Assembly: GCA_035559535.1 (NCBI GenBank)
Contig: DATMBG010000058.1
Location: forward strand, 186,001 to 250,000
DNA length: 64,000 bases
DNA from: Candidatus Limnocylindrales bacterium
Lineage (GTDB): Bacteria > Moduliflexota > Moduliflexia > Moduliflexales > JAUQPW01
Reading direction: 5' to 3'
Below, piece by piece: positions 1 to 64,000 of the stretch. The position numbers and the translations under genes are program-made. Under the pieces are notes generated by a model. The model was not told the DNA's origin and searched no databases. It saw nothing but the letters and a program-made list of their open reading frames with translations. The number at the start of each line of letters is the position of its first letter. Within the stretch, counting starts at the first letter, position 1.

Positions 1-108
1 AACCCAGCCGGTTAAACCTAAACTCCGGGCTTTGTGGAGGGCACTGGCCCGATAACCAACACCCTGAACGTATCCTTCAATATAAAGATGTACCCGAGCT
101 TTGGACAT
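1..108 (-). CDS. Acylphosphatase, N-terminal part (cut by window edge)
   Basis: The first 36 codons of a minus-strand gene run off the left edge of the window. They begin with ATG at position 108 and read [20 protein letters not shown] followed by [16 protein letters not shown]. This is the signature of acylphosphatase: a hydrophobic beta strand, then the G-x-V-Q-G-V-G-(Y/F)-R phosphate-binding loop with its catalytic arginine, then the L-G-L-x-G-W-V segment. The enzyme hydrolyses carboxyl-phosphate bonds of small acyl phosphates in the cytosol and is normally about 90 residues, so roughly 55 residues are missing. The start is where the family usually begins. The gene lies downstream of the E1-like gene on the same strand, about 90 bases away. 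Confidence 0.85.
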
Positions 109-201
109 AGTATAGATGTCTGAGAATAGGAGGAAATAAAGGTAGGAAAGCAGAGAGGTTCTCACGCTTTATTTTCATACTTCCATGCCTTCCTGCTCTT
201 A

Positions 202-1236
202 TTATATCCCGATGTACCTGGCATAAAGTCCTTTTGCGACGAGCGGGTCTTTGACCCCTTTGATAATGCTTCGGCCATCAGGAAATAGGGTCATTTCGAA
301 TCCGTTAACTTTAAATTTGAGGATGTAAGCATTATAGCTGACCTCACCCAGAGATTGAAGTTTTTGAGCCAGACTTTCAAACTGAATCTGTACAGGGGTT
401 TTATGGCTAATTTGTACCGCATCACGACCGCAGAGAACCGTCATATAGGAACCTTCTTTTCCTTCCAGGAATTCAAAGTTACCTTGCTTACAGGTGGGAC
501 AGTTGGCGGCTTCCCTTGAATGAGAAATGTCGACCTTTGTAAAACTCCCCTCCCAGATATCAACCATGACGATTTCTTTCCGTAAGGCTTTCCAGTTTTG
601 GGTTAGAATTTTTAACCCTTCCGTAACCTGAATCGAAGCAATGACATTTACAATCGGTGCAATAACTCCGGCTGTATCACACGTCGGGGTAGCTCCTGCC
701 GGGGGAGCTGTTTCCAGCACACAACGCAGACAAGGAGTCTCATAGGGAATAATCGTCATGGAAAGACCATAACTACTTACACAAGCTCCATAAATCCAGG
801 GAATTTTATGCTTTACACAGGCATCGTTGATCAGGTAGCGGGTTTCGAAGTTATCGGTCCCATCCATAACCAGGTCCGCACCTTCCAGGATACTTTCGAT
901 ATTTGTGGGGTTAACGTCGGTTACCAGAGACTCGATTTGGATATGGGAGTTGATTTTCTCCAGTTTTCTTTGAGCAGCCACAGCTTTAGGAAGATTTTCT
1001 CGAACATCTTCTTCATCAAACAGAATTTGACGTTGGAGATTATTCTCTTCCACAAAATCCCGATCTACAATTTTTAGCCTTCCCACTCCGGCCCTGGCCA
1101 GGGAACTGGCTATAACCGTTCCTAAAGCACCGCAGCCGATGACGACCGCATAACTCTTCAGGAGCTTTCGCTGACCTTCTTCTCCGATTCCCGGGAAGAA
1201 GATCTGGCGAGAGTATCTTTCTAAATTTTTATCCAT
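202..1236 (-). CDS. MoeB/ThiF/HesA-family sulfur-carrier adenylyltransferase
   Basis: A 344-residue E1-like enzyme expected to adenylate the C-terminal glycine of a small ubiquitin-like sulfur carrier (MoaD or ThiS type) for molybdopterin, thiamin or related sulfur transfer. Visible features are the RYSRQI start, the nucleotide-binding loop GCGALG (34-39), the D-x-D-x-V-x-x-x-N-L-Q-R-Q segment (58-70), the GTDNFETR block (126-133), a cysteine at 186 in PTCDTAGV where the family has its catalytic cysteine, and two zinc-type pairs, CLRC (169-172) and CPTC near 248. The C-terminal region of about 85 residues after the second pair is not a rhodanese domain; it looks like a small beta-rich extension, perhaps a carrier-like fold. 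No carrier gene is adjacent, so the pathway is open. It lies 17 bases downstream of deformylase, probably in one transcript. Confidence 0.85.
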   Translation of the reverse strand: MDKNLERYSRQIFFPGIGEEGQRKLLKSYAVVIGCGALGTVIASSLARAGVGRLKIVDRDFVEENNLQRQILFDEEDVRENLPKAVAAQRKLEKINSHIQIESLVTDVNPTNIESILEGADLVMDGTDNFETRYLINDACVKHKIPWIYGACVSSYGLSMTIIPYETPCLRCVLETAPPAGATPTCDTAGVIAPIVNVIASIQVTEGLKILTQNWKALRKEIVMVDIWEGSFTKVDISHSREAANCPTCKQGNFEFLEGKEGSYMTVLCGRDAVQISHKTPVQIQFESLAQKLQSLGEVSYNAYILKFKVNGFEMTLFPDGRSIIKGVKDPLVAKGLYARYIGI

Positions 1237-1253
1237 AAATTTGTTAACTTTAT

Positions 1254-1775
1254 TTACAATTTCTTAGGTTCTTCCTTTTTGGCACGCTTTTTAAGCTTTC
1301 TTTTAATGAGATCTTGTTTAAGACGGCTGAGCCGATCTATAAACAAAATACCGTTCAAATGATCGATTTCATGTTGGATGACCCGGGCCAGGAAAGTATC
1401 GGTGGTAAAGCTAACCGGCTTTCCATTTTCATCTAAGGCTTCTACGGAGATTTTTTTAGCCCGGACGACTTCACCGGATATTTCGGGAATGCTTAAACAT
1501 CCCTCCTCATCGGAAGTCGAACCCTCTGAGTGGGTTATAACCGGGTTAATGAGCTTCATCAACTTTGCCCCTTCATCCTTTGGGCTGGCATCCACCACAA
1601 TAACCCGAAGCGAGACTCCGACTTGAGGAGCGGCTAAACCAACTCCCGGCGCCGCATACATGGTTTCAACCATATCATCCAACAGACGCCGAATAGAATC
1701 ATCGATTTGTTCAACAGGTTTGGCTTTTTGTTTCAAAATAGGATCTGGATATTCTTTAATCTCTAAGATGGCCAT
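1254..1775 (-). CDS. def: Peptide deformylase
   Basis: This 173-residue enzyme removes the formyl group from the N-terminal methionine of nascent proteins. All three family motifs are intact: GVGLAAPQVG (44-53), EGCLS (91-95) whose Cys93 is a metal ligand, and QHEIDH (134-139) with metal ligands His135 and His139 and catalytic Glu136. The highly basic tail (KRKLKKRAKKEEPKK) is a common C-terminal extension. Length and start (MAILEIKEYPDPIL) are typical. Here def is not beside a methionyl-tRNA formyltransferase gene; it sits between the E1-like gene and rtcA on the same strand. Confidence 0.96.
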   Translation of the reverse strand: MAILEIKEYPDPILKQKAKPVEQIDDSIRRLLDDMVETMYAAPGVGLAAPQVGVSLRVIVVDASPKDEGAKLMKLINPVITHSEGSTSDEEGCLSIPEISGEVVRAKKISVEALDENGKPVSFTTDTFLARVIQHEIDHLNGILFIDRLSRLKQDLIKRKLKKRAKKEEPKKL

Positions 1776-1851
1776 TTTTATTGATTCAGATCTGATCAGG
1801 TAAAACGAAGTGTTATAGGGGTTTTATTTTAAAACGGAATAGCACTTCGCT

Positions 1852-2913
1852 TTACGTACCTGAACTTTCAAAACCAACTCCGGTTACGGTTACTTTACCG
1901 TATTTTCCTTTTTCTTCCTGAATTTGAAACTGAACCGGAAGAAATTTTTGGATGACCGCGACATTGGTAAAAAGATGTTGGGTTAGACGAGAAGTTGTAA
2001 ATGCTGAGGTACCTTCTGCCAGAGCCATAAATAAAAGAACCTGATCGGCCAGGTGTTCATCTAGACATCCTTGCGTCTCATAATAATTTTTAAAAGCTTC
2101 ATAAACTTCATCTACCATCTTCTCGGCAGGTTTTCCCAAAGCCCCCAGTGAAGAAAAACCTGCACACCCTCCCTCAAACTCGGCCAATAAAAAAACTGCA
2201 CATCCTTTACCCAAACTGGGAACATGTTGCATTTCGATTTCAGGTTCTAAATCCAGGGTTTGAAACTTTTCTTGAAATCGCTTCTTTTGCCTTTCCAAGA
2301 TGGAAGAGGGAAGATTGGATAAAATTAGAGATCCTCGAAGCCGTTTCAGGTTCCCTCTTGAGAGGCGTTGAAAACTTTTTAACTTTTTTACCGGCTTAAT
2401 CTCCCCGGTAACCACCCCGCCGCCAATAGGGTACCAACCCCATCGGTTAATCTGGAAGGTGGCCTGACTACCCATCTGGGCCAGAGTCGGCAAAAATACT
2501 TCCTGAAAATAGTCAAAGGGAGGACTCCATTCGACGTGGGTTCCTCCTTTCAGAATTAGTTTAGCCCCTATAGGAGAAAAAAGCAAGGGTGGATAGATTG
2601 TCTGGAGGAGAAGCGTTATGGAACCTGCACTGGAAGTCTCCTCAGCCACATCAAAGGTATAGCTCCCCCCTTGAATCTCTCCTGGAATAAATTGGAGTCT
2701 CTGGGACTTTAACTCGGCTCCGGTTACAGAGGCCTTTGTAAAAGCTGCGGTAGCTTTTACTCCCGCTAGGTGTTGGGCTTTTAATCCCGGTGGCTTTCGA
2801 TTGGCCCGGATATTTATGATCTCAAAGGGTTTTTTCAATAGGGCCGACAAAGCCAGGGAGGTTCGTAAGATCTGTCCACCCCCTTCACCCTGGGAACCAT
2901 CGATCTGGATCAT
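1852..2913 (-). CDS. rtcA: RNA 3'-terminal phosphate cyclase
   Basis: A 353-residue RtcA-type enzyme that uses ATP to convert RNA 3'-phosphate ends to 2',3'-cyclic phosphates, a step of RNA repair. The N-terminus IDGSQGEGGGQILRTSLALS is diagnostic, followed by NRKPPGLKAQHL. The C-terminal block QHLFTNVAVIQKFLP carries His313, which aligns with the histidine that becomes adenylated in the family. Length matches bacterial RtcA. No rtcB ligase or rtcR regulator is next to it, unlike the classical rtcBA operon, so regulation cannot be inferred. It is 76 bases upstream of def on the same strand. Confidence 0.93.
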   Translation of the reverse strand: MIQIDGSQGEGGGQILRTSLALSALLKKPFEIINIRANRKPPGLKAQHLAGVKATAAFTKASVTGAELKSQRLQFIPGEIQGGSYTFDVAEETSSAGSITLLLQTIYPPLLFSPIGAKLILKGGTHVEWSPPFDYFQEVFLPTLAQMGSQATFQINRWGWYPIGGGVVTGEIKPVKKLKSFQRLSRGNLKRLRGSLILSNLPSSILERQKKRFQEKFQTLDLEPEIEMQHVPSLGKGCAVFLLAEFEGGCAGFSSLGALGKPAEKMVDEVYEAFKNYYETQGCLDEHLADQVLLFMALAEGTSAFTTSRLTQHLFTNVAVIQKFLPVQFQIQEEKGKYGKVTVTGVGFESSGT

Positions 2914-2995
2914 GGGTTAGGAAGTATGGGGAGAGGATATGGGAGCTTGCAAGGACTTTTCATACTTTCCTATTCTCCTATCCTTCCCCTACTTC
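2914..2995. repeat. Short imperfect inverted repeat between genes
   Basis: The gap between rtcA and the DUF362 gene holds two facing arms, GAAGTATGGGGAGAGGATAT and, in reverse orientation, CTATCCTTCCCCTACTTC. They can form an imperfect hairpin. The base composition resembles the larger GTATGGG-type repeats elsewhere in this window. There is no T-run, so it does not look like a classical terminator. Confidence 0.4.
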
Positions 2996-4072
2996 TTAAA
3001 CTTGATATTTCCGAAAGAGCTGGCCCCACTCGGTTTTCATAAAATGGTTAATTCGTCTTTTACCGATAGTCGGATACCAGAGAAAATCATGATAAATATT
3101 AGAGGCTATAGGGGCCCAAACCCAAAGAGGGGAGTGCAGGGCAATCTTTTTAAGGAACCGGAGTCCTCCCCTTCGAAGCATTTGATCCCCCCAGATAACC
3201 AGACTGCGACGGGTTTGAAAACCGAAATTAACCTGGGAGATATCTTCTCCTATCACCTGAATTTCCCGAGGATCTCCCACTCCTAAGCCTCGCTCATGGC
3301 ACATTTGAATATAAGGGATGGACAAAGGATTAAATCCCATCATTTTTGCAGCCACTGCATCGATGGCCACCGAGTCACTACCAGCCAGGATATAATTTTT
3401 AATTTTTGGGATCATGGTTCGGGGCCCTGCACCATCTCCACAAACGGTTCCGTCCATAACGGTAAAAATTCCAGGATGGAGTTCCTGCTGCATGATCAGA
3501 AGATCTACCATGACTTCGTGGATGAACTCATGGGCGTAATGGCGGACTTCCTTCAAAAGCCCTCCAAACGCATTTTTGATAGATCCTGTAGTTATGGTAT
3601 GCCCATGGGTTTTCAGGGTAGGTAGATGAAGAATACTTTTTCCAGGAAACATTTTGGGAATCAGAATACCCTCCGGAAAAATCTGGGGAAGCCTGAGGAG
3701 TTTACTTTTAAACGGGTAAATAACCCATTCTACTTCCGGCAAGGGAATAAACGGAAGTCCATATCGGCTTAAAATAGGCAACCATAGATTATTTTGCGCT
3801 CCCTGTCGAGGATTCGTAACTACCGTTTTGTTTTCTACCGGATGGAGTTTTTCTCGCTCATATCCGTCCTGTAAAAGGGTTTTAATGACCCCTTCAACTT
3901 GCCAGGGCTCCGAAGAGCAGGCCGGGAAGTATTTCGTCCAGGATAAATTCAATTTGATAAGAAGATCCTTATTTTTTGGTAAAGCTTTTTCATATTCGGC
4001 CAGTCGCATGAGCCGACCGTAATCCTCTAAAACGGTTTCAGGTCTGGTTTTAAGTACCACTACTTTACTCAT
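2996..4072 (-). CDS. DUF362 domain-containing protein
   Basis: A 358-residue protein with the overall pattern of DUF362 proteins: an N-terminal V-x-L-K-T segment, LLIKLNLSW near residue 40, a central LPTLKTHGHTITTGSIKN-type block, and the VMDGTVCGDGAGPR and D-S-V-A-I-D-A-V-A-A-K-M-M-G stretches in the second half. The family function is not established. Members are often found near iron-sulfur or cofactor genes, and some carry ferredoxin motifs, but no cysteine cluster is present here. There is no signal peptide. It is on the same strand as rtcA, separated by 82 bases containing a small inverted repeat. Confidence 0.8.
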   Translation of the reverse strand: MSKVVVLKTRPETVLEDYGRLMRLAEYEKALPKNKDLLIKLNLSWTKYFPACSSEPWQVEGVIKTLLQDGYEREKLHPVENKTVVTNPRQGAQNNLWLPILSRYGLPFIPLPEVEWVIYPFKSKLLRLPQIFPEGILIPKMFPGKSILHLPTLKTHGHTITTGSIKNAFGGLLKEVRHYAHEFIHEVMVDLLIMQQELHPGIFTVMDGTVCGDGAGPRTMIPKIKNYILAGSDSVAIDAVAAKMMGFNPLSIPYIQMCHERGLGVGDPREIQVIGEDISQVNFGFQTRRSLVIWGDQMLRRGGLRFLKKIALHSPLWVWAPIASNIYHDFLWYPTIGKRRINHFMKTEWGQLFRKYQV

Positions 4073-4198
4073 AGTTCTGGATCAGGCGTCAGGAATCAGA
4101 AGCCGGGTTAAAAACATCCCTTATCTGGTTTATTTACCCCCTGGGTGATGATTTTTCAATTTCCCTCTGATTTCGGGCTTCTACTCTCTGCTTCCTGT

Positions 4199-5365
4199 TC
4201 ATAAAATCTTTTTGATGGATCGAACGGCCTGGTGAATTCGTTTTTCATTTTCAACCAGGGCAAATCTTACATATTCATCTCCGTACTGGCCGAATCCAAT
4301 CCCTGGAGAGACGGCCACTTTTGCTTCTTTGATCAGAAATTTTGCAAATTCCAGGGATCCTAAATGGATAAATTTAGGTGGAATTTTAGCCCAAACAAAC
4401 ATGGTCCCTTTGGGTTTTTCGATCGCCCAACCCGCCTTGTTCAATCCCTCTACCAGTACATCTCTGCGGTTTTTGTAAGTACGCACGATTTCTTCAACAC
4501 AATCTTGAGGCCCGTTAAGGGCAATAATACTGGCAATTTGAATGGGTTGAAATACTCCATAATCCAGGTAGCTTTTAATACGTTTCAAAACTTGAATAAT
4601 CTCCGAATTACCCACAGCAAAGCCAACCCGCCATCCCGCCATGCTATAGCTTTTAGAAAGAGAGAAAAATTCAACCCCTACCTCCTTCGCTCCCCGGACC
4701 TCCATCAGACTCGGAGCTCTATACCCGTCAAAGACAAGATCTGCATAGGCGAAATCATGGATCACAATAATATCATGGGCTTTGGCAAATTCTACTAACT
4801 CCTCAAAGAAAGGCCGCTCAACCGTGACGGTGGTCGGGTTATGGGGGAAACTCACGATAATAAGCTTCGGAAGGGGCCATGTCTGCTTGGTGGCCTCTAA
4901 AAGATTCTCCATAAAATCACTCCCCGAGGTCAAAGGGATACTCCTTAAATCTCCACCTGCAATGATAACGCTATAGGCGTGAATGGGATAGGTGGGCGTG
5001 GGGGCAAAAGCAACGTCTCCACGTCCCATCAAGGCAAGAACCAAATGGGAAAGTCCTTCCTTAACCCCAATGGTTGTAACGACCTCCGTATCGGGATCAA
5101 GTTCGACTTGATACCGTCGAGCATACCAGTCCGCAATGGCTTTTCTTAAATTGGGAATTCCGGCTGAAGCAGAATACCTATGATTTTTAGGATTGTAGGC
5201 TGCCTCACAAAGTTTGTCTACAATATGTTTAGGGGTCGGTAAATCGGGATTACCCATTCCCAGGTCTACAATATCCTCACCCTGCCGTCTGGCTTCCATT
5301 TTTAACTCATTTACAATGCTAAAAACATAGGGGGGTAATCGTTTAATACGAGCAAATTTTTCCAT
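4199..5365 (-). CDS. alaC: AlaC-type PLP aminotransferase (class I/II)
   Basis: A 388-residue fold-type I aminotransferase. The sequence follows E. coli AlaC closely from [10 protein letters not shown] through MGNPD, the substrate/PLP segments SFPHNPT (Asn176) and HDFAYADL (Asp204), to [12 protein letters not shown], in which Lys238 is the PLP lysine. The expected reaction is glutamate-pyruvate (alanine) transamination; LL-diaminopimelate or other aminotransferase activity cannot be excluded from sequence. I start it at ATG 5365, because AGAGGAGG lies just upstream; a longer reading from 5392 would place that ribosome site inside the gene. A TTGACA-17-TATTTA promoter candidate lies about 60 bases upstream. 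Confidence 0.88.
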
Positions 5366-5424
5366 AAAGCCTCCTCTCAACGAACTGCTCATCGCTTACA
5401 CGTAGGGTACATATATCATGATAC

Positions 5425-5453
5425 TAAATAGCAGATCCCTTCTATTCTGTCAA
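5425..5453 (-). promoter_or_regulatory. Candidate sigma70 promoter for the AlaC-type gene
   Basis: On the minus strand, TTGACA (5453-5448) is followed after 17 bases by TATTTA (5430-5425). The -35 is perfect and the -10 weak. It faces the aminotransferase start at 5365, giving a leader of about 50 bases that includes the AGGAGG. Confidence 0.4.
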
Positions 5454-5565
5454 GAAAGTCCTTCTCAGACAAGATCGAATGGATTTAGCAAACGAGTTTT
5501 TGAATGGTTAAACTTTTACGGATTTGAATTATCTATTTTATAAGGTTAATTCTGTGTAATTCCCT

Positions 5566-5856
5566 GTCCTCATCCCCCAACTCCCTCTCCCACGCTGGGG
5601 AAAGGGGGGCGAAGATATACGTACCAGAATAAGAAGGTTACCCAGCGGGGCAACCTAGGGGTAGCCCCTGGCTTACGCCAGGAGAAATGGGATAAAACCA
5701 TCCTCTAAGCCCCGTTAGGGGCAACTTGTTTAACAGGACGCAATTAGGGAGCTTAAAAAATTCTGAATTTATGAATCCCCAACTTACATCGGGGGCTACC
5801 AACCGTTCGCCCCTAACAAGTCTTTTCAGCTTAACCCGGCATGTATAGGGGCTTGA
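5566..5856. repeat. Composite dispersed repeat
   Basis: No gene is visible here. The left part is the GC-rich block found in many gaps of this window (CTCCCTCTCCCACGCTGGGG). The rest contains CCAGAATAAGAAGGTTA followed by GCGGGGCAACCT, also found near 45840. It also contains, on the minus strand, GGTTAAGCTGAAAAG plus TTGGTAGCCCCCGA, also found on the plus strand near 29395. The similarity to the 29 kb copy extends over roughly 85 bases or more, in opposite orientation. Internal arms such as CCCCTAAC/GTTAGGGG suggest folding. Confidence 0.65.
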
Positions 5857-5865
5857 GGTGAGGGC

Positions 5866-6258
5866 AAATGACCCTTTCAAATTTAAGTACCTAGTGTGCT
5901 CTGGTTAAGGGGTAAAAGGGATGTAGGTGCGGTTTCTATCCTCTGATTTTGAATGATATATTTTCAACCAGATTTGGTATCTTTGCAGGATCTCTTCGGA
6001 TGAAGGGTTGTTACCTGTAAGTGATCAAACCATGAAGATAAAAACGTCTAAAACCTGGACGACGGAAGACTGGTAAAAGCTCACTCTGGTTGATGGATCA
6101 GTCCTATTCTTTGTGAATGCGGAATGATGGGGATAAAGACGGTCTTGGCATCAAGGTTGCTAAAAGGTTTGAACGCTTAAAACAGGGGCTTCTAGCTCTG
6201 AAATAACTAAGTAATCCAGTTTAATATAAATCAGTTCCGGTCCATTGTTTGCTTAGTT
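5866..6258. other. Intergenic stretch with no recognisable feature
   Basis: About 390 bases upstream of the histidine kinase contain no convincing reading frame, RNA gene or repeat. The sequence is AT-richer than its surroundings. Confidence 0.4.
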
Positions 6259-6287
6259 TTGACAAATAACTCTACGCCATTCATAAG
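6259..6287 (+). promoter_or_regulatory. Candidate promoter upstream of the histidine kinase
   Basis: TTGACA (6259-6264), a 17-base spacer, then CATAAG (6282-6287). The -35 is perfect and the -10 matches 4 of 6. It would give a leader of about 125 bases to the kinase start at 6418. Confidence 0.35.
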
Positions 6288-6417
6288 CCCTTAGAAGGGT
6301 AAATAATAATAAAGAGATACCTACATTCCGCCCATGGGAAGGATAGAGTAAAAGTCTTTATTAAATAAACAATGCACGAAATTCTTATGAAGAATTGATA
6401 TGACGGAAAATTAAAAT

Positions 6418-7554
6418 ATGTCCAGTGATAAAATTGCCCTGATCGATGAGCTCAAAAGATATGTAACCGGTTTAGAAGAGATAAACAAGGATTTGAAGTC
6501 TCTGGTGACCTCTATGATCCCCGGAGCTCTTCTGGTTGACAACCGGGAAACCATTAAAATCATGAACCCTTCGGCCAAAAAGATATTGGGATTACCGGTA
6601 GATACTGAATTTGTGGAGGGTTCTTTTTTAAAGAATACTCTAGGATTTAGTCCCATAGGATTACTTATAGAAAGTAAAAAGGAGATTGTCAAAAAGGAGA
6701 TACAGATCTCTGAAAGAATCTATCAGACTGTTATATCTGCTGTTCGGGATGAATCTCAAGCTCTGTTGGGAGCTGCAGTTGTTATTTTAGATATAACCGA
6801 AGAGAAAAAGCTTCAGGAACGAGAAGCGGATTTCCTGGCTATGATTGTTCACGATCTTAAATCTCCGATGACGGTTATTAAAGGAGGTACCGAGGCCATT
6901 TTGGGTGAGGTAACAGGAAGTATTACCGAGGAACAAAAGGCAGTACTTTTCGATATCCAAGGTGCAAGCGAATGGGCCATTGAGTTGATCAACAATTTCC
7001 TTGAACTATCTCAATTGGAATTTCGACAGATGAAGTTAGAATTACGAGGGGTCAATATCTGTGAGCTTATTTTGAAAGCCCTCATGGAAATTCATCTTCT
7101 TGCCCAGAGAAAGAATCTTGTACTAACCCACCATCTAGAAGAAAATCTGCCTCCCGTTCTTGGAGAAGCGGAAAAGTTAGAACGGGTTCTTGTTAATCTT
7201 CTCAACAATGCGGTTAAGTTTACACCGGAACAGGGTCAGATTGAAGTAAGGGCCCGGTTAATTGAATGGCCCGCAGAACAGGAGGAACTTAAAAAAAGGA
7301 GAATGATCCAGGTAGACATCCGTGATACAGGTCCGGGGGTTGCTGTAGAAGACCGGGAGCTCATCTTTGAGAAATATCAACAGGCTAAAATAGGAAGATC
7401 CCCGGAGTATAAGGGAACTGGATTGGGTTTGGCCATTTGTAAAATGATCATAGAGGCCCATAACGGCAAAATTTGGGTCCATGGCGAGCCGGGAAGAGGA
7501 AGCACTTTTAGTTTTACAGTACCCGTGGCAGAACAGAACCCCTCTGATCCATAA
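6418..7554 (+). CDS. PAS-domain sensor histidine kinase (orphan)
   Basis: A 378-residue soluble sensor kinase. An N-terminal coiled region (about 1-30) precedes a PAS domain (about 31-128), then HisKA with the phospho-acceptor His145 in [11 protein letters not shown], and a HATPase domain with N box NLLNNAVKF (260-268), G1 box DIRDTGPGV (300-308) and G2 box KGTGLGLAI (332-340). There are no membrane segments, so it should sense a cytosolic signal or partner. No response regulator is adjacent; the next gene is a cysteine desulfurase, leaving its output unknown. The ATG has only a weak purine stretch upstream; no better in-frame start is visible. Confidence 0.9.
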
Positions 7555-7759
7555 AAATTTAATTCTTATCTCCTCACTTTACATTTGTTCACCTTACCGT
7601 TTATATTAATTATAAAGACCCATTCACCGTGAGAATTTTCCTGAAGGGAAAGGCCGATTCTAGGGGATTGATCTCTAACCGTCCTCTTCCTACACGGGAA
7701 TGGTATAACAACAATAAACGATGAATTTCCTTAGCTCATTGTTCCTGGTTGAGGGTCCT

Positions 7760-8911
7760 ATGCAAGTTTATCTGGATCATAATGCAACCACTCCCGTAGA
7801 TCCTCAGGTTTTGGAGGCCATGCTTCCGTATTATCGAGGTAAGTATGGCAATGCTTCCACCCTTTATGCCTTGGGAAGAGAGGCCAGAGTTGCCGTAGAT
7901 GATGCCCGGGAGCGGGTCGCGGAGTTAATCCATGCCCAGCCTGCTGAGATTTATTTTACCAGTGGTGGAACCGAATCGGATAATACCGCTTTAAAAGGTG
8001 TTGCTTTTGCCAATCGGGAACGAGGAAATCATATTATTACTTCCCAGATTGAGCATTCTGCAGTTTTGGATACCTGCCGTTATCTGGAGAAACAGGGGTT
8101 TGAGGTGACTTACCTACCCGTAGATCGATTTGGAAAAGTTCATCCCCAACAGGTGTTAGAGGCCCTCACGGACCGGACTATTCTGATTTCCATCATGCAT
8201 GCCAACAACGAGATCGGAACCATCCAACCCATCGAGGAAATTGGGACCATAGCTTGGGAACGAGGGATTTATTTTCACACCGACACGGTTCAAACGTTTG
8301 GAAAACTACCCATCGATGTAAAACGGATGAAAATCGATTTGCTATCGATTTCGGCTCATAAGATTTATGGACCTAAAGGGATTGGGGCTTTGTATATTCG
8401 GAAAGGGGTGAATATAGATCCACTTTTGCATGGAGGTGAACAGGAACGCAAGCGGCGGGCAGGAACCGAAAATGTTCCGGCCATTGTAGGATTCGGGAAG
8501 GCGGTAGAGCTGGCAAAAAAACACATGGAGGCAGAGGCTCAGCATCTCACAAAGCTGAGGAATCAACTTTTTGAAGGACTTCAATCCCGAATTGATGGAA
8601 TTACCCTCAATGGGCATCCTGTAGACCGTTTACCGGGTACCTTGAATATCTCGGTAAAGTACGTTAAAGGAGAGGCCCTTTTACTTCAACTGGATAAACA
8701 GGGAATTTATGTCTCTACGGGTTCTGCATGTGCCTCGGGATCTATAGAACCCTCCCATGTTTTGTTGGCCCTGGGTATGTCCGAACAAGAAGCCAGGAAT
8801 TCTATCCGATTTAGCTTAGGACGAGAAAACACAGAAGAAGATATTGCCTATGTATTAAATGTCTTCCCGGAGGTCGTACGAAAACTTCGAGGAATCTCTG
8901 TACTGGCCTAG
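7760..8911 (+). CDS. Cysteine desulfurase (NifS/IscS family)
   Basis: A PLP enzyme of 383 residues that takes sulfur from L-cysteine for Fe-S clusters, thiamin, molybdopterin or tRNA thiolation. The family opening VYLDHNATTPVDP starts right after ATG 7760, which has GAGGG upstream, so I prefer it to the ATG at 7721 that would add 13 unrelated residues. The PLP lysine is Lys201 in SISAHKIYGPKG, the PLP-phosphate site includes EHSAVLD, and the persulfide cysteine is Cys324 in STGSACASG. No iscU, iscR or suf genes are beside it. The gene ends 7 bases before the convergent SUMF1-like gene. Confidence 0.93.
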   Translation: MQVYLDHNATTPVDPQVLEAMLPYYRGKYGNASTLYALGREARVAVDDARERVAELIHAQPAEIYFTSGGTESDNTALKGVAFANRERGNHIITSQIEHSAVLDTCRYLEKQGFEVTYLPVDRFGKVHPQQVLEALTDRTILISIMHANNEIGTIQPIEEIGTIAWERGIYFHTDTVQTFGKLPIDVKRMKIDLLSISAHKIYGPKGIGALYIRKGVNIDPLLHGGEQERKRRAGTENVPAIVGFGKAVELAKKHMEAEAQHLTKLRNQLFEGLQSRIDGITLNGHPVDRLPGTLNISVKYVKGEALLLQLDKQGIYVSTGSACASGSIEPSHVLLALGMSEQEARNSIRFSLGRENTEEDIAYVLNVFPEVVRKLRGISVLA

Positions 8912-8918
8912 GGTAGTG

Positions 8919-10445
8919 TTAGGAGGAAGTTTGGATAAATGAAACCGCCACTCGGAAGCCGTTACCGGCATGCCGTACGTCTGGTTGGTAGCGGTCCCGG
9001 CATGCGGAACGGCAATACCAGGCGTAACTATTCCAGGAGCCTCCCCGTAATACCCGGTAGGCGTTATTTCCCTCTGATTCCCAAATCTGCTTATCTGACG
9101 GTGCGTTCTGATAGTTTTCATGCCAGGGGTCTGCACACCATTCCCAGACGTTACCATGCATATCATAGAGTCCGAAGGCGTTTGCTATCCCAAAACTTCC
9201 CACAGGGGTGGTCTCCTTACGGTATTCCCCGAGGGGTCCTTCTCCATAAGGCTCCTGACCGTTATAGTTGGCCAGATCCGTTGTAAGGGTATAACCCACA
9301 TGGAACGGCGTCATGGTTCCGGCCCTACAGGTGTATTCCCACTCGGCTTCGCTGGGTAAGCGATAGGCTCGCCCCGTTTTAAGGGATAATCGGGCACAAA
9401 ACTCCTGGCAATCATACCATGATACCTGTTCCACAGGTCGATCTGCACCCCGGAATCTGGACGGTTCAGGATCCAGGGACCGGTTAACGGGGGGTAGGGC
9501 GGCTATGGCTTGCCATTGTGCCTGGGTAACTGTAAACTTTCCTATAAAAAATGGCGTCACCCTCACCAGATGTTGGGGACCTTCTTCACCCAATCGCCCC
9601 GGCTCTTTATTCGGTGACCCCATCCAAAATGTTCCCTCCGGAATGGCAACCATTTCCAGGGTTATTCCATTCCCCAAATCCTCCAGGAAAAAGTACCCCT
9701 GACCCCTACGATAGCCTTTAGCCTTTCCCCTCGGGTCTACGGTCAGGGTATCAAACTCGAAGGGATAAAGTTGAGGAAAACCGGATTCAGAAGGAGGAGT
9801 AGATAAAAGTGTGGGAGTATGGGTGTGTGGGGATATGGGCGTGTGGGTGTGAAGGCGTAAGGAAGGTTTCTCTTCTCCTCCCCTACCCTTATACCTTCCT
9901 ACTCCCATACCGGTTTTTCCACGTTTTTTAGTCTCAACCGGAGGTTCTACCCAGGTTCGAGGATCTCGACGGCTTTCTTCAAAGGATCTGCCGGCTTCGA
10001 TACTTTTCAAAATATCCTGAAACTCGAAGTAAATCTCACCGGTGTCATAATTTAGTTTTAGTTCGATATTCTCCGGATCTTCGGCGGCTAACTCTCGGAG
10101 TAGTTTCAGGGCTTTTTGGGAGTTATAGCCCAGGGTGGTGACCAGATCGAAAGGTTTTATCCTTCCGCCATTTCGAAGGGCAATCCTTCGTACAGTATCT
10201 TGTAGGAGTTTTTTCATGAACTTAGCCTTCCGTAGGCAAACTCTCCTCAAGAGGCCAATCCCGATGAGCAAAGGTATCATAGCCAGTCCGATGTAGGCAA
10301 TAATCCCCGACACCTGTAGGCCCCAATGGGCCCAGATACTTAAAAAAATAAAGGTGTTTAAAGAGCCCAGGATAAGGGCGGCAGTACCCACAGTAAAATC
10401 AAAATTAATGCCAAATCTTTCCGATATTTTTTCTGGATTCTTCAT
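8919..10445 (-). CDS. Membrane-anchored SUMF1/FGE-fold protein with winged-helix-like N-terminal region
   Basis: About 508 residues. Two transmembrane segments (about 18-38 and 45-66) are followed by a winged-helix-like stretch (about 85-160, with GGRIKPFDLVTTLGYNSQKA and ending YFEFQDI), a low-complexity linker, and a C-terminal SUMF1/EgtB/PvdO domain from about 255 (MVAIPEGTFWMGS, RLPSEAEWEYTCRAG, DMHGNVWEWC, LRGGSW). The segment after GGSW reads NSYAWYCRSACRDR, so only one of the two closely spaced copper-binding cysteines of true formylglycine-generating enzymes seems present; a binding rather than oxidase role is likelier. The linker (about 180-218, SPHTHTPTLLST) is encoded by a dispersed repeat. 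I use ATG 10445; a GTG at 10490 would overlap the upstream gene. Neither has a clear ribosome site. Confidence 0.8.
   Translation of the reverse strand: MKNPEKISERFGINFDFTVGTAALILGSLNTFIFLSIWAHWGLQVSGIIAYIGLAMIPLLIGIGLLRRVCLRKAKFMKKLLQDTVRRIALRNGGRIKPFDLVTTLGYNSQKALKLLRELAAEDPENIELKLNYDTGEIYFEFQDILKSIEAGRSFEESRRDPRTWVEPPVETKKRGKTGMGVGRYKGRGGEEKPSLRLHTHTPISPHTHTPTLLSTPPSESGFPQLYPFEFDTLTVDPRGKAKGYRRGQGYFFLEDLGNGITLEMVAIPEGTFWMGSPNKEPGRLGEEGPQHLVRVTPFFIGKFTVTQAQWQAIAALPPVNRSLDPEPSRFRGADRPVEQVSWYDCQEFCARLSLKTGRAYRLPSEAEWEYTCRAGTMTPFHVGYTLTTDLANYNGQEPYGEGPLGEYRKETTPVGSFGIANAFGLYDMHGNVWEWCADPWHENYQNAPSDKQIWESEGNNAYRVLRGGSWNSYAWYCRSACRDRYQPDVRHAGNGFRVAVSFIQTSS
9790..9905. repeat. GTGTGGG/GTATGGG low-complexity repeat inside a coding region
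   Basis: Imperfect reiterations of GTGGGAGTATGGGTGTG and GGGATATGGGCGTGTGGG, followed by the opposite-sense TACCCTTATACC and TACTCCCATACC. The same pattern occurs as intergenic elements at 34547-34640 and 54438-54618. Here it lies in frame in the linker of the SUMF1-like protein. Confidence 0.7.
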
Positions 10446-10461
10446 TCTATCTAATCGATAT

Positions 10462-11193
10462 TTAGTCCTGTTTACTCGTACTTCCCCCACGTGTGCCCCG
10501 GATGGCCTCTATGAGAGCTCCCCCAATAGCTCCGACCACCGAGAGTTGAAACGCTCCACCCATAGCTCCCTGGATAGCTCCGATAATGGCCGAAAGGATG
10601 GACAGGAAAATTGCAAAAGGGAGGGTCCAGGTTATTCCATAGCGGGCTCCGGTCACTGCGCCACCGATGGCCCCGGTCATCGCCCCTCCTAGGAGGCCAA
10701 CAATAGCCCCAAAGATAGCCAGGTGGAAGGCTCCGAGGAAAATAGCTTTACCGGTTGTTCCCAGAATCATCACCGTATTCAATACCTGGTTAATTACCTG
10801 GGAGCTTCTGGCTACTTCCTCCCTTCCCCCCGGGGACGGGGGGAATTCCCCCGCGAGCGGGGGAAGAGGGGGTTGAGCAGGTTGAGGATTCATTCCCAAT
10901 GCCAGGGCCCACGATTCTACTGCCCAGTAAGCTGCATCCTTGGATAATGCAAGATTATCCTGGAGTCGCTTTGTGAGCCGGGTTAAAAGAATCTCAGCAG
11001 GTATATCCTCCTGCGATGTGAGGAGATCAGCTATAGCTCCTTCCCTGAGGGCACTGATCAGTACAAAAATCTCGCGTTTGTACTCTCCACAAGAGTCCCG
11101 GAGCAAAGCCTCGCAACGCGCCGGATCTTCACATATCGAGCGCCCGTACTGGATAAGGATTTCTCGTAATTTTTGACGAGGTAAGTTATCCAT
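10462..11193 (-). CDS. Unnamed N-terminal module plus glycine-zipper membrane domain
   Basis: A 243-residue protein I cannot name. Residues 1-98 are a helical module (PRQKLREIL, CEALLRD, KREIFVLISALREG, RLTKRLQDNLAL, WAVESWALALG) shared with the next gene upstream, the beta-helix protein. A proline-rich linker (about 104-122, PLPPLAGEFPPSPGG) is encoded by a GC-rich dispersed repeat. The C-terminal 110 residues are hydrophobic with many GxxxG and GAxxG steps (AIFGAIVGLLGGAMTGAIGG and a second such block), typical of glycine-zipper membrane segments. I chose ATG 11193 because it makes the N-terminus collinear with its paralogue; a GTG at 11217 would overlap the upstream stop. The close spacing of the three genes suggests one operon. 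Confidence 0.75.
   Translation of the reverse strand: MDNLPRQKLREILIQYGRSICEDPARCEALLRDSCGEYKREIFVLISALREGAIADLLTSQEDIPAEILLTRLTKRLQDNLALSKDAAYWAVESWALALGMNPQPAQPPLPPLAGEFPPSPGGREEVARSSQVINQVLNTVMILGTTGKAIFLGAFHLAIFGAIVGLLGGAMTGAIGGAVTGARYGITWTLPFAIFLSILSAIIGAIQGAMGGAFQLSVVGAIGGALIEAIRGTRGGSTSKQD
10826..10880. repeat. GC-rich palindromic repeat inside a coding region
   Basis: CCTTCCCCCCGGGGACGGGG, then GGAATTCCCCCGCGAGCGGG, then GGAAGAGGGGG. It closely resembles the intergenic element at 13281-13335. It encodes the linker between the two domains of the preceding protein. Confidence 0.65.
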
Positions 11194-11201
11194 GGGTTTA
11201 T

Positions 11202-13100
11202 TTAATTGATTTTGCACCGTCGGATAATCGGATGACTTCCCTGGACGATTTTTACTTCTAGGTGAGCATTATTAAATAACTCACACTCCTCCACGATTCC
11301 CTGTCCTTTGTTAAGGATCCAAAGTCCCCCTGACTTTCCATGATGAATCTTGCATTGTCGGATAACAGGGGCACTATTTTCCTGGATTCCTATTCCTACC
11401 CTGGCATTGCCGGAAATTTCACACAACTCCACCCTTCCCCGACTGTTCCCGGTAATCCAGATGCCTCCAGAGCCACCATCGTGGATTTTACATCGCCGGA
11501 TAACCGGATCACTTCTCAGACCGATTCCTATTCCCACCCCGGCATTACCGAAAATATCACAGGATTCGATCATGCCCCAACTGTTTTTAATAATCCAGAT
11601 ACCATCTGATTTTCCATGGTAAACCTGGCACCGTCGGATAAGGGGGGAACTTCCTTGCTGAACCAGGATAGCCACCCCGGCATTACCAAATATCTTACAA
11701 TCTTCGATGATTCCCTCTGCCTTTTCACCGATCAAGATACCCAAGAGCTTCCCGTTATAAATCTGGCATTTACGAATATCGGGATTACTTCCCCGCTTGA
11801 TTTCGATCCCGGTCCTTGTATTACCGAATATCTTACAATCTTCCAGCGTTCCAGATCCGTTTTCAATAAAAGAGATACCTGTAGATTTTCCGTCCCGGAT
11901 CTGACATCGTCGAATGAGAGGATGACTCCCACGGGCAATGATTATTCCTGTAGATCCATTACCGAAGATATCTGAATCCTCGATGATACCTGTACTCCTT
12001 TCATGGATATAAATCCCGACCTCTTCTCCGTGATGGATTTGGCATTGTCGGACGACGGGATTACCTCCTTGTGTGATGAGTATTCCTGCTTTGACGTTAT
12101 TGAAAATTCGGCAGGACTCTACAATTCCCCGTCCATTTTCGGAGATGGCAATACCCACATGCCTCCCATGTCGGATTTGACACCGTCGGAGGGTCGGATT
12201 ACTATCCTGCCGGATAGCCACTCCAACCTGGATATTACTGAAGATATCACAATCTTCCAGGGTCCCTTGACCCTTTTCGTAGATATGGACACCCCCTTGT
12301 TTACCATCATGGATTTGACATCGGCGTAAGATCGGATTGGCAGTAGGTCCATGGATGGCCACACAGAACAGCGAATCCGAAGTGATATCACAATCTTCTA
12401 ACACTAACTGGCCCTGCGGGATATCCACTGCAGCGTATTTCTTATCCGGTAAGGTAGTACGACCTCGCAAGGTTAGACCCCGTACCAGGGCATAATCCGT
12501 TTCCATGCGAATACAATTTCCATCTGTGTTTTCAACAATAATCTCTGTAACCGGCCCATCGCCGATAACTTGTAAGGATTTATCGATTATAAGGCTTTCT
12601 TTATACAGGCCCGGTCGCACAAGGATACGAGCTCCGGGTTGTGCCCTTTTAAGGGCTTCACCTAAGGTCTTACTGTGTCCGAGACCTTGGGGGGAAACAA
12701 TAAACGTCGGTACCGAAGGAATTTCAGCAGGCAAAAAAGAGGTGGAAGTTTTCTCTCTTTCTTTTACCTCTCGCTTTGTTCCCTCTTCTTTTTTAAGTAC
12801 CCCCAGTGCCAAGGCCCAGGATTCTACTCCCCACCTTGCAGCCTCTTCGGGAAGATTAAGGTGTTTTTGCAATCGTCTGGTAAGCTCTTCCATCCGTGCT
12901 TCCAGTAACAATCCGTCCTGTAAGGTGAGTAGATCGATCGGCACCCGGGCCTGGAGAGCGCGGATCAAGATAAAAATCTCCCGTTTATGTTGATTCCCAA
13001 GGTCTCGTAGCAGGGTAATCCAGGATCGGGGATTATGGCATACAGAAGGACCGTATTGGGCAATAATTTCACGGAGTTTTTGACGGGGTGCGTCGTTCAA
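11202..13100 (-). CDS. Unnamed N-terminal module plus right-handed parallel beta-helix
   Basis: A 632-residue protein. Residues 1-97 repeat the module of the downstream neighbour (PRQKLREIIAQYG, LLRDL, KREIFILIRALQ, LTRRLQKHLNL, WGVESWALALG). After a charged linker, a segment near 145-185 (TIVSPQG-like, with LKRAQPGARILVRPGLYKES) opens a NosD/pectate-lyase-type beta-helix. This is followed by about nine units of roughly 46 residues, each with two rungs of the form C-x-I-x-x-G-x-x-x-G-I-x-I and G-x-x-E-x-C-x-I-F-x-N. The protein stops exactly after a rung (RRCKIN) with no cap. Such folds often bind or cleave polysaccharides, but no catalytic site is evident. No signal peptide is seen, so it is probably cytosolic. 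The start is TTG at 13100, chosen because it aligns with the paralogue; GGAGG lies rather far upstream. Confidence 0.8.
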   Translation of the reverse strand: MNDAPRQKLREIIAQYGPSVCHNPRSWITLLRDLGNQHKREIFILIRALQARVPIDLLTLQDGLLLEARMEELTRRLQKHLNLPEEAARWGVESWALALGVLKKEEGTKREVKEREKTSTSFLPAEIPSVPTFIVSPQGLGHSKTLGEALKRAQPGARILVRPGLYKESLIIDKSLQVIGDGPVTEIIVENTDGNCIRMETDYALVRGLTLRGRTTLPDKKYAAVDIPQGQLVLEDCDITSDSLFCVAIHGPTANPILRRCQIHDGKQGGVHIYEKGQGTLEDCDIFSNIQVGVAIRQDSNPTLRRCQIRHGRHVGIAISENGRGIVESCRIFNNVKAGILITQGGNPVVRQCQIHHGEEVGIYIHERSTGIIEDSDIFGNGSTGIIIARGSHPLIRRCQIRDGKSTGISFIENGSGTLEDCKIFGNTRTGIEIKRGSNPDIRKCQIYNGKLLGILIGEKAEGIIEDCKIFGNAGVAILVQQGSSPLIRRCQVYHGKSDGIWIIKNSWGMIESCDIFGNAGVGIGIGLRSDPVIRRCKIHDGGSGGIWITGNSRGRVELCEISGNARVGIGIQENSAPVIRQCKIHHGKSGGLWILNKGQGIVEECELFNNAHLEVKIVQGSHPIIRRCKIN

Positions 13101-13224
13101 GCATGATGAAGGCCACCTCCGTCTCGCCTCCCAACCTCCCCTTCAACTTTTTTCCCTTTTAGAGATAAAAGGATTTGAGTAAATTACCTTTTCCCGTCGA
13201 CGGGGGCTTTTAGGAATAGGTTTT

Positions 13225-13540
13225 TTCTCACCCAACCCCCTCACTTCCCTAGGCGCCAGGTTAGGGTGCCCGCACCGGTCCCTCCCCCCCTGCCCGCGGG
13301 GGAATCCCCCCGTTCACGGGGGGAGAGGGGAGAGAGGGAACTTCGCTTCAAAGTTCCTTCCCCTGCCGGACGGAGGAAGGTCAGGAAGGGAGCCCTCATA
13401 GGGGTATCTTTTTATTCCCCTAATCCCCTGACCCCCTTCCCGATGCGGGAAGGGAAGTCGGAGGGTCAGGTTCAAACAACCTGACCCTGAAGGGTCAACG
13501 GGGAGGGGACCGAGGGGTAAAGGGAGTGAGGCGAGTCGAT
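13225..13540. repeat. Cluster of GC-rich palindromic repeats
   Basis: Upstream of the beta-helix gene there is no gene but a run of nested inverted repeats: CCTCCCCCCCTGCCCGCGGG with GGAATCCCCCCGTTCACGGG; GGAACTTCGCTTCAAAGTTCC, the same core as in the 21.9 kb palindrome; CCCTTCCCGATGCGGGAAGGG; and GTCAGGTTCAAACAACCTGAC. These are typical of the intergenic repeats in this window. Confidence 0.7.
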
Positions 13541-13601
13541 CGGCCCTGGTATTATTCTTTATTCTTGCTCCAAATCAGCCACCGGCTGAACATTACACAC
13601 T

Positions 13602-13817
13602 TCAACTCCCACCAAATCCAATGGTTACTTTTCCATTTTCCACAATAACAGGGACATCTCGCCGCCCCTTCGAGTACTCTAGCATGCGCTTCAAATCGTC
13701 TTTGCTTCTATAAACATTGATGTATTCAAATGGAATACCTCTCCTGGCATAATCCTGCCGGGCATCTGAAGTATAGGGTCACGTGTCTTTACCAAAGATT
13801 AAAACTTTTTCGGACAT
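13602..13817 (-). CDS. Glutaredoxin-like selenoprotein (in-frame UGA = Sec)
   Basis: A 71-codon gene hidden by an internal TGA. From ATG 13817 it reads MSEKVLIFGKDT, then TGA as codon 13, then PYTSDARQDYARRGIPFEY, continuing to a DVPVIVENGKVTIGFGG ending and a final TGA. This is the glutaredoxin/thioredoxin-fold layout: beta strand, redox motif U-P-Y-T where glutaredoxins have C-P-Y-C, a helix, then cis-proline in D-V-P-V and a glycine-rich end. A hairpin with a GG-containing loop sits 23 bases after the UGA, as required of bacterial SECIS elements. From memory it resembles families annotated as UXX-star (seleno)proteins. It probably catalyses a selenol-based redox step on an unknown partner. 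It follows the mandelate-racemase-like gene by about 70 bases. selABCD are not in the window. Confidence 0.85.
13743..13781 (-). promoter_or_regulatory. SECIS-like hairpin following the UGA codon
   Basis: Reading the minus strand from the UGA (13781-13779), the arms CCGGCA and TGCC-A-GG pair with one bulged A around a six-base loop, GGATTA. The loop begins 23 bases after the UGA and starts with GG. These match the known geometry of bacterial SECIS elements bound by SelB. The hairpin is inside the coding sequence, as expected for bacteria. Confidence 0.7.
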
Positions 13818-13887
13818 ACCCCAGGGAGTCCAAAGTCCAGAGTTTAGAGTCCTATTAACCCAGGACTTTAAACTTCGGGCCTTGAAC

Positions 13888-15054
13888 TTATTTTATTTCA
13901 AATCGTTGAACGGCTTCTTCATTGAGATCAATTCCAAGCCCGGGCTTCTGAGGTACTTCCAGGAAGCCCTGGACCGGTTGAAGGGGCTCGATTAAGAGAT
14001 CATCAAAATTTACAATATCTGACTCTCTTAAGAAATATTCTACGGTTAAACTATTTGAAGTAGCCGCAACCAGATGAACGTGGATATCCCAAAAATAATG
14101 AGGAGCTACAGGAATATCCCAGCCACCGGCCATATGGGCTACCTTCATCCATTCTGTGATTCCTCCGACAACCGTTACATCCGGCTGTAAGATGTCGGCG
14201 GCTTTTCTCTCGATGAGATCCCGGAACCCCCATCGGGTTCCTTCAATCTCTCCGGTTGCTATAGGAGTTTCCAGGGCAGCTTTAATCTCGGCACTTGCCT
14301 GGATATTATCCGGCATTACCGGTTCTTCAATCCATTGAATGTTATACGCTTCAAATAGACGACCGGCTTTAATGGCCGTTTTAGCATCGGGATAGGCATT
14401 GTTGGCATCTAACATTAGAGAGATATCCTCGCCAATGGCTTCACGAACACGCCGAACCCGCTCTACCTCTTCCTTTAAGGATAGTCGTCCCACCTTTATC
14501 TTTACGGCCTTAAATCCCTTCTCCACATAACCGGCTATTTCATCGGCCAGGTCCAGGGGTGTTTTTCCCTCCCGATAATATCCTCCACTGGCATAGGCCG
14601 GAACTTTATCCCGATATCCTCCCAACAACTTATAAATCGGTTTCTGAACCGCTTTCCCCATGATATCCCAAAGGGCGATATCGATACAGCTAATTCCCCG
14701 GATTATGGCCCCCCGACGTCCTGGAAGAAGGGTATTATAAAACATCTTATGCCAGATGCGTTCCACATCAAAAGGATCTTCACCGATGACCAGATCCTTT
14801 AAAATCGACAAAACCCCTTCTTTTACCAGGCGTCCACCGAAGGAATAACCTATGCCGGTAATTCCTTCATCGGTGATAACCCTGACGATGGTATACTCCC
14901 GCGCTGTAATAACCTTCGTAGAAAAGGCAGTAGGTTGTCTCAACGGGATTCTAACAACCTGGCATTGAATGTCTCTAATTTTAATAGTTGTCCCTCCTAT
15001 GGAGTTTGTCCAAGTATAATTTCGTAGAGAATGATCTTTAAAAAAATACTCCAC
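13888..15054 (-). CDS. Mandelate racemase-type enolase-superfamily enzyme
   Basis: Up to 388 residues. The enolase-superfamily barrel residues are present: KIK (Lys185, Lys187), metal ligands Asp216 (MLDANNAY), Glu243 (WIEEP) and Glu269 (ATGE), and the general base His319 in APHYFWDIHVH. The K-x-K plus histidine arrangement places it in the mandelate racemase subgroup, whose members abstract a proton alpha to a carboxylate (racemases, sugar-acid dehydratases). The substrate is not predictable. The extent given uses GTG 15054, which has a weak AAGGA. An AGGAGG at 14998-14993 lies 7 bases before an in-frame ATT (14985), exactly where family N-termini (IKIRDIQ) begin, so the true start may be ATT. 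It is divergent from the BMP-type transporter, 26 bases away, suggesting a shared control region and substrate. Confidence 0.88.
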   Translation of the reverse strand: MEYFFKDHSLRNYTWTNSIGGTTIKIRDIQCQVVRIPLRQPTAFSTKVITAREYTIVRVITDEGITGIGYSFGGRLVKEGVLSILKDLVIGEDPFDVERIWHKMFYNTLLPGRRGAIIRGISCIDIALWDIMGKAVQKPIYKLLGGYRDKVPAYASGGYYREGKTPLDLADEIAGYVEKGFKAVKIKVGRLSLKEEVERVRRVREAIGEDISLMLDANNAYPDAKTAIKAGRLFEAYNIQWIEEPVMPDNIQASAEIKAALETPIATGEIEGTRWGFRDLIERKAADILQPDVTVVGGITEWMKVAHMAGGWDIPVAPHYFWDIHVHLVAATSNSLTVEYFLRESDIVNFDDLLIEPLQPVQGFLEVPQKPGLGIDLNEEAVQRFEIK

Positions 15055-15080
15055 CTTTTCCTTGACGAGATGAGGAAGCG

Positions 15081-16607
15081 GTGGTAGCCGTAAAAGTAAA
15101 TATGCCGATCACTTTAGTAGAAATGAGGAATATTGTCAAGTATTTCCCTGGAGTTCTGGCTAATGATCATATTAATTTTACAGCCTGGAAAGGGGAAATT
15201 CATGGGTTGTTGGGCGAAAATGGTGCGGGCAAAACCACTTTGATGAATATCCTTTACGGCCTTTATCAACCTGATCAGGGAGAGATTTACTTTGAGGGAA
15301 AAAGGGTGGTTATCCAGGCCCCTCAGGATGCTATTCGGTTGGGGATTGGGATGGTTCATCAGCATTTTATGTTAATCCCACGTCTGACGGTCGCCGAGAA
15401 TATTGTTTTGGGACTCAAGTCTCCCCGAGAACCTTTTTTAGCCATCCGAGAAGCAGAAGATCGTATTCAGCAGCTTTCTGAAGAATACGGCCTCAAAGTA
15501 AATCCCCGGGCACGGATTTGGGAACTCTCAGTAGGGGAAGAACAGAGGGTTGAAATCCTGAAAGCTTTATATCGAAACACTAAACTCCTTATCTTAGATG
15601 AACCCACCGCGGTCTTGACTCCTCAGGAAGTAGATCGATTATTTGAGGCTTTGAGTTATATCCGGAAAAAGGGATGTACCATCATTTTCATCAGCCATAA
15701 GCTCAAAGAGGTTAAAGAAATTACAGACCGGGTCACGGTTCTTCGTAATGGAAAAGTTGTTGCAACTTTTGCAACGACAGAAGTTACCGAGGGCCAATTA
15801 GCTAAACTGATGGTGGGTCGCGATATTCTGCTGCAGGTATTTAACCCTCCGGTAGAAAAGGGAAAGCGTGTCCTTGAAGTTCAGGATCTTTCTGTATACA
15901 ATGATAAGGGCCTGGAGGCCGTAAAAAAAGTTTCTTTTTCTATTCATGAAGGGGAAATATTGGGTCTTGCCGGAGTTTCTGGAAATGGTCAGAACGAATT
16001 GGTTGAAGCCCTGGTCGGGTTACGAAAAGTCGAAAAAGGAAAGGTCTGGATCTATGAAAAGGATATAACCCATCTCTCACCCCGGAAAATCCTGGAACAA
16101 GGGGTAGGATATATTCCCGAAGATCGCTTAAAGGTGGGAATTGCAGTAAGTTTATCCGTGGCTGAGAATCTGATTCTCCGACAATACCGTCACCCGGAAT
16201 TTTCCAGGGGAGGCTTTTTCCGTTCCGAAAAAATTAACTCCTATGCTAAAAGTTTGGTCGATCGGTTTAATATTAAAACACCTTCTCTGGATACTCCTGC
16301 CGGTAAGCTTTCCGGTGGAAATTTACAAAAACTCATTCTGGCCCGAGAGATTTCTCAAGAACCTCGCCTCCTCATTGCCGTTCAACCTACCCGCGGATTA
16401 GACGTGGGAGCTACCGAATATATCCAGACCCGACTTTTGGAACAAAAACAAAGGGGAACGGCCATTTTGCTGGTTTCAGAAGATTTAGAAGAAATATTTG
16501 CCTTAAGTGATCGGATCGCAGTGATATACGAAGGCCAGATTGCCGGTATTGTTCCAACCCGGGAAGCAGACCGGGAGCAAATTGGGTTGATGATGGCCGG
16601 AGGATAG
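15081..16607 (+). CDS. BMP-type ABC transporter, duplicated ATP-binding subunit
   Basis: A 508-residue ABC ATPase with two nucleotide-binding domains. The first has Walker A GENGAGKTT, signature LSVGEEQRVEIL and Walker B LLILDEPTAVLT. The second has a degenerate Walker A, GVSGNGQNELVE, and LSGGNLQKLILAR. This arrangement, as in RbsA/YufO, belongs to sugar and nucleoside importers. With the two downstream permeases and the BMP-family binding protein it forms a complete uptake system, most often for nucleosides in this family, though other ligands occur. The GTG at 15081 has GAGGA at good spacing; the ATG at 15102 has none. Confidence 0.92.
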   Translation: MVAVKVNMPITLVEMRNIVKYFPGVLANDHINFTAWKGEIHGLLGENGAGKTTLMNILYGLYQPDQGEIYFEGKRVVIQAPQDAIRLGIGMVHQHFMLIPRLTVAENIVLGLKSPREPFLAIREAEDRIQQLSEEYGLKVNPRARIWELSVGEEQRVEILKALYRNTKLLILDEPTAVLTPQEVDRLFEALSYIRKKGCTIIFISHKLKEVKEITDRVTVLRNGKVVATFATTEVTEGQLAKLMVGRDILLQVFNPPVEKGKRVLEVQDLSVYNDKGLEAVKKVSFSIHEGEILGLAGVSGNGQNELVEALVGLRKVEKGKVWIYEKDITHLSPRKILEQGVGYIPEDRLKVGIAVSLSVAENLILRQYRHPEFSRGGFFRSEKINSYAKSLVDRFNIKTPSLDTPAGKLSGGNLQKLILAREISQEPRLLIAVQPTRGLDVGATEYIQTRLLEQKQRGTAILLVSEDLEEIFALSDRIAVIYEGQIAGIVPTREADREQIGLMMAGG

Positions 16608-16702
16608 CCGGTTATCTGTTGTTCTTTGTTCGCTATTGATACCCGATGGCAAAATTTCACGGGTGTTCCTCAGGTAGGGACAACCCCATAGGCAGTAAGC
16701 TA

Positions 16703-17746
16703 ATGTTTTCTAAAATTTTGAATTCCTTTATTACGATACTGTTAGCTTTGTTGGTTGGGATGATTCCGCTTATCCTTACAGGAAACAATCCTGTGAAGGC
16801 TTACATAGCCCTTTTCCAGGGCGCTTTTGGGAGTCTGTATGGGTTGACCGAGACCCTGGTAAAGGCTATTCCCTTGATTCTGACCGGACTGGCCGTTTCT
16901 TTCCCACTTCGCGCAGGATTTTGGAATATCGGAGCAGAAGGTCAATTGTATTTGGGAGCTATGGCTGCTACGGGGGTTGCTTTAACCTTTGGGCACCTGG
17001 CCTCCTTTATTTTACTTCCTTTGGTTATCCTGTCCGGGTTTTTAGCCGGAGCTTTGTGGGGTTTAGTTCCAGCTTTTTTGAAAGTCCGATTACAGGTCAA
17101 TGAGATCCTTCTGACCCTGATGATGAACTATGTTGCCGTTAACGGATCTAATTATTTGGTATATGGACCCTTAAAAGACCCGCAGGGAGCCAATTTTCCA
17201 ATTACTGCTACCTTTTCAGAAGCCGCCTGGCTTCCTCGTCTTCCGGGTACCCGTTTGCATGCCGGAATTATCCTGGCTTTTACCATGGCCGGAGTCCTTT
17301 ATCTTATCCTGGGTAAGACCCGTTTGGGCTATGAGATTAAAGTAGTAGGAGCCAATCCCCAGGTCGCTTTATATGGAGGTATTTCCTTGATGACCATTAC
17401 TTTGATCGTGATGATGATAGGAGGCGGATTGGCAGGATTGGCAGGGGTCGGGGAGGTTGCAGGCCTTCAACATCGTCTCCGAAAAGATATCTCACCCGGA
17501 TATGGCTATACCGCGATTCCTATTGCACTGCTTGGAAAAGGACATCCTATAGGAGTTACCATTGCTGCCCTCCTCTTTGGGGCTTTATTTGTGGGAGGTT
17601 CTCATATGCAACAAACAACCAAAGTACCTGTGGCCTTGATCTCTATTATTCAAGCTTTGGTCGTCTTGTTTGTGGTGGCAGGAGAGGCCTTAAGAAGTTC
17701 TTCCTTTGGAGTCCGTAACCCGTTACAAAAGATAACAAATCCATAA
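16703..17746 (+). CDS. BMP-type ABC transporter permease 1
   Basis: A hydrophobic inner-membrane permease of about 347 residues of the RbsC/YufP (BPD_transp_2) family. The conserved AGFWNIGAEGQLYLGA and RLQVNEILLTLMMNY blocks and the late GYGYTAIPIALLGKG loop, which contacts the ATPase, are all visible. I start at ATG 16703, a few residues before the first membrane helix (ILNSFITILLALLVGMIPLI). An in-frame ATG at 16646 would add 19 hydrophilic residues; neither start has a strong ribosome site. The reading frame begins about 100 bases after the ATPase, the gap holding a TTGTTCTTTGTTCGC low-complexity tract. Confidence 0.9.
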   Translation: MFSKILNSFITILLALLVGMIPLILTGNNPVKAYIALFQGAFGSLYGLTETLVKAIPLILTGLAVSFPLRAGFWNIGAEGQLYLGAMAATGVALTFGHLASFILLPLVILSGFLAGALWGLVPAFLKVRLQVNEILLTLMMNYVAVNGSNYLVYGPLKDPQGANFPITATFSEAAWLPRLPGTRLHAGIILAFTMAGVLYLILGKTRLGYEIKVVGANPQVALYGGISLMTITLIVMMIGGGLAGLAGVGEVAGLQHRLRKDISPGYGYTAIPIALLGKGHPIGVTIAALLFGALFVGGSHMQQTTKVPVALISIIQALVVLFVVAGEALRSSSFGVRNPLQKITNP

Positions 17747-17764
17747 CCCAAATTCCACAGACCT

Positions 17765-18709
17765 ATGTCGGATATTTTAACAATAACTTTTCTCATTTCG
17801 GTCTTGACGGCAGCCGTGCGTGCGGGAACCCCTTTATTTTTTGCCGCCTTAGGGGAGATCCTCGCAGAGCGATCGGGGGTTTTAAATTTGGGCCTCGAAG
17901 GGTTGATGATCCTGGGGGCTTTATCTGGATTTATGGTAGGAAGTGCGACGGGAAATCCCTGGTTAGGATTGCTTGCTGCCATGCTAAGTGCCGGACTTCT
18001 CAGTCTCCTCCACGCTTTCCTGTGTATTCATCTTAGAGGCAATCAAGTCGTCAGTGGCATTATGCTGGTTCTTCTAGGAATGGGTCTATCCAGTTTTGTA
18101 GGAGAAAACCTGGTCGGTAAGACGACCCGGGGGTTTCAGCCCCTTCCTATTCCTATTCTGAGTCGACTACCTATTCTGGGTCCGGTTTTATTTCAACATA
18201 GTATTCTGGTTTATCTGGCCATCTTGCTGGCCTTTCTTTCCTGGTTTTTTCTGTTTAAAACCCGTTGGGGCCTGGAGGTCATTGCCGTAGGCGAAAGTCC
18301 CGAGGCTGCAGACACGGTAGGTGTTCCCGTACAGGCTATTCGATATGCCTGTGTCCTGATAGGAGGTATGTTGGCCGGAATTGGCGGTGCCTTTCTTTCC
18401 CTGGCCTATACCCGCATGTGGGTCGATCAGATGACTGCCGGTCGAGGCTGGATTGCCGTAGCTCTCGTAATCTTCTCGGCCTGGCTCCCTCAAAGGGCTT
18501 TGCTGGGAGCTTACTTTTTTGGTGGTATAGAAGGACTTCAACTCCGGCTTCAGGCGGCAGGAATAGGTATTTCTTATCATATCTTGCAGATGATGCCTTA
18601 TCTGGCCACTATCTTTGTCCTTGTCTTCTCAGCCCGACAAGAATTCCGACAAAAGATAGGCGCCCCAGCAGCTTTAATGAAACCCTATGTGCGTGGAGAA
18701 CGAGCCTAA
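17765..18709 (+). CDS. BMP-type ABC transporter permease 2
   Basis: A 314-residue permease of the YufQ type, pairing with permease 1 to form the transmembrane channel. Visible family features are PLFFAALGEILAERSGVLNLG-like opening residues, HLRGNQVVSGIML, the VGESPEAADTVGV cytoplasmic block and the AGRGWIAVALVIF segment. It starts 18 bases after permease 1, so the two are co-transcribed and probably made in equal amounts. No signal sequence or soluble domain is present. Confidence 0.92.
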   Translation: MSDILTITFLISVLTAAVRAGTPLFFAALGEILAERSGVLNLGLEGLMILGALSGFMVGSATGNPWLGLLAAMLSAGLLSLLHAFLCIHLRGNQVVSGIMLVLLGMGLSSFVGENLVGKTTRGFQPLPIPILSRLPILGPVLFQHSILVYLAILLAFLSWFFLFKTRWGLEVIAVGESPEAADTVGVPVQAIRYACVLIGGMLAGIGGAFLSLAYTRMWVDQMTAGRGWIAVALVIFSAWLPQRALLGAYFFGGIEGLQLRLQAAGIGISYHILQMMPYLATIFVLVFSARQEFRQKIGAPAALMKPYVRGERA

Positions 18710-18788
18710 CCTTAAAATCAGTATCCATGAAGGACCCTAAGACTATAAAGAACCCTATAGAATAACTGTACCGTCCTTTAAAAACTGG

Positions 18789-18808
18789 TTGTATCTTATA
18801 AAATACAA
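18789..18808. promoter_or_regulatory. Small inverted repeat upstream of the BMP binding protein
   Basis: TTGTAT-CTTATAAA-ATACAA forms two 6-base arms with an AT-rich centre, about 90 bases before the binding-protein start. It could be an operator or part of a secondary promoter for the binding protein, which importers often make in excess. No confident -35 was found. Confidence 0.25.
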
Positions 18809-18896
18809 GGGGATTTTGCTTTGTAATGGGAGGAGAGTTTAGAGGATATTCTTTTAGTCCTTTGGGACCTTTCGTAGGAAGATCGAGGAGAGAACT

Positions 18897-19931
18897 ATGA
18901 ATAAAAGATCCTGGTTTACAGGCGTTGTAATCGTTTTGCTTTTTTCCGTTCTTTCAACCTTTGGGCTCAAAGTACAGGCTCAAGACAAACTTAAAGTAGC
19001 ATTTATTTATGTAAGCCCGGTCGGGGATTTTGGATGGAGTTACGCCCACGATCAGGGACGGAAGTATCTGGAGAAGACCTTGAACTATGTGGAGACTGCC
19101 TATACAGAGTCTGTAGCTCCACCCGATGTGGAACGGGTCATCCGGGATTATGCCCAGAAGGGCTACAAAGTTATCTTCACCACCAGCTTTGAGTTCATGG
19201 ATCCCACATTGGAAGTTGCCAGGGACTTTCCGGATACTATTTTTGAGCACTGCTCCGGATACAAGACCGCGAAAAATGTAGGCACTTACTTCGGTCGTAT
19301 CCACGAAGCTGCCTATTTAAGTGGGCTCGTTGCGGGGAAAATGACCAGGAAAAACAGATTGGGTTTTGTGGCTGCCCATCCTATTCCTGAAGTTATCCGT
19401 AATATTAATTCCTTCACAAAAGGAGTTCGTGAAGTCAATCCCCAGGCAACCGTTAAGGTGGTCTGGACTGGTTCGTGGTATGATCCTCCTAAAGAAAAGG
19501 AAGCAGCCCTGAGTCTTATTGAGGCCGGAGCCGATGTGATTGCTCAACATCAGGACTCTCCGGCGGCTTTAGAAGCTGCCAAAGAAAAACAAGTCTATTC
19601 GGTGGGTTATAACAACGATATGAGTCAATTCAATCCCGAGGGTTTTTTAACAGCGCCCGTCTGGAATTGGGGTCCTTTTTATGTAGAGGTTGTAAAATCT
19701 GTAAAGGAGGGGACCTGGAAAAGTGAGTCCTACTGGAAAGGTTTTGAAGCCGGTATCATCGATATTGCTCCTTATGGAAAGGCGGTCCCTCAAGAGATAC
19801 GGGATTTTGTGGACAAAAGAAAACAGGAAATCAAGGAAGGGAAATTTAAGGTATGGCCGGATAAAAGCGATGAAGAACTTCTCAAAATGAATTACTTTAT
19901 CGAGGGGGTAGAAGGACAAATTCCAAAATAA
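18897..19931 (+). CDS. BMP-family periplasmic substrate-binding protein
   Basis: A 344-residue binding protein of the basic membrane protein (PnrA/Med) family. Residues 1-28 are a Sec signal peptide with a likely cut after VQA, before QDKLKVAFIYVSPVGDFGWS; there is no lipobox cysteine, so it is free in the periplasm rather than a lipoprotein. The internal blocks GRIHEAAYLSGLVAGKMT and GADVIAQHQDSPAA, and VYSVGYNNDM near residue 235, are family hallmarks. Start ATG 18897 has GGAGAG at good spacing. It completes the transporter encoded immediately upstream; known ligands in the family are mainly nucleosides, so the ligand here is inferred only broadly. Confidence 0.92.
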   Translation: MNKRSWFTGVVIVLLFSVLSTFGLKVQAQDKLKVAFIYVSPVGDFGWSYAHDQGRKYLEKTLNYVETAYTESVAPPDVERVIRDYAQKGYKVIFTTSFEFMDPTLEVARDFPDTIFEHCSGYKTAKNVGTYFGRIHEAAYLSGLVAGKMTRKNRLGFVAAHPIPEVIRNINSFTKGVREVNPQATVKVVWTGSWYDPPKEKEAALSLIEAGADVIAQHQDSPAALEAAKEKQVYSVGYNNDMSQFNPEGFLTAPVWNWGPFYVEVVKSVKEGTWKSESYWKGFEAGIIDIAPYGKAVPQEIRDFVDKRKQEIKEGKFKVWPDKSDEELLKMNYFIEGVEGQIPK

Positions 19932-19978
19932 ACCAGGCAAAAAGAATTAACCTTTCGGGGTTTTTTAAGGAGGTAAGT

Positions 19979-20839
19979 ATGGAATCAGTACCCAGAAAAG
20001 TCGAAAAGCTCATTGAGCCGCAACCTGTCATTGAAGGAGCAGGTGTTAAGCTGAGGAGAAGTATTGCAATCCCAACCTTGGACCACCTGGATCCCTTTCT
20101 ATTACTGGATCATTTTGCGTCCGGTAATCCCGATGATTACAAGGCCGGATTCCCCATGCATCCCCATCGGGGAATTGAAACCGTCACCTATGTGCTTTCG
20201 GGGGTTGTTCACCATCGAGATACCCTGGGTAATTCTGGAAGTATCAGTGCCGGGGATGTTCAGTGGATGACGGCGGGAGGTGGTATTATGCATGAGGAAA
20301 TGCCCCAGGTACGTCCTGAAGGAATTGCAGGATTCCAGCTCTGGGTCAATCTCCCGGCAAAACTTAAAATGACCCGGCCTCGCTATCAAGATATCCGATC
20401 CCATGAAATTCCAGAATTCAAACGGAAAGACGGTACCATCATTCGGGTGATTGCAGGGGTTATAGATGATATTCAGGGTCCGGTGACCGGTATTGCAGTA
20501 GATCCCCTCTACCTGGATGTCTTTGTTCCTCCCCACACTTCTTTCACACAATCGATTAATCGGGGGCATACGACTTTTGCCTATGTTTTTGAAGGTAAGG
20601 CGAAATTTGAAGAAAACGGAGCGATGGTCTCTTATCCCCAATTAGTGGTTTGGAGCGATGGGGATAATGTCCGAGTTACCACGGATGAGAGTCCTGTTCG
20701 CTTTTTGCTGGTTTCCGGTAAGCCTTTGCATGAACCGATCGCGCGCTATGGTCCCTTTGTCATGAATACCCGGGAACAAATCGAGCAGGCACTCCTGGAT
20801 CTCCGGCGGGGAACCTTTGTTTATTCAGAATCCAGGTAA
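19979..20839 (+). CDS. Pirin family protein
   Basis: A 286-residue bicupin. The N-terminal cupin has the pirin metal motif HPHRGIETVTYVLSG with HHRDTLGNSG and GGGIMHEE, giving three histidines and one glutamate for Fe. The second cupin starts around 180 (YLDVFVPPHTSF). Some pirins are quercetin dioxygenases, others bind transcription factors or metabolic enzymes, so the role is open. AAGGAGG precedes the ATG. It follows the binding protein by 47 bases and is probably the last gene of the transporter transcript. Confidence 0.92.
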   Translation: MESVPRKVEKLIEPQPVIEGAGVKLRRSIAIPTLDHLDPFLLLDHFASGNPDDYKAGFPMHPHRGIETVTYVLSGVVHHRDTLGNSGSISAGDVQWMTAGGGIMHEEMPQVRPEGIAGFQLWVNLPAKLKMTRPRYQDIRSHEIPEFKRKDGTIIRVIAGVIDDIQGPVTGIAVDPLYLDVFVPPHTSFTQSINRGHTTFAYVFEGKAKFEENGAMVSYPQLVVWSDGDNVRVTTDESPVRFLLVSGKPLHEPIARYGPFVMNTREQIEQALLDLRRGTFVYSESR

Positions 20840-20899
20840 AGGATTCCAAGAAATATCCTTTACAGGGATGGGCTTAGAAAAAGTAACAGTAAATAGGCC

Positions 20900-20974
20900 T
20901 CCCCTTCGATCCCTCCCTGTTCCAGGGAAGGTTGAAGGGGAAAGGTTCTTCCTTTGCAACAGTAAAGGAAGAAC
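20900..20974. repeat. Two adjacent hairpin-forming repeats
   Basis: CCCCTTC...GAAGGGG encloses TCCCTCCCTG/CCAGGGA (20901-20940). It is followed by a perfect 11-base inverted repeat, GTTCTTCCTTT (20945-20955) and AAAGGAAGAAC (20964-20974). They lie after the pirin gene and may act as a transcription barrier, but no T-run follows. Confidence 0.5.
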
Positions 20975-21078
20975 TCGGGAAAGGACCTGCTTCTCAGTAC
21001 TCCTTAAAAACCTATCCTTGTAAAAATTCAGGGAGTCAGGTAAAAGCCTGTCCCAACAAGAGGAAGTACCTGACACTT

Positions 21079-21567
21079 ATGGCCGGCAAGGAGGACAAAA
21101 AATCAAAGATCCCGGTGCTGGAACAAACCTCGGCCGGGGGAATTGCTTTCCGCTATGGCACTTCCGGACCCGAGATCGTGATCATCTCAGTAGGACCTCA
21201 GGAACGCTGGCAACTTCCCAAAGGTCTTGTTGATCCTGGCGAATCTCCAGAGATAACGGCTATGCGTGAGGTACGAGAGGAAACCGGAATTGAAACTGAG
21301 TTAATCTCTCCTATTGATACCATCGAATACTGGTATATGGGGAGCCAGGATAATCGGCCTGTACGATTCCATAAGTTCGTACACTTCTTCTTACTACGTT
21401 ATAAAGCCGGTAATGTAAATGAACATGATCGAGAAGTAAACGAGGCGCGATGGGTTTCCCTGGAGGAGGCAAAAACCTTGCTGACTTTTAAGAGTGAGCG
21501 GGAAATCGTAGAGAAAGCTGAAGCCATGATCAAGGCGTTGAACCCAGATAGTAAAATTTCTTCTTGA
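21079..21567 (+). CDS. Nudix hydrolase
   Basis: A 162-residue Nudix enzyme that would hydrolyse a nucleoside diphosphate linked to another group. The Nudix box is complete at 49-71: Gly49, Glu55, Arg63 and the R-E-V-R-E-E-T-G-I core, with the magnesium-binding glutamates. The fold includes the upstream AGGIAFRY strand. A tryptophan-rich FWYMGSQ-like region (EYWYMG) resembles members acting on dinucleoside polyphosphates, but substrate assignment is not safe. I start at ATG 21079. A reading frame open from 20932 would add 49 residues made from hairpin repeat DNA and is rejected. Confidence 0.88.
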   Translation: MAGKEDKKSKIPVLEQTSAGGIAFRYGTSGPEIVIISVGPQERWQLPKGLVDPGESPEITAMREVREETGIETELISPIDTIEYWYMGSQDNRPVRFHKFVHFFLLRYKAGNVNEHDREVNEARWVSLEEAKTLLTFKSEREIVEKAEAMIKALNPDSKISS

Positions 21568-21604
21568 AGTGAATCAAAACTAACTTTACAGGGTGTTATC
21601 ATAG

Positions 21605-21864
21605 CTTTTGCCCTCACCCCCCGGCCCCCCTCTCCCCCTTCCTCACCCTTCCCATAGACGGGGAGGGAAGGGGTGGGGGGCGGAGAGGGGAGCGAGAAGA
21701 TCTCCGGGTCAACTTCCCAAATACCCCCCTCTCCCGAAGCTTTGGGAGAAGGGAGTTTGGGGAGCTGGCCTGGAGATTGGCCGGTACCCCTCGCCCACGC
21801 TGTGGGAGCGGGGGAGGGGGTCAGGGGCATACCCGCCAGGTTAAGGTACCCCCGCCCCGTCCCT
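21605..21864. repeat. GC-rich dispersed repeat cluster
   Basis: Between the Nudix and msrA genes there is no gene but stacked repeats of the window-wide family: CCCCCGGCCCCCCTCTCCCC, CCCATAGACGGGGAGGGAAG, CCCGAAGCTTTGGGAGAAGG and CCCACGCTGTGGGAGCGGGG. The last two are palindromic cores with CG/GC centres. Several frames stay open through them by composition alone. Confidence 0.7.
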
Positions 21865-21923
21865 CCCCCGTTTCACAGGGGAAGGAACTTCACTTCAAAG
21901 TTCCTTCCCCTGTGAAACGGGGG
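21865..21923. repeat. Near-perfect long palindrome (26-base arms)
   Basis: The left arm 21865-21890 runs from CCCCCGTTTCACAGG to GGAACTT. The right arm 21898-21923 is its exact reverse complement. The loop is only CACTTCA. The inner core GGAACTTCRCTTCAAAGTTCC recurs at about 13337-13360. Confidence 0.85.
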
Positions 21924-21932
21924 AAAGTGAGT

Positions 21933-21952
21933 AGGTCAAACGTCTCGTTTGA
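21933..21952. repeat. Dispersed palindromic 20-mer, copy 1
   Basis: AGGTCAAACGTCTCGTTTGA occurs here and identically at 41255-41274, with a diverged copy at 53021-53041. The arms TCAAACG and CGTTTGA are complementary. Confidence 0.7.
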
Positions 21953-22082
21953 CATTAAGGAGACCCTCCTCAGGGATTTCACTCTTAACCTGGTGCCTAT
22001 GGGGGTTAGGGGTGAGAGGAGAGAGCCCCGTGGAATTAGCTTTACAAGGTATTCTTATCTCAAAACTTTGGAGAACTTATTT

Positions 22083-22658
22083 ATGAAGATGAATCCACCA
22101 CAAAATCCAGGAGATCCACAGGGTAAAGAAGTTATAACCCTGGGAGGAGGCTGCTTTTGGTGTATTGAAGCAATCTTTGACGAACTGAAAGGAGTGGAAA
22201 AAGTGGAGTCGGGTTACTCAGGGGGCTGGGTGGTCAATCCGACCTATCGTCAGGTTTGTACAGGGACCACCGGTCATGCTGAGGTTGTACAGATTACCTT
22301 CGATCCTAAAATTATTTCCTTGAGAGAGCTTCTGGAGATTTTCTTTACCGTACACGACCCCACCACTCCCAATCGTCAAGGACCGGATATCGGTCCACAA
22401 TACCGCTCGGTGATTTTCTATCATAATGAAGCCCAAAAGGCTATCGCTGAACAGGTTATTAAGGATCTTGAAGCTGCAAAGTTATGGAGTGCACCCATTG
22501 TAACGGAGATTTCACCTTTTAAGGCGTTTTACAAGGCAGAGGATTATCATCAAGAGTACTTTAAACTGAATAGTGAGCAACCTTACTGTCGCTATGTGAT
22601 TGCACCAAAGGTTACGAAATTTCGGGAACATTACCGGGATAAGCTGAAAACAGCATAG
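22083..22658 (+). CDS. msrA: Peptide methionine sulfoxide reductase A
   Basis: A 191-residue MsrA that reduces methionine-S-sulfoxide in proteins. The catalytic GGGCFWC motif places the nucleophile at Cys24; it is followed by [17 protein letters not shown] and the [19 protein letters not shown] block that shapes the substrate pocket. The late EQPYCRYV segment provides a possible resolving cysteine. I use ATG 22083 with GGAGA upstream; the same frame is open for another 102 codons upstream, but that part is repeat DNA. No msrB is fused or adjacent. It is cytosolic. Confidence 0.95.
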
Positions 22659-22766
22659 TCCGGCATCCCATGAGACGGTTAAACAACCCCTGCCGGGACT
22701 CTAAATAAACTGCTTACTTTTGTTGATATAGGCTTCTTGCTTAAAACTAGATGAGGAGGTTTGCCT

Positions 22767-23693
22767 GTGTTTCAATTAAATACTGGAAAGACCTTGCCAG
22801 AGGAGCCTACCTGGAAATGGTCTGACGAGAAGATATTTGAAGTGGTCAATAAGGTTCGTGCCGGGCGGGATTTAACTCCTAAACGTTGGCCTCACAAAGC
22901 TCGCGTAGCTGTGGGGTTGTCCTTTGATGTAGATAATGAAACCCTCTCTCTGAGAGATGGGCAGATATCACCTGCCTTAATGGCTCAGGGTGAGTATGGT
23001 TCGAGGGCTGGTTTACCGAGGATACTTCGATTACTGGATCAATTCCAGATTCCGGCCACGTTCTTTACACCGGCCGTGACCGCAAAACTTCATCCCCGAT
23101 CGATCCAGGATATTTTAAGCAGTGGACGGCATGAAATAGGGATCCATGGTTGGATCCACGAGCGTAACAGTCAACTGGATGAAGTAGAAGAGTACGAACT
23201 GATGCGACGTAGCCTGGAAACACTTACAGAAATAACAGGTAAAAAACCTGTGGGACTGCGCACCCCATCCTGGGATTTCAGTCTGTCAACTTTGAAATTT
23301 ATCTGTGAATTCGAGTTGCTTTATGATAGTAGTCTCATGGCTGATGATCGTCCCTATGAAATACTTTTGGAAGGTAGGCCTACAGGCGTCGTCGAATTGC
23401 CCGTTGAGTGGATCCTGGATGATTATCCCTATTTTGGCATGGATAGAAACCTGGCTATTCGTCCCTATACCCCCCCTGAGGATGTTTTTAATATCTGGCG
23501 GACCGAATTTGATAAGGCCTATGAAGAAGGTACAATATTTATTCTCACAATGCATCCCCATATCATAGGTCATCGATCCCGCATCATTCTACTTGAGCGG
23601 TTGATCCGTTATATCTGGTCGCGTCAGCAAGTGTGGTTTGCTACCCATGAGGAAATTGCACAATTTGTACGACCAGCGAAGGAAATTGCCTAG
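22767..23693 (+). CDS. Polysaccharide deacetylase family protein
   Basis: A 308-residue NodB-fold enzyme. The core motifs are SFDVDNET (catalytic and metal aspartates), TFFTPAVTA, EIGIHGWIHER with the metal histidines, and LRTPSWDFS. The protein most resembles the PgdA/allantoinase-like branch without a signal peptide, so it may act on a small amide or cytosolic substrate rather than peptidoglycan. I chose GTG 22767 because GAGGAGG ends 7 bases before it; the TTG at 22761 is too close. It ends 18 bases before the large oxidoreductase gene, so the pair is probably an operon. Confidence 0.87.
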   Translation: MFQLNTGKTLPEEPTWKWSDEKIFEVVNKVRAGRDLTPKRWPHKARVAVGLSFDVDNETLSLRDGQISPALMAQGEYGSRAGLPRILRLLDQFQIPATFFTPAVTAKLHPRSIQDILSSGRHEIGIHGWIHERNSQLDEVEEYELMRRSLETLTEITGKKPVGLRTPSWDFSLSTLKFICEFELLYDSSLMADDRPYEILLEGRPTGVVELPVEWILDDYPYFGMDRNLAIRPYTPPEDVFNIWRTEFDKAYEEGTIFILTMHPHIIGHRSRIILLERLIRYIWSRQQVWFATHEEIAQFVRPAKEIA

Positions 23694-23711
23694 AGGAAGA
23701 ATGGAGGAGAT

Positions 23712-26700
23712 ATGAACGAATTTTCGCTAGAAAGTAAATATTTGCAAGAAGAGGGGAGAATCATTCTATCCGGAGTTCAGGCTCTGGTGCGTTTACCGTT
23801 GGATCAGCATCGTGCAGACAAAAGGGCTGGATTGCGCACGGCAACTCTGATCTCAGGTTATCGAGGTTCACCACTTGGGGGCTTAGATACCCTGCTTCAG
23901 CGGAATCGAAAGCTCTTAAACGAACACGATGTAGTCTTTATACCCGGGGTAAATGAGGATCTGGGTGCAACGGCCATATTTGGTAGCCAACTGGCGAACC
24001 TCTTGCCCAATCCCAGGTATGATGGGGTATTGGGTATGTGGTATGGTAAAGCCCCGGGGGTGGATCGTTCTGGAGATGCCTTCAAACATGCCAATTTTGC
24101 CGGAGTCGGTCGTTATGGAGGTGTGTTGGCCCTGGCCGGAGATGATCCCATTTGCAAATCCTCAACCCTTCCTTCTCACTCGGAAGTTGCTTTGTATGAC
24201 GCACAGATGCCCATTCTGTATCCGGGTAATGTTCAAGAAATCATCGAAATGGGCCGGTATGGATTTGAACTCTCCCGTTACAGCGGGGCCTGGGTTGGTT
24301 TCAAAGTGGTTACAAATATAGCCGATGCGTTCAGCACTGCCGAAGTTTATCCCATTGAGAACATCGTCCGACCGGAGTTCATCTTCAATGGCCGACCCTG
24401 GCAACATACTCAAAATCCTGCCCTCCTGGCTCCCTACTCTTTGCAACTTGAGCGTGAAATTTACGAAGGGCGTCTCGAAGCCGCCAGGCTCTTTGCTGCC
24501 GCCAATAAACTTAACCGTATAACTATTTCCGGTGCCCGGGATTGGATCGGGATCGTATCTGCGGGGAAAGTTTATTACGATGTACGGGAAGCCCTCTACC
24601 AACTTGGATTGAATGATGAGCAATTACGCCGATATGGGATTAGATTACTCAAAATTGGGCTACTCTATCCCTTAGAACCGGAAATCATTAAAACCTTTGC
24701 CCGAGGTCTGGAAGAGATTTTTGTCATTGAAGAGAAACGTGCTTTTATCGAATTATTTATCCGGGATGTGTTATATAATCAATCAGAACGGCCCCTGGTT
24801 GTTGGTAAACGCGACGAGCAGGGTCGTTTTCTCGTACGGGGAGATAGTGAACTCGATGCAGATCAGATTACAGAACTGTTGGTCAGACAGTTGACAAAAA
24901 AAGTACCACCGGCGTTATTTGAGAAGCGGCTTGCAGCCTTGTCCCATCACTCCCTTGCCTTATCAGTTCAGGATCAGCCCTTGCTCCCGCGTACTCCCTA
25001 TTTCTGTTCCGGTTGTCCCCATAATCGCTCCACCGTTATCCCCGAAGGCTCCATCGCGGGCGGAGGTATTGGCTGTCATAGTATGTCCTTGTTAATGGAC
25101 CGTCGTACCTGGGGTATTACCCACATGGGAGGTGAAGGGGTCCAGTGGGTTGGTGCAGCCCCGTTTTCTAATACGCCTCATCTGTTTCAGCATCTAGGGG
25201 ATGGTACACTATTCCATTCGGGCTATCTGGCAATTCGGCAAGCAGTAGCCGCCGGAACCAACATTACTTACAAAATTCTTTATAATTCGGCTGTTGCCAT
25301 GACCGGAGGTCAGGCCGTGGATGGGGCAATGCCGGTACCCGAATTAACCCGGGCCCTGGAGGCTGAAGGAGTACGAAAGATTATCGTCTGTGCCTATGAT
25401 CCAAATAAATATCCCCCAGATGCAAAATGGGCTTCGAATGTGGAGATATGGCATCGAGATCGTCTGGACGAAGCCCAGCGCGTGTTACGCAAGGAGAAAG
25501 GGGTAACTGCTTTGATTTATGATCAACCTTGTGCAGCAGAATTACGCCGTAAGCGTAAACGGGGATTGGTTGAAGATCCCCCCCTGCATGTCTTCATCAA
25601 TGAAGCCGTCTGTGAAGGGTGCGGCGACTGTGGAGTGAAGTCAAACTGTCTCAGTGTACTCCCGGTGGAAACTGAATTGGGACGTAAAACCCAAATTCAT
25701 CAATCGTCCTGTAATAAAGATTATACCTGTCTCCAGGGAGACTGTCCTGCCTTCCTCACCGTAATTCCTGAGCAAAATGATAAAGTGGAGAAACGGCTGG
25801 AGATTAACGTGGAGGACTGCGACCTACCAGAACCCCACCGTTTGTTACCCAAAGAAGCCAATATTTATATGACAGGTATCGGTGGTACAGGCGTCGTCAC
25901 GGTCAATGAAATTTTAGCAACGGCAGCCTTCCTGGAAGGTAAATATGTCTATAGCCTTGATCAAACAGGACTGAGCCAGAAAGGCGGTCCGGTCCTTTCC
26001 CATCTGAAAATCCTGGACCAGCCCCGTGAGATTTCCAATAAGATTGGATGGGGTACAGCCGATGTTTATATTGTGTTTGATATCTTGGGAGGTGTGACCG
26101 ATGAAAATTTACGCCATACCCATAAAGAGAAAACCATAGCTGTGGTATCCAGTAGCCAAATAGCAACTGGAGCCATGATAAGATCAACGGCTGTCCGTTT
26201 TCCTGAAGAAGACTCTTTAAGGCAACGTATCGAAACCCATACCCAGGCCCAAAAGAATGTATATCTCGATGCAGTGGCCTTGGCTGAAAATCTGTTCGGT
26301 AATCATCTGCTTGCCAACATGATTACCATTGGTGCGGCTTATCAGGCTGGATTACTTCCACTGACTGCCCAGGCCATTGAACGGGCCATTACGCTCAATG
26401 GAGTAGCGGTAGAAGCGAACCGGCAGGCTTTCCGAGTCGGGCGAATGGTTGTAATTAACCCCCATTGGAAACCTGTACAAACCTTAAACCGTATGGGTTC
26501 TCAACCCCTAAAATCAGAAATTACACCGGAAGCGCAGGCCCTCATTGATTCTGTCGAGGCACAGGGTGAATTACGTCGTCTACTCGAAATTCGCGTCCCC
26601 GAACTGATAGCCTACCAAAACCTGTCTTATGCTCGAGAATATGTGGAGTTTGTTAAACGGGTGAAAAAAGCCGAAGCCCGTATAACCCAGGATACCCGCT

Positions 26701-27197
26701 TGAGTGAAAGTGTGGCCCGATACCTGTTTAAATTGATGGCTTATAAGGATGAGTATGAAGTAGCCCGTTTGCAGATACGTCCCGAATTTCAATCGATGTT
26801 GGCCCGACAGTTTGGCAAAAATGCCAAAATCACCTATCACCTCCATCCCCCCTTCCTTCGGGCCCTGGGCCTTAAAAGGAAAATCGGTTTGGGTAAATGG
26901 TTTAATATCGGCTATTGGTTATTGACAAAGCTCAAAGGCCTACGGGGTACTCCCTTGGATATTTTCGGTTATACTCACCTACGCAAGGTAGAGCGAGAAT
27001 TAATTACAGAGTACCGTGCCCTTATCGAACAGGAATTGATCGGGTTATCGATAGATACCTATGAAAGGGCTGTGACCCTGGCTAACCTGCCGGATATGAT
27101 TCGTGGTTATGAGGAAATCAAACTGGCTAACGTAGCCAGATTCCGTGCAGAGGTGCAGAGGGTACGGAGTCAATATTCCAAACAGATACCGGTGTAA
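23712..27197 (+). CDS. Fused indolepyruvate:ferredoxin oxidoreductase family protein
   Basis: A single 1161-residue chain joining the parts that are separate subunits in archaeal IorAB. An N-terminal pyrimidine-binding domain (about 1-400) includes SGYRGSPLGGLD. The TPP-binding domain has SGCPHNRST, GIGCHSM and GDGTLFHSG near 495. A ferredoxin-like cysteine cluster, CEGCGDCGVKSNC, lies near 634 with further cysteines just after it. The gamma domain begins with GIGGTGVVTVNE near 720. A C-terminal extension of about 200 residues is usual for the long bacterial form. The expected reaction is CoA-dependent oxidative decarboxylation of aryl- or branched-chain 2-oxoacids with ferredoxin reduction. 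GGAGGAG precedes the ATG. Confidence 0.93.
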   Translation: MNEFSLESKYLQEEGRIILSGVQALVRLPLDQHRADKRAGLRTATLISGYRGSPLGGLDTLLQRNRKLLNEHDVVFIPGVNEDLGATAIFGSQLANLLPNPRYDGVLGMWYGKAPGVDRSGDAFKHANFAGVGRYGGVLALAGDDPICKSSTLPSHSEVALYDAQMPILYPGNVQEIIEMGRYGFELSRYSGAWVGFKVVTNIADAFSTAEVYPIENIVRPEFIFNGRPWQHTQNPALLAPYSLQLEREIYEGRLEAARLFAAANKLNRITISGARDWIGIVSAGKVYYDVREALYQLGLNDEQLRRYGIRLLKIGLLYPLEPEIIKTFARGLEEIFVIEEKRAFIELFIRDVLYNQSERPLVVGKRDEQGRFLVRGDSELDADQITELLVRQLTKKVPPALFEKRLAALSHHSLALSVQDQPLLPRTPYFCSGCPHNRSTVIPEGSIAGGGIGCHSMSLLMDRRTWGITHMGGEGVQWVGAAPFSNTPHLFQHLGDGTLFHSGYLAIRQAVAAGTNITYKILYNSAVAMTGGQAVDGAMPVPELTRALEAEGVRKIIVCAYDPNKYPPDAKWASNVEIWHRDRLDEAQRVLRKEKGVTALIYDQPCAAELRRKRKRGLVEDPPLHVFINEAVCEGCGDCGVKSNCLSVLPVETELGRKTQIHQSSCNKDYTCLQGDCPAFLTVIPEQNDKVEKRLEINVEDCDLPEPHRLLPKEANIYMTGIGGTGVVTVNEILATAAFLEGKYVYSLDQTGLSQKGGPVLSHLKILDQPREISNKIGWGTADVYIVFDILGGVTDENLRHTHKEKTIAVVSSSQIATGAMIRSTAVRFPEEDSLRQRIETHTQAQKNVYLDAVALAENLFGNHLLANMITIGAAYQAGLLPLTAQAIERAITLNGVAVEANRQAFRVGRMVVINPHWKPVQTLNRMGSQPLKSEITPEAQALIDSVEAQGELRRLLEIRVPELIAYQNLSYAREYVEFVKRVKKAEARITQDTRLSESVARYLFKLMAYKDEYEVARLQIRPEFQSMLARQFGKNAKITYHLHPPFLRALGLKRKIGLGKWFNIGYWLLTKLKGLRGTPLDIFGYTHLRKVERELITEYRALIEQELIGLSIDTYERAVTLANLPDMIRGYEEIKLANVARFRAEVQRVRSQYSKQIPV

Positions 27198-27265
27198 GGA
27201 TTCACTCTCTTTCTGATACTTGCCAGAAACTGCCTTTTATCCGTTTCTACATTGGAACATCACCT

Positions 27266-27301
27266 AAACGGTAAGGGCAGCTCTTGTTGCTCTTACCGTT
27301 T
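27266..27301. terminator. Bidirectional hairpin between convergent genes
   Basis: AAACGGTAAG and CTTACCGTTT pair perfectly around a 16-base centre with a further GGCA/TGCT stack. It lies between the convergent oxidoreductase (+) and sugar permease (-). It has short A and T ends but no long T-run, so it is a plausible shared terminator. Confidence 0.5.
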
Positions 27302-27393
27302 ATGCAGGATTTCAAGGTAGGAAATGACAGGGGATTTTACTTTAACCTTCCAGATAGTGGAATTTGTCTTTATCCATTGAAGCATTCAAAGTA

Positions 27394-28224
27394 TTATCCC
27401 TTGAGAGCACCTCCCGTAAGTCCCTTGACCAGTTGTTTTTCGATCAACATAAACAAAATAACAATGGGGATCAAAGCCAGCAGAGAGGCGGCCATTAAAT
27501 ATTGCCACTGTACCGTCCATCGTCCAATGAAATTATAGAGGCCAATGGTTAGGGGTCTCTTCTCCAGGGAAGTAATAAATGTTAGGGCGAACATGAACTC
27601 ATTCCAGGAAGCAATAAACGTGTAAATAACCGTGGTGACAACCCCGGGCATGGCAATAGGTAGCATAATTTTCGTAATGGTCTTCCAGCGGGTACATCCA
27701 TCTATTAAGGCTGCTTCCTCCAGCTCTAGGGGAATCGTACTGAAATAGCCGTTGAGCATCCAGATGGAAAACGCCAGGGTAAATACGGCGTTGACCAGGA
27801 TCAAAGAAAGACGTGTATCCAATAATCCCAAGCCGGCAATGACTTTAAACAGAGAGATAATGACAATAATGGGAGAAAACATCTGAACTACCAAAAACAG
27901 GTAAAGTAAAAATCGCCGCCCGAAGAAACGAAGACGGGATATTGCATACGCAGCTGGGACCGATAGGACGGTATTTAAAAGGGTTGAACCAGAAGCAATA
28001 AGAAAACTATTGAGGAAATAATGAAGCAGGGGATATTTATCCCAAATCTCTTTAAAATTTTGCAGCCGTATATGTCGGGGGATCCAATAGGGGGGGGAAG
28101 TGTAGACTTCATCGACACTCTTAAGGGCCGTCGAGACCATAACAAAAAAAGGGAAGAGCAAGATAAGTAAAATCCCAGTGACAAAAACATACAACAAAAC
28201 TCTACGTAGCCCTTTACCCTTCAT
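27394..28224 (-). CDS. Carbohydrate ABC transporter permease (MalG type)
   Basis: A 276-residue inner-membrane permease with six predicted helices. The ATPase-contact EAA loop is clear: ELEEAALIDGCTRWKTITKI, followed by MLPIAMPG. The N-terminal arginine/lysine stretch and ILLILLFPFFVMVSTALKS first helix are typical. It pairs with the MalF-type permease 12 bases upstream and with the binding protein at 29707-30948. No ATPase is encoded here; such importers often share a MsiK/UgpC-type ATPase encoded elsewhere. The sugar is unknown. Confidence 0.9.
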   Translation of the reverse strand: MKGKGLRRVLLYVFVTGILLILLFPFFVMVSTALKSVDEVYTSPPYWIPRHIRLQNFKEIWDKYPLLHYFLNSFLIASGSTLLNTVLSVPAAYAISRLRFFGRRFLLYLFLVVQMFSPIIVIISLFKVIAGLGLLDTRLSLILVNAVFTLAFSIWMLNGYFSTIPLELEEAALIDGCTRWKTITKIMLPIAMPGVVTTVIYTFIASWNEFMFALTFITSLEKRPLTIGLYNFIGRWTVQWQYLMAASLLALIPIVILFMLIEKQLVKGLTGGALKG

Positions 28225-28236
28225 AGGGAAGATTTT

Positions 28237-29157
28237 CTAGTCCTCTTTAAAATAAAAATAGGCATAAATTAAGCTAACGGTTAGAAGAATTCCAAAAGTT
28301 ATCACGGCCATAGCGGCTGCAGTACCGAATTTCAGGAATTCGAAGGCATGTTTATAAATATACGTGATAAGAATATCCGTAGAACCGGCAGGTCCTCCTT
28401 TGGTCAGGATATAGATAACGTTAAAATCGTTAAAAGTCCAGAGAACTGATAACAGGGTTGCAATCAACATGATCCGCTTGAGTAAGGGAAGGGTAATATA
28501 ATAGAATTTTTGCCAGGGATTCACCCCATCAACCTCGGCGGATTCGTAAAGTTCTTGGGGAATGGCCTGGAGACCGGCCAAGTGAACCAGAACCATAAAA
28601 GGAATTCCGATCCAGATATCTACGTAGAGATTGGCAAAGAAAGCCGAACGTGGATAAGCCAGCCAGATGGGGGGATCCCCCCAGAGACCGGTAGCCCGCA
28701 GGGTATAGTTCAGAAGCCCGAAATCATTATTATAAATCCATTGCCAGAGCATGGCACTGATGGGAACAGAAGATGCCCAGGGTATGATAACCAAAGTCCG
28801 GGCCCATTTTCTCCCTTTAAAATCAATATTCAGTAATAGGGCAATTCCCAATCCTGCCAGAGTTTTAGCCGCTACTGCTAAAGCCGTCCAGATAACCGAT
28901 CTAAGGGTTACCTGCCAGAATTCTGCCGTTCTAAACAGGGTCTCAAAATTGCCAGTTCCTATATACTCAACCAGATTACCCGAACGATTAGTTCTGAAAA
29001 AAGCCATGGCAAAGACATAAGCAATAGGGTAGAACATGAACGCGATCAGGAAAGCCGTAGCAGGAAACAGGAAAAAATAGGCAAGTTTAGACTCTGTCCT
29101 CCAGAAGGAGGTTTTTTTAAAAAAAGTTTTCTTTTTGAAAGGACGCCTTCTTCTAAT
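28237..29157 (-). CDS. Carbohydrate ABC transporter permease (MalF/UgpA type), probable ATT start
   Basis: A sugar permease with EAA-type loop ELYESAEVDGVNPWQKFYYI and a final LTVSLIYAYFYF helix. The first ATG, at 29037, would begin inside the first membrane helix (MFYPIAYVF). Upstream of it the frame stays open for 40 codons and encodes what the family normally has there: a basic cytosolic tail (RRRPFKKKTFFKK) and the rest of helix 1 (LAYFFLFPATAFLIAF). That stretch has no ATG, GTG or TTG. The codon after the upstream stop region is ATT at 29157, with AAAGG 8 bases before it. I therefore extend the gene to 29157 (306 residues, a normal length). Homopolymers (7 T then 7 A) lie in this stretch, but no frame offers an ordinary start. 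Confidence 0.85.
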   Translation of the reverse strand: MRRRRPFKKKTFFKKTSFWRTESKLAYFFLFPATAFLIAFMFYPIAYVFAMAFFRTNRSGNLVEYIGTGNFETLFRTAEFWQVTLRSVIWTALAVAAKTLAGLGIALLLNIDFKGRKWARTLVIIPWASSVPISAMLWQWIYNNDFGLLNYTLRATGLWGDPPIWLAYPRSAFFANLYVDIWIGIPFMVLVHLAGLQAIPQELYESAEVDGVNPWQKFYYITLPLLKRIMLIATLLSVLWTFNDFNVIYILTKGGPAGSTDILITYIYKHAFEFLKFGTAAAMAVITFGILLTVSLIYAYFYFKED

Positions 29158-29267
29158 ACCTTATACCTTTTTTATTCAAATTTAACTTGTTCCCAGGCTT
29201 CTACCTTAGGTCTGTATCCGCTCAGCAGGTAGACTCCCTTTCAGGGGTAGTTTTTCCCGCCTAATTC

Positions 29268-29540
29268 CCTTCCCACGTTGGGAAGGGGGAACTCGAGGAT
29301 AGCCCGGGTCCCCTCTCTCCCTTCACCCCATAGGCATCAAGCTAAGGATTAGACCTGGGGTCTAGTACCCCTAACCCTCCATACGGGTCAGGTTAAGCTG
29401 AAAAGCCCCGTTAGGGACGACCAGTTGGTAGCCCCCGACACAAGTCGGGGAATTCAGAAATTCAGAATTTTTTCTCCGTAGCAACATCTTGTTAAACAGG
29501 TTCCCCTCCTGGGGCTAACCTTCTTAGCTTGGTGCCTTAT
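29268..29540. repeat. Composite dispersed repeat inside the sugar transporter cluster
   Basis: The 549-base gap between permease and binding protein contains GC-rich family repeats (TTCCCACGTTGGGAAGGGGG), then the element shared with 5.6-5.86 kb in opposite orientation: GGTTAAGCTGAAAAG, TTGGTAGCCCCCGA, ATTCAGAATTTTTT, TTGTTAAACAGG, and GGGGCTAACCTTCTTAGCTT. The CCCCGACACAAGTCGGGG hairpin is internal. No gene is visible. Confidence 0.65.
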
Positions 29541-29706
29541 GGGGTTAAGGGGGTGTTCAGACAGAGAAAAGTGACACCTACTAACTTGTTACAGTTATCT
29601 TCTGTCCTCATGGGATTGACTTAAGGAATCAGTTCCGTAAATCGGCAATTACCACAGCAGGTAGAGCGCAGGAATAAGATATTACAAAAGGTTATCCAGT
29701 GCGTTA

Positions 29707-30948
29707 TTATCTTTTCTTCTGGGCCCGAAGACTATCTATCTTTGCTGCAGCTTCATCAAGAGCTTCCTTGGGTTGCTTTTGGCCTAGAAAAGTTGCCTCA
29801 ATGGCCTCCCAGATAATGTCATTGCATTCCGGCCACTCGGGTATAAGAGGCCAGCCCTTGGCAGTGGGAGTTGACTGGATCATGGTTTTATAAACCGGGG
29901 TCTGGAAATATTCATTGTTTGCCAGGGATTTTGTAACCGGAGGAAAGCCGACGAGTTTATCAAATTCCAATCGCCATTTATCCTGATAGAAAAATTCCAG
30001 GAATTTAGCCGCTGCCGCTTTATTTTTTGAAGACTTGAACATCACAATGGAATCGGTAACCAGGAGGGTACTCTGAGGTTTTCCTTTGAAATGAGGCATA
30101 GGAGCCACATCCCATTTAAAATCAACGTTCTTTTGCTTTAAAAGAGCCGCCGTAAAGCCTCCACTCAACATGATGCCTAATTTACCCGAAAGAAAGAGAT
30201 TTTGGACTTCATCCCGTTTATAGGCATTGACGCCGGGCTGGGTAACTTTGTATTTATTGACCAGATCGTTCATGAAAGTCAATGCCCCAACTCCCGCTTC
30301 ATTGTTTACAATACACTTTCCATAGGTTCCATCGGGATTTATTTCAAAGAAGTAGCCGCCATTCCCAAAAAGATAATAGGCGAATTCTGTCAGTTCTACA
30401 TACTTCTGGCCTATCATGCCGATGGCATATAAATCGGGAGGGTGATGGATTTTCTGGGCAATCTCCAATATTTCTTCAAAGGTTTCTGGAGCCTTAGGGA
30501 TTAGGTCTGAGCGGTAGTACATGATACGGGTACCGATGGCGACCGGAAGAGCATAAAGAACGTTACCAATTTTGGCTTCCATGGCCGCAGGCTCAATATT
30601 ATTGATCAACTCCTTGCTGAGATGTTGCTCGATAGGCTCAACCACTCCCATGTCCATCAGCTCCAAAAGCCATCGCGTTCCAATAACCGAAAGATCCGGA
30701 GCTTGATTTCCGGCCACAAAGGTAATCAATCGATCATGAAATTCATTCCAGGGAGTCGAGATAATTTTGAGATCAATATCCGGGTTCGCTTCTTCAAAGG
30801 CTTTTTCCAAATTTTGAGCATACTCGGGAGTAAGTCCATCATATTCTGCCCACATGATGCTGACCGTTTCTTTCGCCTCTGTACCGGAGATAAAGAATAA
30901 AATTGCTGCGGATACCAGGGCCAGGATAAAATAAATCTCTTTCTTCAT
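29707..30948 (-). CDS. Sugar ABC transporter substrate-binding protein
   Basis: A 413-residue extracellular solute-binding protein of family 1. A Sec signal peptide (MKKEIYFILALVSAAILFF) ends near TEA, followed by mature ETVSIMWAEYDGLTPEY. The first lobe has the usual DIDLKIISTPWNEFHDRL and QAPDLSVIGTRWL blocks, and GYFFEINPDG lies midway. I start at ATG 30948, 9 bases after AAAGGAGG; a TTG at 30954 is too close to that site. A good promoter lies about 75 bases upstream. It serves the two permeases downstream, from which a repeat-filled gap separates it. Confidence 0.91.
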   Translation of the reverse strand: MKKEIYFILALVSAAILFFISGTEAKETVSIMWAEYDGLTPEYAQNLEKAFEEANPDIDLKIISTPWNEFHDRLITFVAGNQAPDLSVIGTRWLLELMDMGVVEPIEQHLSKELINNIEPAAMEAKIGNVLYALPVAIGTRIMYYRSDLIPKAPETFEEILEIAQKIHHPPDLYAIGMIGQKYVELTEFAYYLFGNGGYFFEINPDGTYGKCIVNNEAGVGALTFMNDLVNKYKVTQPGVNAYKRDEVQNLFLSGKLGIMLSGGFTAALLKQKNVDFKWDVAPMPHFKGKPQSTLLVTDSIVMFKSSKNKAAAAKFLEFFYQDKWRLEFDKLVGFPPVTKSLANNEYFQTPVYKTMIQSTPTAKGWPLIPEWPECNDIIWEAIEATFLGQKQPKEALDEAAAKIDSLRAQKKR

Positions 30949-31021
30949 AGCCAACTACCTCCTTTAAGTTAAGCAGGATTGAATCCATGCGGGGGAATTT
31001 TGTTGTTACTTTCCGACTACG

Positions 31022-31050
31022 GTCATATTCGATTTAGCCTGATTTGTCAA
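31022..31050 (-). promoter_or_regulatory. Candidate sigma70 promoter for the sugar transporter cluster
   Basis: Minus strand: TTGACA (31050-31045), 17 bases, TATGAC (31027-31022). The -35 is perfect and the -10 matches 4 of 6. It faces the binding-protein gene, leaving a leader of about 65-75 bases. Confidence 0.5.
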
Positions 31051-31064
31051 GTTGGAATTAATCC

Positions 31065-31517
31065 CTACTCCAGAATACCCTTCGCCGAATCTTTATCTCC
31101 GTGGGTAATTTCATAAAACTCGTAGACCAGAATACCGGAATTGGTTACCTTTAATCCGACATAACCCCGGGTTACCATTTCCTGAAGGATTTTTTCGGCC
31201 TCTTCCAACGTCAGAGAAGTTCCGGCAGCAACCTCCGTAACGGTGAGTCTTCCTTTTTTACGCTGGGCTAGGCGAATAATTTCCCCTTCTTTCTCTTCTT
31301 TTAAAGCCCTTTCTTGAGCCTCTCGAGCCCGCTTCTGATTCTGATAATTACTCCTCAGCAGGGCAATCCCGACAATTATGGGAAGAACTCCAAAAAAAAT
31401 CACGGCGATTAAATCACCCTTTGTTAGACCTTTTTCCTCAAGGTTAATAAAAAATCCAATAAGCATGAGTCCCCCCATAACAAAGCAGAGAACACTGGCA
31501 ATCATTTTTATCATCAT
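31065..31517 (-). CDS. Small membrane protein with C-terminal winged-helix-like domain
   Basis: A 150-residue protein I cannot name. Two membrane helices (about 7-25 and 37-55) are followed by a charged coiled region (QKRAREAQERALKEEKEGE), then a compact domain (about 90-145) with RKKGRLTVTEVAAGTSLTL, AEKILQEMVTRGYVG and ILVYEFYEI. That pattern looks like a winged helix-turn-helix ending in a beta hairpin. The same order of parts (two helices, basic stretch, GR-I/L domain ending in Y-x-F-x-D/E-I) appears in the N-terminus of the SUMF1-like protein at 8919-10445. It may be co-transcribed with the thioesterase upstream (21-base gap). Confidence 0.65.
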   Translation of the reverse strand: MMIKMIASVLCFVMGGLMLIGFFINLEEKGLTKGDLIAVIFFGVLPIIVGIALLRSNYQNQKRAREAQERALKEEKEGEIIRLAQRKKGRLTVTEVAAGTSLTLEEAEKILQEMVTRGYVGLKVTNSGILVYEFYEITHGDKDSAKGILE

Positions 31518-31538
31518 AACTTGCTCTCCCTTGACAGG

Positions 31539-31934
31539 TTAACTCTTCTTTTTATTGTCGACTCTCGTGAAAAATCGATCCAAATCTACCAGGTAGCGCT
31601 CGTGTTCCCCTTCGGCTATTTTTTCTTTTTCATCAAAGGCTTCCACGTGGAAAACCAGTCTCCGTCCATCGACTTCTTTTAACTCAGCTTCTGCACGAAC
31701 TTTCATTCCCAGGGGGGTTGGGGCTAAATGTTTGATATTTACAATGGTCCCTACAGTTCCAGACCCTGGGGGAAGATGAGGTTCAATGGCTTTACCGCAA
31801 GCATACTCCAGAAGCCCCACTAATGCAGGAGTTCCATAAAGGTGAAAACCCTTATTTCCGAAATAATCCGCACTATCTGTTTCTCCAACCACTTTCTCAA
31901 CAGAACCCTTCAAACCTTTTTCAATGGCCATAGA
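31539..31934 (-). CDS. FlK-type hot-dog thioesterase
   Basis: A 131-residue hot-dog fold protein resembling fluoroacetyl-CoA thioesterase FlK. The catalytic trio of that family is visible: Thr34 in LYGTPALVGL, Glu42 in LEYACG and His68 in VNIKHLAPTP. General acyl-CoA thioesterase activity is the safe call; nothing else suggests organofluorine chemistry. I start at ATG 31934, preceded by AAAGGAGAG; a longer frame from 31979 adds 15 residues that would bury this ribosome site. The gene lies 21 bases upstream of the small membrane protein on the same strand. Confidence 0.82.
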   Translation of the reverse strand, partial: SMAIEKGLKGSVEKVVGETDSADYFGNKGFHLYGTPALVGLLEYACGKAIEPHLPPGSGTVGTIVNIKHLAPTPLGMKVRAEAELKEVDGRRLVFHVEAFDEKEKIAEGEHERYLVDLDRFFTRVDNKKKS

Positions 31935-32115
31935 CTCTCCTTTTCTGTAAGATGAAATTTTAACGTTTTTTTTACCCATTTATTTTTATGCTAATAAAAT
32001 TTCATGTGGCGTCAAGTAAAATTGAGGGTGTCTGTATCCGTTTGGCAGATCAAAGAACGGGAGGTGTTTGGCCTTACGTATTAGATGGCTACAGATACAA
32101 ATTGGTGGCCTGGCA

Positions 32116-32144
32116 TTGACACAGCTTGCCCGGGAGGTTATAAT
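32116..32144 (+). promoter_or_regulatory. Consensus sigma70 promoter
   Basis: TTGACA (32116-32121), exactly 17 bases, TATAAT (32139-32144): both hexamers are perfect. Transcription should start near 32151, right at the AGGAGG that serves the ATPase gene, giving a leader of only about 18 bases. This supports the GTG start at 32169. Confidence 0.8.
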
Positions 32145-32168
32145 CCCAGAAGGAGGTTTGCAAATTGC

Positions 32169-32864
32169 GTGATTCGACTTCAGGAGGTTACAAAGATTTA
32201 TAATCGTGGCTCTCAACAGGTGGTGGCCCTTCAGCAGGTAACGCTCGAAATGGGTAAGGGGGAGTTTGTAGCTTTCATGGGTCCAAGCGGATGTGGGAAA
32301 AGTACCCTTCTGAATCTGGTAGGTGGGTTGGATGTACCCACGTCGGGTGAAGTTTTCATTGATAATCTATCTCTGGGAAAACTGTCCGATCGTCAGTTGT
32401 CTCTCCTACGCCGGGAAAAGATCGGGATTGTTTTTCAGTTTTTTAACCTGCTTCCCACCTTAAATGTCCAGGAAAACACCGAACTCCCCCTTTTGCTCCA
32501 GGGAGTTTCTCCAAAAGAAGCCAGTCGGAGGGCAGAAGTTCTGCTTAGCCGGGTCGGTTTATCCCATCGTATGACCCATGCCATCCATGAACTCTCCGGG
32601 GGTGAAATGCAGCGGGTAGCCATTGCCAGGGCTTTAATTCATAATCCTGAGATTATTTTGGCCGACGAACCGACCGGGAATTTAGATTCCAAAACCGGCT
32701 CAGATATCCTTAAATTGTTAAAGTCCTTTTCCGAGGAGTCGGAGTATACGGTGCTTCTTGCAACCCATAGTTTAGAAGCTACGCGATATGCGGACCGGGT
32801 TATTAACTTGAGGGATGGGAGGGTTCTAAATTCTCCTTCGTTATCCAGCTTCGAGCCTTTTTGA
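32169..32864 (+). CDS. MacB/LolD-type ABC transporter ATP-binding protein
   Basis: A 231-residue ABC ATPase of the lipoprotein-release/macrolide-export (LolD, MacB, FtsE-like) group. Walker A GPSGCGKST, the Q-loop region GIVFQFFNLLPTLNV, signature LSGGEMQRVAIARAL and Walker B IILADEPTGNLDS are all intact; FFNLLPTL after the Q-loop is typical of the group. I start at GTG 32169, where family members begin (IRLQEVTKIY). The frame is open 28 codons further upstream, but the perfect promoter lies inside that part. No permease is adjacent. The FtsX permease at 50210-52888 is a possible partner, 18 kb away. Confidence 0.92.
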   Translation: MIRLQEVTKIYNRGSQQVVALQQVTLEMGKGEFVAFMGPSGCGKSTLLNLVGGLDVPTSGEVFIDNLSLGKLSDRQLSLLRREKIGIVFQFFNLLPTLNVQENTELPLLLQGVSPKEASRRAEVLLSRVGLSHRMTHAIHELSGGEMQRVAIARALIHNPEIILADEPTGNLDSKTGSDILKLLKSFSEESEYTVLLATHSLEATRYADRVINLRDGRVLNSPSLSSFEPF

Positions 32865-33026
32865 AGTCATAGGAAGGATTTCTCTTATAACTTGAGGGAT
32901 TAAAAGGTCTTCCAATAGATTAAGGATACCCCCTCAGATTTGGGTATAATTCCTTGACAAGGAGATAGTTTTTCTCTTACTTAAAGAGAATTGGACTCTC
33001 ATCAAGTACCCGGTGACGTGAAGCGT

Positions 33027-33063
33027 CTCCAGGTCGAACGAATAAATATCCTCAAACCTGGAG
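33027..33063. promoter_or_regulatory. Inverted repeat in the leader of the SDR gene
   Basis: CTCCAGGT (33027-33034) and ACCTGGAG (33056-33063) form an 8-base stem around a 21-base AT-rich loop, ending about 34 bases before the SDR start. It could be an operator or leader hairpin. Confidence 0.3.
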
Positions 33064-33096
33064 TCGTGACTTTGCACCTACCAAAAGGAGGGATTC

Positions 33097-33876
33097 ATGG
33101 AGTTAAGAGATAAAGTGGCGATTGTAACAGGAGCCAGTCAAGGCATTGGGCGGGCCATTTCCATTGCCCTGGCAAAGGAAGGCGCCTCGGTAGTTTTGGC
33201 TTCCCGCAATGAAGCCAAATTGGAAGAAACAGCTCAGATCATTAAATCTAACGGAGGAACCAGCTTGAAAATCCGAACCGATGTGTCCAAGGAAGCAGAG
33301 GTTAAGAACATGGTCCAGAAAACTCTGGAAACCTTCGGAACCATTGATATTCTGGTTAATAACTCCGGGATAGCTGGGCCGACCGCCAGATGTGAAGATG
33401 TGACTTTAGAAGAGTGGGAAGAAACCATGGCAGTCAATCTTCGTGGCCCCTTCCTTTGTTGTAAATATGTCATCCCCACTCTGAAAGCCAAGAAAAGCGG
33501 ACGGATCATCCATATCGGCTCTATTAGTAGCAAGCGCCCGCTTCAAAATCGTACCCCTTATACCACTTCCAAAATGGGTTTGATCGGATTTAATCGAACC
33601 CTGGCAGTAGAACTCGGCCCGTTTAACATTACCGTCAATCTGATTTGTCCCGGGGCTACGGCGGGGGAGCGTTTAGATAATGTGATGACAACCATGGGAA
33701 AAGCCCTGGGAAAGTCCTATGAAGAAATGGCCGCCACTTTTAAAGCTTTATCTCCTTTAAATCGGTTTGTGAATGCAGAAGATATTGCCAGTATGGTTGT
33801 CTATCTGGCCTCCGATAAAGCAAAAAATATAACCGGCCAGGATATTAACGTATGTGCCGGGATCATTATGTATTGA
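33097..33876 (+). CDS. Short-chain dehydrogenase/reductase
   Basis: A 259-residue classical SDR with NAD(P) motif TGASQGIGRA (near 12-21), NNSG (87-90 region, with serine in place of the more common alanine of NNAG), the catalytic serine in IHIGSISS and the active-site pair in PYTTSKMG (Y-x-x-x-K). The substrate is not predictable; the family covers 3-oxoacyl reductases, sugar and alcohol dehydrogenases. CAAAAGGAGG precedes the ATG. It is cytosolic. A CTCCAGGT hairpin lies in the leader, and a strong GC hairpin follows the stop. Confidence 0.91.
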   Translation: MELRDKVAIVTGASQGIGRAISIALAKEGASVVLASRNEAKLEETAQIIKSNGGTSLKIRTDVSKEAEVKNMVQKTLETFGTIDILVNNSGIAGPTARCEDVTLEEWEETMAVNLRGPFLCCKYVIPTLKAKKSGRIIHIGSISSKRPLQNRTPYTTSKMGLIGFNRTLAVELGPFNITVNLICPGATAGERLDNVMTTMGKALGKSYEEMAATFKALSPLNRFVNAEDIASMVVYLASDKAKNITGQDINVCAGIIMY

Positions 33877-33892
33877 AAAGACCTGGGACAAT

Positions 33893-33925
33893 GGGCGGCG
33901 GATGACTGGTCATTCCCTGCCGCCC
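33893..33925. terminator. GC-rich hairpin after the SDR gene
   Basis: GGGCGGC (33893-33899) pairs with GCCGCCC (33919-33925), with an inner ATGAC/GTCAT. It lies 17 bases after the stop. No T-run follows, so termination is uncertain. Confidence 0.35.
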
Positions 33926-33950
33926 ACTTCCCACAGCTCACCATCTCCCC

Positions 33951-34544
33951 GTGTTGATTTCTGCTATTTTGCTCGCAGCCGGTGAATCCCGAAGAATGGG
34001 AGAGTTAAAGCAACTTCTTCCTTTTAGGGAAAAGACCGTGATCGAACAGAGTATTGACAATCTCCTAAACTCTCAAGTGGATAAAATTTTGGTCGTCTTG
34101 GGTTATGAATGGAAGCGAATTTTGGAAAAAATTCAGCATTTACCCGTGACCATTGTCGTGAATGAAAATTACCGCCGGGGGATGCTCTCTTCCATCCAGT
34201 GTGGCCTTCAGGTTTTATCGGAGTCGAACCAGGCTATCCTGGTCATGCTGGGGGATCAACCCCATATTCCTTCCTCTGTGATTGACCAACTCATCGAAGC
34301 TTATCGGCAGGGAACCCACGGAATTATTATCCCCAAATACGAAGGGAGGCGGGGCCATCCTGTTCTCCTGGATGGGAAATATCGGGAGGAAATTTTAAAG
34401 ACCGATCCTGCTAATCCTCTTGGACTTAACCACATAGTTCGATCTCATCCCGAAGATATACTGGAAATTTCTGTAACGGTTCCGGCTATTATCCAGGATA
34501 TGGATACCCCCGAGGATTATATCAGGATAAAAGATGAGAGATGA
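33951..34544 (+). CDS. MobA-like NTP transferase (MocA family)
   Basis: A 197-residue nucleotidyltransferase. The N-terminus AILLAAGESRRMGELKQLLPF is the nucleotide-binding signature L-A-A-G-x-S-x-R-M-G with K-Q-L-L; further motifs are LGDQPHIP (metal-binding aspartate) and GRRGHPVLLDGKYREEIL. This set matches molybdenum cofactor cytidylyltransferase MocA/YgfJ-like proteins, which attach CMP to molybdopterin for hydroxylase-type enzymes. No molybdenum hydroxylase is beside it, so the activity is inferred. The start is GTG 33951 or the next codon, TTG; neither has a good ribosome site. Confidence 0.84.
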   Translation: MLISAILLAAGESRRMGELKQLLPFREKTVIEQSIDNLLNSQVDKILVVLGYEWKRILEKIQHLPVTIVVNENYRRGMLSSIQCGLQVLSESNQAILVMLGDQPHIPSSVIDQLIEAYRQGTHGIIIPKYEGRRGHPVLLDGKYREEILKTDPANPLGLNHIVRSHPEDILEISVTVPAIIQDMDTPEDYIRIKDER

Positions 34545-34546
34545 AA

Positions 34547-34640
34547 GTGTGTGGGAGTGTGGGGATATGGGAGTGTGGGAGTATGGGAGTTTATTTTTTA
34601 TACGCTATACTCCCATACCCCCACACTCCCATACCTTCCT
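34547..34640. repeat. GTATGGGAG low-complexity inverted repeat
   Basis: The left half reiterates GTGTGGGAGTGTGGGGATAT and GGGAGTGTGGGAGTATGGG. The right half is TACTCCCATACCCCCACACT and CCCATACC, giving a long imperfect hairpin with an AT-rich loop. Same family as 9790-9905 and 54438-54618. Confidence 0.75.
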
Positions 34641-34652
34641 ACTTCCCCTTTT

Positions 34653-35135
34653 TCATGGTCCTTTGTTCCAGAACTTTTCTTCATCATAAAAAAAGGTAAT
34701 CCATTCGGGAGGGAGTTCTTCAACGTAAAAATCCGGAGTAATCCGAGAGTGGGTTTTTTTATATAAAACCGCGGTTTTTAATTGAATTCCAGGATATTCC
34801 TTCTGAAGATATTCCATACCATAGATTAAAGTTTCTCCGCCATCTACCAGATCATCGACCAAAATTCCCTGTCCCTGGATTTTATCCAGGCTGGCCAAAT
34901 GTTTGCTAAAAATCGGTTTTTGGAGAATGGGAGCCTGACCTTTGGATTCGTCGGGGTACCGCTTGCTGATCATCAAAGCGATGGGGGCTTTTAAAGCTTT
35001 AGAGATAAAAAAACTGGGCGGCAGACCTCCACGGGCAATTCCTATGACGAAATCAAAGGATTCTCCACTTTCCACGATCATCTTACAAAGCCGAAAGATA
35101 TCATCATGATATTTTTTGAAGTCTACGAAGATCAT
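34653..35135 (-). CDS. Phosphoribosyltransferase
   Basis: A 160-residue type I phosphoribosyltransferase. The PRPP-binding signature is GILVDDLVDGGET near 93, and the pyrophosphate loop is IGIARGG near 32. The overall pattern, including ISKRYPDES and a C-terminal PPEWITFFYDEE, resembles xanthine-guanine/hypoxanthine transferases. It probably salvages a purine base to its monophosphate, fitting the IMP dehydrogenase on the same strand about 300 bases upstream. It is cytosolic. The exact base is not assignable from sequence. Confidence 0.85.
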   Translation of the reverse strand: MIFVDFKKYHDDIFRLCKMIVESGESFDFVIGIARGGLPPSFFISKALKAPIALMISKRYPDESKGQAPILQKPIFSKHLASLDKIQGQGILVDDLVDGGETLIYGMEYLQKEYPGIQLKTAVLYKKTHSRITPDFYVEELPPEWITFFYDEEKFWNKGP

Positions 35136-35187
35136 TTTTTAATGGATGGTGGTTGATGGGCCTTGTCCGATCCTTTTACTCCCCCCT

Positions 35188-35420
35188 ATCCCCCCGTCCT
35201 CTCTTTTAAGGGCAGGGTTTGTAATTTAACCCTTTCGACTTCCCTTCCCCGGTAGGGAAGGGGAAAGTTGAGACATAGGCAATCTTCCTACCTCTTGCAA
35301 AGGTTCATAGCTTTCAAATGGGAGTCTGAAGCTTTCAATCCTTATCCTGGCATGTATACCCCGATTCTCTCTTCTTACCTCGGGAAGGGGTCAGGTCAAA
35401 AACTTACCCCGGAACGCATT
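35188..35420. repeat. Intergenic repeats between phosphoribosyltransferase and guaB
   Basis: The 303-base gap contains the hairpin CTTCCCTTCCCCGGTAGGGA plus AGGGGAAAG (about 35239-35269) and further CCTCGGGAAGGGG-type pieces. These belong to the GC-rich dispersed family; no gene is visible. Confidence 0.5.
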
Positions 35421-35438
35421 ATACTCTGCCTGCCGTCC

Positions 35439-36878
35439 TTAAATTTCGTGTGGGAGGCTTTCTCTCCGTCCGGCATCGGTTATGAGGATAAAGGTTATGT
35501 TTTCTTGCAGTTCTGGAATGGTTTTTGCCCCGCAATAACTCATCCCGGAACGCAGGCCTCCTTCTAATTGGAAAAGAATATCCACCACACTCCCTTGATA
35601 GGGAATTTCTGTTTCGACCCCTTCGGGAACGATACTGATTAAATTTTCAGTTCGTAAAGAACCTTCTCGAATTGATCTATCGGAAGCGGCGGTCAGGGAA
35701 GCCATTCCGCGATAAAGCTTGTAGCGACGGCCTTTTCGGATAATACTTTGACCCGGACTTTCATCGGTTCCCGCAAACAATCTCCCGATCATAACCGAAC
35801 TGGCCCCGGCGGCTAAAGCCTTTACAATATCTCCCGAATCCTTAATTCCCCCATCGGCAATGATGGGAACATTCCGTTCTCGAGCGACTTCAGCACACTC
35901 CCAAATAGCAGAGAGTTGGGGGACTCCTGCTCCGGCCACCTGCCGGGTATCACAGGCAGCTCCAGGCCCAACTCCTACTTTCACAGCATCGGCTCCTGCC
36001 TCAATAAGGTCTCGTGTCCCTTCCTTTGTAGCTACATTGCCTGCAATGATATCCACTTTATCTTGAACCGTTTTTTTGAGGGTTTGAACCGCTTCGATGC
36101 ACAAATCGAGATGTCCATGGGCAATGTCGATAACCAAAACATCCACTCCGGCCTCGACCAGAGCCTGGGCCCTTTCTTTATAATCTCCCGTGGCCCCAAC
36201 GGCTGCTCCCGCTAATAACCTTCCCTGTTTATCCTTCATAGCCGAGGGATACTGACTCGTTTTGAGAATATCCTTGGCTGTGATAAGCCCTTTCAAGAAA
36301 CCCTCGGAATCTACCAGGGGCAGTTTTTCAACCTTGTGTTTTCGAAAGATCTCCTTGGCCTCTTGAAGGGTAATGTTAGGAGATGCGGTAATCAGCTTCT
36401 CCTTCGGGGTCATGAGTTCTGAAATGGGCTCCTCCAGATTTTCCTCAAATCGAATATCCCGGAAAGTCAGAATACCCACCAGTTTCCCTTGCTTATCCAC
36501 AACCATAACACTGGTAATTCCATACTCTTTCATGACCGCTTTGGCTTCCTTCAAGGTATGGTGCTGCTCCAGGGCACAAGGATTGTTGACGATGAAACTC
36601 TCTGCCCTCTTGACCCGCCGAACCTGCTCAGCCTCCTCTTCAATACTCATAAAACGATGGATGATCCCCATGGCCCCCAACCGGGCCATGGTAATCGCCA
36701 TGGTCGCTTCGGTTACCGTATCCATGTTCGCTGCTACAATGGGGATGTTTAATTTGATGTGACGAGAAAGATAGCTGGATACATTGACATCCTTTCGGGA
36801 AATGATGGAAGATCTCTTGGGTTCTATTAAAACATCATCAAAGGTATATCCCTTTTTTAGTTTTATTCTCGGATTCAT
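35439..36878 (-). CDS. guaB: IMP dehydrogenase
   Basis: A 479-residue enzyme that oxidises IMP to XMP, the committed step of GMP synthesis. The N-terminal [13 protein letters not shown] and the barrel are interrupted by a CBS pair (about 95-205). The active-site loop is [20 protein letters not shown] with catalytic Cys309; the residue after the cysteine is Asp, where most IMPDHs have Thr (C-T-T-R). The flap contains YRGMASL and [13 protein letters not shown], which keep the usual pattern. GMP reductase is unlikely because of the CBS domains and flap. AAAGGAG precedes the ATG. Confidence 0.92.
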
Positions 36879-36932
36879 ACTAAAAACTCCTTTAAGTATT
36901 ACCTACAAGGTAATTCCTTAACTTTACCTTGC

Positions 36933-37451
36933 CTACCCGGAAGGTTCATGGGAAGTTAAATCTTGCCGGTCGTTGAGAGATATGGGATCCAGCGACACTT
37001 TACGGTTATAGAGTATTTTTTTGAATCCCAGTATGAAATTCCCGAAAAAGGTGAAAATGCCAAAAGGAATTAAACTTAGGAGTAGGGCATACCACAATGG
37101 GCTGAGGATAAAGTCATGTACATAATATACCTTCGGGTGTAATGCTACAGACTGTATGTAGACTCTTCGCTTCATCTCATATTCTCTAGGCCACTTTTTA
37201 TCAAAGAATAAGTAGTCATAAGCTTTCCTTAAAGGAATCTCGGGTTTTGGAACAAGATAAGAAGTTTTCAGATAACCCTTTAGAAGAGAAACCATCAGGA
37301 AAAGCATACAGAGCATTACAAACATTCGCCTGGATTGAGTTACCCGAAGGTAAAGGAAATAAATACCTACAGGAACAATAATCAGAATTATTAAGGGCAG
37401 AAAAATAGGGCCGAAATATCCAAAGTCGGGAGGTGTTTCCTTTATAGGCAT
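36933..37451 (-). CDS. Hypothetical membrane protein
   Basis: A 172-residue protein that I do not recognise. Three membrane helices are visible: about 13-33 (IFLPLIILIIVPVGIYFLYL), 41-58, and 113-137 (SPLWYALLLSLIPFGIFTFF). Between the last two is a soluble loop rich in Tyr, Lys and Arg (AYDYLFFDKKWPREYEMKRR). The C-terminus is polar. It sits just upstream of guaB on the same strand (54-base gap) and downstream of a lipoprotein gene, and may be envelope-associated. No enzymatic motif is visible. Confidence 0.65.
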   Translation of the reverse strand: MPIKETPPDFGYFGPIFLPLIILIIVPVGIYFLYLRVTQSRRMFVMLCMLFLMVSLLKGYLKTSYLVPKPEIPLRKAYDYLFFDKKWPREYEMKRRVYIQSVALHPKVYYVHDFILSPLWYALLLSLIPFGIFTFFGNFILGFKKILYNRKVSLDPISLNDRQDLTSHEPSG

Positions 37452-37516
37452 AAAATATCTCCTTTCCTTTATTTACCCCTAGATGGGGTACCCCGTCAAT
37501 GGCTTTTTATGGATGA

Positions 37517-38014
37517 TCACTCTCTCCCCGGAAAATCCTTCAAACCTTCTGCTACAGAAGCATAATCGACCTTATTCGAAGCGGGATCAATGATGGTTTT
37601 AAAACTTCCCCTGTAAATAATTCTTTGATCGGGTAGGGTGAGCAATCGGAACCTGGTTTCTAATTTTAACTCAGAGGGAGTCGAAGAGATAAGGGAACTT
37701 TTTAAAACCAAAAGACTGTCGGCTCCCTGATTACCGGCCGTGGTCAAAGCCAGGCTTTCAGTCGGGGGATGAGAAGGGGGAGGCCACAGAAGGGTCCGAT
37801 ACCCTTTCTCTTCCATGAGAAATTGAGAGATCCTCTCTTCCAGACTAAAATTTATAAATCTCAAAATTTCTTTGGGATAACCTTTGTGCCGCTCTAAACT
37901 TCCATAGATGCCAATGGTTCGTAACCTATATTTACTGATATCCGATCTTAAAGGAGTTGCTGTACAGCCGACTAAAAGTACAAGAAACATCATGAAGATC
38001 TTTCTTCGCCACAT
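37517..38014 (-). CDS. Putative lipoprotein of unknown function
   Basis: A 165-residue protein with a lipoprotein signal peptide: basic MWRRK, hydrophobic core, then the lipobox L-V-G-C with acylated Cys17. The mature part contains RFINFSLEERISQFLMEEKG and TTAGNQGADSLLVLKSSLIS, suggestive of the small alpha/beta lipoproteins that assemble at the outer membrane, but I cannot assign a family. Its gene is divergent from the MalF-type permease at 38118 and lies 65 bases upstream of the membrane protein gene on its own strand. Confidence 0.7.
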   Translation of the reverse strand: MWRRKIFMMFLVLLVGCTATPLRSDISKYRLRTIGIYGSLERHKGYPKEILRFINFSLEERISQFLMEEKGYRTLLWPPPSHPPTESLALTTAGNQGADSLLVLKSSLISSTPSELKLETRFRLLTLPDQRIIYRGSFKTIIDPASNKVDYASVAEGLKDFPGRE

Positions 38015-38106
38015 TTTGTTCTCCTATTTCTCTTGACATCCCTACCAAACTGAGATACCTAAAGTAGAATAACTCATAGGTTCGTTTTAAACAACCCTTT
38101 CTGAAC

Positions 38107-38116
38107 GGTTTAAACC
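38107..38116. promoter_or_regulatory. Palindrome abutting the MalF-type permease start
   Basis: GGTTTAAACC is a perfect 10-base palindrome ending one base before the ATG at 38118, and TTTTAAAC occurs about 20 bases earlier. It might bind a regulator of the transporter operon; evidence is symmetry and position only. Confidence 0.25.
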
Positions 38117-38117
38117 T

Positions 38118-39110
38118 ATGCGACAGATGGTTCCCGAAGTCAAAGAAAACCCGGAGAATTCATCCATAAAAACCTATCCCGGTGCCTTAACTTTCCTGAA
38201 GAAGCACGTTTTCTCTTCCAAAGGATTAAGGGATAAGTTTTCTACGAAGTTAAAAAAAAATAGTTTACCTCTGGCTTTTCTCTCCCCAGCCGTTATTTTT
38301 GTTCTCCTGATCACCTTTCTTCCGATCCTGCACGCGATAAGTATAAGTTTCTATGAAACGTCTTACCTTCAAAAAACGGAGTTTATAGGTTTTCATCACT
38401 ATTGGAATTACCTTCAGGAACCCGCAGGTCGTCAAAATATTCTGAACTCCCTGATTTATGTGTTTGGTTCTCTGATATTGGCCGTGCCTTTTGGAGTTCT
38501 ACTGGCCACGCTTCTCCACCGTAATCTGCGATTTAGAACCCTTTTCCGGACTCTCATCGTTCTCCCCTGGGTTGTAGCCCAACTTATCAGTGCACTTCTC
38601 TGGAGTTGGTTGATTAACCCAAACTATGGGCCTGTTAATTACTTTATTCAACTTTGGTTTGGTTTTCCCGTGGATTTTCTCAGCCAACCCCTAACGGCCA
38701 TGCCTACCCTGATCCTCGTTAATGTCTGGCGGTCTTTTCCTTATCCCATGTTATTAACTCTGGCCGCACTCCAAACCATTCCAGAGGAACTCCTGGAAGC
38801 TGCAAAGGTAGACGGGGCCTCGGCCTGGACCCGATTCTGGCGAATTACCCTCCCCCTCATCCAGAATACGCTTTTAATTGCAATTATTATGCTGAGCCTG
38901 TACTACTTCAATATGGTTACCCTTCCCCTGGTTTTAACCGGTGGAGGACCCCTGGGGGCCACGGAGGTTATCTCCCTTCGAGTATATCGAGAGGCTTTTA
39001 ATTTTTATCATATCGGCTACGGCTCCGCCATAGCTATTTATATTTTATTATTCAATATACTTTTTAGTCTTCTATATATAAAGATTTTGAGGACTGAAGC
39101 TGTGGGTTAA
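38118..39110 (+). CDS. Carbohydrate ABC transporter permease (MalF type)
   Basis: A 330-residue permease with a long basic N-terminal tail (about 1-50) and then helices beginning LPLAFLSPAVIFVLLI. The EAA loop is EELLEAAKVDGASAWTRFWR, followed by ITLPLIQNT. It starts the second carbohydrate importer: MalG-type permease, an enolase-superfamily enzyme and a Tat-exported binding protein follow on the same strand. The ATG comes directly after a perfect palindrome GGTTTAAACC and has no ribosome site. A second ATG three codons later is similarly bare. Confidence 0.9.
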   Translation: MRQMVPEVKENPENSSIKTYPGALTFLKKHVFSSKGLRDKFSTKLKKNSLPLAFLSPAVIFVLLITFLPILHAISISFYETSYLQKTEFIGFHHYWNYLQEPAGRQNILNSLIYVFGSLILAVPFGVLLATLLHRNLRFRTLFRTLIVLPWVVAQLISALLWSWLINPNYGPVNYFIQLWFGFPVDFLSQPLTAMPTLILVNVWRSFPYPMLLTLAALQTIPEELLEAAKVDGASAWTRFWRITLPLIQNTLLIAIIMLSLYYFNMVTLPLVLTGGGPLGATEVISLRVYREAFNFYHIGYGSAIAIYILLFNILFSLLYIKILRTEAVG

Positions 39111-39130
39111 AGAAAGTACTGAGTACTGGG

Positions 39131-39150
39131 TGGTGAGTTTTAACTCACCA
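39131..39150. repeat. Short palindrome between the two permeases
   Basis: TGGTGAGTTTTAACTCACCA has 9-base complementary arms and a 2-base centre. It follows AGTACTGAGTACTGGG, a motif also found at 57365-57418. It is probably a small dispersed repeat in the 57-base gap. Confidence 0.45.
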
Positions 39151-39167
39151 TTCAGTCGTGTATAGGG

Positions 39168-40016
39168 ATGTCTCGGCGACCCGGTAAATTTTCAAAATAT
39201 CTTGAATCGATGGTTGTTTATGGGATTCTTATAGGTACCTCTCTGTTTGCTATTTTTCCCATTGTGTGGGCCATTTTAACTTCTCTTAAACAAGAAGCTA
39301 CTATTTTTCTCTATCCTCCTCAGTGGCTGCCCCATCCGATAACCCTTGAAAATTACCTCCACATCCTTTATAACTCCAATATGCCCCGCTACTTCTTGAA
39401 CAGCCTGTGGGTAGTTTTCATGACCATTCTCTTGAGTCTGACCCTCTCTTCCCATGGGGGATACGCGGCTGCACGTTTTTCCTTTAAGGGAAAAAATACC
39501 CTGTTGTTTATTATTCTCCTGACAGTTATGATTCCGGGCATTGTGGTCTTAATTCCTCTTTATATGCTGGCCACTCAGGTAGGATTGCTGGATACTTACT
39601 GGGTTTTGATTCTGGTTTATACGGCCTGGCAAATTCCGGCGGTTTTATGGCTGATGCGAGGGTTCTTTGAAACTATTCCCAGGGAATTGGAAGAAGCTGC
39701 CCTCATAGATGGATGTTCCAGGCCCGGAGCATTTTATCGAATCATCTGGCCTCTAACCCGACCCGGATTGGCCGCAGCAGCAGTTATTGTCTTTGTAAAT
39801 GTCTGGAATGAGTTTATTCTGGCTGCTACTTTAACAACCTCTGATGATAAACGTCTGATTCCTGTAGGACTTTATTACTACATCGGAGCCTATGGCATTG
39901 AATGGGGTAAATTAATGGCAGCCGTCTGTATAGCTTTGCTTCCCATTATCCTTTTGTTTATATTCCTCCAGCGCAGTTTCATTAAAGGACTATCATCGGG
40001 ATCTGTAAAGGGTTAG
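39168..40016 (+). CDS. Carbohydrate ABC transporter permease (MalG type)
   Basis: A 282-residue permease with six helices. The EAA loop reads RELEEAALIDGCSRPGAFYR, followed by IIWPLTRPG. The first helix (YGILIGTSLFAIFPIVWAIL) and SSHGGYAAARFSF region are standard for the family. It pairs with the MalF-type permease. No ATPase gene is in the cluster, as for the importer at 27-31 kb, so a shared ATPase encoded elsewhere is likely. A palindrome lies in the 57-base gap before it. Confidence 0.91.
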   Translation: MSRRPGKFSKYLESMVVYGILIGTSLFAIFPIVWAILTSLKQEATIFLYPPQWLPHPITLENYLHILYNSNMPRYFLNSLWVVFMTILLSLTLSSHGGYAAARFSFKGKNTLLFIILLTVMIPGIVVLIPLYMLATQVGLLDTYWVLILVYTAWQIPAVLWLMRGFFETIPRELEEAALIDGCSRPGAFYRIIWPLTRPGLAAAAVIVFVNVWNEFILAATLTTSDDKRLIPVGLYYYIGAYGIEWGKLMAAVCIALLPIILLFIFLQRSFIKGLSSGSVKG

Positions 40017-40103
40017 TTGTCCGTTGTTTGTTAGAAGTTGCGTGGAGTTGACAGATTCAAAGGGAGGATAGAAATCAACAAGCAAAGGACAGCGGACAGG
40101 AAT

Positions 40104-41219
40104 ATGAAAATAGATCAGGTAGAAGTAATTCCCATTCGGATACCCAACCGGGTTCCTATGAAGCTTTCCACCATGCTTTTAGAATTTCAAGATAATGTGA
40201 TTGTCCGGCTAAGGGCGGGGGATTTAACTGGAATTGGTGAGACTGAGCCGATTTACGGGTTTCAGGGATGCGGAGAATCCCAGGTAACCATAGTTCCTTT
40301 GATTCGAGAGCGATTTACACCACTCCTTTTAGGACGAAGTCCCTTTGACATCGAACGGATGGTTCGAGACCTGGAGAAGGCTGTTTGGGGTAATCCCTAT
40401 GCTAAAGCGGCCGTAATCAATGCGCTGTATGATCTCATGGCAAAAGCCTTGGGGCTTCCTCTCTATCAACTCCTGGGTGGCTGCTATCGTGAGAAGATAC
40501 CGGTGGTATGGACCATTGGGATTAAAGATAAAAAGGAGATGGTAGAAGAGGCCCTCTGGGCTGTGGATCGAGGTTTTAAGTTGTTAAAATTAAAGATAGG
40601 GGCTTTAGCGCCCGAGATGGATTTACAAAACATCGCAGCGATTCGAGAGGCTGTAGGACCCGACATCGGGATTCGTGTCGATGCCAACGGTGCCCTCAGT
40701 TTTACCCAGGCTTTGAAACTCCTCACCGGGTTAATTCCCTTTAATTTGGAGCTGGTGGAACAGCCTCTGGCTATATGGGATCTGGATGGGATGGCTCGAC
40801 TTATTGAGCTTTTAGGTATTCCGATTATGCCCGATGAAAGCCTCCACTCCCTTCAATCTGCTCTGGACCTGATTATGAAAAGGGCCGCTTCCATCTTTGG
40901 AATGAAACTGGCCAAACACGGGGGGATTTATTATGCTCAGAGAATTGCCGCCCTGGCTCAGGCTGCCAACCTCCCCATTTATCCGGGAAATCAGCCGAGT
41001 ACCAGTATAGGATCGGCTACCGCTGCCCATTTCTATGCAGCGACATGGAATGCTACTTTAGGAGGAGATTTTCATATAGGTCCTGCCGGGTGGCTTGCCG
41101 ATGATATCGTCAAAAATCCCCTGGTCGTTCGGGATGGCCATGCCTTTGTCCCCCAGGGGATTGGAATTGGAATGGAACTGGATGAAGAGAAATTAGCTAA
41201 ATATACCAGGAAGATCTAG
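40104..41219 (+). CDS. Enolase-superfamily enzyme (MLE subgroup)
   Basis: A 371-residue enzyme. Catalytic-site residues are K-L-K (Lys162, Lys164) in LLKLKIGAL, metal ligands Asp193 (RVDANGAL), Glu219 (ELVEQPL) and Glu245 (MPDESLH), and Lys268 in FGMKLAKHGG opposite the first pair. Lysines on both sides mark the muconate-lactonising/dipeptide-epimerase subgroup, unlike the histidine-type enzyme at 13888-15054. Cycloisomerase, racemase or epimerase activity is possible. I start at ATG 40104 (MKIDQVEVIPIRI), the family N-terminus; the open frame from 40038 adds 22 residues made of low-complexity DNA. Its place between permeases and binding protein suggests it processes the imported compound. 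Confidence 0.89.
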   Translation: MKIDQVEVIPIRIPNRVPMKLSTMLLEFQDNVIVRLRAGDLTGIGETEPIYGFQGCGESQVTIVPLIRERFTPLLLGRSPFDIERMVRDLEKAVWGNPYAKAAVINALYDLMAKALGLPLYQLLGGCYREKIPVVWTIGIKDKKEMVEEALWAVDRGFKLLKLKIGALAPEMDLQNIAAIREAVGPDIGIRVDANGALSFTQALKLLTGLIPFNLELVEQPLAIWDLDGMARLIELLGIPIMPDESLHSLQSALDLIMKRAASIFGMKLAKHGGIYYAQRIAALAQAANLPIYPGNQPSTSIGSATAAHFYAATWNATLGGDFHIGPAGWLADDIVKNPLVVRDGHAFVPQGIGIGMELDEEKLAKYTRKI

Positions 41220-41254
41220 TAGTTCTTTGTCTATTGTCCGTTGTTCCTTGTAGT

Positions 41255-41274
41255 AGGTCAAACGTCTCGTTTGA
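41255..41274. repeat. Dispersed palindromic 20-mer, copy 2
   Basis: AGGTCAAACGTCTCGTTTGA is identical to the copy at 21933-21952. It is flanked by TTGTCCGTTGTTCC low-complexity sequence in the 171-base gap before the binding-protein gene. Confidence 0.7.
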
Positions 41275-41390
41275 TGCTGAAGGAAGTTATTTATGGAATT
41301 GAAGGCCCGCCTTCCACGGCGTTGGAATAAGGGCGAACAGGGACAATTCTAAATGCCGTCCCGCGAACAACGGGCAACAGATACACTCAG

Positions 41391-42731
41391 ATGAAAAGCG
41401 AACACCGCTTATTATCGCGTCGTACCTTTCTCCAGAAAGCCGGACAGATAGGGGCTGCTACGGGACTCCTGGCTACCGGTGGATTTCCCACCCTGCGGAG
41501 AGCCCGGGCTCAGGATAAAAAATCCGTAACCCTTCGGTACTGGACTTTCTTAAATCCAAAGGATCCGAATCCCCGCTCTCAAGCTCAGAATCAGATCCTT
41601 GAGAGTTTCGAAGCAAAATATCCCCATATCAAGGTTTCGGTAGAAATTGTTCCCTGGCAAACCACCGGACTCCAGTTGATTCAGGCGGCCCAGGCTGGTA
41701 AAACACCCGATGTAATCAGCATGTTTAACCTTTATCTGGCCCAGCAAGTGGCCGCTAAAACGATTCTTCCTTTAGATGAATATCTTCAAGGATGGAGTCC
41801 GGAACAGCAACAAGATTTTATTTATCCCCTGGAGCAGGTTAGCTTCGAGGGACGCAGGATGGCTTTTTTCCGGGATCTGAGGGTTCGACTTCTCTGGTAC
41901 CGAAAGGATTGGCTGGGAGAAGCCGGATTTGGGACTCCTCGAAGCTGGGAGGAATTGGCCCGGGCAGCTCAAGCCGTTACCACAGGTCGTCGGACCGGCT
42001 TTACCATGGCCATGGAGAGATCCAGGGACAAGGGGGTTCAGCTCGGTCAGTTTATGATCAGTAATCTCTGGGCCCAGGGAATTAATATTCTGGATGATCA
42101 GGGGAAGGCTAATTTTAATAACGAAGCAGGAGCTCGGATTTTTCAATTCCTTTACGATTTAGTTCATACTTACAAAGCCATGCCCCTCAGTGTCATCTCT
42201 GTGGATTCCGATACCAGCTTGCAGATGATCAAATCCGGCGCAACGGCCATGATTACGGAAGGAAGCCATCGGGTTTCCACGGCCCGGGCCGGTCAGGGGG
42301 TCGGCATGAACCTGGCTACCACGCCCATTCCTTCCCCTGAGCCGGATAAACCTTGTCCGGCATTGACCACCGGACAGGTCCTCATGATGGGTAAAGATTG
42401 TAAGAATCGGGAGGAGGCCTGGTTATTCATCGAACATTCTATCAGTCCAGAACAACAAGCCCTGATCGGTAAAGTAGCTCAGGAGATGCCGACCCGTAAA
42501 TCCTCCTATCAAGACCCCTGGTTTAAAACCCCTGAAGCCGCAGAAATGCTAGCCTGGGTGGAGTATGTTCAAAAAACTTCTCGACCCTTCATTTTTCCGG
42601 AAAAAGTAGAGATTCTTTTTGATACCATAGCCGGAGCCGCCCAGGAAGTCATCACCCGACGTAAACCGATCCCCCAGGCCCTGGAAGAGGCCGCAGCAAG
42701 ATGGAATAAGGAAAAAGGAGGAGGATCTTAA
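41391..42731 (+). CDS. Tat-exported sugar ABC transporter substrate-binding protein
   Basis: A 446-residue extracellular solute-binding protein (family 1). The N-terminus has a twin-arginine signal, LLSRRTFLQK (Arg10-Arg11), a mild hydrophobic stretch and a likely cut after ARA40. Tat export implies folding, perhaps with a ligand or cofactor, before secretion, in contrast to the Sec-type binding protein at 29707. The mature part has the typical FLNPKDPNPRSQ and VSVEIVPWQTTGLQLIQAAQ segments and the late WLFIEHSISPEQQ block. It belongs with the permeases at 38118-40016. The gap before it holds a dispersed palindrome. Confidence 0.9.
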   Translation: MKSEHRLLSRRTFLQKAGQIGAATGLLATGGFPTLRRARAQDKKSVTLRYWTFLNPKDPNPRSQAQNQILESFEAKYPHIKVSVEIVPWQTTGLQLIQAAQAGKTPDVISMFNLYLAQQVAAKTILPLDEYLQGWSPEQQQDFIYPLEQVSFEGRRMAFFRDLRVRLLWYRKDWLGEAGFGTPRSWEELARAAQAVTTGRRTGFTMAMERSRDKGVQLGQFMISNLWAQGINILDDQGKANFNNEAGARIFQFLYDLVHTYKAMPLSVISVDSDTSLQMIKSGATAMITEGSHRVSTARAGQGVGMNLATTPIPSPEPDKPCPALTTGQVLMMGKDCKNREEAWLFIEHSISPEQQALIGKVAQEMPTRKSSYQDPWFKTPEAAEMLAWVEYVQKTSRPFIFPEKVEILFDTIAGAAQEVITRRKPIPQALEEAAARWNKEKGGGS

Positions 42732-42790
42732 AAAGATCCCGGTCGGCTGTTTTTAGTCCAGAGGATCTTGATTTTTCCTCATCCCCTTGC

Positions 42791-43498
42791 TTAGCCTCCC
42801 AGACTATCCAACGTTTCTTGTAAACTCTTCCGAATACAAGTAATCGTCGGGGTATCCCGTACGGTGTATCGGCTCCCTTCGGTTTCCCGCAGTTCCATGA
42901 CCAAATCAAGGAAATCCTCCGGTTTGTCGGTTTCAAAGGCAACTACAAATTCTTGATCGTCGAGGCCGAAAGAGTAAGTGGTATTCAACTTTACAGAGGT
43001 ATAACGGCTCCCAATCTCAATGTGTTCGTCCATAATTCCCTGTCGGGCCGGTTTGGTCATCAGATACCACTCCCGCTTCTTTACGAAGGGATAGACAAAC
43101 AAGAATTTGGACTGGGCCGGGATGATTTGTAACCGACTTTCTCCATGCTCCGGGCTAATCTTATCCACATAGATCGAACGTTTGGTCATGGCCAGAAAGG
43201 AATAGGGAGTATCTAAATACTTCCCAAGGCCTGTGGATAGCAAACTGGTGCTCATCTCTTGAAAAGACTCCAGGGAATAAGAAATCCGCCATAGCAAAAA
43301 GTCGGTTTCAGGTCGAATCCCCACCGTGGTATAACTGTAGGTCATAACCTTCGAAGGGGAGTCCTTCGAAGCAAATTCTTCGACTACGGAGATGAATTCC
43401 TTTTTACCGAGCTCTCGTTCCGACTGAGAAAGTCGTCTCCAGATTGGATCCACTTTATAAAAAGCAAAATTAACAAATTGCCGTTTCACTTCAGGCAT
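42791..43498 (-). CDS. Chlorite dismutase-family heme protein (HemQ-like)
   Basis: A 235-residue protein of the Cld/HemQ family. The proximal heme histidine is His159 in GIMDEHIEIGSRY, and the LLWRISYSLESFQ and FVYPFVKKREWY blocks are typical. In many bacteria the family is coproheme decarboxylase of heme synthesis; true chlorite dismutases have a distal arginine that I cannot identify with confidence, so the HemQ-like reading is preferred. I start at ATG 43498 (MPEVKRQFVNF). The frame is open 17 codons further upstream, but that part is the AACAATGAAC repeat. No ribosome site is visible. It is convergent with the binding-protein gene. Confidence 0.85.
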   Translation of the reverse strand: MPEVKRQFVNFAFYKVDPIWRRLSQSERELGKKEFISVVEEFASKDSPSKVMTYSYTTVGIRPETDFLLWRISYSLESFQEMSTSLLSTGLGKYLDTPYSFLAMTKRSIYVDKISPEHGESRLQIIPAQSKFLFVYPFVKKREWYLMTKPARQGIMDEHIEIGSRYTSVKLNTTYSFGLDDQEFVVAFETDKPEDFLDLVMELRETEGSRYTVRDTPTITCIRKSLQETLDSLGG

Positions 43499-43575
43499 AC
43501 TTAAATAACAATGAATAACAATGAACAATGAACAATAAACAATGAACAATTGTTCATGGTTAATTGTTAATTGAC
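43499..43575. repeat. AACAATGAAC low-complexity repeat with central palindrome
   Basis: Reiterations of AACAATGAACAATAAACAAT culminate in the perfect palindrome ATGAACAATTGTTCAT (43542-43557) and then GGTTAATTGTTAATTG. It lies directly upstream of the heme-protein gene. Confidence 0.7.
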
Positions 43576-43691
43576 TTTGAAAGCTTCTGGAGATATTTTA
43601 CTTACAGCTTTTACTCCCTTGTTGTACATCAGTTTACAGAACTATAAAGGATATTTCAATCTTTTTTTACTTCTTAAGACTCGGCGGTATC

Positions 43692-44657
43692 ATGATTATT
43701 ACATCATCTCTGGGTGGAGGTAAGCAAGGAGATCCCTCTCTGTACGTGGATCTGGTGGATAAAAAGATGGGGCTGCTGTTCGATTGTGGATTTAATAATT
43801 TTACCGTAGCTCAGATCAAAAAAATTGCTTTTATTTTTGTATCCCATACCCATGTGGATCACTTCATCGGGTTTGATATCATCTTGAGGATGAGTCTGGA
43901 TGAGCCTAAATCCCTTGTCGTATACGGACCTCCCGGGATCCTTCAGAATGTCCGGGGGAAGTTAAACGGGTATACCTGGAATATCTGCCACGATTTAAAG
44001 TTAAAGATCACTGTGGTAGAAATCCGGAATGGGAAGCGAATATCCGCTTCCTATTATAGCCATCGGGGATTTCAAGAAGAAGATATTTCCGAGGGGGAAG
44101 CCTCTTCCGTTTTAGTAGAGACCGAAGATTTTAAAGTGGAGTATACTGCCCTGGATCATATGATTCCTTCGTTTGGATATGCCTTTACCGAGAAAGATTC
44201 CTATAATGTGAACAAGGAACGCCTGGCCAGTCTAGGCTTTTCACCGGGTCCATGGCTCAAAGAATTAAAAGAGCGGGCCCGAAATCCTCTGAGACTGGAT
44301 GAGATGATCCGGGTTCAGGGAAAGTGGTACCCGGTCCAGATTCTGAAGGAGCAGCTCTTAGAATTTAAAAAGGGACGAAAAATCGCTTATGTAACGGATA
44401 CGATTTTTGATGAAATCACTCGAAAGAAGATTACCCAGTTGGTTAGAGAAGCCGATTTGTTTTATTGTGAGTCTTGCTTTTTAGAAAAGGATCGAGACAA
44501 AGCCAAAATCTCTCATCACCTTACGGCCCGGGAAGCCGGAATCCTGGCCCGGGAAGCTCAGGTCAAAAAATTGATTCTCTTCCACATATCCCGACGATAT
44601 CAGGAAATTGAGTCCTCGTTGGAAGAGGCCCGAAAAGAATTTGCAGCTACGGAATAA
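43692..44657 (+). CDS. RNase Z-like metallo-beta-lactamase fold hydrolase
   Basis: A 321-residue MBL-fold protein. The metal motif VSHTHVDHFIG (H-x-H-x-D-H) lies near residue 54. Later blocks are TALDHMIPSFGYAF, AYVTDTIFDE and ISHHLTAREAGILAREAQ followed by LILFHISRRYQ. This order is that of ribonuclease Z and close relatives, which process tRNA 3' ends. The exosite arm that grips tRNA is not clearly recognisable, so a related phosphodiesterase is possible. The start follows the GGCGGTATC region without a strong ribosome site. The zinc alcohol dehydrogenase follows 38 bases later. Confidence 0.82.
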   Translation: MIITSSLGGGKQGDPSLYVDLVDKKMGLLFDCGFNNFTVAQIKKIAFIFVSHTHVDHFIGFDIILRMSLDEPKSLVVYGPPGILQNVRGKLNGYTWNICHDLKLKITVVEIRNGKRISASYYSHRGFQEEDISEGEASSVLVETEDFKVEYTALDHMIPSFGYAFTEKDSYNVNKERLASLGFSPGPWLKELKERARNPLRLDEMIRVQGKWYPVQILKEQLLEFKKGRKIAYVTDTIFDEITRKKITQLVREADLFYCESCFLEKDRDKAKISHHLTAREAGILAREAQVKKLILFHISRRYQEIESSLEEARKEFAATE

Positions 44658-44695
44658 GAAGCAGGAGGTGGTGAGGAGCAAAAGGAGGTGTTTCG

Positions 44696-45727
44696 TTGAA
44701 AGCCATTGTCATCCATGAGCATGGAGGTCTTGATAAGCTCAAATATGAAGAGGTAGATAAACCCAAAATATCTCCCAAAGAGGTTTTAATTCAGGTAAAG
44801 GCTTCTTCTCTGAATCACCTGGATATTTTTGTTCGCAACGGAATTCCTGGGATTAAAATCCCTCTTCCCCATATTCTGGGATCCGATTGCTCCGGCATAG
44901 TGGCCGAAGTAGGTTCAGAAGTTCGGCGGGTCAAGGTGGGGGATAGGGTAACTGTTAATCCGGGACGATGGTGCGGGCGTTGTGAGTTTTGTGTTGCAGG
45001 AGAACAAAGCCTCTGCCCGTATTTTCAGATCATGGGAGAACATGTGGATGGGGCCTGGGCCGAGTTTGTTAAGGTTCCAGAAGAAAGTGTATACCCCATC
45101 CCGGAGGGCTTATCCTTCGAGGAAGCTGCCGCTTTCCCACTGGTGTTTTTAACGGCCTGGCGAATGCTGATTACCCGAGCTGCTTTGAAACCTGGAGAAA
45201 CGGTGTTAATTATTGGAATTGGGGGTGGGGTAGCGATGGCCGCTATGCAAATCGCCAAATATGCCGGAGCTAAGGTGATCGTAACTTCGGGTAGCCAGGA
45301 AAAGTTGCAAAAAGCCCTGAGTCTGGGAGCTGATGTAGGGATCAATCATCGGGAGCAGGATTTTGCAGCCGAAATTGCCAAACTGACCGGGAAAAGGGGT
45401 GTGGATGTTGTTGTGGATAGTGTAGGTGCCGATACCTGGCAGAAGTGTATCTTGAGCCTGGCAAAGGGAGGACGGTTGGTAACCTGCGGGGCAACTTCCG
45501 GACCCAACCCCAAAGAGGATCTCCTTCGGATTTTCTGGAAACAACTCTCCATACTCGGTTCGACCATGGGAAATCAACGGGAGTTTAATGAACTCTTGCG
45601 TGCCTTTGATACCGGTCGACTCAAACCCATCATCGATCAGGTCTATCCCCTTGCAGAAGCTGCAAAAGCGCTCCAAAGGTTGGAAGAGCAGGCTCAGTTT
45701 GGAAAGATTGTGTTAACGGTATCATAA
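44696..45727 (+). CDS. Zinc-binding alcohol dehydrogenase family protein
   Basis: A 343-residue medium-chain dehydrogenase. The GroES-like domain has SSLNHLDIFVRNG, HILGSDCSGIV and GDRVTVNPG, then the structural zinc loop WCGRCEFCVAGEQSLC with four cysteines. The Rossmann domain has LIIGIGGGVAMAAMQIAKYA. The usual catalytic-zinc cysteine is replaced (N-H-L-D), so this looks like the zinc-independent reductase/quinone oxidoreductase-like branch with a retained structural zinc. The start is TTG 44696, seven bases after a perfect AAAGGAGG, a clear case of a non-ATG start. No ligand is assignable. Confidence 0.9.
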   Translation: MKAIVIHEHGGLDKLKYEEVDKPKISPKEVLIQVKASSLNHLDIFVRNGIPGIKIPLPHILGSDCSGIVAEVGSEVRRVKVGDRVTVNPGRWCGRCEFCVAGEQSLCPYFQIMGEHVDGAWAEFVKVPEESVYPIPEGLSFEEAAAFPLVFLTAWRMLITRAALKPGETVLIIGIGGGVAMAAMQIAKYAGAKVIVTSGSQEKLQKALSLGADVGINHREQDFAAEIAKLTGKRGVDVVVDSVGADTWQKCILSLAKGGRLVTCGATSGPNPKEDLLRIFWKQLSILGSTMGNQREFNELLRAFDTGRLKPIIDQVYPLAEAAKALQRLEEQAQFGKIVLTVS

Positions 45728-45777
45728 CACGGCAGGAGACGAAAGCCAGAAGCACTCTCCCATTTTTTATGGAGTTT

Positions 45778-45990
45778 CTTTGCCCTCACCCCCAACCCCC
45801 TCTCCCGAGGCTTTGGGAGAGGGGGGTAAGGGCAAAAGTGCCAGAATAAGAAGGTTAGCCCCAGCGAGGCAACCTGTGGATAGCCCCGTCAGGGGCTTTT
45901 TAGCTTATCCTTGCACCTTTGCCCCCGAACCCCTCCCTCTTCTCCCTCCCCGTCCATGGGGAGGGAAGGGGTGGGGGTGAGGGCAGAACA
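45778..45990. repeat. Composite dispersed repeat
   Basis: The 373-base gap before the cyclodeaminase-like gene is filled with CCTCACCCCCAACCCCCTCT and CCCGAGGCTTTGGGAGAGG, then CCAGAATAAGAAGGTTA with GCGAGGCAACCT (shared with 5.6 kb), then CCCCGTCAGGGGCTTTTTAG, and finally CTCCCCGTCCATGGGGAGGG. No gene or RNA is visible. Confidence 0.7.
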
Positions 45991-46100
45991 ATTATTCAAA
46001 TTTAACTTTGGCATGTCACACCACAAATGACGAGGTATTTATGGCCCGTAGGACTTAGAATAAGTATTCTAGTTTCTCCGGTCTCCTTATTCTCATCACA

Positions 46101-47054
46101 ATGGTCTTATTTCTCCGAGAAACAGATATTCACCAGCTTTTAACCATGGAAGACACACTGCCTATTGTGGAAGAGGTATTCCGACAACAGGGTCTCGGTA
46201 CCGCTATCAATCGACCTCGATTTCGAGTTCGCCTCCCTGAGGGGGTTCTTCACATTATGCCGGCAGCTACACCGGTTTTTAAATCCCTGGGGTTTAAAGC
46301 TTATACCACCTTTCGGGGAGGAGCCAGGTTTTTATTTTTCCTCTACCACTCCGATACGGGAGAGCTGTTGGCCATCATGGAAGCTAATCGCCTGGGTCAG
46401 ATGCGAACCGGTGCTGCGACCGGGATTGCCACAAAATATATGGCCCGTCCAGAAGCTCGTACGGTAGGTATATTCGGGGCAGGATGGCAGGCCCAGACAC
46501 AACTCCTGGCAGTTTGCGCCGTCCGAAAGATTCAAACGGTTAAAGTTTACAGTCGTACTCCTGAGACCCGTCGTACCTTCTCTCAGGAAATGGCTTCCCG
46601 GCTTAAAGTCAACGTACAACCGGTAGATTCTCCAGAAGAAGTCGTCCGGGGATCTGATATTATCATCACCATCACATCAGCGCGAGAACCGGTTTTTAAG
46701 GGAGAATGGCTGGAGCCGGGCGTTCATCTTAATGTGGCAGGCTCTAATTCGGCCATCCGACGTGAAGTAGATGATGAGACCATCCGGCGAAGCGATTTCA
46801 TCGTGGTCGATTCTAAGGAAGATGGTATGATAGAATCTGGAGATCTGATTATCCCCATAGAAAAGGGAATTCTCCACTGGGGCCAGGTTCGCGAATTGGG
46901 AGACATCGTGGCCGGATATATGCCGGGTCGTCGGACTCCTGAAGAAATCACCCTATTCAAATCCAATGGCCTGGCCATTGAAGATGTTGCCGTTGCAGTC
47001 AAGCTCTATGAGCTGGCAAAGGCCAAAGGTGTTGGAATGGAATTGCCTATCTAA
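46101..47054 (+). CDS. Ornithine cyclodeaminase/mu-crystallin family protein
   Basis: A 317-residue NAD(P)-dependent enzyme. Motifs are LGFKAYTTFRGG (substrate region), MRTGAATGIATKYMA, the Rossmann segment VGIFGAGWQAQTQL near 127, DIIITITSAREPV and LNVAGSNS. Family members are ornithine cyclodeaminase, alanine dehydrogenase of the archaeal type, ketimine reductase and others; nothing decides between them. The ATG at 46101 follows ATCACA with no strong ribosome site. The Ppx/GppA gene follows after a 59-base gap containing a TTGTCCGTTGTC tract. Confidence 0.88.
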   Translation: MVLFLRETDIHQLLTMEDTLPIVEEVFRQQGLGTAINRPRFRVRLPEGVLHIMPAATPVFKSLGFKAYTTFRGGARFLFFLYHSDTGELLAIMEANRLGQMRTGAATGIATKYMARPEARTVGIFGAGWQAQTQLLAVCAVRKIQTVKVYSRTPETRRTFSQEMASRLKVNVQPVDSPEEVVRGSDIIITITSAREPVFKGEWLEPGVHLNVAGSNSAIRREVDDETIRRSDFIVVDSKEDGMIESGDLIIPIEKGILHWGQVRELGDIVAGYMPGRRTPEEITLFKSNGLAIEDVAVAVKLYELAKAKGVGMELPI

Positions 47055-47113
47055 TCCATTGTCCGTTGTCTATTGTTTCCTCTAGCCAGCAGCAGACAAT
47101 GACCCACAGATCC

Positions 47114-48028
47114 ATGACGAAACTGGCCAGTATCGACGTTGGGACCAATTCGGTCCTTCTGCTTATTGCTGAGGTGGATCCGCAGGGGAAAATAACCCCT
47201 TTGCACGATGAAGCCCGCATTACCCGCCTGGGAGAAGGATTTGGAAAGGATAAAATTCTCAAACCTGAAGCTATGGAGCGGACTTTTGAAGTCTTAAAGA
47301 AATATGTGGATCTCGCCAGAAGTTATAAAGTCTCGGAGATTAGAGCTGTCGGTACCAGCGCCTTGCGCGATGCAGAAAACAGAGAAGTTTTTCTGAACCG
47401 GGTAAAAAGTGAACTGGATTTATCCATTGAAGTTATCTCCGGGGAGAGGGAAGCCTGGCTGACTTACAGGGCCTGTGTGCTGGCCTTTCCAAAGTTGACC
47501 GGAAAAACCCTCATGCTGGACATAGGAGGGGGCAGTACCGAGTTTATCTTCGGAGATCGGGAGCACCTGGAGCAGATGGTTAGTTTAAATATCGGGAGTG
47601 TCCGGGCTACGGAAATGTTCCTCCACAGCGATCCCATCGGGGAAAGGGAATTTCAGAATCTCTACAGTTATTTACAGGATAAAATCCGGCCCGTCCTTAA
47701 TCCCCACAAAAAAAACCTTTCTTGCCTGATAGGTGTTGCTGGAACCGTCACCACCCTGGCCGCTATGGATCTTGAAATGGTTCACTATGACCCCTCCCTC
47801 ATCCACGGCTTCCGTTTGACCCGAGGACGATTGAATCAACTCCTGGATAAGATGAAAAAAATGACCCTGGTAGAAAGAAAAAAACTCCCCGGTTTGGATC
47901 CCGGGCGGGCCGATGTTATTGTAGCCGGAGGGTTAATTCTCAAAGTCGTTTTGGAGGAAACCGGGTTGGAAGAAGTTATCGTAAGCGATTGGGGAATCCG
48001 GCATGGTTTATTAGAGAGCAAAATTTGA
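47114..48028 (+). CDS. Ppx/GppA family phosphatase
   Basis: A 304-residue ASKHA-fold phosphatase that degrades polyphosphate (Ppx) or converts pppGpp to ppGpp (GppA). The phosphate motifs are IDVGTNSVLLLIAEV at the N-terminus, AVGTSALRDAENREVF, LDIGGGSTEFIFG and GVAGTVTTLAAM. Its length of about 300 corresponds to the short form lacking the C-terminal HD-like domain of E. coli Ppx. I start at ATG 47114 (MTKLASIDVG), the usual distance from the first motif; starts at 47099 and 47066 are possible but lack a ribosome site, and the last lies in a low-complexity repeat. Confidence 0.9.
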   Translation: MTKLASIDVGTNSVLLLIAEVDPQGKITPLHDEARITRLGEGFGKDKILKPEAMERTFEVLKKYVDLARSYKVSEIRAVGTSALRDAENREVFLNRVKSELDLSIEVISGEREAWLTYRACVLAFPKLTGKTLMLDIGGGSTEFIFGDREHLEQMVSLNIGSVRATEMFLHSDPIGEREFQNLYSYLQDKIRPVLNPHKKNLSCLIGVAGTVTTLAAMDLEMVHYDPSLIHGFRLTRGRLNQLLDKMKKMTLVERKKLPGLDPGRADVIVAGGLILKVVLEETGLEEVIVSDWGIRHGLLESKI

Positions 48029-48107
48029 AATTTTTCATTTGAAATTGGATTTAATGGGGTATAAATTAGTAATACCTAACTAATTAGTCAGGATTTGCCT
48101 TCGATCT

Positions 48108-48146
48108 ATGTAATCTAATCAGAATGGGTTTTTGACTAGATTACAT
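48108..48146. promoter_or_regulatory. Inverted repeat upstream of peroxiredoxin
   Basis: ATGTAATCTA (48108-48117) and TAGATTACAT (48137-48146) are perfect complements 19 bases apart, ending 28 bases before the start codon. TTGACT (48132-48137) overlaps the right arm. A separate 10-base palindrome ACTAATTAGT lies at 48079-48088, and GGTAT/ATACC arms surround 48058-48076. The cluster suggests operator sites for a redox-responsive regulator, but no regulator gene is adjacent. Confidence 0.45.
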
Positions 48147-48174
48147 GGAATCCTTAAATTAGGAGGGATAACAA

Positions 48175-48801
48175 ATGTCTTTGCAGTTAGGAGCCCCCGT
48201 TCCAGATTTTGAAGCGATCAGTACCCATGGTCCCATCAAATTGTCCAATTATAAAGGACAGTGGGTTCTTCTCTTTTCACATCCTGCCGATTTCACACCG
48301 GTCTGCACCACGGAATTTATTGAATTCGCCAAGAGATATGATGAATTCAAAAAACGTGGGGTCGTGCTGATCGGTAATAGCGTAGATAGCATCTATTCCC
48401 ATATTGCCTGGACCCGAAATATCGAAGAAAAAATGGGTGTAAAAATTCCATTCCCTGTTATCGCGGATCTGGATCAAAAAGTAGCGAAGCTCTACGGTAT
48501 GGTCCATGAACCCACCAGTGTTACGGCGACGGTCCGATGTGTATTCTTCATTGATCCCAATCAGATTTTACGGGCGATGATTTATTATCCCTTAACAACC
48601 GGACGTAACATGGACGAGATTTTACGGGTCATTGACTCCTTGCAGGCGGTAGATAAGTACGGGGTTGCTACTCCTGCAAATTGGCAACCGGGTGATCCTG
48701 TCATTGTTCCGGCTCCTCAAACTACTGAGCTGGCCGAAAAGCGATTGCAAGACCAAAGCGTTGAAGCCAAAGACTGGTACTTTAGCTTGAAGAGAATTTA
48801 A
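48175..48801 (+). CDS. Peroxiredoxin (Prx6/1-Cys-like family)
   Basis: A 208-residue thiol peroxidase. The peroxidatic site is FSHPADFTPVCTTEF with Cys44. The family features KLYGMVHEPTSVTATVRCVF (second cysteine at 122) and the dimer-type extension near the C-terminus (LDSLQAVDKYGVATPANWQP-like) place it in the Prx6/AhpC2 group. It reduces hydrogen peroxide and organic peroxides, drawing electrons from thioredoxin or glutaredoxin-like proteins. AGGAGGG precedes the ATG. Several inverted repeats upstream suggest oxidant-dependent control. A hairpin follows the stop. Confidence 0.93.
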   Translation: MSLQLGAPVPDFEAISTHGPIKLSNYKGQWVLLFSHPADFTPVCTTEFIEFAKRYDEFKKRGVVLIGNSVDSIYSHIAWTRNIEEKMGVKIPFPVIADLDQKVAKLYGMVHEPTSVTATVRCVFFIDPNQILRAMIYYPLTTGRNMDEILRVIDSLQAVDKYGVATPANWQPGDPVIVPAPQTTELAEKRLQDQSVEAKDWYFSLKRI

Positions 48802-48818
48802 TGGAACACAGAGAGGCA

Positions 48819-48841
48819 GAAACACCGAAACCTGGTGTTTC
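48819..48841. terminator. Hairpin between convergent peroxiredoxin and AttH-like genes
   Basis: GAAACACC (48819-48826), a 7-base loop, and GGTGTTTC (48834-48841) form a perfect 8-base stem 18 bases after the stop. Repeats such as CACGGAGACAC surround it. No T-run follows. Confidence 0.45.
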
Positions 48842-48930
48842 GGGATATAGACACCTTGGGACGCGGAGACACGGAGACATTTCTCTGCATCTTCCAGTCT
48901 CCGCATCCCCCAGATCCCTTTGAGAATTCC

Positions 48931-50217
48931 TTAAATTTTTTGATCAAATTTACCAGCATAACCCGTCATTTCTACATATCCTTTCCCGGTTACTTTCTGA
49001 TTTCCATAAGAACCTGTTACGTTGACACTCCCTTCCCAGTAAATAACTCCTGTTTTTCCCGGGCGAAGTTCCTGGTTCTCAAAAGCGGGAACTAGTTCCA
49101 GTGCTATTCTGTATCCTGGAATGCGAACTCGCCATTGGATGGGATAATTGCCTCCACTGAAAGGGCTTTGCCAGAATTTAAGAACTTCGATCTGAATCTC
49201 TTCTAACTTTAGGTGTTGCCAGGTTCCGTCTGAAAAAACTAAAGTACCGCTGGAATAAGGGTCCGGATTTCCATTCCTTTGACGCAGATGATAGAACATG
49301 AGTTCCGTTTGATTATCCAACTGAATACTGAACCAATCCCATCCTATCTGGTAATCCTGGAGCTGATTACTCCCAAATTCATGGTCCATCCAGCTAATTC
49401 CGGTTACTTTCATCGGTTGATGCTCTACAAAGAGGGTTCCTTCTGTTTTTAATCGGGTGAAGGAAATATAATGGGAAGCATGTCCGACCCCTTCTGCTTT
49501 CTGGCTGATACCATTTTCTCCATGAATGACGGGACCTTTAAGAGGTGTTAAAATTAAATCGATGGCAAACTTATCCTGGGAGGCCTGGAGATGATGGCTA
49601 CCGTTTTCCTCTTCTCTGACCTTCCAGTCTTCATTCCAGACCAGGTATTTTCCCTCCTCGGCCCCGGCCTTTCCCAGAGCTGCTCGATTCAGTTTCTCTG
49701 TAAAGAAAAATTGCCGACGTGAGATATCCGAGATGGCAAAATGGGCAAAGTAAAGATGTTTCGCAGCCCATCGGGAAGGACTTTCCTGCATCTGCGCATT
49801 CTCTGACCCGACCCTAAAAAAAGTAACCTGATAACCGTATTCATCCCCTTTTTCGGTGGTCAGGTGCCCGGTATAATACCACCACTCGGTTTTAAAATCG
49901 TTGTGGGATCCATAGTCTTTGGGAAAAGAGTAAACATAGCCGGGTAAAGCCTGTTTAAATAAGTAGGAAGGAGGAGTCTCGCTCGCCTCAATAAAAACGG
50001 GAAGCATTAAAAAACAAAAGATAAAAGCCAGAAAACCAGACCGGTTCTTTGCCCGCTTCTGTTCCCCATGACCCTCCGGCTCCTCTCCTACGCTGTAAAA
50101 CAGGGAAGAAGATAAAAGGTTATAATCTCTTCGTTTCCTTTCCCTTAAAGCCCCAGGAGAGGAGTCAAGGGCAGGAATCGATATAACTTCAATCCTGGAT
50201 TCTTGTTGCTTATTCAT
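48931..50217 (-). CDS. AttH/CrtC-like lipocalin-domain protein
   Basis: A 428-residue protein with the fold of AttH and carotenoid 1,2-hydratase: HNDFKTEWWYYTGHL near 105, YQVTFFRVG, LYFAHFAISD, SWMDHEFGSNQL and YQIGWDWFSIQLD. A signal-type helix (GFLAFIFCFLMLPVFIEA) precedes the domain, placing it in the envelope. The 60 residues before that helix are unusual; part of this N-terminal DNA (50050-50110) resembles the GC-rich dispersed repeats, so a start nearer the signal helix is possible, though no good start codon is seen there. The ATG at 50217 overlaps the permease stop by 8 bases, indicating translational coupling. AttH-like proteins act with FtsX-type ABC exporters, exact role unknown. 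Confidence 0.82.
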   Translation of the reverse strand: MNKQQESRIEVISIPALDSSPGALRERKRRDYNLLSSSLFYSVGEEPEGHGEQKRAKNRSGFLAFIFCFLMLPVFIEASETPPSYLFKQALPGYVYSFPKDYGSHNDFKTEWWYYTGHLTTEKGDEYGYQVTFFRVGSENAQMQESPSRWAAKHLYFAHFAISDISRRQFFFTEKLNRAALGKAGAEEGKYLVWNEDWKVREEENGSHHLQASQDKFAIDLILTPLKGPVIHGENGISQKAEGVGHASHYISFTRLKTEGTLFVEHQPMKVTGISWMDHEFGSNQLQDYQIGWDWFSIQLDNQTELMFYHLRQRNGNPDPYSSGTLVFSDGTWQHLKLEEIQIEVLKFWQSPFSGGNYPIQWRVRIPGYRIALELVPAFENQELRPGKTGVIYWEGSVNVTGSYGNQKVTGKGYVEMTGYAGKFDQKI

Positions 50218-52888
50218 AACGCATTGTTTCTACAACCCTTAGTTGAACTGCCTGCTTAGCTGGAAAATATCCGGCCAGGATCGAGGTGATCAAAACGATC
50301 AACAGCGACTTTGGAATGAGTATAAACGGAAAGAAAAACTGAATGGTCCAACCGAAGGATTGTTTGTTAATGACATAAATGAGGATAAAAGACAGGAAAA
50401 TACCTGTAATCAAACCCAGGAGTTGACTGATGATTCCCATAAGCCCGGCTTCATAAAGAATTATCTTCATGATTTGGGTTCCGGTAGCTCCCACAGATCG
50501 GAGGATTCCGATTTCCCGCCTGCGCTCTAAAATCGAAGCTAAAAGGGCGTTAGCAATTCCTAAAACGGCCACAATAATTGCGATTAGCTCTAATCCCGAA
50601 GTAATGGCAAAGGTCTGATCGAAAATATCCAGGACGGTCTCCCGCAGGGTTCGATTGGTTATTACCGTGATATTATGGGTTTTTCCGAAGCGATTCAGGA
50701 TAGCTTCCCGGACTTTTTGAAGGTCGGTATCGGGTTTGAGATAAACAATCAGGCTGTTCACAAAGGGATCCTTCCAGTATTTCTTGAAGAGCTGTCGGTC
50801 CAGAACAATCATGCCGTGTTCGGTGGAATAACTGTAGAAAACCCCGGCTATGGGAACTTGAAGTTCTCCCGAAGGGCTATTCAAGGTTAACGTATCGCCC
50901 ACATTCAGGCCGTACTTGACAGAGAAACTTTCAGAAACCAGGGCTTCTCCCTTTTCAAGGGCCTGTTCTAAAATTTTGTGCTTCTCACCCTTTAAGAATA
51001 ACATGTTTCCATACTCTTTAAAAACCCGGAAATCCCCGGCCCCCAGAGTAACCGGTCCCAGGGTCTGGAGTTCATTATCCGTTCCAGATTCTGAGTTTAG
51101 GAAAGAGGTTTGAGATTGGCTATCCTTTGCTTGTTTTAGATAATTGATTTTCAAAGTTCGGAAGGAATCCACCGCTGCAACCCCTTCCACTTCCTTGAGT
51201 TCTTCGACCATTTCTTCCGGAACTCTGGCTTCAGCTCCCTGGGTAAATCGGGTGATGGGAGCCACGATCAGATCTCCGGTTATCGTTTCATTGACCCAGA
51301 TCTCGACCGTTTTTCGAAAGCTGCTGACCATGATGGTTACCCCGACTACCATGGCCAGTGCAGTCATAAGTGCAGCGACGGCCAGGGTGGTACGACCTAA
51401 GGTTTGAACCAGATAGTTACCGGCCAGCTTCCCCTCTGTTTTGAGGAGTCGGCTTATCAGAGGATTCGTTAGCCAATTAAAGAAAACGATGAAAGCCGGG
51501 GTAAGAAAAGCAACTCCTAATATTAAGAGAAGTGCAGAGGCATACCCGTAGATAGGAACCTGGCCGATGACCCCGGTGGAGTCATTCAGAGGGAATTTCT
51601 GGATGGCTGCCAGATAAGCCAGGCCAAGTAAAACTCCTCCTGACAGGGAGATCTTCAGATAATTTTGGGGTTGTTTTAAAGGATAAGCCCCTTCTTGAAA
51701 AGCTTCCCGGGGAGATATCCGAGAAGCTTCAAAAACAGGGATCAGGGCCGATAGAACTGATACTAAAATTCCCAGCAGAAATCCTTCTACAATAAGTTCA
51801 GGGGTCCAGATTATCGAATCGGTCTGAACCGGTACATAAAGGGAAGAAACCGTGAGGGTCATGGCTTTTAAAGCTCCTCGGGCCAGTAAAAGAGCTAAAA
51901 ACAATCCCAGTACGGAACCCAGAAAACCGATGAGACTCGCTTCCAGCAAAAAGAAAAGCCGGATCTGACCCCGGGTCACTCCCAATGCCCGCAAGGTCCC
52001 GATCTCTTTTCTTCGTCGAACAACCGAGATGGCCAGGGTGTTATAAATCAGAAACATTCCCACCAGGAGGGCAATGGCACTCAGAACCGTTAAATTGATC
52101 TGAAAGGAATGAAGCAATTTCTGAACTTGCAGGTTTCGAGACTGGGGTCGTTCCACTCTGAGGTGGGGAGGTAACATAGCCTTCAACCGGGCGATAACCT
52201 TCGGGATCTGGGCATCGTCGACAATTAAATCGATTCGATCTAACTTCCCAACTTTGTTAAAAGCAACTTGAGCGGCAGCAATATCCATAATGGCTATGTT
52301 CCCACTCTGAGCTTTAGCCGTACCTTCCTGTTCCAACAGTCTTTTTACTTTAAACGTTAACACCTTCTCGTTCGCCGCCAGTTTAATGGAAGAACCCACC
52401 GAAAATCCGTGTTCTTCGGCAAATTTCCGGGTTAGTATAATGGCCTGGGGATCCCATAAAAGTTCCAGGAAATCTCGGGTGGGATCGGTGGTCTGGGTCT
52501 GCCTGGAAAATTTATACTCTCGAACGGTAGAATCTCCCAACACATCGACTCCTAAAACCAGCAAAACCTCTCCCTGGGATCCGGCCAGTAAAGTCGTGGT
52601 TTGAACAACCGGGCTCATCTGCCGGATTCCTTCTACCTCTCGAACTATCGGCAATATCATTTCGTCGAACCCTGCCTCCCCGGCAGAAATCTGTAAAGTT
52701 GCTCTGCCTGAAATAGCTTCCAGAGAAGTTTTGAAGGATTCTAAGATACTTACATTGGCCAACCGGATGGCCAGAAAAACAGCTACTCCCAAAGCAACTC
52801 CGATCACCGTGAGGAGCATTTTGATTTTTTCTTGGAAAATGGGACGAAAAACTAAATGCTTGCAGAGCCTTAATCCTTGAGAGATCAT
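50210..52888 (-). CDS. FtsX-family ABC transporter permease (AttG/MacB-like)
   Basis: A large 892-residue permease with an N-terminal helix (MLLTVIGVALGVAVFLAI), a periplasmic core domain, three helices with the FtsX signature (GMFLIYNTLAISVVRRRKEI followed by GTLRALGVTRGQI), then a second copy: helices near 460-520, a periplasmic domain and a final FtsX block (LERRREIGILRSVGATGTQI). The duplicated layout fits exporters of lipoproteins or lipids that work mechanically with a MacB/LolD-type ATPase. The ATPase is absent from this operon; the one at 32169-32864 is a candidate. The AttH-like gene is coupled downstream. Confidence 0.9.
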   Translation of the reverse strand: MISQGLRLCKHLVFRPIFQEKIKMLLTVIGVALGVAVFLAIRLANVSILESFKTSLEAISGRATLQISAGEAGFDEMILPIVREVEGIRQMSPVVQTTTLLAGSQGEVLLVLGVDVLGDSTVREYKFSRQTQTTDPTRDFLELLWDPQAIILTRKFAEEHGFSVGSSIKLAANEKVLTFKVKRLLEQEGTAKAQSGNIAIMDIAAAQVAFNKVGKLDRIDLIVDDAQIPKVIARLKAMLPPHLRVERPQSRNLQVQKLLHSFQINLTVLSAIALLVGMFLIYNTLAISVVRRRKEIGTLRALGVTRGQIRLFFLLEASLIGFLGSVLGLFLALLLARGALKAMTLTVSSLYVPVQTDSIIWTPELIVEGFLLGILVSVLSALIPVFEASRISPREAFQEGAYPLKQPQNYLKISLSGGVLLGLAYLAAIQKFPLNDSTGVIGQVPIYGYASALLLILGVAFLTPAFIVFFNWLTNPLISRLLKTEGKLAGNYLVQTLGRTTLAVAALMTALAMVVGVTIMVSSFRKTVEIWVNETITGDLIVAPITRFTQGAEARVPEEMVEELKEVEGVAAVDSFRTLKINYLKQAKDSQSQTSFLNSESGTDNELQTLGPVTLGAGDFRVFKEYGNMLFLKGEKHKILEQALEKGEALVSESFSVKYGLNVGDTLTLNSPSGELQVPIAGVFYSYSTEHGMIVLDRQLFKKYWKDPFVNSLIVYLKPDTDLQKVREAILNRFGKTHNITVITNRTLRETVLDIFDQTFAITSGLELIAIIVAVLGIANALLASILERRREIGILRSVGATGTQIMKIILYEAGLMGIISQLLGLITGIFLSFILIYVINKQSFGWTIQFFFPFILIPKSLLIVLITSILAGYFPAKQAVQLRVVETMRYE

Positions 52889-52939
52889 ACTTCATAATAG
52901 GGTAGCACGAAGTTCAAACGCGTGCAACCGATTTGTTGT

Positions 52940-53041
52940 TCGTGGAGACCCGGCACGCCGTGTCCCTACCGGGCTCATTGACACTCTTTCCTTTCACGAT
53001 TATATTGGTTTCCAATGAGTAGCTTAAACGTCCTCGTTTGA
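52940..53041. repeat. Dispersed repeats between divergent genes
   Basis: GTGGAGACCCGGCACGCCGTGTCCCTACCGGG contains interrupted complementary arms (GACACGGCGTGCCGGGTC on the other strand). It is followed at 53021-53041 by AGCTTAAACGTCCTCGTTTGA, a diverged copy of the 20-mer at 21.9 and 41.3 kb. It ends 18 bases before the YdjM-like start. Confidence 0.5.
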
Positions 53042-53059
53042 GGGTGGAGGTAACAGAAA

Positions 53060-54226
53060 ATGGATACGTTAACCCATGGATTGGCCGGTGCGCTCATTGC
53101 TAAAACCGGATTTAGTCAACGAATAGGAAAAGTGGCAACCACGGTTCTGGTAGTCAGTGCAGTTTTCCCGGATAGCGATGTTATCGTGGATCTGGTGGGA
53201 AATGAGTTTCTCTATTTAAGATATCATCGGAGTTTAACCCACTCTTTTTTAGGCGCTCTCTTCTTTTCAGCCTTATTGGCAGGTATTTTTTATCGATTTA
53301 GTACCTATAAAAAATACTGGAATCTCTATTTCCTCTCCTTGCTGGGTATCCTCAGCCACATCTTTTTAGACTTACCAACTTCATTCGGAACCATGATCTT
53401 TTTTCCCTTCAGTGATCGGCGGGTTGCCTGGGATATGATTTTTATTATCGACCTGATCTTTACGGGAATTATTGTAACCCCTCAGCTCATCGTCTGGATT
53501 TATCTAAATCCCTCTTCCCGAGGTGGGAAGTCCTCCCCACCTCTCTTCTCTCCTTTCTCCAACCCCTTCCGTCGTGCAGGGTTTGTCTGTTTTATGTTTT
53601 ACCTTCTGGCTTTCTCCGTGACCCTTTTCCTTTCCCGACTGGTTCACAAGGAAGTTCCCTGGAAGGTTCTCCTTGGGATAATCCTTCTTTTTACCGCCCT
53701 CATCCTGGTTCCTGGAATAAAGGGATGGATTTATCGACTGGACAGAACCGTCCCCTGTCGAATTGGATTAATCGTTCTCCTTTTCTACATGGGACTTTGT
53801 TGGATGAATCATTGGATAGCCTTGAAAAAGGTGGAGGATTACATCCAGAAACAAGGGCTTCAGGTTGTCAGCTATGCGGCCTTTCCACAACCCCTTTCGC
53901 CCTTTAACTGGTCCGGTGTTATCAAAACCCGAGAAGCTTCTTATCAGAATTGGTTCAATATTTTAACGCCTCAAATGCCTGAATTTTCAGTTTTTCAAGA
54001 TCCCCCAAAAAATGAGTACCTTACCATGGCCGAGAATCTTCCCGTTGTCCAATTATTCCTGTGGTTTGCCAGGTTTCCTGTGATTACGTATCAAACTTTA
54101 GGTTCTACCCACATCATAGAATACTTCGATTTAAGGTTCAACTCCAGGCTTCGACGTACCCCCTTTGTCCTTGAAATTATTATCGGACCCAATGGCGAGG
54201 TAATCCGGCAAGGGTTTGCAAATTAG
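53060..54226 (+). CDS. YdjM-like membrane-bound metal-dependent hydrolase
   Basis: A 388-residue inner-membrane protein. The N-terminus MDTLTHGLAGALIAKTGF, then FPDSDVI and the RYHRSLTHSFLG histidine motif, and LSHIFLDLPTSFGT match the YdjM/DUF457 family, whose conserved His and Asp residues on membrane helices suggest a metal site. Several helices follow and a soluble C-terminal part of about 120 residues ends the protein. The loop SSRGGKSSPPLFSPF is encoded by GC-rich DNA resembling the dispersed repeats. GGAGGTAAC precedes the ATG. Its stop overlaps that of the convergent small gene by 4 bases. The substrate is unknown. Confidence 0.84.
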   Translation: MDTLTHGLAGALIAKTGFSQRIGKVATTVLVVSAVFPDSDVIVDLVGNEFLYLRYHRSLTHSFLGALFFSALLAGIFYRFSTYKKYWNLYFLSLLGILSHIFLDLPTSFGTMIFFPFSDRRVAWDMIFIIDLIFTGIIVTPQLIVWIYLNPSSRGGKSSPPLFSPFSNPFRRAGFVCFMFYLLAFSVTLFLSRLVHKEVPWKVLLGIILLFTALILVPGIKGWIYRLDRTVPCRIGLIVLLFYMGLCWMNHWIALKKVEDYIQKQGLQVVSYAAFPQPLSPFNWSGVIKTREASYQNWFNILTPQMPEFSVFQDPPKNEYLTMAENLPVVQLFLWFARFPVITYQTLGSTHIIEYFDLRFNSRLRRTPFVLEIIIGPNGEVIRQGFAN

Positions 54227-54435
54227 GGGGAAATCTCCTGGATAAACTCCCTTAACTTCCTGGCCACCTCCGGAAAGAGGGCCGTTCCGTCTACAACCGT
54301 TTCAGCCAACTGTTTGGTATAGGTTTTAATTCGGGTTTGGATGTCGGAGGGATATTGTTTGAGATCCAGGTTCCCCAGCAGGGCTGTGGAAATTTTATTA
54401 ATCTCATATTTTCTCGATTTTTGAGCCTCTTCCAT
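54223..54435 (-). CDS. Small hypothetical protein next to mutS
   Basis: A 70-residue helical, charged protein (MEEAQKSRKYEINKISTALL, then NLDLKQYPSDIQTRI and ending VARKLREFIQEISP) that I cannot assign. It starts at ATG 54435; the frame is open 61 codons further upstream, but that part is the low-complexity repeat at 54438-54618 and would encode glycine/tryptophan-rich sequence. It has no ribosome site. Its stop overlaps the stop of the convergent YdjM-like gene. It could be an expressed small gene downstream of mutS or a remnant. Confidence 0.5.
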   Translation of the reverse strand: MEEAQKSRKYEINKISTALLGNLDLKQYPSDIQTRIKTYTKQLAETVVDGTALFPEVARKLREFIQEISP

Positions 54436-54437
54436 GC

Positions 54438-54618
54438 GTAGAGTAAGTATGGGGGTGTGGGAGTGTGGGGGTACGGGGGTATGGAGGTATGGGGGTATGG
54501 GAGTTGGGAGTATATTCTTCCTCCCGCACTCCCATACTTCCACCCTTCCACCCTTCCATACCCTCCACCCTTCCACACCCCCCCACCCTTCCACCCTCCC
54601 ACCCCCCCATACTCCCAT
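54438..54618. repeat. GTATGGGGG low-complexity repeat cluster
   Basis: Copies of GTATGGGGGTGTGGGAGTGT and GGGGGTATGGAGGTATGGGG are followed by opposite-sense CTCCCGCACTCCCATACTTC and CCACCCTTCCACCCTTCCAT tracts. It fills the gap downstream of mutS. Same family as 9790-9905 and 34547-34640. Confidence 0.75.
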
Positions 54619-54620
54619 AC

Positions 54621-57344
54621 TCAGCTTTCTACTTTCTTTTGTAACTCGGCCAATTTATTCAAGGCTTCCAGAGGGGTTAGGGTATTCACATTCAAGCTTT
54701 TCAACTCCTCGATCACCGGGTGAGGTTGTGAAGGAGGTTCCGGCGAAGAGATGGGGGTAAAAAGGGTTAGTTGGAGGTTATTTTTAAGGATCTTCTGAGA
54801 TTTTTTTACTTTTCCAACGGTTGAAACTCCTCTATGGTCCAGTCCGTCGGCTTCTAAATGGGATAGGATTTCCTTAGCTCGCTGAAGGACTTCTGAGGGT
54901 AGGCCGGCCAGTCGAGCCACCTGAATACCGTAACTGCGATCGGTTCCTCCCTTTATGATTTTTCGAAGAAAAATGATTTCATCATTTTGTTCTTTGACGG
55001 CCACGTTATAGTTTTGGACACCGGGTAAGGTTGAGGCGAGTTCGGTCAATTCATGGTAATGGGTTGCAAAAAGGGTTTTGGCTCCTATTTTATTTGCGAT
55101 ATATTCAGCCACTGCCCAGGCAATGCTAAGGCCATCATAGGTGCTGGTTCCTCGTCCGATTTCATCCAGGATAATCAGGCTCTTTCGAGTGGCGTTATTC
55201 AGAATGTTGGCCGTTTCATTCATTTCCACCATGAAAGTACTTTCCCCTCCGGTCAGATTATCGGAAGCCCCTACCCGGGTAAAGATACGATCTACAAGGC
55301 CAATGGTGGCTTTTTTAGCCGGAACAAAACTGCCGATTTGAGCCATTAGAACAATTAAAGCCACCTGACGGAGGAAGGTCGATTTTCCGGCCATGTTCGG
55401 CCCGGTAATGATCAGGAGGGTATTTCCTTCAGTGTCTAGATAGACATCATTGGGGATAAAGGCCTCCTCTCTACGGAGTTGCTCCACGACCGGGTGTCGC
55501 CCTTCAATAATTTCGATCTTATCCCCGTCGTTCACCTGGGGTCGGGTATAGTTATAACGAGCGGCCACTTCGGCCAGGGAGGAGAGGACATCTAACTGGG
55601 CTAAGGCCCGAGCAGTACTTAAAATCCGCTCGGATTCTTTGGAAACCGATTCCCGGACCTGCTGGAAGAGTTGATATTCCAGTTCTACGATCCGCTCTTC
55701 AGCTCCCAGAACTTTGGCCTCATATTCTTTCAAAGCAGGGGTGATAAATCGCACGCAATTCACCAGGGTTTGTTTGGTAATGTAATCCTCTGGAACCATG
55801 GAAAGGTTGGGGTTGGTTACTTCGATAAAGTAGCCAAAGACCTTATTGTAGCGAACTTTCAAGGAGTTGATCCGGGTCCGTTGCCGTTCGGTTTGTTCCA
55901 GATGGGCAATCCAATCCTTTCCTTCCCGACATATTTTTCGGAGTTCATCCAGCTCCTGGTTATAGCCTTCTTTGATGAGACCCCCTTCCCTCAAGGTGAT
56001 AGGCGGTTCATTGACAATAGCCCGATCGATGAGCTCGCCGATATCCGAAAGTTCATCGCAGGCCTGGATCAAATCTTGAATTAAGGATGACCGACCTGTG
56101 ACTGCCGATTGCAGGAGGTTCTTAATGGCCGGGATTTTCCAAATGGAAAGTTTAAGGGCGACCAAATCCCGGGCGTTGGCGGCCATAAGGGTCAACCGCC
56201 CGATAAGGCGCTCTAGGTCATAGACTCCGTCGAGAAGTTCTCGCAAATCCCCACGTAGAATTAAATTGTCCTTAAATTCTGCTACGGCCTCCAGCCGCTG
56301 CTCAATAGCTTTAAGGTCTAGTAAAGGGTGCTTCAACCAGGCTTGCAGGGTTCGCCCCCCCATGGCCGTCATTGTGCAATCCAAAAGTCCCAACAAAGAG
56401 CCTTGCCGGGAGTGGTCCAGAATAGTTCGGGTCAACTCCAGGTTCCGCTGGGAAGCCGCATCTAGGACCATGTAATCTTCCACATTAAAGACCCGAAGGC
56501 TTCGAATGTGATCCAAGGAAGTTTTTTGCGTTTCCTGGATATAGCTCAATAAAGCTCCAGCTGCAGAGATACCCCGAAATAAGCCCTGGCAACCAAATCC
56601 CGATAGAGAAGCGGTTTTGAAGTGTTCTCGAAGCATACGCTCGGCATTTTCATACAGGAATGCTTGGGGGGGATAATGGGTAATACAGAATTTAGAGGTC
56701 GGATGCCAGAAGCCATGGGTCAGAGTTTCTTGTTTCTTATTTTTTACTTCTTGTTTCTTGGAATGGCCGAATAACTCGGTCAGAAGCAAGGATTCTTCCC
56801 CTATTTCAGGGACCAGGATCTCTTTAGGTTCTACCCGTTCCAGTTCATCCTTCAACTTTTGGACCTTCTGGGACCCTCGAAATTCTGAAATGCGAAATTC
56901 TCCGGTGGATATATCCAGCAGAGCCATGCCGATGACCTGATCCTTTTGGGCAAGGGCAACAATAAAGTTATTCTCCTTGGCTTCCAACATTCGGGTGTCC
57001 AGAACTGTTCCCGGGGTAACTACCCGAATTACATCCCGTTTAACGAGCCCCTTAGCAAATTTAGGATCTTCAAGCTGTTCACAAATAGCTACCCGAAAAC
57101 CATTTCTGACCAGTTTGGCCAGATAAGAATCCACAGCATGGTGGGGAACCCCACACATGGGAACTCCTTTTTCTTCCTTATGCGTCCGCCGAGAGGTCAG
57201 GGTAATCTGAAGAACCCTGGAAGCTACTTCAGCATCCTGATCAAACATTTCATAGAAGTCCCCCATCCGAAAAAGAACGATGGTATCCGGGTAATCCTTC
57301 TTAATCTGCCAGTATTGTTGCATTAAGGGAGTTAACTCGTACAT
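54621..57344 (-). CDS. mutS: DNA mismatch repair protein MutS
   Basis: A 907-residue MutS that recognises mismatches and recruits MutL. The mismatch-reading motif is Phe30-Tyr31-Glu32 in FRMGDFYEMF. Domain II (GMALLDISTGEF), the lever/clamp core (AGALLSYIQETQ, LDLKAIEQRLEAV) and the ATPase domain with Walker A GPNMAGKST near 647 and DEIGRGTSTYDG follow in the usual order. Just before the core, at about residues 195-207, is KKQEVKNKKQET. It is encoded by a reiterated AAGAAACAAGAA tract (56725-56762) and is probably an insertion in an otherwise standard protein. mutL is not in the window. Confidence 0.96.
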   Translation of the reverse strand: MYELTPLMQQYWQIKKDYPDTIVLFRMGDFYEMFDQDAEVASRVLQITLTSRRTHKEEKGVPMCGVPHHAVDSYLAKLVRNGFRVAICEQLEDPKFAKGLVKRDVIRVVTPGTVLDTRMLEAKENNFIVALAQKDQVIGMALLDISTGEFRISEFRGSQKVQKLKDELERVEPKEILVPEIGEESLLLTELFGHSKKQEVKNKKQETLTHGFWHPTSKFCITHYPPQAFLYENAERMLREHFKTASLSGFGCQGLFRGISAAGALLSYIQETQKTSLDHIRSLRVFNVEDYMVLDAASQRNLELTRTILDHSRQGSLLGLLDCTMTAMGGRTLQAWLKHPLLDLKAIEQRLEAVAEFKDNLILRGDLRELLDGVYDLERLIGRLTLMAANARDLVALKLSIWKIPAIKNLLQSAVTGRSSLIQDLIQACDELSDIGELIDRAIVNEPPITLREGGLIKEGYNQELDELRKICREGKDWIAHLEQTERQRTRINSLKVRYNKVFGYFIEVTNPNLSMVPEDYITKQTLVNCVRFITPALKEYEAKVLGAEERIVELEYQLFQQVRESVSKESERILSTARALAQLDVLSSLAEVAARYNYTRPQVNDGDKIEIIEGRHPVVEQLRREEAFIPNDVYLDTEGNTLLIITGPNMAGKSTFLRQVALIVLMAQIGSFVPAKKATIGLVDRIFTRVGASDNLTGGESTFMVEMNETANILNNATRKSLIILDEIGRGTSTYDGLSIAWAVAEYIANKIGAKTLFATHYHELTELASTLPGVQNYNVAVKEQNDEIIFLRKIIKGGTDRSYGIQVARLAGLPSEVLQRAKEILSHLEADGLDHRGVSTVGKVKKSQKILKNNLQLTLFTPISSPEPPSQPHPVIEELKSLNVNTLTPLEALNKLAELQKKVES

Positions 57345-57364
57345 CTTACAAGTACTGGATGTTG

Positions 57365-57418
57365 AGTACTGAGTGCCAAGTAAGACAGAACAACTCAGTT
57401 CTTATTTAACTCAGTACT
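57365..57418. repeat. AGTACTGAGT inverted repeat between ExbB and mutS genes
   Basis: AGTACTGAGT (57365-57374) and ACTCAGTACT (57409-57418) are exact complements. The right arm overlaps the end of the ExbB-type gene. AGTACTGAGTACT also occurs near 39115. Confidence 0.55.
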
Positions 57419-58040
57419 ATACTTTCCACTCATCTCGCTGATTCTGGGCGAGAATCTCCGTCAGTTCCATGGAGCGCTTCTCCATTTCCAAGACCAGGCG
57501 ATCTACTTTCTCAGCAAAATAGTTATGGAAAACCAGGGTTGGAATGGCAACGGTCAACCCTGCAGCGGTAGCGATAAGGGCTTCCGAAATACCTGCAGCC
57601 AATTTTTCCGGTTGTCCCACGCCTACCACAGAGATCACACTGAATGCTTTAATCATTCCGCTTACCGTTCCCAGTAATCCCAACAATGGGGCTATCCCTG
57701 CAATGGTATTCAAAACCCCCAAATACTTTTCCAACTTGGCCGCTTCATGTCGCCCGGCATCTTCAATAGCTTCTTTAATCTCATCCCGACCAAAATAGTA
57801 TTTCATAATTCCGGCTTCCAGAACTTTAGCGATGGGCTTATCGCTCTTGGAACAGATAGCCAGAACTTCATTAATATGACCTTCCAGGAGGAGGGCTTTA
57901 ATACGATTAAAAAATATCCGGGGAACCACCCGTTCGGTTCTCAAGCTCAGGAACCGTTCGATGATGATTGCCACGGATAGCACTGAACAAAACAGGATGG
58001 GAATCATGATATACCCACCCTTAATCAGTAAGTCAAACAT
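57417..58040 (-). CDS. MotA/TolQ/ExbB proton channel family protein
   Basis: A 207-residue inner-membrane protein of the TolQ/ExbB family. Three helices are visible, with the family's long cytoplasmic loop between helices 1 and 2. The GIAPLLGLLGTVSGMIKAFSV block and AGISEALIATAAGLTVAIPTLV (helices 2-3) are diagnostic. Such proteins use the proton gradient to energise TonB, Tol or gliding systems together with ExbD/TolR. No ExbD/TolR gene follows; the next gene downstream is mutS. GGGGAG precedes the ATG. A strong promoter candidate lies about 290 bases upstream. Confidence 0.9.
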   Translation of the reverse strand: MFDLLIKGGYIMIPILFCSVLSVAIIIERFLSLRTERVVPRIFFNRIKALLLEGHINEVLAICSKSDKPIAKVLEAGIMKYYFGRDEIKEAIEDAGRHEAAKLEKYLGVLNTIAGIAPLLGLLGTVSGMIKAFSVISVVGVGQPEKLAAGISEALIATAAGLTVAIPTLVFHNYFAEKVDRLVLEMEKRSMELTEILAQNQRDEWKV

Positions 58041-58335
58041 GTACTCCCCTATTTAAAGCATCTGAAGTCCGATTCAAACCCCAGATTTACATGAAATAGA
58101 ATTTTTTACCTTTTCTGGTTAAAAATGGGATCCAGGCTCTCCTTACAAGGAGCCTTTGGACTGAGCTCAGAATAAACAGGCAACAAAGCCTTCTCCCTAC
58201 ACCAGCAGAGGACTTCACTCCCCTCGCCACGCGCTATGGCTTCCCTCACGTATTATTCTCAACTTGAGAAAGTATGAAATTAACTCTTTCTTGGATAAGG
58301 TGTGTAATTTTGCTTTTATCTTTCATCATTATAAG
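58041..58335 (-). other. Long leader region upstream of the ExbB-type gene
   Basis: No reading frame is convincing. If the promoter at 58336-58365 is used, this whole stretch is transcribed. It contains AGAATAA/TTATTCT and AAGCC/GGCTT arms and an AGGCTCCTT/AAGGAGAGCCT hairpin (58134-58155) followed after 8 bases by TTTTT. Part resembles the GC-rich dispersed repeat. It could be an untranslated leader or a small RNA. Confidence 0.35.
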
Positions 58336-58365
58336 ATTATAAGAAGTCAGCTAATTCGGTGTCAA
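58336..58365 (-). promoter_or_regulatory. Near-consensus sigma70 promoter
   Basis: Minus strand: TTGACA (58365-58360), 18 bases, TATAAT (58341-58336). Both hexamers are perfect. A second TATAAT lies just downstream. It is about 295 bases before the ExbB-type start, an unusually long leader. Confidence 0.65.
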
Positions 58366-58428
58366 GCGGTAAAACCGGGGAGAAGAGGATTTAGAGCTTA
58401 TGGAAGAAAAAAATCTTGTCAAAACCTG

Positions 58429-59031
58429 CTAAAGAGCTCCACTCAACTTAAGCATAATAATACCCAGGATAATTCCGCTGATGACCGTATAGACGAGAAT
58501 GGAGGTAATAAAGGTTACTTTAGTGGAGATGGCATCATATAAAATACTTCCCAAGGCGATAACCGAAGCCGTAAAAAAAGCCATTCCTGCCCAGGTAAAT
58601 AAAGAACTTCGGAAGGGGAGATTATTGGGATTAAAAACTCCGCCCACGTAAGTGAGCCAGAGACCAATGGCAATAACCAGGAATTTAAAGATAATGGACG
58701 TGAGTAAACTTCGGGTCGTAGGAGCATTTTGGGTAATGGCGCGGCTGATTAAGGAAAATAAAATGAGGACCGATCCGATAAAAAAAGCAATTCCTCCAAA
58801 CCACAGGATCTTTAGGACGGGATTGGTCCGCATGGGGTCAAAGGCACCGCTTTCCCAAAAGAGAAGTTGACTGAGCAGAACCCCGGCTATCATGACAAAA
58901 ATGAAAAGCTTAAGATCCTGAATTTCTACTCTACCCAGCAGGGATCTAAAAAGGACTGCATAGAGGGCCAGAATACTAAACAGCAGAGACAGGGTTCCAA
59001 ACCATTCCAGGAATAGCGGCAAGTTTATCAT
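58429..59031 (-). CDS. Hypothetical six-helix membrane protein
   Basis: A 200-residue very hydrophobic protein not recognised by motif. About six helices can be drawn: 7-28, 40-58, 71-94, 104-125, 137-156 and 169-192. The connecting loops are short and weakly charged (SLLGRVEIQDLK, GAFDPMRTNP). The arrangement could be a small channel or an accessory membrane subunit. It lies downstream of livM on the same strand (67-base gap) and upstream of the ExbB-type gene, but no functional link is evident. Confidence 0.65.
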   Translation of the reverse strand: MINLPLFLEWFGTLSLLFSILALYAVLFRSLLGRVEIQDLKLFIFVMIAGVLLSQLLFWESGAFDPMRTNPVLKILWFGGIAFFIGSVLILFSLISRAITQNAPTTRSLLTSIIFKFLVIAIGLWLTYVGGVFNPNNLPFRSSLFTWAGMAFFTASVIALGSILYDAISTKVTFITSILVYTVISGIILGIIMLKLSGAL

Positions 59032-59098
59032 GTTTTTCTCCTAAATAAGAGTTCTTTACCGACTTAGTGCCATAAGGAAAAACGTTTGTCAAGTAAAT

Positions 59099-60034
59099 TC
59101 AAGATTTCCTATCGAGTCCTTGAGGTCTAAAAATCATCAGAATCATCAGTAAGAGACCAAAGAAAAGCATGCGATACAGGCGAAATTCCCGGAGGATTTC
59201 AGGGAGGATAACCAGGATTCCGGCGCCGATAAGGATTCCGACTAGATTTCCCATTCCACCCAAAATGACCATGCAAAGGATGTTGACCGATTCATAGAAC
59301 AGGAAATTTTCTGGAAACACGGATCGTTGCCAGGAGGCCAGAATACTCCCGCCCATTCCGGCGAAGGATGCTCCTATGGCAAAAGCCTGGAGTTTGGCAA
59401 CGGTTATGTTAATTCCCATGGCCTGTGCCGCGATCTCATCTTCCCGAATGGCCCCCCAGGCCCAGCCGATCCGAGAGTGGTTCAGTCGGTGGGAGACCAG
59501 CAATGTCAGCAAAAGGAATCCCAGAATGAGGTAATAATATTCCAGGTTATGGGTAAATACATAGGGGCCTATTTTAGGCGGATCGATGCTTAAAATGCCG
59601 TTAACCCCATTGGTGATGTTGACAGGCCTATCCAGATTAATAAGCAGGATGTAGGTAATTTCTCCAAATCCAAGGGTTACAATCGCCAGGTAGTCGCCTC
59701 GAAGTCGCAGGGTAGGGGCTCCCAAAAGAATTCCGAAGATAGCCGTTACCAGAACCGTCACCGGTAGGGCTACCCAAAAAGGTAAGTGAATATCAAAGTG
59801 AGGGGAAGCCAGAAAGGCATAAACATAAGAGCCGATACCGTAAAAAGCCACATACCCCAGGTCCAATAGTCCGGCAAATCCTACGACAATATTGAGTCCC
59901 AAGGCCAACATGGCATAAAGCCCAACCCGAGCCAGAACTCCTATCCAATAATCATTGGGTAGGAACAAGGGTAGAATAAGAGCCAGAACCAGGGCTATCC
60001 CAACTTTGAGATAAGGATTCCAGGAGGTTTTCAT
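59099..60034 (-). CDS. livM: Branched-chain amino acid ABC transporter permease LivM
   Basis: A 311-residue permease. The family opening region ALGLNIVVGFAGLLDLGYVA, the RLRGDYLAIVTLGFGEI loop that contacts the ATPase, and SRIGWAWGAIREDEIAAQAM are all present. With LivH it forms the membrane channel of a high-affinity importer of leucine, isoleucine, valine or related compounds such as amides and urea. It is the last liv gene here, 6 bases after livF, an order that differs from the usual H-M-G-F. Confidence 0.94.
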   Translation of the reverse strand: MKTSWNPYLKVGIALVLALILPLFLPNDYWIGVLARVGLYAMLALGLNIVVGFAGLLDLGYVAFYGIGSYVYAFLASPHFDIHLPFWVALPVTVLVTAIFGILLGAPTLRLRGDYLAIVTLGFGEITYILLINLDRPVNITNGVNGILSIDPPKIGPYVFTHNLEYYYLILGFLLLTLLVSHRLNHSRIGWAWGAIREDEIAAQAMGINITVAKLQAFAIGASFAGMGGSILASWQRSVFPENFLFYESVNILCMVILGGMGNLVGILIGAGILVILPEILREFRLYRMLFFGLLLMILMIFRPQGLDRKS

Positions 60035-60040
60035 GGTCTT

Positions 60041-60763
60041 CTATTCTTCTCCTAAATAGGCCTTTCGAACGGCTTCGCTTTTTAACAAATTTTCGGCCGT
60101 ATCGTGGAGAATCATCTCCCCATTTTGCAAAACATATCCCCGATGGGCAATGGAAAGGGCCATATTTGCATTCTGTTCTACTAAAAGGATAGTAATACCT
60201 TGCCGATTAATTTCTTGGATCGTCTCAAAGACTTTTTCTACAAAAAGAGGGGATAGTCCCATAGAAGGTTCGTCCATCAAAATCAATCGAGGTCTTGCCA
60301 TCAGAGCTCGACCCATGGCCAGCATCTGTTGTTCTCCGCCGCTGAGGGTTCCTCCCAATTGATTTTCCCGTTCCTTGAGTCGGGGAAACAGCTTATAAAC
60401 CTTTTCCAGGTCTTCTAAGATACTTTGAGGAGGCTCCTTCCGGCGTACAAAGGCCCCTAACTCCAGGTTCTCCCGGACCGTCATCCGAGAGAAGATACGA
60501 CGGGCTTCTGGAACCCGGGCAATTCCCATACTTACAATCTTCTCGGTGGGAAGCCCATCGATCCGCTTACCTTCGAACTCAATGGTTCCCTGAACCGGTT
60601 TGACAATGCCCAAGATTGTTTTCATGGTGGTGGTTTTGCCAGAAGCATTTCCACCCAACAGAGAAACAATCTCACCGGGATAAATATGCAGATTGATCCT
60701 TTTCAGGACCTGGATAGGTCCATAATAGGTTACCACATTGGTGAGATTAAGCATCTTTTCCAA
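60041..60763 (-). CDS. livF: Branched-chain amino acid ABC transporter ATPase LivF
   Basis: A 240-residue ATPase with the short LivF architecture: Walker A GGNASGKTT, ARVPEARRIFSRMTVRENL, signature LSGGEQQMLAMGRAL and Walker B LILMDEPSMGLSP. The ASGK Walker A is a mild variant of the usual NGAGKT. The ATG at 60763 overlaps livG by 17 bases, which suggests translational coupling; an ATG three codons later is also possible. Confidence 0.95.
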   Translation of the reverse strand: MEKMLNLTNVVTYYGPIQVLKRINLHIYPGEIVSLLGGNASGKTTTMKTILGIVKPVQGTIEFEGKRIDGLPTEKIVSMGIARVPEARRIFSRMTVRENLELGAFVRRKEPPQSILEDLEKVYKLFPRLKERENQLGGTLSGGEQQMLAMGRALMARPRLILMDEPSMGLSPLFVEKVFETIQEINRQGITILLVEQNANMALSIAHRGYVLQNGEMILHDTAENLLKSEAVRKAYLGEE

Positions 60764-61538
60764 GTCCTGCTCTCCTCCCTAAATAAGCTTCAATGACTTT
60801 TTCATTTCGCCGTACTTCTTCAAAAACGCCTTCTGCTATTTTTACTCCGTGATCCAGGGCTATGACATGTTCGCAAATCCCCTTGACAATGGTCATATCG
60901 TGCTCGATGAGCAAAATGGTTATGCCATGGTCTCGGATTTTCTTAATATCCGCCATTAGCTCCCGACTTTCTTGAGGATTCATGCCGGCTGCAGGCTCAT
61001 CGAGGAGAAGCAGAGTGGGATGGGTTGCCAAAGCCCGGGCGATTTCTAACCGACGGCGATTCGCATAAGAGAGCGTCCAGGCCAAATCGTTTCTCTTATC
61101 TATCAGGCGCGTTCCGAAAATTTCTAAGAGCTGGGTCGCTTTCTCTTTGACCTCTTTTTGTTCCCTTTGGGTAGCAGGGGTTCGAAGAATACTTCCCCAA
61201 ATCCCGCTTCGGGTACGGCAATGGAATCCTACCAGTACATTTTCCAGAACGGTCATCTTGTTAAAAAGCCTCTGGTTCTGGAAGGTTCTGGCAATCCCCA
61301 AAGCGGTAATTTGATGGGGCTTTAAGTGTGCCAGATCATAGCGGTTTTCTTTAAAAAAAATGTGCCCCTCTGTAACCGGAAGGAGTCCTGTAATAAGGTT
61401 GAACAGGGTGGTCTTTCCGGACCCATTGGGACCAATAAGACCTACAATTTCCCCCTCTTTCAGGGTAAAGTTTAAGGCATTGATCGCCCGTAATCCCCCA
61501 AAATCTTTGGTCAAGTTTTGTACTTCAAGCAGTGCCAA
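60747..61538 (-). CDS. livG: Branched-chain amino acid ABC transporter ATPase LivG
   Basis: A 263-residue ATPase with Walker A GPNGSGKTT, the long insertion after the Q-loop (ARTFQNQRLFNKMTVLENVL) typical of LivG, signature segment LSYANRRRLEIARAL, which has Tyr-Ala in place of the usual Gly-Gly of LSGG as in many LivGs, and Walker B LLLLDEPAAGMNPQE. It forms a heterodimer with LivF. A 206-base gap with repeat-like sequence separates it from livH, so an internal promoter is possible. Confidence 0.95.
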   Translation of the reverse strand: MALLEVQNLTKDFGGLRAINALNFTLKEGEIVGLIGPNGSGKTTLFNLITGLLPVTEGHIFFKENRYDLAHLKPHQITALGIARTFQNQRLFNKMTVLENVLVGFHCRTRSGIWGSILRTPATQREQKEVKEKATQLLEIFGTRLIDKRNDLAWTLSYANRRRLEIARALATHPTLLLLDEPAAGMNPQESRELMADIKKIRDHGITILLIEHDMTIVKGICEHVIALDHGVKIAEGVFEEVRRNEKVIEAYLGRRAGLGKDA

Positions 61539-61744
61539 TTCTCAGCAAGTTCACCGCAAAAACCCAGGAGACCTGAGAAGGAGCATTAAAAGCGGAGACC
61601 CAGGGGCTCGGAAATTATCCCTGCCTCCCCAGGTCTTTTATATTCTGCTGCAGTTCATAAATGCTGTCTCATTGCAAGAAACGCTAGCAAAGTATTAATC
61701 TCCGCGTCCTGTTTTCTTCGGGTCTTTGCAGTAAAAATGGCCGT
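61539..61744. other. Gap within the liv operon with repeat-like sequence
   Basis: This 206-base gap contains facing tracts such as TTCACCGCAAAAACCCAGGA and, on the opposite strand, TTTACTGCAAAGACCCGAAG. This is low-complexity sequence of the type found elsewhere between genes here. No reading frame or terminator with T-run was found. Confidence 0.35.
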
Positions 61745-62692
61745 TTAAATTTTTTTCCACTCGGCCAGGGTTTCTCCTAAAAGGCCGGTTGGTTTAAAGA
61801 TCAAAGTCAGGATCAAAACCACAAAGGTTACCACATCCCGGTAAGCTGGATTTAAAAAAGTGACTCCCAGGCTTTCAATAATTCCCAGGGTCAGTCCTCC
61901 TATCATGGCTCCTTGAATATTTCCGATTCCTCCCAGGACGGCTGCCGTAAAGGCTTTAAGTCCGGCTGAGTAACCCATAAAGAAATCGATCTGGGTATAG
62001 TAAATGCCGATGAGAACGCCGGCTGCACCTCCTAAAGCGGAGCCGATTAAGAACGTCAAGGAGATAATCCGATTGATAGGGATCCCCATAGAGCTTGCCA
62101 TTTCCCGGTCTTCCGCTACAGCTCGCATAGCACGTCCCAGTGTGGTTCTATGAACCAGGTAATAAAGCCCCATCATGATTCCCAACGAGACCAGGGTGAT
62201 AACGATAACAATGGCAGATATATTCACCCCTCCCACCTGAATTCTCCAGGAGGGTGGGAAGAGGAGCCGGCTACTGTAAACCTTCATGCGGGCTCCCTGG
62301 GTAAGCATAACGGCATTTTGTAGGAAGATAGAAGCTCCAATGGCACTGATTAGAGGGGCAAGTCGGGAAGCTCCCCGTTTATAAAGGGGACGATAAGCTA
62401 AAAACTCCAGAGTTACTCCAACAAACGCAGATCCCAGCATGGCGATTCCTAACAACAAGGGGAGAACCCAAATAGGATGGAGAAAGGATAGCTTTAGGGA
62501 CAAAAGCCAGGTGAGAACCCCCCAACCCAGGTAAGCCCCGATCATAAAAACCTCCCCATGGGCAAAATTGATCATGAACAGGATCCCATAAACCATGGTA
62601 TATCCCAGGGCGATCAATCCATACACGCTCCCCAGGGCGAATCCAAAGACCAGTTGTTGGGGAAGAATTTGAAGAGTCTGTTCAAAATTCAT
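61745..62692 (-). CDS. livH: Branched-chain amino acid ABC transporter permease LivH
   Basis: A 315-residue permease. Family features are GSVYGLIALGYTMVYGILFM followed by INFAHGEVFMIGAY, RPLYKRGASRLAPLISAIG, the EDREMASSMGIPINR loop and FTAAVLGGIGNIQGAMIGG. It is a membrane partner of LivM. Its ATG shares one base with the livK stop (TAATG), indicating translational coupling with the binding protein. Confidence 0.95.
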   Translation of the reverse strand: MNFEQTLQILPQQLVFGFALGSVYGLIALGYTMVYGILFMINFAHGEVFMIGAYLGWGVLTWLLSLKLSFLHPIWVLPLLLGIAMLGSAFVGVTLEFLAYRPLYKRGASRLAPLISAIGASIFLQNAVMLTQGARMKVYSSRLLFPPSWRIQVGGVNISAIVIVITLVSLGIMMGLYYLVHRTTLGRAMRAVAEDREMASSMGIPINRIISLTFLIGSALGGAAGVLIGIYYTQIDFFMGYSAGLKAFTAAVLGGIGNIQGAMIGGLTLGIIESLGVTFLNPAYRDVVTFVVLILTLIFKPTGLLGETLAEWKKI

Positions 62693-63888
62693 TATTTCAC
62701 CACAATGGTCTTCACCTGCTCAAAGGCATTATTTTTGACCTGGTAAAAGTAAATAACTCCTCCGGCCACATCCCCTTTTTCATCAAAGGAGATGGGAACC
62801 CCCAGAATTCCTCTATAATCCTTTGTGGCACGGACTGCATCCCGGATAGCTGCACGATCGGCCTTACCGACCTTTTGAATAGCCGTCAGGATAATATTTG
62901 CGGCTTCATAAGCCAGAGGACCATAAGAACTTAAAGGTCCGTATTGGGCTTCAAATTTTTTAACAAATTCGGCGGCTTCAGGAACTTTTCTCATATCCGG
63001 AGCCAGAAAACTTACGTAATTTCCCTCTGCAGCTCCTCCGGAAGCCTGAATATAATCCACAGGCTCAAATTGACCATCGGGCCCAATCATACGAACATCC
63101 AGGCCCACCTCCGGCAGTTGCTTAGCCATCAGGGAAGCCTCTGGTGACCATAGGCTGGCATAAATGACCTGTACATCTTTCGGAACGGTTCCCAGTATGG
63201 AACGGAGGTCTTTATCTCCGGCCTTAATAACAAAACGAAAGGTTTGGGCTCCCAACTCTTTAGCTTTTTTCTCGAATTCATCGGCGGCTCCCCGAGGCCC
63301 AGTCGTTCCATCGTCAAAGATAGCAATTTTTTTGGCTTTTAGCTCTTCCACTGCAAAGATAGCCCCTGCAGGACCCTGGGCATCATCCCGTGCACAAACG
63401 CGGTTGACAACCTTCAGGCCTCGATCCGTCACCTTAGGATTGGTACATCCGGGGGAGATCATAACCAGATTGGCAGCCTCAAATTTTTCCGATGCAGGAA
63501 TACAGGTTACACTGGTTATTCCATAAACTACTCCCATGACCGCCGGATCCGCTATGATTTTTTCAGCTGCGGTAACTCCCATTTGGGGATTTCCCTGATC
63601 ATCGGCTTCCAGAACCTCAATCCTGGCTCCCAGTACACCCCCCCGTTCATTCCATTCCTCAGCAGCCAGCTTAACTGCGTTGGCCACCTCTTGCCCCTGT
63701 TTAGCCAGAGGACCTGTCAGGGGAATTCCCACCGCAATCTTAATGACCTCTGTAGCATAAGAAGTTTCTAAAACCAGCGTCATCTGAACAAGAAAGCTTA
63801 AAGCTAAAGCAAGAATCCTTAAAATTCTCGGAGAATTCTGAGTTTTTTTCATGGCTCTTAAAACCATACAGCGTAATGTATAAAACAT
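62692..63888 (-). CDS. livK: Branched-chain amino acid ABC transporter substrate-binding protein (LivK type)
   Basis: A 398-residue periplasmic binding protein of the Leu/Ile/Val family. An N-terminal signal region ends near SYA45, followed by mature VIKIAVGIPLTGPLAKQGQE. Ligand-lobe blocks are VVYGITSVTCIPASEKFEAA, VMISPGCTNPKVT and SSYGPLAYEAANIIL. The cysteines in SVTC and SPGC are unusual for the family and could form a disulfide. AGGAGG lies 11 bases before ATG 63888 and AAAGG closer; an ATG 12 codons later (MKKTQNSPRIL) would give a more standard signal peptide. First gene of the liv cluster. Confidence 0.92.
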   Translation of the reverse strand: MFYTLRCMVLRAMKKTQNSPRILRILALALSFLVQMTLVLETSYATEVIKIAVGIPLTGPLAKQGQEVANAVKLAAEEWNERGGVLGARIEVLEADDQGNPQMGVTAAEKIIADPAVMGVVYGITSVTCIPASEKFEAANLVMISPGCTNPKVTDRGLKVVNRVCARDDAQGPAGAIFAVEELKAKKIAIFDDGTTGPRGAADEFEKKAKELGAQTFRFVIKAGDKDLRSILGTVPKDVQVIYASLWSPEASLMAKQLPEVGLDVRMIGPDGQFEPVDYIQASGGAAEGNYVSFLAPDMRKVPEAAEFVKKFEAQYGPLSSYGPLAYEAANIILTAIQKVGKADRAAIRDAVRATKDYRGILGVPISFDEKGDVAGGVIYFYQVKNNAFEQVKTIVVK

Positions 63889-63945
63889 AGCCTTTAAAAC
63901 CTCCTATTTATGACGCTTTGTTTACTTGGTTTTGCTTGACTTTTA

Positions 63946-64000
63946 GACGACCCCCCCCGGTTCCTCTCCCACGCTGCGGGCGAGGGGAGTTGAGGAGTTG
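63946..64000. repeat. GC-rich dispersed repeat at the right edge
   Basis: CCCCCCCCGGTTCCTCTCCC followed by ACGCTGCGGGCGAGGGGAGT. This is another member of the intergenic CCCTCTCCC-ACGC-GGGAGAGG family, cut by the window edge. Confidence 0.6.

Follow-up and report, generated by a model that had tools for sequence, protein, structure and literature searches.

The minus strand of the window (the whole stretch of 64,000 nucleotides analysed here) carries a short open reading frame that starts with an ATG at position 13817 and is interrupted by an in-frame TGA at codon 13 (positions 13781–13779). The locus raises the question of whether this is a selenoprotein gene, and if so, where it ends and how many selenocysteine (Sec) residues it encodes. 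A first-pass annotation had taken the codon 13 TGA as the only Sec codon of a 71-codon gene ending at 13602. The in-frame TGA is present as described, but the TGA at 13602 is a second recoded codon and the real end of the gene is a TAA at positions 13593–13595. The locus represents a true selenoprotein gene that is easily missed and is ordinary in kind, and it has two Sec codons, not one.

The gene occupies positions 13593–13817 (minus strand) and encodes 74 residues plus the TAA stop codon. Past the second TGA (codon 72, positions 13604–13602) the reading frame continues with AGT GTG and then terminates, i.e. the C-terminal end is Sec-Ser-Val-stop. The minus-strand translation, with both TGA codons read as Sec, is MSEKVLIFGKDT-U-PYTSDARQDYARRGIPFEYINVYRSKDDLKRMLEYSKGRRDVPVIVENGKVTIGFGGS-U-SV. 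Codons 13–16 form U-P-Y-T, a UxxT redox motif near the N-terminus, and the segment DVPVIVENGK is also present; both had been pointed out in the first reading of the DNA and are found in the translation. Sec-72 lies on a tail directly after a conserved Gly-Gly. A clear Shine-Dalgarno sequence was not found at the usual distance upstream of the ATG.

The 74-residue sequence was scored against profile models with Cys standing in for Sec. It scores 118.5 bits with the NCBIfam model NF041114, "UXX-star selenoprotein family 1" (curated cut-off 72), over model positions 1–70 of 70. The glutaredoxin-like protein on either side of the codon 13 TGA is real. The parent model NF041212 also passes (99 bits, cut-off 66), and there is a match of 39 bits to Pfam Glutaredoxin. 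The curated glutaredoxin 3 model TIGR02181 gives 36.7 bits, below its cut-off of 90, and the scores with all classical glutaredoxin models are well under their cut-offs. The family is characterized by an in-frame TGA at the C-terminal end, with two more codons before the stop, and the window gene displays exactly this arrangement (TGA AGT GTG TAA, positions 13604–13593). NF041114 is listed in a 2026 review of prokaryotic selenoproteomes as "Distant Grx-like protein 1", with a UxxT motif and two Sec residues (PMC13188914). The family match together with this listing makes the window gene a fresh member of a known family. It shares with the family the full-length match, the UxxT motif, the Sec-X-X-stop end and the two Sec residues, and displays no essential difference from it, although the host lineage has few sampled genomes. 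The gene is thus an added member of an already named family, and its C-terminal second TGA is the family's defining Sec codon. The expectation that standard gene callers miss such a gene holds in part only, as NCBIfam already has a model for the family.

A scan of genome contigs yielded 17 relatives, which together with the window gene make a set of 18 genes. The relatives include Methylomirabilota, Planctomycetota, deltaproteobacterial groups, Nitrospirota, Zixiibacteriota, Chloroflexota and Acidobacteriota; the phylum survey covered four genomes of the window's phylum and one of the phylum of genome G035. Codon 13 is TGA in 11 of the 17 relatives and a Cys codon (TGC or TGT) in the other six. 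A tree of the 18 sequences is mostly unresolved, and the sequences with Cys at position 13 are found in two places on it.

These relatives bear directly on the reading that the first-pass annotation proposed, i.e. that only UGA-13 specifies Sec and UGA-72 is an ordinary stop codon. A protein ending after GFGGS would indeed keep the glutaredoxin core. However, the C-terminal site is TGA in 17/17 relatives and TAA or TAG in none, and the next in-frame stop is situated exactly three codons past the C-terminal TGA in 17 of the 18 genes (four codons in the remaining one), where a stop would be expected by chance in about 5% of genes (3 of the 64 codons being stops). In addition, a G-loop hairpin follows the C-terminal TGA in 17/18 genes, as described below, and the NF041114 model includes the Sec-X-X end, which the window protein matches to the last position. 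With the TGA of the relatives, the stop spacing, the 3′ hairpin and the family model all against it, UGA-72 as an ordinary stop is very improbable and was rejected.

In four loci (L009, L010, L052 and L055) the terminating codon is also a TGA, three codons past the Sec TGA. Two UGA codons nine bases apart must there be read in opposite ways by the cell.

The assembly that contains the window is a draft in 58 contigs, and a pseudogene, or a sequencing or assembly error that turned a Cys codon into TGA, might be considered. A separately assembled sister genome (locus L001) has a gene that is 97.8% identical and keeps both TGA codons; there are five differences between the two genes, and every one is at a third codon position. 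This makes sequencing error or gene decay very unlikely. In other phyla, too, TGA is found at both sites. As far as sequence can decide, both error and pseudogene were rejected on the presence of the TGA codons in independent genomes, and the probability left to them is negligible.

Two hairpins that resemble bacterial SECIS elements are present. The first, candidate SECIS 1 (positions 13743–13764, minus strand), is in the coding region. Its stem is GGCA/TGCC (positions 13759–13756 paired with 13749–13746), the loop is GGATTA (13755–13750), 23 nt past TGA-13, and the predicted energy is −9.5 kcal/mol with flanks, although the core has only 4 bp. The second, candidate SECIS 2 (positions 13575–13589, minus strand), is behind the stop codon and reads TCAGCC-GGT-GGCTGA. 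It has a 6-bp stem, a GGU loop (13581–13583) 18 nt past the second TGA, and a predicted energy of −9.6 kcal/mol. A published model of the bacterial SECIS specifies a loop of 3–9 nt with a G in the first two positions, a stem of 4–16 bp, a spacing of 16–37 nt and an energy of at most −7.5 kcal/mol (PMC13188914), and both hairpins agree with it. The model is loose, however; 12.5% of the 1982 TGA triplets in the window satisfy it, and 1.1% do so with a GGU loop. A single hairpin is therefore weak by itself, and it is the comparison across genes that makes the case. The hairpin described in the first-pass annotation is accordingly real as to its GGATTA loop, its 23-nt spacing and its agreement with the model, but carries little weight alone; the annotation saw one Sec only, and overlooked both Sec-72 and the hairpin with a GGU loop that follows the true stop.

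The comparison was made separately for the two sites. For the 3′ flank, the hairpin had to have a stem of at least 6 bp and a loop with GG or GU near its start. Such a hairpin is found past the C-terminal TGA in 17 of the 18 genes, where 0.39 are expected from shuffled sequences. The loops are mostly GGU or GGUC, and the geometry is the same while the stem sequence varies between lineages. For codon 13, a G-loop hairpin with a stem of at least 4 bp and a spacing of 16–24 was required. It is present in 11 of the 12 genes with TGA (2.1 expected) and in none of the six genes with Cys (1.3 expected). Fisher's exact test, calculated by hand, gives approximately 0.0004 for this split, a value in which independence is overstated owing to near-copy rows. 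The GGU-loop hairpin behind the stop is the better supported of the two SECIS-like elements. A search of the window's own genome with the Rfam model SECIS_1 (RF00031, a eukaryotic-type model) gave no match anywhere, controls included.

The genome that contains the window encodes the complete set of Sec genes that was looked for. These are selA (622.1 bits), selB (408.6 bits), selD (388.6 bits) and a tRNA-Sec gene, selC (74.5 bits; anticodon TCA by ARAGORN), the last on the contig of the window at a distance of about 98 kb. The earlier proposal that the organism uses Sec is thus upheld, and none of the three outcomes that had been named as speaking against the gene was encountered, i.e. a genome without selB/selC, a lack of homologues with Cys or Sec at position 13, or a TGA arising from sequencing error.

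Other loci in the same genome display in-frame TGA codons. The selD gene (L041:1528, contig C29) has one in a GGUAAKL motif, and a hairpin of 7 bp with a GGU loop comes after it. Three further glutaredoxin-like genes (L020:1525, L021:1525 and L022:1519, on contigs C42, C6 and C21) have a TGA at the redox site, the motifs being TGUAAC, TGURPC and ETUPYC, respectively, with a GU-loop hairpin after each. In selD and these three genes the GU or GGU loop hairpins are at the right spacing. YruB-family glutaredoxins are the closest match for two of the three and GrxB for the third, and all three are probably further selenoproteins of the organism. A search of this genome for a UGSC-family selenoprotein gave no match; the controls were silent as well.

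An AlphaFold model based on the 18-sequence alignment (pLDDT 89.7) shows with confidence the beta-alpha-beta-alpha-beta-beta core of glutaredoxins. The core ends shortly past strand four and lacks the final helix of that fold. Among solved structures the closest matches are glutaredoxins (TM-scores of at most 0.80), and they include structures 7c10 and 7c12 of cGrx1 from Clostridium oremlandii, a protein of the same fold in which Sec likewise replaces the catalytic Cys. cGrx1 is a selenoprotein glutaredoxin with a UxxC motif, a second Cys and one Sec (see also PMC13188914). Unlike cGrx1, the window protein has UPYT and a C-terminal Sec and is without the last helix. It has the fold and the cis-Pro loop in common with glutaredoxin 3 (GrxC) and NrdH, but is far under the curated cut-offs for these proteins, with no CPYC and no C-terminal helix. 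In the window protein Sec-13 occupies the position of the catalytic Cys of CPYC, and the usual second Cys is replaced by Thr.

Sequence, genome and comparative tests establish the gene with its two TGA codons, its place in the family, both hairpins and the Sec machinery. The locus almost certainly encodes a two-Sec protein of UXX-star family 1 with a minimal glutaredoxin fold, in which UGA-13 and UGA-72 are each read by means of a separate hairpin. We infer that both UGA codons are translated as Sec in the cell. According to the proposed mechanism, SelB with Sec-tRNA(UCA) would read UGA-13 using the in-frame hairpin in the coding region, and would read UGA-72 through the GGU-loop hairpin just behind the true stop. 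Sec-13 would then take the place that the catalytic Cys has in the CPYC motif of glutaredoxins, and Sec-72 likely serves as a second selenol, replacing the second Cys that is missing from UPYT (in place of UPYC). There is about an even chance that the full arrangement is as follows: one short mRNA with two separate SECIS elements, one in frame for UGA-13 and the other wholly behind the stop for UGA-72, and a pair of selenols that forms an active site or a metal-binding site.

The biochemical role, glutaredoxin-type redox chemistry or metal/metalloid handling, is suggested by the fold only; the protein may be a thiol/selenol redox protein or a selenol carrier that binds metals or metalloids. 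With the same gene model, the main function of a real selenoprotein could be binding or transfer of a metal or metalloid and not disulfide chemistry. Sec in UXX-star proteins has been suggested as a possible metal ligand (PMC13188914), and the UPYT motif without a second Cys and the absence of the C-terminal helix of glutaredoxins are consistent with this. The fold and the cis-Pro loop, on the other hand, are of the glutaredoxin type, and an inspection, mostly by eye, of the genes beside it in the window and of those listed as neighbours in the relatives showed no obvious metal-resistance genes. A metal role is a tentative alternative, somewhat doubtful but to be taken seriously.

In the window, the upstream neighbour of the UXX-star gene is an enolase-superfamily sugar-acid dehydratase-like gene (positions 13888–15054, minus strand) at a gap of 70 bp. 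The order of these two genes and their common strand are kept in the sister genome. Different genes are found beside the UXX-star gene in other lineages, and the context in the window thus yields no functional clue.

Some features of the surroundings may be recorded. In loci of Methylomirabilota and deltaproteobacterial groups, a TIGR00730 gene (LOG-like, Rossmann fold) is found close to the UXX-star gene (L003:473–1138, L005:1268–1933, L008:5325–5981, L009:5280–5945 and L010:5280–5948, the last by sequence only); in three of the five it comes immediately downstream, with the same orientation. In two Zixiibacteriota loci (L011:3153–3371 and L015:4989–5207) a UXX-star gene with Cys at the first site is apparently within an NADH dehydrogenase (nuo)-like cluster, the neighbours having been identified by eye. 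Downstream of the gene, the intergenic stretch at positions 13300–13560 of the window abounds in runs of C/T and in inverted GGGG/CCCC pieces; alignment with the sister genome shows many gaps here and an identity of about 73% beyond position 13530, compared with 97.8% for the gene.

With this gene, a two-Sec family reaches into a bacterial lineage that has been little sampled, and the lineage is shown to use selenocysteine; the gene model is also corrected, an apparent stop being a Sec codon. As a compact natural system, the family lends itself to testing how SelB distinguishes a UGA for Sec from a UGA for termination at a distance of nine bases, and what the glutaredoxin fold gains from a C-terminal selenol.
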